Origin: a virus
Length of the DNA stretch: 27,679 nt
Reading direction: 5' to 3' (one strand)
IMG/VR virus record: IMGVR_UViG_3300037847_002959
Span: 1 to 27,679 of that record
Both the position numbers and the translations under genes were made by a program. The notes beneath the pieces are model-generated. The model was not told the DNA's origin and did not search any database. It saw only the letters and a program-made list of their open reading frames with translations. Position 1 is the first letter of the stretch. Each line of letters begins with the position of its first letter. Shown one piece after another: positions 1 through 27,679 of this stretch.

Positions 1-69
1 AGTGATAACTGCGCTGATAAATATAGATAAAAATATTATTTTTTTCATAATTTTATTTAGTGTATTCAT
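1..69 (-). CDS. Partial ORF with signal-peptide-like N-terminus
   Basis: An ATG at 69-67 opens a frame that stays open to the left edge (23 codons). A second in-frame ATG at 48-46 gives MKKIIFLSIFISAVIT, two lysines followed by a hydrophobic run, which looks like a secretion signal or membrane anchor. The 48 start lies 4 nt after the stop of the upstream nuclease gene; the 69 start overlaps its end. No Shine-Dalgarno is visible, as for most genes of this early block. The product cannot be named because the rest is outside the window. It is probably the next member of the recombination/early operon and could be a lipoprotein or small secreted protein. Confidence 0.4.
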   Translation of the reverse strand, partial: MNTLNKIMKKIIFLSIFISAVIT

Positions 70-535
70 TGTGTTTTATTGTGTCTGTTTGTAGTTTACA
101 AGGGCGTACAATAGATGTTTTGGCATACGATTTAATAGTATTAATGGGTATCAAGTATGCCTTTTTTGGGTGTATGTCACCCTTGCCTGTGAACTTTCTA
201 AGTGGTGGATTACGCTCAATAATTAAATCTTTTAAGCTCGATGGAGTTATGAATATAAACTCAGTTTTAGTATCAAAGATCCACCAATCTGCTGTTGTAG
301 ACATTAAACCGGATCGCTTGCCATACATCTCAATTTCGACAACCAAGTTGCCGGAATAATGAGCCTTCCAATCTTGCTTAACCTCATATCCTTGCTTGGT
401 ATTAGCTAAGAAGAAATCAAAGCCAGAGAACTTGCCTGGTATGGGTATAGGCTTATGCCCTTTCGATTGGAAGAACTCGATTAATTCGGCCTCACGCAGC
501 TTGCCAACACTAAGACTCGTGTCGAACTCGGTCAT
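53..535 (-). CDS. PD-(D/E)XK nuclease-like protein (160 aa)
   Basis: The N-terminal half carries a PD-(D/E)XK nuclease signature: GFD at residues 38-40, then EVK at 51-53 on the next strand, then a beta-strand NLVVEIE at 63-69 and an SGL..T.ADWW segment at 75-85. D40, E51 and K53 would be the metal-binding/catalytic residues. Such small phage nucleases resemble Holliday-junction or restriction-type endonucleases; the substrate cannot be told from sequence. The start overlaps the preceding stop by ATGA (532-535), implying coupled translation with the 248-residue unknown. It is one of three PD-(D/E)XK proteins in this operon. The fold call is fairly secure and the exact role is inferred. Confidence 0.65.
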   Translation of the reverse strand: MTEFDTSLSVGKLREAELIEFFQSKGHKPIPIPGKFSGFDFFLANTKQGYEVKQDWKAHYSGNLVVEIEMYGKRSGLMSTTADWWIFDTKTEFIFITPSSLKDLIIERNPPLRKFTGKGDIHPKKAYLIPINTIKSYAKTSIVRPCKLQTDTIKHNEYTK

Positions 536-1278
536 GCCTCAGATATTGCAGATCCAACTGCAAGTGCTTGGAAGAATGCAGTTGTTGCTTTCGTTGGCAC
601 TATACCACGCACACGCTTTAATCGTTCTTTCTTCTCTTTAAGTGCAAGTTCGTTTTTAATATCACGCCAATACTTTAGTCGATAATAAGTATCTCTTTTG
701 CGATCTTCTATTGCTTCTTTCTCAGCAAATATCTGCTTCTTAATATCACGACAATGATCTAGTACTGTATGATACGCCCTTGATACATGGTTGTTATAAC
801 ATCTTTCATTCCATCTGTTAAAGTAAGGCATGCCTTTATAGTGCTTCATTTTATATATTGTGCGAAATGTGTTTGATTTTCCTATCTGCTGAAACGTAAC
901 GCTAACTCTGTAGTAACCTGGTTTTTTAATTACCCACGCATTATGACGTATTGCTCCATGATCTGCGTATGGACTTGAAAGTGGGTCACTAACCCACACT
1001 TCAATACAATTAAATGGATAATCATCTTTCTCCCATAATGTGTTTTTGAAATGACGATCTATATCCTCTTGAGTAATGTAAACCAAAGGATCATAACAAT
1101 ATTTTTGCCAATTATCCTCTTCTCTTAATATATATCTCAAGCCTTCCATTTCGTGATCTTTAAGACAACCATTGTGCAATCGGTAAACAAAGCCATAAAA
1201 CTTAATATCTTTTTTAAAAAAGCCTGTCCTGTGCCAATGCTTCCATTTGCTTTTTTTCCTATTAGCCTTTGACCTCAT
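532..1278 (-). CDS. Hypothetical protein (248 aa), basic and aromatic-rich
   Basis: I do not recognise this protein. It begins with a strongly basic stretch (MRSKANRKKSKWKHWHRTGFF), is unusually rich in Trp, Tyr, His and Lys, and has a charged helical segment at about residues 180-230 (many K, R, E; likely coiled coil). The last 25 residues are alanine-rich. The composition suggests nucleic-acid binding, which is inference only. It overlaps both neighbours by ATGA (532-535 and 1275-1278), so it belongs firmly to the recombination operon between the Hjc-like resolvase side and the second nuclease. No Cys cluster or enzymatic motif was seen. Confidence 0.6.
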   Translation of the reverse strand: MRSKANRKKSKWKHWHRTGFFKKDIKFYGFVYRLHNGCLKDHEMEGLRYILREEDNWQKYCYDPLVYITQEDIDRHFKNTLWEKDDYPFNCIEVWVSDPLSSPYADHGAIRHNAWVIKKPGYYRVSVTFQQIGKSNTFRTIYKMKHYKGMPYFNRWNERCYNNHVSRAYHTVLDHCRDIKKQIFAEKEAIEDRKRDTYYRLKYWRDIKNELALKEKKERLKRVRGIVPTKATTAFFQALAVGSAISEA

Positions 1279-1850
1279 ACCTGAGTAAGTAACTGCTTGA
1301 GTTCTGCTCTAGTTATTTCTGTATTCTTACGAAATATAATCTTACCCTTCTGTACATAATAAGGTAGCTCTTGTGGTTTTAAATCTTCCCTTAGTTTGCT
1401 ATCTTCAATGTATGCTTTCTGCTCTCTAAGTGTACGCATATTACCATCACCACATAACTGCATGGTCTGCTCAGCACTTGCATCAAGTATGCTCACCTCC
1501 AGCACATCTCCACCTGCAATTAGTAATTTAAACTTCTCTCCTTCAAACACACGATTCTGCAAGCTATAGGGTAGACGCTTTACAATGTTTGTTTTTTTCG
1601 CATCTGACATACCACCAAGAATAAGTTTTGGATGTACCCATTTTCTCCCAATAGCTTCAAATTGTTTCCAAGCTTTTGCAGGTACAATATCACTAAACTC
1701 AAGTTGCATTTTATCTGCATACTCTGGATCTTGGTCTATTGCTTTTACATATATTTCTCCGGCTTTAACGAATCCATTAATGCCATTTGTAATCGCATCT
1801 TTAAATTCGCTAATTATTTCATCATAGGTTTTTGTTAATTCTGTTATCAT
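1275..1850 (-). CDS. Hypothetical protein (191 aa)
   Basis: An uncharacterised soluble protein with an acidic helical N-terminus (residues 1-60), a WKQFEAIGRKWVHPKLILGG segment near 61-80 and a LREQKAYIEDSKLREDLKP helix near 140-160. It starts 11 nt downstream of the resolvase stop and overlaps the next gene by ATGA. The ATG start has no Shine-Dalgarno. The N-terminal half resembles small phage proteins of replication/recombination blocks in general character, but I cannot assign a family. Gene reality is supported by operon position and by balanced amino-acid composition. Confidence 0.6.
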   Translation of the reverse strand: MITELTKTYDEIISEFKDAITNGINGFVKAGEIYVKAIDQDPEYADKMQLEFSDIVPAKAWKQFEAIGRKWVHPKLILGGMSDAKKTNIVKRLPYSLQNRVFEGEKFKLLIAGGDVLEVSILDASAEQTMQLCGDGNMRTLREQKAYIEDSKLREDLKPQELPYYVQKGKIIFRKNTEITRAELKQLLTQV

Positions 1851-1860
1851 TTTAAGTTAA

Positions 1861-2190
1861 TTACGAAGTCCATGACTTCTCGTTTAATAATTTAATTAGG
1901 TCTTCTAGTTTGCATGTGAACATGCTTTCAGAGTTATTCTTTCTGTGAATCACGCATGGTGGTTTATCACCTGCATCTCTGATACTCTGTGTCATTGCTG
2001 CATAGAGGTTCAATGCTTGTACATGCTTAGCTTCGATATGAAATGGAAAGTCACTCACCACATCCGGGGAATCCGATCCACCAGAAAACTGTTGTCCTCT
2101 GCGTGAATCAGGAAACCCATTCTCGGATAGGTATCTAGCTATTTCTCTTTCGTATCTTGCACCTTTGGATCTACTGTTGATCTTGCCCAT
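1861..2190 (-). CDS. Hjc/RusA-type Holliday junction resolvase-like nuclease
   Basis: This 109-residue protein matches the compact phage Hjc-like resolvase pattern: NSRSKGARYEREIARYL at residues 5-21 (first acidic residue E14 or E16), RRGQQFSGG.DSPDVV at 30-45 with D43, and HIEAK at 51-55 giving the E53-x-K55 pair. A basic R-x-x-N segment follows (IHRKN). The family cuts four-way DNA junctions, here probably for recombination intermediates or for clearing branched DNA before packaging. It overlaps the upstream small ORF by 20 nt and is followed by the 191-residue unknown. Length is typical of the family and all visible catalytic positions are present. Confidence 0.82.
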   Translation of the reverse strand: MGKINSRSKGARYEREIARYLSENGFPDSRRGQQFSGGSDSPDVVSDFPFHIEAKHVQALNLYAAMTQSIRDAGDKPPCVIHRKNNSESMFTCKLEDLIKLLNEKSWTS

Positions 2191-2380
2191 CGCAACAGTC
2201 TTCCTTGATGCAAATATTTAACTCATCACCATAATCAATAGGTTCATTTCCTTGTAAGGTAAAAACTAACTGCTTCATTGCTTCTAACAATACAGCAACT
2301 CCACCATCATAATTTTCACTTTTTATTAATGCATCAGCATACCTCAAAACCTTATCTACATTTTCTAGTCGATTAGCCAT
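2171..2380 (-). CDS. Small hypothetical protein (69 aa)
   Basis: Two predicted helices (residues 3-20 and 26-44, NVDKVLRYADALIKSEN and GGVAVLLEAMKQLVF) are followed by an acidic tail with a CIKEDCC cysteine cluster near the C-terminus. No family is recognised. It overlaps the upstream DNA-binding ORF by 16 nt and the downstream resolvase by 20 nt; these out-of-frame overlaps are typical of this operon and support a real gene. The helical part could be a dimerisation or adaptor domain, and the cysteines could bind metal, but neither can be shown. Confidence 0.55.
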   Translation of the reverse strand: MANRLENVDKVLRYADALIKSENYDGGVAVLLEAMKQLVFTLQGNEPIDYGDELNICIKEDCCDGQDQQ

Positions 2381-2601
2381 TCTTCTGAACTCCTTCCTTC
2401 AGTTTTTAACCACTTATTTATTTCCCTTTTATCCCATGCAAATCCACGTCCACCTCGACCATTCGCGCCATCGATTATGTAACACGTCAATCCTTCGTCT
2501 TCGTGGAATTGATCCAACGAGGTTTGCGATTTGAAACCAAGTATTTTAAGTGCCTTTTTACTGGTAATAAGATACTTCTTTGCTCCTTGATTCCTGCCCA
2601 T
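2365..2601 (-). CDS. Small winged-helix/excisionase-like DNA-binding protein (78 aa)
   Basis: I choose the ATG at 2601, which overlaps the exonuclease stop as TAATG; a longer version starting at 2628 would intrude into that gene. The sequence YLITSKKALKILGFKSQTSLDQF, followed by a basic/glycine loop (GANGRGGRGFAWDK) and REINKWL, has the layout of MerR/AlpA/excisionase-type winged helices: helix-turn-helix, a wing, then the helix around INKWL. It could be a directionality factor for the integrase or a transcription regulator. Its place inside the recombination operon fits either. The fold is inferred by eye only. Confidence 0.6.
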   Translation of the reverse strand: MGRNQGAKKYLITSKKALKILGFKSQTSLDQFHEDEGLTCYIIDGANGRGGRGFAWDKREINKWLKTEGRSSEEWLID

Positions 2602-3578
2602 TATGCAGCCTTTCCTGTGTTCTCCCAACGCAATGCGTTGGAAAATTCATACATACTAACAGTTTGTCTGTTACGGATCTTACGTAGCTCTAGATCATGT
2701 TTCTTAATGATCGTATAGCAATAGCTTCTTGACACACCAAACTTTCGACTCAACGCAGAAATTGACAGTCTATTTTCTGTGTAAGGAGTACCAAGATTTA
2801 ATGTTTTAATATCATCACCATAACCAGGCCAAGTATCTGTTTTTAAGCACTCACCATATAAGCGTATAGCATCAATAACATTAGGCACTTCTCGCTCAAT
2901 GTCATTGTTGTCCAATGTATAGCAAGATGTCAAGTAAGGTGGACTCTTTTCCACGCATAAAAAAACGAAGTCCTTGGGTTTCTCACCCATCTGCCTAAGT
3001 GCAGTCATGTACCACGCTGCTTGGAAAAGGTATCCATACTGCCTAACAGATTTGGCAAACCCATGCTCACTACCATCTTGGGTGGTCTTTAAATCAAGCA
3101 CCATACCTGTCCTGGTATTATACAAGTCAGGTCTAACTTTGCACGCTACACCCTCAAACTCGAAGAACCCGGTATGCTCAATCTTAGAATCAGCATTATA
3201 TAAAAGCTCTTTAAGTAAAGGATGATCGCTAACAGATGCTATTACTTCCTTGTTGTTACAGTAGTCACCATATGGCACAAAAGTTGTGCCAGGATTGTCT
3301 GCTTCCATTTGAGCAAACGATTCCTTGTACGCATTTGTGCGTGGTGAGTTACCATCTATTTCTAATGGTTTGCATTGAAACTCTTTATCGAGTTTGTGTG
3401 GCTCAAGCGCACCACTATGAATCATACTTCCGTTGATCAATGCTGGTGTACTTTCACTTGGTTTTCCCATCTCATACCTCACCCGCTCCGGGCAGGTAGT
3501 GCGCATTTTTTGTGCAACACTCCTTCCTAGCGCAGAATCTGCATGGTACGCTTCGTTGCTTATACCACCCCTAAGCAT
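2601..3578 (-). CDS. RecE/YqaJ-type PD-(D/E)XK exonuclease with C-terminal HTH
   Basis: The first 260 residues (numbered from the ATG at 3578) look like a phage recombination exonuclease: INGSMIHSGALEP with H54, VRPDLYN with D151, VLDLKTT with D162 and K164, then QYGYLFQAAWYM with Q180 and Y183, and a WPGYGDDIKTLNL ending usual for RecE-type nucleases. Such enzymes resect double-stranded DNA so a partner can anneal single strands. The preceding gene encodes a probable ssDNA-binding protein. Residues about 270-315 add a domain with a helix-turn-helix appearance (LSISALSRKFGVSRSYCYTI), which is unusual. A TTG at 3581 is an alternative start; the ATG at 3578 forms a TGATG junction with the upstream stop. 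Confidence 0.83.
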   Translation of the reverse strand: MLRGGISNEAYHADSALGRSVAQKMRTTCPERVRYEMGKPSESTPALINGSMIHSGALEPHKLDKEFQCKPLEIDGNSPRTNAYKESFAQMEADNPGTTFVPYGDYCNNKEVIASVSDHPLLKELLYNADSKIEHTGFFEFEGVACKVRPDLYNTRTGMVLDLKTTQDGSEHGFAKSVRQYGYLFQAAWYMTALRQMGEKPKDFVFLCVEKSPPYLTSCYTLDNNDIEREVPNVIDAIRLYGECLKTDTWPGYGDDIKTLNLGTPYTENRLSISALSRKFGVSRSYCYTIIKKHDLELRKIRNRQTVSMYEFSNALRWENTGKAA

Positions 3579-4156
3579 CAAAATGGTTCTCCATCTTCAT
3601 CACCTTCAGCAGCAGGTGGTTCAAACTCTGCAAATGGATCTTCACCTTTGAACAATGCTGGGAGGTTAATCCTTTTCAGTTCTGCCTTTGCAATAGCTCT
3701 CAAATCCTCATCCATCTTTTTGATTGGCTTTGGATTCATGGCATAGGTGGTATCCAATCCCTCACCATTTCGTACAACGCTGATATCATACTTCCGGCAG
3801 TCACCCCAATCCTCATCGTTGGCAAGTTGAAGTAACTCTGCTTGCAGTTTGGTCTGCGTCATCTCTAGGATCTGAACTTTACTTTCGTTGTAGTTATACA
3901 CGACAAATGCATAAAAACTACGTGGTTTATCCTCGAATGTTTGTGGTGCTTCTTCACCTTCTGCCCAACGAATTGGACGCTTTTTACCATCCTCGACTGT
4001 CCAGCCTAATGTGCCACATATGAATCCAGGCGTTGGCTTATCGTCACTACTTCCGATTATTCGGAACTTGTTCTCTCCTTGTTGGAAACGCATGTAGTTT
4101 CCACTTCCACCACCACCTTCTGATGGTGCTTTTATATTATTTGGTAAGAATGCCAT
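3578..4156 (-). CDS. ssDNA-binding protein-like (192 aa)
   Basis: The N-terminus MAFLPNNIKAPSEGGG...YMRFQQGENKFRI, the aromatic-rich core (GWTVEDGKKRPIRW, SFYAFVVYNYNESKVQILEMTQ) and the strongly acidic C-terminal tail (from about residue 172: EDPFAEFEPP...EGDEDGEPF) match the general plan of phage single-stranded-DNA-binding proteins. In those, an OB-like core binds DNA and the acidic tail recruits partners. It would protect ssDNA made by the exonuclease encoded next (TGATG overlap at 3578). It is the first gene of the leftward recombination operon. Its leader is A-rich without a Shine-Dalgarno and contains the direct repeat described separately. Family assignment is by resemblance, not proven. 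Confidence 0.72.
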   Translation of the reverse strand: MAFLPNNIKAPSEGGGGSGNYMRFQQGENKFRIIGSSDDKPTPGFICGTLGWTVEDGKKRPIRWAEGEEAPQTFEDKPRSFYAFVVYNYNESKVQILEMTQTKLQAELLQLANDEDWGDCRKYDISVVRNGEGLDTTYAMNPKPIKKMDEDLRAIAKAELKRINLPALFKGEDPFAEFEPPAAEGDEDGEPF

Positions 4157-4175
4157 AATATTATTATTTTTGTTT

Positions 4176-4208
4176 TTATTGTATTTTGTTGTTGCTTATT
4201 GTATTTTG
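4176..4208. repeat. 13-bp direct repeat in the divergent control region
   Basis: TTATTGTATTTTG occurs exactly at 4176-4188 and again at 4196-4208, start-to-start distance 20 bp, about two helical turns. It lies between the leftward ssDNA-binding gene (start 4156) and the rightward ribbon-helix-helix gene (start 4227). On the minus strand each copy contains TACAAT, a one-mismatch -10 hexamer. Ribbon-helix-helix repressors commonly bind tandem sites in their own promoter, so this is a plausible operator; that role is inference. Confidence 0.55.
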
Positions 4209-4226
4209 ACATGATTTTAGTATGCC

Positions 4227-4427
4227 ATGACAAAACGTGAAAATCTAACTAAACCCGTATCACTTCGGTTATCTGCTGAAGTAAGAAAAACTATCCGTAA
4301 CCTTTCGGACGAAACAGGACTTATGCAGGCTCAACTCTATGATTTGGTTCTTCGTGCTGGCTGCAAAGCTATCGCTGAAAATGACAATCAGTTTTCCATG
4401 CCACTAAAGTTTCAGATGAAGAAGTAA
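4227..4427 (+). CDS. Ribbon-helix-helix (Arc/CopG-type) regulator (66 aa)
   Basis: KPVSLRLSAEVRKTIRNL followed by a second helix (MQAQLYDLVLRAGCKAIAE) is the classic ribbon-helix-helix pattern: the beta-strand around VSLRL at residues 11-15 contacts DNA and the two helices dimerise. Length (66 aa) fits the family. It is the only plus-strand gene in the window and is divergent from the recombination operon, so it probably represses that operon and itself, using the 13-bp direct repeats just upstream. It might be part of the lysogeny decision or an antidote-like regulator, but no toxin is seen. Its 3' end overlaps a converging minus-strand ORF by 59 nt. Confidence 0.75.
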   Translation: MTKRENLTKPVSLRLSAEVRKTIRNLSDETGLMQAQLYDLVLRAGCKAIAENDNQFSMPLKFQMKK

Positions 4428-4539
4428 GTACTTCTATCAAGTCCTCTATTCTAACTATGCCTGGACGATCAGCATAAACCTCTACTGTGCCATCACCCAT
4501 TTTCTTTAATTCAATACCATTTATAACAGTTGTATTCAT
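4369..4539 (-). CDS. Small hypothetical protein (56 aa) converging on the RHH gene
   Basis: Reading the minus strand from the ATG at 4539 gives a 56-codon frame beginning MNTTVINGIELKKMGDGTVEVY and continuing with RPGIVRIEDLIEVL. The first 45 residues have a natural beta-alpha composition. The frame ends at a TAG inside the RHH gene, so the two genes overlap tail-to-tail by 59 nt. It lies 54 nt after the integrase stop, downstream in the same direction. No Shine-Dalgarno; the leader reads AACAACTACAA. No family is recognised. Without this gene the 4428-4593 stretch would be empty, but the call rests on composition only. Confidence 0.45.
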   Translation of the reverse strand: MNTTVINGIELKKMGDGTVEVYADRPGIVRIEDLIEVLTSSSETLVAWKTDCHFQR

Positions 4540-4593
4540 TTGTAGTTGTTAATTTTGTTTTTTTTTATTGTTTTGGGCAATTAAGTTAAAGTG

Positions 4594-5598
4594 CTACCCT
4601 ACTTGTGTAGCTCGTATTGTAGGCAGACCACTATAAATTTGATCGGTGATCTTTGTATCTGCGTGACCAAGTGCTTTACTGGCACTATATATATCATTAC
4701 TACGCATGATTCGGTGGCCACAGTACTTGCGGAGTAGGTGTACTGACCTGCGACTTTGCACTCCACATTCCTCTTTGAGGAATACAGGGAAGTGTCTTTT
4801 TAAGACATTCTCTGGGCATGAGAGAATCAAGTCTTCAAAGTCGCGCATTTCCATAATTCTATTCCAATAATGTGGATCGCATGGTCGATCTTGAAACTCA
4901 CCGCCACTCTTAGGTTCATGAATCCTAATGCATTTATTGCCATCAAGATCCTCATAAAGATCACTCCACTTCGCTCGCCTCATTTCGCAGTTACGCAAGC
5001 CAAGTCCATAAGCCAACAAGTATGCTTTATAGAAATTAATGTTTTGGAACTTTTGCTCCTCACATTTTTCTATTATCTTATTGATTTCAGTCGTTGGAAT
5101 AAATTTTTGTGGTGGTACACTTTTTACCCTACAATTAGTCCAATGAGACAAGTGGCAAGTCTCAATGCCTTGCTCATCATACCAATCTATCATGTTCTTT
5201 GAGAATAAACTTTTGGCAACATGTAACCTAGACCACCCTTGTGGGTTAGTCTGTAAGTAGTGCTTAGGTATCACCAATCCTGTCTTGGGATGCCTACCAC
5301 CAAGATAGCGTGTATCCTGGTCTTCTGTTATACCTAGATACTTTAAAACATATCTAAAGCTAGATATGCAACTCCTCTTGGAGTTCCATGTAGGAACTCT
5401 AAAAAGAGTACTTTCACATGACTTATATGCGAATATAAGTTCACTTATCGTTATCGTCCTCTTGGGCTTAGGGACGAAATTAAGAGTAACATTTTCAGTC
5501 ATAATGGGGTTATTTATGTTTACTCTGTTGTTTAAATCTCTTGCGTTTGTATGTAAAGCTATTTTTTCAATTCCATGAATTGACTGTTTTTTTTCCAT
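4594..5598 (-). CDS. int: Tyrosine recombinase / phage integrase (334 aa)
   Basis: All core tyrosine-recombinase residues can be seen: R202 in YGLGLRNCEMRRA, K230 in EPKSGG, H287-x-x-R290 in VHLLRKYCGHR, H312 in ALGHADTKIT and the nucleophile Y322 in IYSGL. Residues about 46-160 form the core-binding domain and the first 45 residues an N-terminal arm region. The enzyme would insert phage DNA into the host chromosome by attP x attB exchange, or resolve multimers. It follows the late-operon terminator and a candidate promoter of its own, so it is separately expressed. A candidate excisionase-like gene sits at 2365-2601. The catalytic set is intact, hence likely active. Confidence 0.93.
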   Translation of the reverse strand: MEKKQSIHGIEKIALHTNARDLNNRVNINNPIMTENVTLNFVPKPKRTITISELIFAYKSCESTLFRVPTWNSKRSCISSFRYVLKYLGITEDQDTRYLGGRHPKTGLVIPKHYLQTNPQGWSRLHVAKSLFSKNMIDWYDEQGIETCHLSHWTNCRVKSVPPQKFIPTTEINKIIEKCEEQKFQNINFYKAYLLAYGLGLRNCEMRRAKWSDLYEDLDGNKCIRIHEPKSGGEFQDRPCDPHYWNRIMEMRDFEDLILSCPENVLKRHFPVFLKEECGVQSRRSVHLLRKYCGHRIMRSNDIYSASKALGHADTKITDQIYSGLPTIRATQVG

Positions 5599-5675
5599 AT
5601 TTTATCTGTGTGTAGTTCTTTAGGTTGTTATAACAGCAAATAATAAAGATGTGTATATTCGCTCGTTAAAAACAC

Positions 5676-5703
5676 ATAATGCCTTTCTTGAATTGTGAGT
5701 CAA
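5676..5703 (-). promoter_or_regulatory. Candidate sigma70-like promoter for the integrase
   Basis: On the minus strand TTGACT (5703-5698) and CATTAT (5681-5676) are separated by 16 bp, matching the consensus at 5/6 and 4/6 positions. It lies after the late terminator and about 80 bp before the integrase ATG at 5598. A GTTATAAC palindrome and an AACTACA motif lie between it and the start. Inferred by eye. Confidence 0.4.
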
Positions 5704-5741
5704 GCATTAATCAAAAAAAAATTTAACTTTTTCGATTGCAC

Positions 5742-5769
5742 AAAAAAAGCCACCCTTGCAGGTGGCTTT
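5742..5769 (-). terminator. Intrinsic terminator of the late operon
   Basis: On the minus strand AAAGCCACC and GGTGGCTTT (arms 5769-5761 and 5754-5746) pair perfectly around the 6-nt loop TGCAAG and run into a T7 tract (5748-5742). It starts 45 nt after the stop of the 1187-residue gene, marking the end of the leftward structural transcription unit. The rest of 5599-5813 holds only the integrase promoter and leader. Confidence 0.85.
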
Positions 5770-5813
5770 AAGTTTTAACTACGAGAGATTACTACAACTC
5801 TCATGCAAAAAAG

Positions 5814-8800
5814 TTAGTTTGAGTTATTGATTTTGTCAAGTCCTCCGAGGTATTTCCAATAAACCATATCCAATGGAGTACCTTGTAGCATTGCACCTTT
5901 ATATTCTTTATCTCCGGCTAATGCTTGTATGTCTTGCCCTGCTCTGTCGAATACTGCTGTAGGTGGCAACAAAAACTCCAAAAACGCTTTTGCAGGCCCA
6001 TCCCTTTGTGCTTTCATTACTAAGTACCGATTGATACCAATTAGTTTCCAAAGGTTGTTTTCTAGCAACTCGTCACGCTTTATTGGTCTACCATACAGAG
6101 TATCTTTAATCATATCCGTACCTGCATTGGCAGCAGCAAAGACAGTTGCTAATCCAATCAAGCCTTTCATTCCTTTTGCAGCAGATTGTGCAGCAGCTTT
6201 CTTGTTACCCTGTGCATACAACTCTTTTGCTTTTGCAATGTCTGCACCTGCTGCTTCTCTTGCTACATCAAATTGTTTTATAGTAAAAGTTTTGAGCATG
6301 TACATAATCCTAGCATTACCACTTTGGTTGTAAAACTTAGGCATCTCACCAAGTGTTGCGGGATTAAGATCCAAAAATTTGTACCATATTAATTCTTCAA
6401 CTGCTTTGGGTAGTTGCCCACTTGTTGGATTACTTTCTTGTAGCTCTTTAACCATCTGCCCTGCACGCTCTCTTCCAAAAACAGGTGTGAGTTCGTCACG
6501 TAGTCTTGGTGCATCTTTTTTAGCTTGTGCCTTATATTTTCTCCATGATGCATTCATGGTAGTATTCTTTGCAAGTTGATCTAATTTTTTTAATCCAACT
6601 ACAGTAAATACTTTATCAAGAGTTTTACTTAAACCATCCGTGCTTGTGGCAGAATCTATATTGTGATCTGCAAGGTTAAAGTATTTTACGAAATCAAAAT
6701 TATCTTTCTGATTAAACAAGCTACGGAATGTATTATCGAATCCATTAAAGTGTATTGAGTATGCAAGGTCACCAAGCTGGGTTATTGCAGATCCGAAGTT
6801 ACCCATCACTTGCATATAGTTTAAATTTTTTAAACCTTGTATGGCAGGACTTACAGTTTTGCCACTAAAGCGAGATTGTATAATGTCACGCAGTTTTTCA
6901 ATATCCTCTGCTGTATATTTCTTATCACCCTGCAACATTCTTTTTGCAACTTGCCCGGCAAGAGATTCATCAACTTCCATCTTCATGCCAAGGTCTGCCC
7001 CTATTTTATCTGTACTTCCTTCAAATCCTACTTGCTTGCCTTGGTCTGATGGTTTTCTAAACAAGAATTTTTTACGCTCAGTTGCCATAACTGCACGCTC
7101 AATGTAATTCTTTAATGCATCTGCTGGATCTGCATAAGCATCGAGCATTCTATCATCAACCTTTTCGATACTTCTTGGTTTAAAGTTACCGGGTAATGCA
7201 CCAGCAGGTTGCATGGGAAAACCACGTAATACTCTACTTGTAACTTCTGCTGCTTCTTCTGCTGGTATTAGATCAACAGATTCGTATTTATGTTTAACAC
7301 GATAATCTTCAAGTGCCTGCTCTACTTGATTTCTAGTATCACGAAAGTCATCATTCTCGTCTAAGAATTTCTTAAAAGACTTGTAGTCTTCTACCTGTCT
7401 TGGAAAGTAATCTTCTATATAACCAACTTCTATACCACCTTCCTCTCTTGCATAGTCTCTAACCTCATTGAGTGCCTTACGCATCTCGTTAAGTTCTGAC
7501 TTGTCTGTAATACCCAAGTCATCAGTCATGCGAACTATGGCAACGTAGTCACCATTAAGTAAGTTTGTTTTAAACTCACGAAGTTTTTTCTTATTACCTT
7601 TTAGCCTTTTTGACATGGTGGTAACAAACGGAGATACACGATCAAGAAATTGCCTGGTTTTTATGTTTACATTTTTTTCATGTGAACGAAAAATAGAATT
7701 AAGAATTGGATCTATGTTCTTTAATTTGCGTGATAAAGGTACAAATGCATCACTTATAAAATCTTTTGCATCTGATGCTATTTTTTTAAATTGGTTTTGC
7801 CTAACATACATTGCTTTATCAGCAACATCTTGTATCTTCTCTGCTTTAACTGCATCTGGTTCTACCTTTGTTGGATTTGATTTAGCCTGTGCATTTGCTC
7901 TTTTAAATGCGGGTGTCTTGCGAAACTTACGTAGTTGTCTAGCACCCATGCTTCCAAAAAGTAACGCCATCAACATAGGACTAAATCCTGCTTTCATTAC
8001 ATCACTCTCTTCATCTTGCGTAAGAGATCCAAGAGCCGCAGCACCTGTTGCAGCTACAGGTATTGCATAACCACGAGTCATACCTTGCTTAACATTTGTC
8101 AGGAATTTTTCATAATAACTTCCAAGTTTTTCTTCTGCCATTTTCTCGACTTTACTTATTGGATCTGCCTGCTTCATAGGACGATCCTTAAAAGTCATTG
8201 CTTTGGTTGGTTGGTCTGCACCACCTTGATTAGATCGCATAATAGATTGCAAATCTAAGACATCCATCTTGTTGCGTTTAAGTATTCTTTTGAGGTCTGC
8301 TTGTAGTTTTGCTCGTTCTTTTTTTGCACCTTTGCCTGGCCCAAGCCTGTGATCTAAGATGCCGATGCGTTCTTTTATCTGATTAATCTCGCTTGTATCA
8401 CCAATCTTTTGTACACCAAGATTAACTTCACGATTTAAACCTCTAAAAATTTCATCTTGTTCTGCAAGTTGTGCATCAAATGCATTTTGTAAATCAGAAA
8501 TTTCCTTAGTGACCTCTTGCCCTTTTAATCGTGCAATTTTTGAAACCTCTCCTTCTGCCTCAAGAAGTAACTTGTTCTCTAACCTTTGAACCAAGTCTTC
8601 TGCGTATTGCGTTGTATCTGTAATATCAATTACAACATCACTTCCTGTCTTTGGTTGAGGTAGTCTAGGTTGTACTTCTACATCAAGTCCTTCTTGTGGA
8701 ACTTCTCTTAATCTACGTGGGCCAAGTGCATTAATTATTGGTCTACCCACTTCAAAGTTTTCTACACCACCTGCTTCATCTACTTTTTCCTTAACTTTAT

Positions 8801-9377
8801 TTACAAGTTCCAACCGGGTCATGCCCTCAGTTGCTTCTTCAACTAAGTTATCACTTAAAAACTTAGCTTCAACTGCACCTAATCCACCACCAAACACACC
8901 ACCAAAAAGTAAAGTACTTGCTATCTCTTCTTGAGTTGGCGCTCGACCCTCATCTATGTATGTTCTAGCAGCCAATTCACCTGTTGCTAGTGCTGCACCT
9001 TGTGCGCCTCGTGTCGCAACTCTACCTGCTGTACCTATACCAGCCAACTTACCAACAGGTACACCACCCAATACTGTTGCTGCTCCAAACTCACCAGCAC
9101 CAAACTTATCTTGTAAACCTCTACCTATTCTGTATTGCTGGGATAGATAATTACCTAATGCAGATCCACTTGCACCACCTGCCATTCCGCCAAATACACC
9201 ACCTAGTATTGCAGGAACAACTTCAAGACCAATACTTGCCGCAGTTTCTGTCATTGTGGCAGGAGTTTCACGATAAAACTCATCTGGGTCTGCCCCAAAA
9301 TCATATTCCTTGTTTGGATCAAGTGTAGTCACCTGCTCTTGCTCTCCAAAAAAATATTCTTTTGTAGGATCAAGCAT
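5814..9377 (-). CDS. Very large internal virion / DNA-ejection-type protein (1187 aa)
   Basis: The last and longest gene of the structural operon. The N-terminus holds two copies of an LDPxKEYxFG motif (residues 2-11 and 19-28), then a Gly/Ala-rich hydrophobic region at about 44-135 able to span membranes. A coiled coil with many E, K and Q follows (about 255-380), then a second hydrophobic patch near 435-480 and a long mostly helical C-terminal part containing an EDYFPRQ motif and GSAITQLGDLAYS. A further hydrophobic helix lies near 1075-1095. Length and position parallel the giant internal/ejection proteins of podophages (T7 gp16 role), but no lytic transglycosylase motif was seen. Function is inferred from context. 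It lies one nucleotide after the preceding gene. Confidence 0.7.
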   Translation of the reverse strand: MLDPTKEYFFGEQEQVTTLDPNKEYDFGADPDEFYRETPATMTETAASIGLEVVPAILGGVFGGMAGGASGSALGNYLSQQYRIGRGLQDKFGAGEFGAATVLGGVPVGKLAGIGTAGRVATRGAQGAALATGELAARTYIDEGRAPTQEEIASTLLFGGVFGGGLGAVEAKFLSDNLVEEATEGMTRLELVNKVKEKVDEAGGVENFEVGRPIINALGPRRLREVPQEGLDVEVQPRLPQPKTGSDVVIDITDTTQYAEDLVQRLENKLLLEAEGEVSKIARLKGQEVTKEISDLQNAFDAQLAEQDEIFRGLNREVNLGVQKIGDTSEINQIKERIGILDHRLGPGKGAKKERAKLQADLKRILKRNKMDVLDLQSIMRSNQGGADQPTKAMTFKDRPMKQADPISKVEKMAEEKLGSYYEKFLTNVKQGMTRGYAIPVAATGAAALGSLTQDEESDVMKAGFSPMLMALLFGSMGARQLRKFRKTPAFKRANAQAKSNPTKVEPDAVKAEKIQDVADKAMYVRQNQFKKIASDAKDFISDAFVPLSRKLKNIDPILNSIFRSHEKNVNIKTRQFLDRVSPFVTTMSKRLKGNKKKLREFKTNLLNGDYVAIVRMTDDLGITDKSELNEMRKALNEVRDYAREEGGIEVGYIEDYFPRQVEDYKSFKKFLDENDDFRDTRNQVEQALEDYRVKHKYESVDLIPAEEAAEVTSRVLRGFPMQPAGALPGNFKPRSIEKVDDRMLDAYADPADALKNYIERAVMATERKKFLFRKPSDQGKQVGFEGSTDKIGADLGMKMEVDESLAGQVAKRMLQGDKKYTAEDIEKLRDIIQSRFSGKTVSPAIQGLKNLNYMQVMGNFGSAITQLGDLAYSIHFNGFDNTFRSLFNQKDNFDFVKYFNLADHNIDSATSTDGLSKTLDKVFTVVGLKKLDQLAKNTTMNASWRKYKAQAKKDAPRLRDELTPVFGRERAGQMVKELQESNPTSGQLPKAVEELIWYKFLDLNPATLGEMPKFYNQSGNARIMYMLKTFTIKQFDVAREAAGADIAKAKELYAQGNKKAAAQSAAKGMKGLIGLATVFAAANAGTDMIKDTLYGRPIKRDELLENNLWKLIGINRYLVMKAQRDGPAKAFLEFLLPPTAVFDRAGQDIQALAGDKEYKGAMLQGTPLDMVYWKYLGGLDKINNSN

Positions 9378-9378
9378 A

Positions 9379-10431
9379 CTAATTTCTTACTCCCTGGAGT
9401 TGCGAACGCACATCTATTTGGTTTGCTCTGCTACGCTCTAAATCTTTTTGATCCTGTAATTGTTTTCTCTTTTCATCGTATTCCATTTTTTCCTGCAAGG
9501 TTATAAATATTTGCTCACCCGTTTCTTTATCAGTTACAGGAATTTTAAAATTTTGTATTACTTCAGTTTGTTCTTTTCTAAGCCTTTTCTCATTTGCTCT
9601 TAGTGCTTTAATTCTATCATTTACCAATGGTGCATAGTCTCCAGAGTTTTCCTTAAACTCCTTGTAAGTGATTTCTTTTTCTTCACCACCAAGTAATCCA
9701 GATGTACGAACTTTTATTGTACTATCATCGTTTTTACCTATAAGAGTTGCAATTTCAGAAAATCTTTTTTCTAAATCTTGAGGCACAGGTGCATTAATAT
9801 TATTAAGTCTAAGCAGATTGCCAAGAGTAGCTACTTGTCTGTAATCAATTAAACTTTGCCTATCTTCTCTATCAAGTGCTTTGTCTGTTTTGTAATACGA
9901 TGCATCAGTTTCTAACATTTCTGCTTTTGCTTCTTTTGATCTTTTATCTGCTTCTGCACCTGCAATAACACTTCCTTTTGTTTCTCCCTTAATTTCAGCT
10001 TCTAGTTCAGCAATTTTTACTTGTGATTCCTCAAGTTTCTTTGCTAATCCCAATGCTTGCTTTTGAGTTTCACGATTGAGCATTTGATTTTGCATTTGAT
10101 TAGATAATGTTACATTTTGCATTAACTGCTTACCTAGTTCTGTACGCTCAGTTAGTGAAACATCTGGATTATTTAACTGCTCCTTCATTATAGCATAACG
10201 ATCAGCTTGCGCAGGATCTTGCTCTGATAGCATATCAAGTAAATTGCTTTGCCCTTTTATGAAAGCTTGATTCTTCTTCTGCTTCTCCTTATTCAACCCA
10301 TACTGTTGAATCATGCCTCCAATTTGTTGGAAAGTCTGCCCTTGCGCACGTCCAGCGCCAACAATGGGTCGAGTATCGACCCGTGATAATGCTGATCCGT
10401 AGTTACCTGAAAAAAATGGTTGCCTAGCCAT
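9379..10431 (-). CDS. Coiled-coil internal virion-type protein (350 aa)
   Basis: The opening MARQPFFSGNYGSAL..VDTRPIVGAGRAQG..F is a recurrent start of internal/structural proteins in marine phages (recalled, not searched). The rest is highly charged and Q-rich with long predicted coiled coils at about 85-165 and 270-345. There are no membrane segments. An AGGAAGG ribosome site sits 7 nt before the ATG. Encoded between the 791- and 1187-residue proteins with 1-4 nt gaps, it most likely forms part of the same internal core or ejection complex. Its exact role is unknown. Confidence 0.65.
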   Translation of the reverse strand: MARQPFFSGNYGSALSRVDTRPIVGAGRAQGQTFQQIGGMIQQYGLNKEKQKKNQAFIKGQSNLLDMLSEQDPAQADRYAIMKEQLNNPDVSLTERTELGKQLMQNVTLSNQMQNQMLNRETQKQALGLAKKLEESQVKIAELEAEIKGETKGSVIAGAEADKRSKEAKAEMLETDASYYKTDKALDREDRQSLIDYRQVATLGNLLRLNNINAPVPQDLEKRFSEIATLIGKNDDSTIKVRTSGLLGGEEKEITYKEFKENSGDYAPLVNDRIKALRANEKRLRKEQTEVIQNFKIPVTDKETGEQIFITLQEKMEYDEKRKQLQDQKDLERSRANQIDVRSQLQGVRN

Positions 10432-10435
10432 AGTG

Positions 10436-12811
10436 TTACCTTCCTATTTTTGAATCCATCCACTTGCGGATTCTTGCTTTTAAACGTGGTTTATTAGAAA
10501 TAAATTCTGCAAAGCGTTTTCCAAATTTTAAATATAAAGTTCTAAACCAAGATGGTGATTCATTTAGCATCCAATATCTGAATGCAAGCCAAGCTGGATT
10601 ATGCACACCATACACCTCACGAGCTACCCAACAGGCTGCCAAAGCTGCTGTTGCAGCAGCACTAGTTAATCCGCTAAATCTTTCTGCATCTGCCTGATTT
10701 TGAGCATTATATATGTTCATTAGATTCGTGTTTTGGCCTTGTATAAATCCTAAACCACTTTCTGGATTAATAAATTGCGGGCCGCTACCCAAACCATATC
10801 CTGCTGTGCCAAGAACAGATTGCCCGGTTTGCAAGCTTTGTCCTCCTCCACGTCCAAGGACAGCACGAAATGGATCAAGAGTTGTTCTGTCTTCTAATGA
10901 CGCTAAGTTACCTGCTGCTTGCAAATATCCTAGTGTACCTTGTTGACGTAACTGCTCGTTTAAGCGCTCGGCATCCATTGTTGCACCCACGCCAAACTGT
11001 TTGGCTTGTTGTTGTTGTGCTTGGTTTGCAAGTGCAGAACGTAGATCTACATCAGCTTGAACTAGATCTCTACGCTGTTGTAATCCAGCTTGTTCGCTTT
11101 CCTGTGCCATACCACGAGTGATATCACCCTGTTGTAACCCTGCTTCTTGTCCAAGTACGGACTGTGCAAATGCTCGGTTCTGCATTCTGCGTGCGTTGTC
11201 TTCAGCAACCCTTGCCTCGGCTTCTGCAATTGCACCTGATTGATCAAAGGTGCGCCCCATAAGCGTGGATCTTGCACGAGCAGCTTCTGCAATTTGTCGT
11301 TCCTCTCTTGGTGTCAGACCTTCTTTAAGTGCAGTTCGTGCATCACCTAATATGTCAGATCGTAATGAGTCTCCACTACGTGCCAACTCCTGGTCAAATT
11401 GCGTGTTTGCTTTTAAGAGTAATGGGTCTGCCACATTAACATCTTCCACACCAGCAAATGTTGAATCCGTTGGTACTGTAATTGCCCCTGCTCCCGTTAA
11501 AGTATCTTTTTGTGATGCAAGTACATCTCTTGCATCTGCAAGTGCCTGTTGTGTGCCAGGCTTATAATCTTTCATAATGTCCTGGTATGTGCCAGACAAC
11601 CGGGCAACATCGAGTAAATCACGTTCCCGTTGACGGGACAAATTACCTGCTGCTAAATCCTCTGAGTATGCAGCTAAACCTAAGAAGTTACCACTCTCAT
11701 CGAAACCAGCTTGTCTGCCTGTGTCTACTTGGTCATAATCAGGCAAATCTATACTAGATATACCTAATGCTTCTGCCATTGCATCTGTATTTTCGTATTG
11801 TGATAAAAGAGTTCTGCCCGCTTGTTCTTTGGTCAAGCCACCCAATGGATTACCTGGATCATTTTGAGCAAAATCGTAAAGTGCCTGCAATTCTGGATTT
11901 TGTTCTATAAGTTGGATTGCCTGCTCGCTTTTCGATAGCTTTCTAGTGTCTAGCACATTACGCCTGTCGCCAAGCAGATCAACCACACCATCACCTGTGC
12001 GTTGTGTGGGTAAGGTGGTTACTTCTGTAGTACCTGCTTTTGAGGTGTCTTGGATTATGTTTCCTTGATCGTCTTTTGCATAAATTGGAGCGCCTTCACC
12101 TGCTTCTGTTCTAAAACTTTTGGAGTCTTTATTTTCCGCAGAACCTGTGTAATATCCACTACTTTCAATATTAGTATTAATTTGAGATTTTACATTATCA
12201 GGAACATCTTCTAATTTTTGTATTTTTTCATTTAGCTGAGTGCTTAAACTTTTAAGATCATAACTTGCTCGATCTTTCCCCTGATTGTTATTTGGATCTA
12301 AATAGGGTGTATGCTCTATAAAGGTTAACATCTTACCTTCTGGTGAATAAAATTCTAACCTAACTTTGTTAAATGGTGATTTAGGATCGAAACCATCCAC
12401 ATATTTATCACCACTACCTTCGATAAACTTTTTATTTTGTACTGATTGCTTTATTTCATAACTCGGTGCTTCCTCTCTTCCAATTTCTATTCTTCCTTGA
12501 TCATCGTAAGTAACCTCTTGCTGACCTCCTCCTGTTGTGCCACCAAGTAAAGTCTGCCTTAAAACATCTGTATCAACTTGTGCTGATTTTTCACGCAATG
12601 ATTGTTCAATAGGAAGTAAATCTTCAAGTGAACCTACGCTTGTAAAATCTGCGTCACCTACCTTTTTGCCTGTCAATAAAGCAAGTTGTGTTTCTAATGC
12701 TTCCTTCATCCCTCCACCATATGTGGTAAGGTTTGGTTGCTCTTGATTACCACCAAAAATATTCTCTCTTAAATTTAGAGGATCTATTAAAACTTGACCT
12801 ACACTTGACAT
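10436..12811 (-). CDS. Large internal virion-like protein with conserved C-terminal CWVAREVYG domain (791 aa)
   Basis: Residues 1-440 are polar and low in complexity. About 440-620 is Ala/Gln/Arg-rich helix (EERQIAEAARARSTL, many A and Q), and 620-700 is Gly-rich. The last 75 residues form a distinct Trp/aromatic domain: CWVAREVYG.HNPAWLAFRYWML, then KFGKRFAEFI and KPRLKARIRKWMDSKI. I recall this terminal domain from several marine phage virion proteins, function unknown. The gene has an AAAGGAG site overlapping the end of the preceding gene. Position before the two ejection-type genes suggests a core or injected protein. Some alternative frames inside look open but are Ala/Gln shadow frames. 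Confidence 0.7.
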   Translation of the reverse strand: MSSVGQVLIDPLNLRENIFGGNQEQPNLTTYGGGMKEALETQLALLTGKKVGDADFTSVGSLEDLLPIEQSLREKSAQVDTDVLRQTLLGGTTGGGQQEVTYDDQGRIEIGREEAPSYEIKQSVQNKKFIEGSGDKYVDGFDPKSPFNKVRLEFYSPEGKMLTFIEHTPYLDPNNNQGKDRASYDLKSLSTQLNEKIQKLEDVPDNVKSQINTNIESSGYYTGSAENKDSKSFRTEAGEGAPIYAKDDQGNIIQDTSKAGTTEVTTLPTQRTGDGVVDLLGDRRNVLDTRKLSKSEQAIQLIEQNPELQALYDFAQNDPGNPLGGLTKEQAGRTLLSQYENTDAMAEALGISSIDLPDYDQVDTGRQAGFDESGNFLGLAAYSEDLAAGNLSRQRERDLLDVARLSGTYQDIMKDYKPGTQQALADARDVLASQKDTLTGAGAITVPTDSTFAGVEDVNVADPLLLKANTQFDQELARSGDSLRSDILGDARTALKEGLTPREERQIAEAARARSTLMGRTFDQSGAIAEAEARVAEDNARRMQNRAFAQSVLGQEAGLQQGDITRGMAQESEQAGLQQRRDLVQADVDLRSALANQAQQQQAKQFGVGATMDAERLNEQLRQQGTLGYLQAAGNLASLEDRTTLDPFRAVLGRGGGQSLQTGQSVLGTAGYGLGSGPQFINPESGLGFIQGQNTNLMNIYNAQNQADAERFSGLTSAAATAALAACWVAREVYGVHNPAWLAFRYWMLNESPSWFRTLYLKFGKRFAEFISNKPRLKARIRKWMDSKIGR

Positions 12812-12812
12812 A

Positions 12813-13145
12813 TTATTTTCTCCTTTGAATTTTATTAAAATCGTACCACCTAATTGGATGGTCTTTTGTTGCTCTCATCCATCCAACATAAGGAAGACTG
12901 TAAGGTGCTTGCCCTATAAAATCTTTTACTTTTCCAATAGCCATGTGAATATACCAGGCATTTGGACTTTCCACATGCCATTGATTAATAGGATTAGTTT
13001 TTAAATTTTTATCTACAGGTTTTAAAAGAAAGAATTGATTGGGTGAAATAAACACATGACCATATGCCATGTATCGTGTGATATCAGTAAACATGTCGAT
13101 GTTACATTTATCGTATAACTCTTTGGCTTGTTGTAAGATATTCAT
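12813..13145 (-). CDS. Hypothetical protein (110 aa)
   Basis: A compact aromatic-rich globular protein: FISPNQFFLLKPV, NQWHVESPNAWYIHMAIGK and YVGWMRATKDHPIRWYDF. The pattern of short strands plus helix vaguely recalls small acetyltransferase-like proteins encoded before internal virion genes in podophages (T7 gp13 position), but no acetyl-CoA-binding motif is visible and this is a guess. It overlaps the ParB-like gene by ATGA (13142-13145) and sits 1 nt before the 791-residue gene, so it is part of the late operon. Confidence 0.6.
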   Translation of the reverse strand: MNILQQAKELYDKCNIDMFTDITRYMAYGHVFISPNQFFLLKPVDKNLKTNPINQWHVESPNAWYIHMAIGKVKDFIGQAPYSLPYVGWMRATKDHPIRWYDFNKIQRRK

Positions 13146-13369
13146 GCGTCTAAATTCTTTACAGGAATATCCCCTTCATAATTAGATAACCATAAGGCAA
13201 ACATGCGATGTATTCCATCTGCCACTTTTCCATCTTTTAAAAGGATTGGTTCTTTTATTCCGTTTTCTCTGATATCATTTGCAAGAATAAGCAAAGGCAA
13301 GCAATCCCGTGCAACTCGATTCCAATCAATCTTGTATGCCCCTGCTTCAAATAATTCGTGTAATTTCAT
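13142..13369 (-). CDS. ParB/sulfiredoxin-fold mini-protein (75 aa)
   Basis: Residues 33-60 read NGIKEPILLKDGKVADGIHRMFALW, the box II-like core of ParB/Srx N-terminal domains (I.EPI..-DG..DG.HR...A). The GIHR segment is the usual CTP/ATP-contacting turn. Only this core is present; there is no helix-turn-helix or DNA-binding tail, so it is much shorter than partitioning ParB proteins. It overlaps the fibre gene by ATGA (13366-13369) and the next gene likewise. A ParB-like fold among tail genes suggests a nucleotide-binding or nuclease-like accessory role rather than segregation; that is inference. Confidence 0.65.
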   Translation of the reverse strand: MKLHELFEAGAYKIDWNRVARDCLPLLILANDIRENGIKEPILLKDGKVADGIHRMFALWLSNYEGDIPVKNLDA

Positions 13370-13911
13370 GTACTAATTGTCGCTCCTAATGCGACCACTT
13401 TCCATGCAGATCCGTCACTAACTGCGACTGTTGCTGCACCTGCGTTTCCATCTGTTACATAAATCATTTGTCCGGCTGGACTAGCGCTTGGCACACCAGC
13501 CACATCGTATGATTTTAGTGTCATTATTGTTCCACTTATCGTGCCACCGGTGAGAGCAACTGAATTGCTCGCTTGGGTGGCAATTGTGCCTAACCCTAAA
13601 TTTGTTCTTGCAGTACTAGCTGCGGATACATCTGAAAGATTATTACTTGGTTGCAAAAAAGCAGAGGTTGCTTGTGTGGCAGCAGTTCCTAGTCCAAGTG
13701 CAGTTCTTGCTCCACTCGCACTTGTGCTTGCTGTGCCTCCATCTGCTATGGCAATAGGTGAAGACAGACCACTTATCGTACCACCTGTGATGTTCACATT
13801 TGATTCATTAATTGTGACTGTTGGTTCACCAAGTTCATTTAAATTAGCTGCGGTAACATCCACGCCTGTTGCGAAGGTAAAACCACGTGTCACGTCTGCG
13901 GTAATTGCCAT
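13366..13911 (-). CDS. Repetitive tail-fibre-like protein (181 aa)
   Basis: Low-complexity Ala/Ser/Thr/Gly-rich protein with clear internal repeats typical of phage fibres: ITGGTISG at about 41-48 and LTGGTISG at 120-127; ARTALGLGTAATQA at 69-82 and ARTNLGLGTIATQA at 101-114. The C-terminal part (MIYVTDGNAGAATVAVSDGSAWKVV, about 149-173) resembles the small strand-rich terminus seen on fibre and appendage proteins. No chaperone or peptidase domain is visible. It overlaps the upstream tail gene (TAATG) and the ParB-like gene. Probably a short fibre or fibre-tip connector. Confidence 0.75.
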   Translation of the reverse strand: MAITADVTRGFTFATGVDVTAANLNELGEPTVTINESNVNITGGTISGLSSPIAIADGGTASTSASGARTALGLGTAATQATSAFLQPSNNLSDVSAASTARTNLGLGTIATQASNSVALTGGTISGTIMTLKSYDVAGVPSASPAGQMIYVTDGNAGAATVAVSDGSAWKVVALGATIST

Positions 13912-15563
13912 TATGCAATCTCCCTTCTAGCGTTTGCCCCTGCCCCAATTGCTTCTAACGATAAGTGTCTAAAGCTGGGAGTGCCTGCTGTAACATTGAT
14001 CTCAATATTAGCTCCGTATCCACGGGTACGACCCGTACCAAAGCGGAAGAGTGCTTCTTCAGTACCGTCTGCTGTGTGGCTCAAAACTGTTGTACTTGCA
14101 TCCGGGTCAAGCGTATTGACCTTAATATTAAATGCATCTGAATTGACTGTGTTTGCACCCACCTGACCACGCTTCCAACTCTTCACTCCAATATCTCCAA
14201 AGGTGAATGAGCGTGATACTAATTTACCTGCAATTGCAGTTGTGCCTGACTCGCTTGTACTTCCTATTTTTCTGCCACTATCATCAATGGCATTTTCTTC
14301 CATGAGATACCACCCGGTATCATTACATGCAAATAATCTACGCCTTGTTGGTGCAGATCCGTGTGAGCAAATTACCCAATCATCTACATGAAATGCCAAA
14401 CTACCTGACATTGCTGGGTAATCGTCAACGCTAATCCAAGTCGATGTAAGTAGGTTATATACAAATATCTTATTTGGTACTGTTGAACTACCTGTGGGTA
14501 CTGCAAGATAGTACTTGTTATCATACACCACACCACACGCTTTATCTGCTGCTGCAAAATTAACCTCATCAAATTGGTCTTGTATAGGTCTGGTCATGGG
14601 TATGGTTTCACCACTTATTTTACTAATAGCTACTCCAAGTCCCTTGGCTGGATCTGTACCAGGTGACAAGACGATGACCCCATTGTCAGATAAGAAAAAT
14701 GTTTGTGGCCCAGACTGTGCGATTGATTTACGTGCCACACATCCATGCTGACGGGTAATCTCGTAAGTATTAGCTGCGGAGGTTGTGGCAATGTTATTTA
14801 TCATGTGAATGGAATTACGCATAAACACGATTAACTGATCTTCTTGATAGGGAATAAAACCTACAAGAAAATCTGCACTACCTTTATTCAATCTAAATTG
14901 CGAGTCAGCAGCAGTGAAGTTATTACTATCGAGTAGATCCGACATAATTACACTGTAATTACTATCTCCAGGTGGGCCAGAACCTGTTACAGGATTTGCA
15001 ATGATTAATCGGTTACGAAAACTTATACCAAAGGTTGAGTTGGGACAGGCAATACCTGCACCAGATGCAGTGTCTGTTTTAACAGTAAAATCAGTTGGAC
15101 TACTAAAGTTACCATCCCATTGTAGTGGTCGTTTATCAGTGCCACGAAACAAGATTAGTTTTTCGAAGTTTTGCACAAAGCTCGCCCCATCTGCTTCTGC
15201 CACCACCTCGCCACCAGGATAATCAATTGCAATACCTGAGTTGTTTGCGTCATTCCAAATGATTGCTTTTGTCTTGGTTGCCACCACTACAAACTCTGTG
15301 CCTGTGGCTGGGTCGCTGAATAAGGTGCTGGCAAACACACGCTCATCTGACCCATTGTAAGTAAGCGTTACACTACCAGCTAAAAAATCGATACCCTTGC
15401 GTACCTCTGCTAAGTCACCAACTAAACGCATATTCTCGCTTGTTTGGACAAATCCCGGTTGTAAGCTGGTTGCTTCTTGGTAACTATCTATACCTATAAA
15501 TCCACGATCCCCGTCTTGAAGAACTTGGTCATCCAGTCTGCCTGATGTACGATACCTTGCCAT
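13911..15563 (-). CDS. Large beta-rich tail protein (nozzle/stabilisation-like, 550 aa)
   Basis: Mostly beta strands with repeated short hydrophobic blades (FVVVATKTKAIIW, KLILFRGTDKRPLQWDG, YLAVPTGS, WVICSHGS) suggesting a propeller. The N-terminus MARYRTSGRLDDQVLQDGDRGFIGIDSYQEATSLQPG...ENMRLVGDLAEVRKG is a pattern I associate with phage nozzle or packaged-DNA-stabilisation proteins such as T7 gp12 or P22 gp10. It would extend the portal/adaptor channel and hold DNA in. Its start is 1 nt after the holin-like stop, and it is followed by the fibre. The tail role is likely; the precise family is inferred. Confidence 0.68.
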   Translation of the reverse strand: MARYRTSGRLDDQVLQDGDRGFIGIDSYQEATSLQPGFVQTSENMRLVGDLAEVRKGIDFLAGSVTLTYNGSDERVFASTLFSDPATGTEFVVVATKTKAIIWNDANNSGIAIDYPGGEVVAEADGASFVQNFEKLILFRGTDKRPLQWDGNFSSPTDFTVKTDTASGAGIACPNSTFGISFRNRLIIANPVTGSGPPGDSNYSVIMSDLLDSNNFTAADSQFRLNKGSADFLVGFIPYQEDQLIVFMRNSIHMINNIATTSAANTYEITRQHGCVARKSIAQSGPQTFFLSDNGVIVLSPGTDPAKGLGVAISKISGETIPMTRPIQDQFDEVNFAAADKACGVVYDNKYYLAVPTGSSTVPNKIFVYNLLTSTWISVDDYPAMSGSLAFHVDDWVICSHGSAPTRRRLFACNDTGWYLMEENAIDDSGRKIGSTSESGTTAIAGKLVSRSFTFGDIGVKSWKRGQVGANTVNSDAFNIKVNTLDPDASTTVLSHTADGTEEALFRFGTGRTRGYGANIEINVTAGTPSFRHLSLEAIGAGANARREIA

Positions 15564-15716
15564 TCACTTCTTTTTCTTGAGTTCTTGGTAAAGCTTGCGA
15601 CTCATGTACACTATGGTTATAGCGCCTGCAATACATCCGAATAAATCATCCAAATGAGATAATCCAAAGGTGGCAACTGTACCACTCATTCCTAGAATTG
15701 CAGTACGATCAATCAT
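15564..15716 (-). CDS. Tiny membrane protein, holin-like (50 aa)
   Basis: Reading the minus strand from the ATG at 15716 gives MIDRTAILGMSGTVATFGLS, then a short polar turn (HLDDLFG) and a hydrophobic segment (CIAGAITIVYM), ending in a very basic tail (SRKLYQELKKKK). One or two membrane segments with a Lys-rich cytoplasmic end and 50-residue length fit a small holin. Its start overlaps the stop of the 38-residue ORF (TAATG) and its stop is directly followed by the next ATG. No endolysin neighbours it, so the holin role is a hypothesis. Confidence 0.6.
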   Translation of the reverse strand: MIDRTAILGMSGTVATFGLSHLDDLFGCIAGAITIVYMSRKLYQELKKKK

Positions 15717-15832
15717 TAGAATAACCAATCTAGGATGATTATACTTACAATAAGACCTGTAAATATAGTTAGCATTTTTGCTCTCTTGGACATACCAAGA
15801 AATTTATCTTTTAGTAATTTAAGATTTTTCAT
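15716..15832 (-). CDS. Tiny single-pass membrane protein (38 aa)
   Basis: The ATG at 15832 opens a 38-codon frame: a basic N-terminus (MKNLKLLKDKFLGMSKRAK) followed by one hydrophobic helix (MLTIFTGLIVSIIILDWLF) up to the stop. It overlaps the lipoprotein gene by 14 nt and the 50-residue ORF at TAATG. Context and topology suggest a lysis accessory or an antiholin/pinholin-like peptide. The continuous coupling supports a real gene although it is very short. Confidence 0.5.
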   Translation of the reverse strand: MKNLKLLKDKFLGMSKRAKMLTIFTGLIVSIIILDWLF

Positions 15833-16277
15833 TAGAGGGTGGTTTGACAGGGAATGGCGCACGGGTTAAATGTTTCTCAGCTTCTGTTTTACTGCAATTT
15901 TGTGCAGTTCTTTTGGCAATGAATATAGGGATAGCTAAGTAACCACCTAAAAGTATTGCTGCTCCAATCAGGATTTTCTTCACGTATGATGTAAACTCAG
16001 TAAAGCCACTTTGATGTTCTGCCATACCTTGTGCAACTAACGCAGATACATCACCATGTGTAAGAGCTTCTATTGTTTCCTCTGCTTCAATAAGTGCATC
16101 TTTGTTTTTAAGTGCCTCACCAGCAAGGACACCTGCACCAGCAGAAAGTCCACCGACCAATGGGCCACCAATACTTCCGGCTGCTCCACCTGCTAATCCT
16201 CCCATGAGTGGGTAGGTGGATCGCAAACTACACGAGGCACAACAAATAATAATTACAAATATGCAAGTATAAATCAT
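15819..16277 (-). CDS. Putative lipoprotein with glycine-zipper and membrane helix (152 aa)
   Basis: I take the ATG at 16277, which forms ATGA with the previous stop; the longer start at 16304 would mask the signal peptide. MIYTCIFVIIICCASC is a short lipoprotein-type signal ending in C16 (CASC, slightly off the usual lipobox). Residues 25-55 are a Gly/Ala-rich zipper (PLMGGLAGGAAGSIGG), and a membrane helix lies near 101-121 (ILIGAAILLGGYLAIPIFIA), with a polar C-terminus. With the two tiny membrane ORFs after it, it could be a spanin- or holin-like lysis component; alternatively it acts at the membrane during ejection. Function unproven. Confidence 0.6.
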   Translation of the reverse strand: MIYTCIFVIIICCASCSLRSTYPLMGGLAGGAAGSIGGPLVGGLSAGAGVLAGEALKNKDALIEAEETIEALTHGDVSALVAQGMAEHQSGFTEFTSYVKKILIGAAILLGGYLAIPIFIAKRTAQNCSKTEAEKHLTRAPFPVKPPSNEKS

Positions 16278-16513
16278 CCGCCTGGTGGTTCGTCTGGAGT
16301 CCATTCACTCGTTTCTAGTATTGAAAGAATTTCAGAATGGGTATACTGAGTTTTGCCTTCCAAAAAAGAGGGAGTTACATCGGAACTAAATTTCACGAAT
16401 GTCTTGCTCTTATCAACGGAGTAACTCAACGTATTAATGCTTGTTTCATGCACTTGGGTAAAATCAATAGAGCTAACTTCACTCGCATCTAAAATTACAT
16501 ATTTTCTACTCAT
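16274..16513 (-). CDS. Small hypothetical virion-region protein (79 aa)
   Basis: MSRKYVILDASEVSSIDFTQ, then NTLSYSVDKSKTFVKF and LEGKTQYTHSEILSIL, ending in an acidic/Pro tail. I recall near-identical small ORFs in the tail regions of other marine phages, always without a function. The mixed strand-helix composition looks globular, and YTHSEIL resembles a short helix cap. It lies 2 nt after the LamG gene stop and overlaps the lipoprotein gene by ATGA. Possibly a tail or host-recognition accessory. Confidence 0.65.
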   Translation of the reverse strand: MSRKYVILDASEVSSIDFTQVHETSINTLSYSVDKSKTFVKFSSDVTPSFLEGKTQYTHSEILSILETSEWTPDEPPGG

Positions 16514-16515
16514 AA

Positions 16516-17358
16516 TTAAGATGATGGTACTGAGTTAGAATAAGTTGGGTCATTAGTTCCTGCCATATTACCTTCTCCTGACCCAGTATTAACTGAGCCT
16601 TGATTGGCAACTGTGCCTATAACACTTGTATTTGCTGGAGCGCCTCCACCAGAAGCAGTATCCCCTGTGCCATCACCATTTCTCCACCAACCTTTCGGAC
16701 TTAATGTGGATAAATCTCCTGGTACTCCGTCATTATAAATACTTTCTATGTCTGAACTACTTAGTGCAGAGTGAAAAACGCTAACCTCATCAATTTTACC
16801 ATTAAAGTAACCAGAAGCTAAATAAAGCATACCGCCAATAGCTGTTTTGCTGTAGCGAGCATCATTTATGACAGCAATAGTAATACTCTGTGTCCCTTTA
16901 TCTACCCCATCTAAATAGACACGAACAGTTCCTGCACTAGCAGAAAAAATCGCAGCTACATGATACCATCTGTCAGCGGAAATAGAAGTGTTAGTAAATG
17001 GTTGATTATAGCCTGAAGAAGGACCATAAGCATTACAAACTATCTGTGCGTCTGTCCCTGTGCCTCGAATACCTACTGCACGATCAGCACCGAATACAGC
17101 TGTACCATTAGTTAGACTAAACATATAATCAAAATTTGCACTACCTGGTAATGAAGCACTATTAAACCACAATGAGATAGTGCAGTCTCCATCACTTGGG
17201 GCTAAACTTCGTTCGTCAACTAGTAAATGATCATCTGAACCATCAAATGATCCTGAGAAAAAATTTGGATACGCACCACCACCACCACTAGTTCCACTAC
17301 TAGTTGCGGACTTACCTCCACCTAGTCCTAAACCAAGTGATATGGTTGAACTCCCCAT
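16516..17358 (-). CDS. LamG/concanavalin-like lectin domain protein (280 aa)
   Basis: I use the ATG at 17358 (MGSSTISLGLGLGGGK), one base after the previous stop; a TTG 18 nt upstream is the alternative. After a Ser/Gly-rich linker, residues about 35-205 form a LamG/Laminin_G_3 jelly-roll: SFDGSDDHLLV, CTISLWFNS, RWYHVAAIFS, VRVYLDGVDKG and FNGKIDEVSVFHSALSSSDI are the signature strands. Such domains bind glycans, so this is a likely receptor-binding or capsid/tail appendage protein. The C-terminus (about 215-280) is Gly/Ser/Thr-rich and unstructured. It adjoins another surface-type small gene. Confidence 0.8.
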   Translation of the reverse strand: MGSSTISLGLGLGGGKSATSSGTSGGGGAYPNFFSGSFDGSDDHLLVDERSLAPSDGDCTISLWFNSASLPGSANFDYMFSLTNGTAVFGADRAVGIRGTGTDAQIVCNAYGPSSGYNQPFTNTSISADRWYHVAAIFSASAGTVRVYLDGVDKGTQSITIAVINDARYSKTAIGGMLYLASGYFNGKIDEVSVFHSALSSSDIESIYNDGVPGDLSTLSPKGWWRNGDGTGDTASGGGAPANTSVIGTVANQGSVNTGSGEGNMAGTNDPTYSNSVPSS

Positions 17359-17359
17359 A

Positions 17360-17620
17360 CTAAATATTATAGGCAATTACAGCACCACTCGTTAAGGTGA
17401 CGCTTGAAAAATTTCCGTATAATACAGTCCCAGCAGACAACGTGGTTGCATCTTGCCCGGTACATATATCATTCAAGTTAGTAATGTTGCTGGTTTGTGC
17501 TGCAAGCACAGTATCCTCAGTTGCTTGGATTGCAAAAAAGTTACCTGAATGTGCAGCGGTATCATTAATATACTCACCGCCATTAAGCCCTAAACCTCTG
17601 TATTCTGATGTAGATCCCAT
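17360..17620 (-). CDS. Small hypothetical structural protein (86 aa)
   Basis: Thr/Ser/Gly-rich strand-forming protein: FFAIQATEDTVLAAQTSNITN, then GTVLYGNFSSVTLTSGAVIAYNI, typical of a small beta-barrel or decoration/head-tail component. Its first 15 residues (MGSTSEYRGLGLNGG) resemble the start of the following LamG protein, suggesting a shared assembly tag. It follows the adaptor gene by 11 nt and precedes the LamG gene by 1 nt. I recall similar proteins in other marine phages without a function. Confidence 0.65.
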   Translation of the reverse strand: MGSTSEYRGLGLNGGEYINDTAAHSGNFFAIQATEDTVLAAQTSNITNLNDICTGQDATTLSAGTVLYGNFSSVTLTSGAVIAYNI

Positions 17621-17631
17621 AGTATTATTCG

Positions 17632-18468
17632 TTATGCAGATGAAACTGCTGTTGTTCCGTAAGTTATAAATTCTAATGGAGTGGATTGTTTCTCTTGTCT
17701 TTCGAGTTTATCCAACTCTGATTGTATGATTTGTTCTGCTTGTGCGTAAATGACTTGTGCCTTGTCAGTTTGCCCATCAGCTTGTAACCAATCTCCATAT
17801 GCTCCAATCACCGCATACTCGCTGAATACATATGGAAAGTCACTTGCCCCACTAGCATACTCAGGAAATGGCGCACGATAATATATCCATACAGGTGCAG
17901 TTGAACTTCGATCTGGTAGTATTGCCTCACCATAATCACTCGCACCTGTTACATATATATTTTTGTAAGCTAAATCATTTGCACTTGTACCCCCATATGG
18001 GTCGTTGTCTGTGACTCTAAATATTTCACTTATGTCTGTACCGAAATCAATGTAGGCAAGCATACTTGCTGTTGCTGTTGCCCCACTTCCACTTCCACCA
18101 CTAAAGCTGACTGTTGGTTTACCTGTAAAGCCTGTGCCATTATTTGTAACTGCAACTCCGTTTACTTCCCCATCGCTATTAATTGTTGCAGTAGCTGCGG
18201 CACTTGAACCTCCTCCACCACTAAATGCGACTGTTGGAGCAGATGTATAGCTCGCACCTCCACTTCCAACTTGAACACTTCTTACACGCACGTCAGGTAT
18301 GACTTGCTTGATACGAGATGCAAATGGCCAAGCAGTACGATCCCAGGCTAATTTACCAAAACGATTAAAGCTACGTACTGCTGCTGTGTTTTCAGCAGTA
18401 AGGAATGAATCCACGCCAACCATACTTACTAAGTTGGTTAACATGGTGCTTACTGCTACTCTTCTCAT
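17632..18468 (-). CDS. Head-tail adaptor-like protein with Gly-rich repeat insertion (278 aa)
   Basis: Residues 1-60 and 137-278 look like a helical phage adaptor/tail-tubular-A-type protein (MLTNLVSMVGVDSFLTAEN.AAVRSFNRFGKLAWDR; later VWIYYRAPFPEY and a long C-terminal helix QAEQIIQSELDKLERQEKQ). Residues about 62-136 are an inserted beta region with two repeats, YTSAPTVAFSGGGG and FTGKPTVSFSGGSG, followed by Ala/Thr runs. The adaptor would sit under the portal and connect to the nozzle protein. It overlaps the upstream 118-residue gene by ATGA. The adaptor call is inferred from position and outline. Confidence 0.65.
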   Translation of the reverse strand: MRRVAVSTMLTNLVSMVGVDSFLTAENTAAVRSFNRFGKLAWDRTAWPFASRIKQVIPDVRVRSVQVGSGGASYTSAPTVAFSGGGGSSAAATATINSDGEVNGVAVTNNGTGFTGKPTVSFSGGSGSGATATASMLAYIDFGTDISEIFRVTDNDPYGGTSANDLAYKNIYVTGASDYGEAILPDRSSTAPVWIYYRAPFPEYASGASDFPYVFSEYAVIGAYGDWLQADGQTDKAQVIYAQAEQIIQSELDKLERQEKQSTPLEFITYGTTAVSSA

Positions 18469-18821
18469 GCGAAACTTGGTTTACTAAAACCTCCCTGTAC
18501 GAAGGTCTTTTTAGAAAATGATTTTGCTTTGAAGCTTGGGTTGTCACGGAAGAACTCGTTTACAAAACTCTTATCTCCCCAACATCCCTGCTTGTATTGA
18601 TGCCAGCGAAAGTATTCACGTGCTGGTATTGTGCCTTTCAATTGACCAAGACCTTCAACCTGTCCTCCGTGCTGACTTTCTTTACCAGCTTGGATTTCAC
18701 GTTTTTTTGCTTCGTACTTTTCAAGATCAACCTCGTAACGAAGATGTTTCTCTAGGTTCTTCATAAACTGAGAACCATTGCCTTGTCCCTTACCCCACTT
18801 TGGTATGAATATTTCTGCCAT
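18465..18821 (-). CDS. Hypothetical protein (118 aa), first gene after the capsid terminator
   Basis: A basic, polar protein: MAEIFIPKWGKGQGNGSQF, a Lys/Glu-rich helix (LEKYEAKKREIQAGKE, about 33-48), then aromatic patches (EYFRWHQYKQGCWGDKSFVNEFFRDNP) and a Phe/Ser/Lys-rich tail. No family is recognised. It overlaps the adaptor gene by ATGA, indicating a head-completion or connector partner. It starts 16 nt downstream of the terminator at 18837-18870, and no Shine-Dalgarno is visible, so it may depend on read-through. Confidence 0.6.
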   Translation of the reverse strand: MAEIFIPKWGKGQGNGSQFMKNLEKHLRYEVDLEKYEAKKREIQAGKESQHGGQVEGLGQLKGTIPAREYFRWHQYKQGCWGDKSFVNEFFRDNPSFKAKSFSKKTFVQGGFSKPSFA

Positions 18822-18836
18822 AATAAATTGATGTGG

Positions 18837-18870
18837 AAAAGGGAGTGACCTGAATTGCAGATCACTCCCC
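18837..18870 (-). terminator. Intrinsic terminator after the capsid block
   Basis: On the minus strand GGGAGTGA (18869-18862) pairs exactly with TCACTCCC (18848-18841) around a 13-nt loop, followed by TTTT (18840-18837). It lies 19 nt after the decoration-like gene stop. The short T-run suggests incomplete termination, allowing read-through into the tail genes. Confidence 0.7.
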
Positions 18871-18888
18871 TAATCCTAATTCATGCGA

Positions 18889-19338
18889 TTAAGCAAATCG
18901 ACCTAAGTCAAATATCCTCAATCCGATTATTACTTTACCAGCAGTTAGATCACCTGTAGTACCACCAAATTTGTAGTACACAGTTGCATCAGTTTGAGTT
19001 AATCCTACAGGTAGAGATCCACCAGCAATTGTGGTGTTACCAGCAGACTGAACTAACGCATCACCTGTATTAGCCACAGGTGCAGACATAGCATCAACAT
19101 CAAGATTGTCGATAAACTCATCTGGATCACTACTTGTTGTTCCAACATTTAAGGTAATGTCAGTTGCTCCTGCAAGTGCTTCTGCCTCATATACAACTGC
19201 AACGTCAACTCCACCGCCAGCGGGGATGGTTGCAAATGCTGTTGCCGTTGTTCCAGCTGATTTAATGTCCTCGAAGTCTAGTGTAATTACGTCTGTAAAA
19301 TCACCATTTGCCTCATTATTTGATAATTGGTTACCCAT
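18889..19338 (-). CDS. Decoration/head-stabilising-like protein (149 aa)
   Basis: Acidic Ala/Gly/Thr/Asp-rich protein with evenly spaced beta strands (DVITLDFEDIKSAGTTATAFATIPAGGGVDVAVVYEAE, DITLNVGTT, ATVYYKFGG, GKVIIGLRIFDLGRF), suggesting a small barrel or sandwich. Directly downstream of the major capsid gene, with its own AAGGAG site 8 nt before the ATG, it is in the usual place and has the usual size of a capsid decoration/cement protein. No family can be named. It closes the terminator-bracketed capsid unit, consistent with high expression. Confidence 0.65.
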   Translation of the reverse strand: MGNQLSNNEANGDFTDVITLDFEDIKSAGTTATAFATIPAGGGVDVAVVYEAEALAGATDITLNVGTTSSDPDEFIDNLDVDAMSAPVANTGDALVQSAGNTTIAGGSLPVGLTQTDATVYYKFGGTTGDLTAGKVIIGLRIFDLGRFA

Positions 19339-19366
19339 ATCTAAATCTCCTTATTTTTAAGTGTTA

Positions 19367-20335
19367 TTAGTTAAAATAGCCATGAGCAACAGGTGACAAG
19401 CAAGCAAGGCCAGCTACGACATCAACAAAACCTCTGCGCCCGCCTCCTTGATTCTCTAACTCAGTTACAGACTCAGCTTTCAAGGACATCATGGATACAT
19501 ACTCAGGATCAATTAAGAGTCCTGCATTTGCGTCAACTGTGTCAGATCCGCTTGTTCTGTTGATGAAAAGGCTAGGTGTTATGAAAATATTCCCAAAATC
19601 ACCCTCGTAGACATTAACTGTAAGCGTTATCTTCTTGGATTCAGCATCTTGATTAACTGTGTAAGTTCCATTAGTTGCGGCAAGCTGACGAGAGAATCCA
19701 GAGATATCTTTCTTTAGCGTTGGGCCTGCAAGTAAGGTTAACTGTCCACCAGGCATTCCGTTTGCTTCGTACAAAGACTGAAGTACAGCATTGAACTCAG
19801 TTTCTGTTACAGGAGTTCCACCTGTGTCATTAGCAACATTCTGCGCAAAGGTAGGGACATCGGAAGGTTGTCCACCAACTCCTAACCATTTAAGCATACC
19901 ACGAGTTTTGTAAGGTGCGCCTGCTCCTGAGTCTGCTTGTCTGTCTTGTGAAGAACAGAATGCAGATTCAATTGAACGTTTTACGTTTCGTACAGCTTTG
20001 CTTTCTGCATTTGCAAACTCTGATGCGACACCAGCAGTATCAACCATCTCTTGCAGATCTGATACCATAAATGTATCACGGAATTTTTGTATGTAATTTC
20101 CGATTCTAGCACGATCAGCAGACTGATTTTTAAATGCAGTTACATCTTCACCTTCCTCAATTCCACCAAACTCTGGCGAGTTTAATTTATCAACTTGGTA
20201 TTCAAAGAATGTTCCTGTTGCTTTTCCTTTTTTAATCATTGAAACGAATGGAGTCGCTTCAGGTTCTAAAACGGAAATAATCGAGGTTAAGTCCTCTCTA
20301 TTTCCAGCAGTATTGTAGGTTGCGGCTTTAGCCAT
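19367..20335 (-). CDS. SU10-like (DUF5309-type) major capsid protein (322 aa)
   Basis: The N-terminus AKAATYNTAGNREDLTSIISVLEPEATPFVSMIKKGKA followed by FFEYQVDKL, the NYIQKFRDTFMVSDLQEMVD segment and the GAPYKTRGMLKWL element are characteristic of SU10/DUF5309 major capsid proteins, which have the HK97 fold. Length is normal for the family. The final residues HGYFN are also usual. A strong AAGGAGG site precedes the ATG at 20335. Scaffold upstream and decoration-like gene downstream agree. This assembles the icosahedral head. Confidence 0.88.
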   Translation of the reverse strand: MAKAATYNTAGNREDLTSIISVLEPEATPFVSMIKKGKATGTFFEYQVDKLNSPEFGGIEEGEDVTAFKNQSADRARIGNYIQKFRDTFMVSDLQEMVDTAGVASEFANAESKAVRNVKRSIESAFCSSQDRQADSGAGAPYKTRGMLKWLGVGGQPSDVPTFAQNVANDTGGTPVTETEFNAVLQSLYEANGMPGGQLTLLAGPTLKKDISGFSRQLAATNGTYTVNQDAESKKITLTVNVYEGDFGNIFITPSLFINRTSGSDTVDANAGLLIDPEYVSMMSLKAESVTELENQGGGRRGFVDVVAGLACLSPVAHGYFN

Positions 20336-20358
20336 ATCTATATCCTCCTTATGTTAAA

Positions 20359-21465
20359 TTATTTAGCGATTGATCGCTTTAGTTTTATGTAATTTTGGTA
20401 GTCTGCTATGTTGCCTGACTTCTCAAATTTAGCATGAGCAGCCTGGACAAGCTTCTTATGTTTACTTCCCTCAGATCTTGGTTTACTTGCACCTGCCTCT
20501 GTGGATGCCACAGGTGCAGTTGGTTTCTTCAATTTCTTTGGTTTACCTGCATTAGCTTGCTTTGCTTTTACTGCCTTTAATCCCTCAACCATCAACCCAA
20601 GTGCAAAGTTGCTGTTGGGTAAGTGGTCAACTAAGGGCTTGTAAAGCGGACTTTGCTTCACCTGCATGAATAACTTATAGTCATCACTTTCGCCATCGCT
20701 TAGAAACTCGAAAGTTTGGACTGCCTGTTGGTCAGATTGTTGACGTTCCTGTATCCACTTCTGTCTTGCTGGAGCATCTTTGCGAAGGATCTTTTTTGCA
20801 TTCGCTTTGATACGTCTCAAGTCAGACTTGGTATAAGTCTTGTCACCATCCTTAACCACATATTCATTGCCAGCATCATCATACTCAACTTCGTTTTCCA
20901 TCCCCTCGTCTGCCCATTCAATGAGCGTATTTAGGTTCTCGACTTCTTTGGTGAGTGCGTTGATGTCGTTGACATTATGCAGAGCATTATCTTTTAGAAA
21001 TGCAGGTTGTTCAGCAGGCACGGGTGCTTGCTCAACTTGCTGCTGGAGTTCTTGGTTTTCAGCTAACAGGGCATTCTTCTGTGCGGTTAATTTTCCAAAC
21101 CGCTTTATTGCAGAAGCATTTAACTGTTTAGCTAAATTCTTGGTCTCCTCCTCGGATAATGAATCCAGGTCTACGTTAAACTTTGAAAGAACATCTGAAG
21201 GTTGTTCGGGCGGCTCATCTGATTCCTCTTCTGATTCATCCGGCACTTCAGCAGACTGATCCTCTGATTCCTCTTCTTCCGTAGATTCTTCTGCAACGGG
21301 TTCTGATTCCTCATCGGTTGTGGTTTCGGTTTCCTCGGTTTGGCGTTTCTGCATCAGAGATGATGCAAGTTCTGCCATCGTGAGATTCCCTTCACCAGAC
21401 GTTAAACTATTTACAGCAGAATTTTCGGAGGATTCTGAGACAACCTCTTCTGTTAATGTTTCCAT
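20359..21465 (-). CDS. Scaffold-like capsid assembly protein (368 aa)
   Basis: Very acidic N-terminal half (Glu/Ser runs at about 45-95), a central coiled coil (about 105-185 and 195-260, LSEEETKNLAKQLNASAIKRFGKL, ENQELQQQVEQ), and a basic C-terminal tail (KAKQANAGKPKKLKKPTAP, HKKLVQAAHAKF). This charge layout, immediately upstream of the major capsid gene, is typical of internal scaffolds, whose basic tail contacts the capsid shell. No protease triad was seen, so it is probably not fused to a protease. It is the first gene after the terminator at 21528-21568 and lacks a Shine-Dalgarno. Confidence 0.75.
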   Translation of the reverse strand: METLTEEVVSESSENSAVNSLTSGEGNLTMAELASSLMQKRQTEETETTTDEESEPVAEESTEEEESEDQSAEVPDESEEESDEPPEQPSDVLSKFNVDLDSLSEEETKNLAKQLNASAIKRFGKLTAQKNALLAENQELQQQVEQAPVPAEQPAFLKDNALHNVNDINALTKEVENLNTLIEWADEGMENEVEYDDAGNEYVVKDGDKTYTKSDLRRIKANAKKILRKDAPARQKWIQERQQSDQQAVQTFEFLSDGESDDYKLFMQVKQSPLYKPLVDHLPNSNFALGLMVEGLKAVKAKQANAGKPKKLKKPTAPVASTEAGASKPRSEGSKHKKLVQAAHAKFEKSGNIADYQNYIKLKRSIAK

Positions 21466-21493
21466 AAGAGCAAGGCATAAATAGCCTAGTGTA

Positions 21494-21514
21494 GCAAAAT
21501 GTAGTTTATTATGC
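21494..21514. promoter_or_regulatory. Imperfect dyad upstream of the scaffold gene (possible operator/promoter part)
   Basis: On the minus strand the element is GCATAA-TAAACTACA-TTTTGC, nearly palindromic. A candidate promoter overlaps it: TTGCCT, 17 bp, TACATT, each 4/6 to consensus, leading to the capsid unit starting at 21465. A close copy lies at 24713-24731. The role is inferred. Confidence 0.35.
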
Positions 21515-21527
21515 TATAAAAGGCAAC

Positions 21528-21568
21528 AAAAAAGCCCTTGTGACCTACCCCAAAAAGATCACAAGGGC
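21528..21568 (-). terminator. Intrinsic terminator before the capsid block
   Basis: On the minus strand GCCCTTGTGA (21568-21559) pairs perfectly with TCACAAGGGC (21543-21534) across a 15-nt loop and runs into T6 (21533-21528). It lies 24 nt after the stop of the small helical gene and about 60 nt before the scaffold start. Confidence 0.8.
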
Positions 21569-21592
21569 CATGAGCATCACACACAATCAAAA

Positions 21593-21835
21593 TTACATAT
21601 TGTAAAAAGTATCTAGTTCCTCATCAATTGCTTCAAGCTTACCACACATCATGTAATGTCTGTTGGTGGAGTCTACGATAGCTTTATTCTGCAATTGACG
21701 AATAACCTCTTCACGCATTGCCTCACGCATTTCTATATATTTTTTAAAGTGAGGGTCATTTTTTAAAGTGGCTAATGCCTGGATTGCTTCATCCGGGTCA
21801 ATATCATGGTAGGTTTTTCTTTTGCGTGGACTCAT
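21593..21835 (-). CDS. Small helical hypothetical protein (80 aa)
   Basis: A charged protein with a basic start (MSPRKRKTYHD), then helices DPDEAIQALATLKNDPHFKKYIEMREAMREEVIRQL and MCGKLEAIDEELDTFY, probably a small helical hairpin. No enzyme motif. It overlaps the preceding basic protein by ATGA and is the last gene before the 21528-21568 terminator. The position between portal/basic proteins and scaffold suggests a capsid-assembly or packaging accessory, but function is unknown. Confidence 0.65.
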   Translation of the reverse strand: MSPRKRKTYHDIDPDEAIQALATLKNDPHFKKYIEMREAMREEVIRQLQNKAIVDSTNRHYMMCGKLEAIDEELDTFYNM

Positions 21836-22074
21836 CTTTTTTTACCTTTGTGCAATCCATGCTTGGCATACTGTTTGCCCTTACGAGTAGCTGCTCGTTT
21901 CTTTCTGTTTGCTGCTGCAAGTTTAGCTCTACCAGACTTTGTGCTTTTTAGCTTTTTAATTGTTTTGGATGGAGCATAAACCTCGCCTGTTTCAGATGAC
22001 TTCTTGCCTGATGCTGTACGCCACTTTTGTTTACCCCATCGCTTGAGCGACTTTTGTGACTTAGCCAATGGCAT
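21832..22074 (-). CDS. Lys/Arg-rich mini-protein with KWRTASGK motif (80 aa)
   Basis: The sequence is about one-third Lys/Arg and contains LKRWGKQKWRTASGKKSSETGEVYAP followed by KKLKSTKSGRAKLAAANRKKRAATRKGKQYAKHG. The KWRT-SGK...TGE.Y.P...KKRAAT.KGKQ layout matches a small conserved phage protein family (I associate it with DUF5872; not verified). It probably binds DNA or the packaged genome inside the head. TAATG junction with the 62-residue gene and ATGA with the next. Confidence 0.7.
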   Translation of the reverse strand: MPLAKSQKSLKRWGKQKWRTASGKKSSETGEVYAPSKTIKKLKSTKSGRAKLAAANRKKRAATRKGKQYAKHGLHKGKKR

Positions 22075-22262
22075 TATTTATATCCTCCACCTGCTGCCTT
22101 GTATTGTTTGGCAAGCATTTGGGCTTTCCTAGCACTCCATTGTCCAGCTTTACCTCCCTTTGAACCTGCCTTTATTTTTGAAAACAAACGCTTACGCATG
22201 GTAGGCTTAGTGTAGTTACCAGCTTCATTGACACGGGACTTAGCTTTTTTCTTAGCTACCAT
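22074..22262 (-). CDS. Basic mini-protein, NYTKPxMRK family-like (62 aa)
   Basis: A short basic protein whose core NEAGNYTKPTMRKRLFSKIKAGSKGGKAGQWSARKAQMLAKQYKAAGGGYK is a conserved pattern in many marine and gut phages (recalled). GNYTKP.MRK, GSKGG.AGQWSARKAQ and the terminal GGGYK are its hallmarks. It has no Cys and no membrane segment. Function is unknown; nucleic-acid or capsid binding is plausible. Start ATG at 22262 overlaps the end of the preceding gene by 7 nt. Confidence 0.72.
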   Translation of the reverse strand: MVAKKKAKSRVNEAGNYTKPTMRKRLFSKIKAGSKGGKAGQWSARKAQMLAKQYKAAGGGYK

Positions 22263-22504
22263 TTTTTACAAGACCAATAACCAGCAGTTAGTTTAGACTT
22301 TTTCTCATCGCATTTATGTCTCGCTCTGAAGGATTTACGTCTGGCGGGTTCTGATTTTCTAATTCGCATTTGCGGATCACCAAATCTAACAAGGCGTACT
22401 TTATCGCCTTCTTTAGCAAGTACTGCAAACTTCTTGGACTTACCAGGGGTGCGCTTGGGTTTATTATAAGCACTAAAACGCTGGCCACGATAAGTTATGC
22501 TCAC
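22256..22504 (-). CDS. Basic Cys/His mini-protein, FRARHxC...YWSC family-like (82 aa)
   Basis: Starts with GTG at 22504 in a GTGA overlap. The core FAVLAKEGDKVRLVRFGDPQMRIRKSEPARRKSFRARHKC, then TAGYWSCKKW, is a pattern I know from many marine phages (I associate it with DUF6321; not verified). H63, C65 and C79 could bind a metal or form a compact fold. Highly basic N-terminus (NKPKRTPGKSKKF). Located with the other basic proteins after the portal, it may be a head or ejected DNA-associated factor. Function is unknown. Confidence 0.72.
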   Translation of the reverse strand: MSITYRGQRFSAYNKPKRTPGKSKKFAVLAKEGDKVRLVRFGDPQMRIRKSEPARRKSFRARHKCDEKKSKLTAGYWSCKKW

Positions 22505-22614
22505 TTCTTTTTACGTTTGTAAGACATTTTTTTGCCTGTCTTCTTGGCATATGATTTGGCTTTTGCCATACCTTTTTTTCCGTATCCGAATTTTTTTCCT
22601 CCTACCATTGGCAT
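22501..22614 (-). CDS. Very small Lys/Gly-rich protein (37 aa)
   Basis: The ATG at 22614 follows a strong AAAGGAGGAT site and encodes 37 residues: MPMVGGKKFGYGKKGMAKAK and a C-terminus KKTGKKMSYKRKKK. The MPxVGGKKFxYxKKGMAKAK pattern is a recurrent tiny ORF in marine phages (recalled). Seventeen Lys/Arg out of 37 suggests DNA or RNA binding. It ends in a GTGA overlap with the next gene. The ribosome site, among the strongest in the window, argues that it is truly expressed, probably heading the basic-protein cluster. Confidence 0.7.
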   Translation of the reverse strand: MPMVGGKKFGYGKKGMAKAKSYAKKTGKKMSYKRKKK

Positions 22615-22628
22615 AATATTATCCTCCT

Positions 22629-24716
22629 TTAAGCTGCTTGTCCTGTTTGTCCAAATTGTGTGGGTGCTGCTCCCAACCTTCCAATCTCAGCGTTTTGTTT
22701 TTGCTGTATCTGCATTTGACGCTGACTTAAATAGTTCTGAATACGCTCTTGTAATGCTGGATCTTGTTGTACCTTTTGAGCCACATCAGGTTGCTGTAAC
22801 CATTGTTGAAACACTTGTAGTTTCATCTCATGGGCATCGTTAGGTTTAACATTTGGAGCAACGCCAGCATAAATTTCTGCAATGGTTTGCCTTTCCTCAT
22901 CCATTGCTTTTTGAGTTGCAGTTTCTTTTGGAAGCATGACGCTTTCAGCAGCACCAGGTAAAATCTGACCAACTGCAATTTGTAGAAGTCTTTCTGTATC
23001 GAGCGTTCCATTCTTATCAAGCTGCATTCCCAATTGTGCGATTGCTTTGACACGCTCAAGCATTTGCTCTGGATCTTGTGTGGCAGCATCAAACTGCATA
23101 TAAAAATCAAACCTTTCTCCCGGTCTTCCCTTATCATACTTCTGCATATCCTGCATACCTGTGACTCGGAAGTATTCTTGGTCAGGGCCATACTGCTGAT
23201 AGAGTGAGTAGACTTGTTCCAATAAAAGTTTCAAGTGATGAAATACTTTATCAATCACTTCTTGTTGTTTCATCTGCGCCTCAACAGGATTTACTCCTGG
23301 TGCGTTTCTACCAAAGTATCTGTCTGCTTGTTCTTGTATGTATCTTCTTAGTTCAACATTTACTGCTGATCCACGTGGTGTGTCTGCAAATCTTACCTCA
23401 CCGGGTACACGATAAGGCAATTTTACACCTGGGCCAAAACGAGAAGGCGCACGTCCCAAAGGATGCTCTAGCGGTGGTAAGGTGGTAAGACTTTGCGAAT
23501 CAATCGCTGCATCTGTCTCGACCTTGAGTACCTGCTGAAGGCTTTCAATAAGCTCCGGGTATGACCTTGAGGAGTACAATTTTTTGTCTGTTTTTTCAAG
23601 AGTAGTAACTACAAATGGATATTGCCCGTGCGCATAGTCAAGAAGTTGATGTTTGGCATAAAGATCAGATATATTGGCATGATAGATCGTACAGTAAATG
23701 CCAGGAACATTGTCCTCGTCCAACAATCTTTGATAACAGTACACAATTCTAACAAGACTATTATCATCACTTCTGGTAAACTCATCATTCTCACGCAGTT
23801 GGTAAATATTTTCATCTGTATCTTCACCCTGCCCTGCTAGTTCAATAGCAGCATCCACAAACTCTTCTGACCAATTTTCAGTATTAATTTTAGATCTTAA
23901 TTGCTCTGGAGTCATGGAAACACAATGAAACATGTAAGGTGCTTCTTGTGGATCAATGCAGTAGCTTGGCCAAAATACATCTTCATCAGGTGCAAGAGCT
24001 TTAATCTTAGGTCTGCTTACAACTTGGCGTGTGACAGGTACTGTGGTTTCTCCATCCTTACGCATTTCCTTTAACATTGCCCGTGCCTTGGACTTGCTAA
24101 TATCAAACTGTGTTTTAAGTGCCTCACTTAATTCCTCATCCATACTACCATCTTGAATTGCTCCGGCAATCTGTGGGAGGACTTGGGCAATCTCTTCAAG
24201 CTTGATAGTTTGTTGTTGCTTGAGTTCCTGATTCTCATACCAAGCATAATGAACCATCATTCCTTTCTCGAAAAAATGATTCAAGCCAAGCTCAATCTCA
24301 GGGTAAAACTCCTGCATCTTGGAATTAATTAACCAGCGTAAAAACATGCTGACCACATTGGCACGCTCAACATCACTTGATTCTGTGGGTGTGGCTACAA
24401 TGTGACCACGTCTGATTGCATTCATTGACATTGCCACTCGGCAATTAATCAACTCATCGCACATCCTCTGCTCCTGGTCACTTGCACCCTCCCAAGGAAA
24501 TACCTCACCTGTTGAATGCTGACTTGAGTGCTTCTTAAAATCGTCTGTCTTGCCAGCCCAAAGGCAATTACGCACATCGTAATCCCTTTGCCTACGATCC
24601 AACCATTCACCTAAATCACTCTGTGTACGCTTGAATGCCTCGCTAAGATACGCAATATCAGGCTCTTTAGAGACATATAGTAATTCTGGATCTGACGCTG
24701 AGAGCATGTGTAGCAT
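22629..24716 (-). CDS. Portal protein (695 aa)
   Basis: Follows the large terminase subunit by 31 nt and has portal-like length and composition: long amphipathic helices, a hydrophilic head (VSKEPDIAYLSEAFKRTQSDLGEWLDRRQRDYDVRNCLW), a region near 180-250 with EIAQVLPQIAG and QFDISKSKARAMLKE, beta strands VRIVYCYQRL and YCTIYHANI, then a helix region QQVLKVETDAAIDSQSL (stem-like) and a Gln-rich C-terminus (about 620-695, QQWLQQPDV, NYLSQRQMQIQQKQNAE) usual for portals facing the head interior. It forms the dodecameric DNA gate. No Shine-Dalgarno, and the start lies in a dyad element (24713-24731). Confidence 0.85.
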   Translation of the reverse strand: MLHMLSASDPELLYVSKEPDIAYLSEAFKRTQSDLGEWLDRRQRDYDVRNCLWAGKTDDFKKHSSQHSTGEVFPWEGASDQEQRMCDELINCRVAMSMNAIRRGHIVATPTESSDVERANVVSMFLRWLINSKMQEFYPEIELGLNHFFEKGMMVHYAWYENQELKQQQTIKLEEIAQVLPQIAGAIQDGSMDEELSEALKTQFDISKSKARAMLKEMRKDGETTVPVTRQVVSRPKIKALAPDEDVFWPSYCIDPQEAPYMFHCVSMTPEQLRSKINTENWSEEFVDAAIELAGQGEDTDENIYQLRENDEFTRSDDNSLVRIVYCYQRLLDEDNVPGIYCTIYHANISDLYAKHQLLDYAHGQYPFVVTTLEKTDKKLYSSRSYPELIESLQQVLKVETDAAIDSQSLTTLPPLEHPLGRAPSRFGPGVKLPYRVPGEVRFADTPRGSAVNVELRRYIQEQADRYFGRNAPGVNPVEAQMKQQEVIDKVFHHLKLLLEQVYSLYQQYGPDQEYFRVTGMQDMQKYDKGRPGERFDFYMQFDAATQDPEQMLERVKAIAQLGMQLDKNGTLDTERLLQIAVGQILPGAAESVMLPKETATQKAMDEERQTIAEIYAGVAPNVKPNDAHEMKLQVFQQWLQQPDVAQKVQQDPALQERIQNYLSQRQMQIQQKQNAEIGRLGAAPTQFGQTGQAA

Positions 24717-24731
24717 AAAACTACATTATGC
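24713..24731. promoter_or_regulatory. Dyad element over the portal start
   Basis: GCATAA-AACTACA-TTATGC is a perfect 6-bp inverted repeat with 7-nt spacer covering the portal start codon region. A second inverted repeat ACTACAT...ATGTAGT (24720-24726 and 24737-24743) overlaps it. A near copy lies at 21494-21514 in the opposite orientation. Possible operator or RNA hairpin controlling portal translation; inference. Confidence 0.4.
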
Positions 24732-24747
24732 ATCTTATGTAGTCAAT

Positions 24748-26436
24748 CTAATAACCACCACCACCTGTGACCTGGATGTCACGATGTGTAATATGGTCAG
24801 CACCACTCACAAATAAATAACGCAAGCAGTCAATCTGGTCAGAGAAGTAATCGCTCTTACTTTCTCCTGCATATTCAAGCATGGATGATATTGTATTCTC
24901 GCATTGATCAGAGAAGTAAAGTCTAGGACAATTATCATTAGTCATAACTTCTGTATCATCCCAACTTAACGCATCGTTAATCTTGGCAATACCTGAGTCT
25001 ATAGACACACCTGGTGCAGCACGGAATACAAATCCCATGTTACTCATTGTGTTAATTATATTACTCTCACCCTCTTTCGTGCGAACTGTGGCTGCACCCA
25101 TCCGAGGGTCAACTATACGCTCAAATATCTCCTCGCCACCTTCCTGAGATTCAAAGTAATCTTTGTAATCTGCGTATCCCCAACCTAAAGGTCTTTGTCC
25201 TGGGCCTGCTTTACCAACAGCTTTACCAGCACCATTCACATGAGGTATTGCCCATGCTCCCATTGTGCTGTCTGGGAACTCACGATATATATAAATTTTA
25301 CCATCCTTAGTTACACCTGCCCATAATCCAACCCAAGGTTTACTGCCACCCGGATCGCATATAAAGTAACGTGTTACAGGTGTAGATGGATCTAAGATAA
25401 ATGGTATTTTACTATGTTCTATTACATTTGTCTCACGCTGGAATTTTGGAAACTTACCTTCAAAGCTTTTACTTGGAATACCATATAATCGAGCAAGTTT
25501 TACCTCTTGTGGTTGCTTACTATATGTCCGTACTAGTTCCTTATAGTCCACAAAGGGACTCATTTCAGACCAAAAGTAATAAATCCTACAGTCAGGCCAA
25601 TTCATCGATACCTGTTCAACAGGTAATTCCCTACCTAACAACTCACTATACTTAGACTCCACAGTCTCCGCACCCTTGAGTAAACTATTAATAAGTGGTG
25701 TCCATCCTTGCAGAGTTGTGAATGTCAGCATGACCCTACCATGATAGTCAACTGTTCTACCACCTACCAATGTTTCAAATACATTTTGTGGAGCTTCCTC
25801 ATCCATATGAATGCAATGTGCAGACCATCCCTCAAAGATTTGTGGATCTGCCATATACTGCCGATAATTATTAAAGTATATGGTACTACCACGTTCTGCG
25901 TCAGGGTCTGTGGGTGGTAAGATTGCTTTGCCTGCATTGAATCCATTCTTCTGTGTATATTGTAAGCTATGATTAGCACCCTTCTTCTTACTCCGTTTAT
26001 ACCGTGCCGGAAGATTTTCCCATATGTAACGCTGGGAATCTGAGATACTTCTTTCCTCACTCACATGCATGGATCGAATCTCTGCTTCTGGTATTGCCTG
26101 TGCTAAATGAACAAGCATACGAGACGCGAAAGTTGTTTTTGAACTCCGATTACCGCCCAAAATAATATGTATTTTTGTGGAGTCCCAATTCTCCATCACT
26201 CTACGCCAACCAGGTAATGTCCATCCCCACTCGATTGGATCTTCTTTCTCGCTTGTGGGTTGATCCAATAATAATCGAGTAAGTGTTTCTGCACGTACAG
26301 GATCTTGTACAGTTAACCTATCTATCTCCTCTTCAGATAATGCACACTTTAACTCACCCTTTTCATACTTTAAATCCTCAGTCCAAGGCAGACCAAAGCG
26401 TGCATTTATCTCATCTGCATAGGTGACTTTACCCAC
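24748..26436 (-). CDS. terL: Terminase large subunit, ATPase plus nuclease (562 aa)
   Basis: Walker A GGNRSSKTT at residues 94-102 and Walker B CIHMDEEAP at 208-215 (D212, E213/E214 catalytic) define the packaging motor; FTTLQGW near 239-245 is the coupling motif. The nuclease half holds D361 (FICDPGG), D443 (VDPRMG) and D533/D536 (YFSDQIDCLRYL). Length is normal. The start is GTG at 26436, overlapping the upstream gene by 8 nt. The enzyme docks on the portal encoded next and cuts concatemeric DNA. The small subunit has not been identified; one of the upstream small ORFs may fill that role. Confidence 0.95.
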   Translation of the reverse strand: MGKVTYADEINARFGLPWTEDLKYEKGELKCALSEEEIDRLTVQDPVRAETLTRLLLDQPTSEKEDPIEWGWTLPGWRRVMENWDSTKIHIILGGNRSSKTTFASRMLVHLAQAIPEAEIRSMHVSEERSISDSQRYIWENLPARYKRSKKKGANHSLQYTQKNGFNAGKAILPPTDPDAERGSTIYFNNYRQYMADPQIFEGWSAHCIHMDEEAPQNVFETLVGGRTVDYHGRVMLTFTTLQGWTPLINSLLKGAETVESKYSELLGRELPVEQVSMNWPDCRIYYFWSEMSPFVDYKELVRTYSKQPQEVKLARLYGIPSKSFEGKFPKFQRETNVIEHSKIPFILDPSTPVTRYFICDPGGSKPWVGLWAGVTKDGKIYIYREFPDSTMGAWAIPHVNGAGKAVGKAGPGQRPLGWGYADYKDYFESQEGGEEIFERIVDPRMGAATVRTKEGESNIINTMSNMGFVFRAAPGVSIDSGIAKINDALSWDDTEVMTNDNCPRLYFSDQCENTISSMLEYAGESKSDYFSDQIDCLRYLFVSGADHITHRDIQVTGGGGY

Positions 26437-26674
26437 GATTAAGAATCTCTAATCCTACAATTATCGCTTCTTCGAGCGTGTTACACGGGATTTCTTTTTC
26501 ATCAACTGACCATCCCTCCTGATCCGTTCCAACGTCTCTTGGCTTAATTGTGATCGTTTTGGCCCTAGCTCTCGTAAGTCGCACATGGGTCTTTCGACAA
26601 CTGATAATGGTATTGCTCTCGCATATTTTCTCCAAAAGATCGGATTCCATCCCTTTGGTACAATCATTTATCAT
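26429..26674 (-). CDS. Small hypothetical protein before terminase (81 aa)
   Basis: I choose the ATG at 26674 (MINDCTKGMESDLLEKI); a longer version from a TTG at 26743 would overlap the Cys-rich ORF by about 80 nt. The rest (CRKTHVRLTRARAKTITIKPRDVGTDQEGWSVDEKEIPCNTLEEAIIVGLEIL) is strand-rich with a final helix, and overlaps the terminase start by 8 nt. A second frame of 68 codons over the same bases exists but is less convincing. It could act in packaging; it does not show a clear helix-turn-helix of a small terminase. Confidence 0.55.
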   Translation of the reverse strand: MINDCTKGMESDLLEKICESNTIISCRKTHVRLTRARAKTITIKPRDVGTDQEGWSVDEKEIPCNTLEEAIIVGLEILNRG

Positions 26675-26813
26675 TGCATGTACAGGTGGATTCAAAAAAT
26701 TGTCTCCATTGAGAACCACATCTCCAACATCTTTGCCAGCCAAACGGGGCTTTTCTTGCCCATAATTTCTGCTGTTCTATTACCCAACCATCATCCCCAT
26801 CTATCCACTTCAT
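26664..26813 (-). CDS. Cys/Trp-rich mini-protein, zinc-ribbon-like (49 aa)
   Basis: ATGA-coupled to the 46-residue gene (26810-26813). It encodes MKWIDGDDGWVIEQQKLWAR, then KAPFGWQRCWRCGSQWRQFF and ESTCTCNDK. C29, C32, C44 and C46 form a C-x2-C...C-x-C set able to hold zinc, with five tryptophans. No known family is recognised. Overlaps the following ORF by 11 nt. The coupled start and ordered cysteines argue for a real gene. Confidence 0.55.
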   Translation of the reverse strand: MKWIDGDDGWVIEQQKLWARKAPFGWQRCWRCGSQWRQFFESTCTCNDK

Positions 26814-26950
26814 TCTTTTGCCTGTTCTTCCATTAACTGCTTTTCCAATTCAGCTATTCTACGCTTTAAAATTATATTCTCATTGGACAGTCGCTGTACC
26901 CATTGTGGCCAACTCTCCATCTTCTTTCCTGTTGGTTCGTATATATTCAT
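26810..26950 (-). CDS. Coiled-coil mini-protein (46 aa)
   Basis: Starts at the ATG overlapping the preceding stop (ATGA, 26947-26950) and ends in ATGA with the next gene. The sequence MNIYEPTGKKMESWPQWVQR is followed by a charged helix ENIILKRRIAELEKQLMEEQAKE that is a likely short coiled coil (hydrophobic I/L residues spaced in a heptad). Function is unknown; an oligomerising helper or regulator in the pre-packaging micro-ORF chain is possible. Confidence 0.55.
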   Translation of the reverse strand: MNIYEPTGKKMESWPQWVQRLSNENIILKRRIAELEKQLMEEQAKE

Positions 26951-27141
26951 TCCTCATCCTCAAGATCCATGTCACATTCAAACTCAATGACATCCTCTTT
27001 GTAATATTCCTTGGCTGCGTTAACCATACATTGAACAATTGATTCATCCGCTAAATCCGATTCCTCAGACCAGCGATGAATCAAATTCTTAAACTCATGG
27101 GTGCATTGTCTTATTGCGTTTGGCATGATTTCTAAAGTCAT
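26947..27141 (-). CDS. Small acidic protein (64 aa)
   Basis: MTLEIMPNAIRQCTHEFKNLIHRWSEESDLADESIVQCMVNAAKEYYKEDVIEFECDMDLEDEE: two helices and a strongly acidic tail. Uniform composition with the other small ORFs and an ATGA overlap with the next gene support it. It overlaps the previous ORF by 47 nt; a later in-frame ATG at 27126 is an alternative start. Function not recognised. Confidence 0.55.
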   Translation of the reverse strand: MTLEIMPNAIRQCTHEFKNLIHRWSEESDLADESIVQCMVNAAKEYYKEDVIEFECDMDLEDEE

Positions 27142-27295
27142 CTATTCTGTCAGGCATTTGCCTGGGCGTTTTTGTACGGTAAACTTTACCATCTGAATTG
27201 ATTGCAAGTTGGTTCTTATTCCAAAATCTTAACCATGCAGATTGCATCACCTCGTATGACACTTGGCATTCATTTCCTTCCATAAAGTCGTCCAT
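27095..27295 (-). CDS. Small hypothetical protein (66 aa)
   Basis: Its ATG at 27295 begins one base after the methyltransferase-like stop, implying translation coupling. MDDFMEGNECQVSYEVMQSAWLRFWNKNQLAINSDGKVYRTKT is followed by a basic tail (RNHAKRNKTMHP). The first part overlaps, in another frame, a residual methyltransferase ending, so it may have arisen by overprinting. The AWLRFW and VYRTKT segments look like a normal small fold. No function is known. Confidence 0.5.
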   Translation of the reverse strand: MDDFMEGNECQVSYEVMQSAWLRFWNKNQLAINSDGKVYRTKTPRQMPDRIDDFRNHAKRNKTMHP

Positions 27296-27296
27296 G

Positions 27297-27679
27297 CTAG
27301 TTCTGCTGTTTGTGGGACAACTCCATTCCCCAAGAGCCTAAGTCTGTCCACCCTGTGCTGAGTCCCATGAGTTGCTCCACCCAATTCGGATTGAGCTTGC
27401 CCAAGGTTTTTCTTTCCGTTGCTTGCCCCGTTAGTGTGTCCTCCTTTTTTGTCCCCACTCTCGCTTTGTTCATGCACCATTCCCCTGCATCCCTTGACCT
27501 CGGTGTTGCCCACGACCCGTGGTTCTTCCCACTCGTACTGCTCTTCTCCGGGTCTTGCAGGCCAGCGTGTTTCTTCGCTTCCTCCGCTAGTATCTTGCCC
27601 CCCGTTCCGGGCTTGCGACTGCCTGGGTTGCCTGCTCGTGGGGTTGGCCAATTCATCTGATTGTAAATGTCGCAAGTCT
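27297..27679 (-). CDS. Phage cytosine-methyltransferase-like protein, C-terminal part
   Basis: The frame is open at the right edge, so only the last 126 residues are visible. NWPTPRAGNPGSRKPGTGG, WATPRSRDAGEW and LNPNWVEQLMGLSTGWTDL near the end are typical of the target-recognition/C-terminal portion of phage C5-cytosine DNA methyltransferases, which modify phage DNA to resist host restriction. The catalytic PCQ and ENV motifs would be outside the window. The stop (27297-27299) is followed after one base by the next ATG. In the minus-one frame the same bases encode RVDRLRLLGNGVVPQTAELAW, the usual terminal motif of such enzymes, so the tail may be frameshifted. Confidence 0.72.
   Translation of the reverse strand, partial: TCDIYNQMNWPTPRAGNPGSRKPGTGGKILAEEAKKHAGLQDPEKSSTSGKNHGSWATPRSRDAGEWCMNKARVGTKKEDTLTGQATERKTLGKLNPNWVEQLMGLSTGWTDLGSWGMELSHKQQN

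Follow-up and report, generated by a model that had tools for sequence, protein, structure and literature searches.

The small chain of M.EcoHK31I, a C5-cytosine methyltransferase acting at YGGCCR, reportedly lies in another reading frame inside the gene of the large chain, a finding credited to Lee et al. 1995. This enzyme is the nearest precedent for the locus described here, which would likewise be divided between two polypeptides, with motif IX in the second and motifs I–VIII and X in the first. M.EcoHK31I is named as a naturally split enzyme in a passage of PMC3439449, and a passage of PMC3404938 assigns motifs I–VIII and X to its larger chain and motif IX to its smaller chain, and places the predicted target-recognition domain (TRD) in the large chain rather than the small one. 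For M.AquI, another split C5 methyltransferase, the same source describes the smaller chain as the remainder of the enzyme, including motifs IX–X (passage in PMC3404938).

The window analysed here is the whole virus record IMGVR_UViG_3300037847_002959 (27,679 bases), at the end of which a methylase gene can be read in two frames, A and B, where A is the +1 frame of B. We consider it likely that this locus encodes a C5-cytosine DNA methyltransferase that is split by nature, each frame of the shared DNA yielding one of its two chains. The alpha chain, in frame B, would supply the AdoMet/catalytic domain (motifs I–VIII) together with the closing motif X, its two parts being joined by a disordered linker that would be mostly a passenger reading of the DNA encoding beta. 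The beta chain, in frame A, would supply the target-recognition region and motif IX, and its N-terminal part would in turn be largely a passenger reading of the DNA encoding alpha. One Shine-Dalgarno sequence would feed two starts in different frames, either 4 nt apart (ATGAATG) or overlapping (ATGTG), such that both chains would be translated from one mRNA, assemble into one enzyme and have methylation activity.

Unlike M.EcoHK31I, this arrangement appears to place the recognition region with motif IX in the small chain, as judged from the selection pattern and the model of alpha; selection between motifs VIII and X follows frame A and the alpha linker is predicted to be disordered, and we thus do not find the TRD in the large subunit. 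The loci described here differ from M.EcoHK31I also in that frame A remains open along almost the entire gene and has a start codon paired with that of frame B, in that they are carried by phages and prophages, and in that motif X can move to the second frame. Loci L210, L231, L270 and L321 resemble the M.AquI division, although, set beside M.AquI by its description, the loci here have a beta frame that runs back through the alpha gene. Among phage protein families, phrog_1008 and phrog_363 (both ‘DNA methyltransferase’) match the A chains (E 1.6e-74 for L004) and the B chains, respectively; PHROGs treats them as separate whole-enzyme families and gives no sign that the two are nested in a single gene. 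Depositors annotated both overlapping frames as (cytosine) methyltransferases in Escherichia phage K1ind2 and Paenibacillus phage Tadhana, and the relevant rows of these records give no mechanism or relation between the two ORFs. We found no description of such a two-frame overlap in phage methylases among the titles and abstracts listed by searches of open-licence literature.

The window and its overlapping frames

The long ORFs of the window are mostly on the minus strand. Its genes include those for a major head protein (PHROG E 2.2e-58) and the large subunit of a terminase (PHROG E 2e-6). The methylase gene occupies positions 27247-27679 of the minus strand, where the contig end cuts off its 5′ half (Table 1). 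Both frames are open to the contig end: frame A for 126 codons, with a translation ending in ...LNPNWVEQLMGLSTGWTDLGSWGMELSHKQQN*, and frame B, the −1 frame of A, for 143 codons, with a translation ending in ...HRVDRLRLLGNGVVPQTAELAWTTLWKEMNAKCHTR*. Frame B ends in RVDRLRLLGNGVVP, which has the GN.V form of motif X, the motif that closes the large domain. The end of frame A consists of LNPNWVEQLMGLSTGWTDL plus a tail, and GWTDL in this IX-like segment is the +1 reading of the codons for RVDRL in motif X of frame B, the same bases being common to both motifs. In a profile search of the window, frame B also matched phrog_1008. An equivalent of the conserved WPARPGEEQYEWEEPRV element is found in frame A of L210 and L231, in which motif X is in frame A. 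Judging from the sequences of the close relatives L008, L009 and L010, we infer that the missing 5′ end of the gene would contain motifs I–VIII and a paired start.

Table 1. Positions of the features at the methylase end of the window.
Feature	Position	Strand	Remarks
Frame B	27247..27678	-	3′ part of the proposed alpha chain of a C5-cytosine methyltransferase; phrog_363 E 5.3e-6; full-length relatives match PF00145
Frame A (B+1)	27297..27677	-	3′ part of the proposed beta chain: putative target-recognition region, W(P/A)TP modules, motif-IX-like segment; phrog_1008 E 6.1e-5
Motif X, frame B, RVDRLRLLGNGVVP	27313..27354	-	Wobble back in frame B at motif X in relatives
Conserved frame-B element WPARPGEEQYEWEEPRV, upstream of motif X	27514..27564	-	
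Motif-IX-like segment, frame A, LNPNWVEQLMGLSTGWTDL	27339..27395	-	
Third-frame ORF, 66 aa	27095..27295	-	Conserved downstream gene

The 66-residue ORF that the initial annotation had noted in a third frame, starting at 27295, is present as described and is a separate conserved downstream gene. It starts 1 base after the frame-A stop (TAG C ATG) and is 82% identical over all 66 aa in L158, L146, L142 and L063. Its position suggests coupled re-initiation from beta. The ORF is also seen after the frame-A stop in L010. A further conserved ORF of 64 aa (26947-27141, minus strand), which overlaps the 66-aa ORF and is 78% identical in L146, L142, L063 and L158, has no PHROG match.

Distribution, selection and start codons in relatives

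Relatives confirmed in viral contigs numbered 277 for frame A and 264 for frame B, and the best 80 of each were retained. A profile built from six diverse A chains led to at least 347 confirmed places in bacterial and archaeal genomes and at least 553 in viral contigs, 80 being retained from each of the two sets, and a wider search gave A-type matches in 116 phage records and 9 plasmid records. Loci were picked by similarity to A or B and not by frame relation. Frame A was found in 323 of 323 loci, and in all 296 loci where a C5 catalytic ORF overlaps it, it lies in the +1 frame of that ORF; these counts are not independent, as the loci are related, and some are overlapping pieces of one contig, such that independent contigs are fewer than loci. 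At the other 27 loci, the stored sequence starts no more than three bases before the A ORF does and the catalytic part is cut off; across the 323 loci, A-type sequence lacking an overlapping C5 ORF occurs only at contig ends. The initial annotation had raised the prospect of homologues with the visible frame only. Instead, A was B+1 in every testable locus, and, except for the IX segment of L247, the A-type sequence assigned to the TRD and IX was in none of them part of the chain that carries motifs I–VIII, as it would be in a one-chain enzyme.

The two-frame loci come from phage genomes, viral contigs and bacterial genomes. A-type sequence is found +1 to an annotated methylase in C75C1, C72C1, Acinetobacter phage ABMM1, Synechococcus phage S-H1 and Paenibacillus larvae phages, and the arrangement is common to many phages and prophages, where it is usually annotated as one ordinary gene. 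Frame B of relatives matches PF00145 (E 8.8e-33 for L012, 1.6e-32 for L002 and 6.5e-34 for L005), with motifs I–VIII in one chain. On one Roseovarius chromosome (L216-L220), five split-methylase copies have identical match scores, and are perhaps repeated prophages or an assembly effect.

Stop codons in frame A were counted against a null in which synonymous codons were shuffled within each gene, preserving both the B protein and its codon use. In a first set of 64 distinct loci, made up of 60 viral-contig members of the window's family and 4 loci from phage records, frame A contains 8 stops where 332 are expected, with 3 against 186.8 from the start to motif VIII and 5 against 145.3 from VIII to X; the same B-preserving shuffles revealed no comparable depletion in the +2 frame or the three reverse frames. 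For the second set, the test excluded 67 loci in which the regex motifs were missing; here 46 genome loci have 12 frame-A stops versus 92.2 expected before VIII and 5 versus 47.1 between VIII and X, and 42 viral loci have none versus 82.1 and none versus 35.8. Of 12 candidate canonical one-chain C5 genes taken from the same bacterial genomes, 6 escaped recognition by the regex and were dropped; the six that remained have 39 stops in the +1 frame versus 44.8 and 49 versus 49.8, and none of the six is stop-free. Depletion is weaker (31 versus 58.4 and 8 versus 24.2) at 16 further loci of those genomes in which the PF00145 match ends early.

Differences between related loci were then assigned to the first, second and third positions of frame-B codons (B1/B2/B3). 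Among 28 disjoint pairs from the first set, they number 191/95/299 over 3384 codons before motif VIII and 166/59/69 over 1656 codons between VIII and X. The corresponding counts in 43 other disjoint pairs are 525/261/1133 of 5256 codons and 321/112/93 of 1368 codons, and at motif X they are 112/52/180 of 776 codons. Neighbouring genes, which served as a control, gave 191/95/372 of 2544 codons; the control ORF pairs for the 43-pair comparison were the 19 that could be matched. Because position 1 of B is position 3 of A, free variation passes from the wobble position of frame B to that of frame A, a pattern indicating that the more important protein is B as far as motif VIII, A from there to X, and B once more at X itself. 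In the stretch from VIII to X, changes silent in A alone are seen at 2.45 times the expected rate, and changes silent in B alone at 0.47 times. Before VIII, the observed-to-expected ratio of B-silent changes that create a stop in A is 0.47, versus 1.74 in control genes. From the start to VIII, changes silent in both frames exceed those silent in B only (5.28 versus 2.10), but since control genes have the same excess in weaker form (3.18 versus 1.98), we claim just weak protein-level constraint for the N-terminal half of A. The dual coding and the switch of frame along the gene are established computationally in this way, and purifying selection acts on both frames. The view of the initial annotation that both readings of the methylase terminus are genuine methylase sequence is borne out, and so is its emphasis on their overlap; each frame has separate relatives and both are under selection.

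Paired starts are likewise observed in relatives. The start of B reads V/M-D-(N/S)-TQNI in 38 of the 64 first-set loci, and in those 38 the start of A overlaps it, as ATG-TG (ATGTG; ATG in A, GTG in B) in 34 and as GTG-TG in 4. An upstream in-frame ATG for B is absent in 22 of the 38, and an SD-like 4-mer precedes the paired starts in 37 of 38, versus 29% of random positions. Of the 81 scored loci of the second set, 72 have A open to within 30 nt of the B start; the ATG of A comes exactly 4 nt after the B start (ATGAATG) in 65 of those 72. The Asn-2 codon of B, which creates this ATG, is AAT in 55 of 56 cases, versus 35 AAT to 111 AAC among other Asn codons of the same genes, in a count drawn from 58 distinct loci with an M/V-(N/R)-EL start, to which a general A/T preference near starts may contribute. 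Frame A opens only later in 9 of the 81 scored loci, and also in the P. larvae phages, S-H1 and C72C1.

Division of motifs and predicted structures

The numbering of the motifs and their consensus forms follow general usage for C5 methyltransferases and a passage of PMC3404938. A motif search placed X in frame B and IX in frame A in 161 of 171 distinct loci, IX being identified in this count by motif form and order. In L210, L231, L270 and L321, frame A carries first IX and then X, and the frame-B stop comes within about 10 to 50 residues of motif VIII; in L255, X is in A and frame B continues, but lacks X. That B continues from VIII to X where it carries X is as predicted for complementing parts of one enzyme. 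L060 and L234 scored in both frames, which is probably a regex artefact. L247 has motif IX in frame B, as if an indel had moved it out of frame A, and this exception for the IX segment is probably a decayed or mis-sequenced copy. When beta (57 rows) was compared by hhalign with the tails of seven canonical C5 proteins (5 of 12 genes, unrecognised by the regex, were left out), IX aligned with IX, although not significantly (E 0.32), and the tails of the five loci with X in A matched the canonical tails only at X (E 0.0064, probability 5.9%).

The fold of alpha was computed with AF2 for L038, a close relative with a short linker. The model is confident at residues 1-171 and 240-263, with pLDDT mostly above 90 at 11-170 and about 95 around 241-260, and the linker that overlaps beta (176-237) has pLDDT below 50 almost throughout. 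It matches M.HhaI with Z 22.7 (196 residues aligned, rmsd 2.9 Å), spanning M.HhaI from residue 10 to the C-terminus at 327, and M.HaeIII with Z 19.1; by sequence, alpha of L038 aligns with M.HaeIII at residues 2-161 only, up to motif VIII. Together, the AF2 model and the structure matches suggest that alpha resembles the large domain with motif X, but without the small domain. For the isolated TRD-IX fragment of beta, AF2 gave a low-confidence prediction (pLDDT 62.5, pTM 0.22) with no usable fold. Beta chains have no Pfam match at a meaningful E-value (a single stray match has E 0.16) and no NCBIfam match, and a search of PDB sequences with the beta profile gave nothing up to E 10. Motif order and form, the alpha model and the loci with X in frame A point to beta comprising the TRD and motif IX.

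Competing explanations and significance

Programmed ribosomal frameshifting, which the initial annotation had considered, would join motifs I–VIII of frame B to the recognition region and motif IX of frame A in one chain. The coding order, with I–VIII in B, TRD-IX in A and X in B, fits a one-chain enzyme, and phrog_1008 unites A-type sequence and motif X in one profile. Yet a shift at motif VIII needs no open frame A upstream, where A has 3 stops versus 187 expected, and A has its own conserved start codon, paired with that of B, and stays open far upstream of any shift that would be needed. Conserved slippery sequences were sought, and canonical −1-type heptamers lie within 15 codons of VIII in 2 of 64 loci and equally near X in 4 of them. 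Furthermore, the codons of IX and X physically overlap, such that one ribosome cannot read both in full, and we regard frameshifting as highly improbable. It is also unlikely, in our judgement, that frame A encodes an independent overprinted protein, such as a regulator or an anti-restriction factor, instead of a methylase subunit. In favour of this reading, beta has no database match giving a tested function and its fragment fold is not confident; however, alpha appears to be without a small domain (its linker has mostly pLDDT <50), A-type sequence has an IX-like motif where the motif order calls for one and is fused to motif X in L210, L231, L270 and L321, where B ends soon after VIII, and it lacks an overlapping C5 ORF only at contig ends.

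The initial annotation had also proposed an ancient or recent frameshift, or the overprinting of a new gene on a relic. A frameshift relic, pseudogene or sequencing error might be suspected because the window is a contig end and L247 resembles such a broken copy, but we give this explanation practically no credence: the two-frame state is conserved in 296 of 296 testable loci from independent genomes, which already refutes it, and purifying selection in both frames speaks against both a frameshift and a relic. Hardly any weight, similarly, can be given to the idea that frame A is open and similar only through conservation of B, as a shadow of codon bias. Although a conserved gene will give similarity in any of its shifted frames, the B-preserving shuffles, the four other frames and the canonical one-chain genes all speak against a shadow, and wobble moves to A3 between VIII and X, a position of the freely varying sites that already refutes it.

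Returning to the split, dual-coded methyltransferase, we are inclined to think, with some reserve, that it represents a widespread kind of phage ‘relay’ gene, in which one ribosome-binding site (RBS) would serve two starts, complementary subunits would be dual-coded along nearly the whole gene, the functional frame would alternate (B to motif VIII, A for TRD-IX, B for X), and X could be transferred between frames. Many phage and prophage genes annotated as a single ‘DNA cytosine methyltransferase’ probably encode two-subunit enzymes with just one of the halves annotated, and a clone of that ORF by itself would yield protein that is inactive or lacks specificity. Such loci offer a naturally replicated case of same-strand dual coding with a likely function that can be named for each frame, in which the origin of overlapping genes, the sharing of one RBS by two starts and the division of selection between frames are directly testable.

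Two further observations concern the variability of frame A. In L057, L071, L097, L148, L156 and L163, the IX segment takes a variant form (for example, LNPNWVESLMLGRGMTGWTQLPTEW) in which residues are inserted around the usual LMGLxxGWT. In frame A of L008-L163 (for example, L063, L066, L012 and L013), the W(P/A)TP modules vary in number and order, as in NWPTPRAGNPGSRKPGTGGKILAEEAKK, as if shuffled by recombination; this variation is possibly a source of changing sequence specificity.
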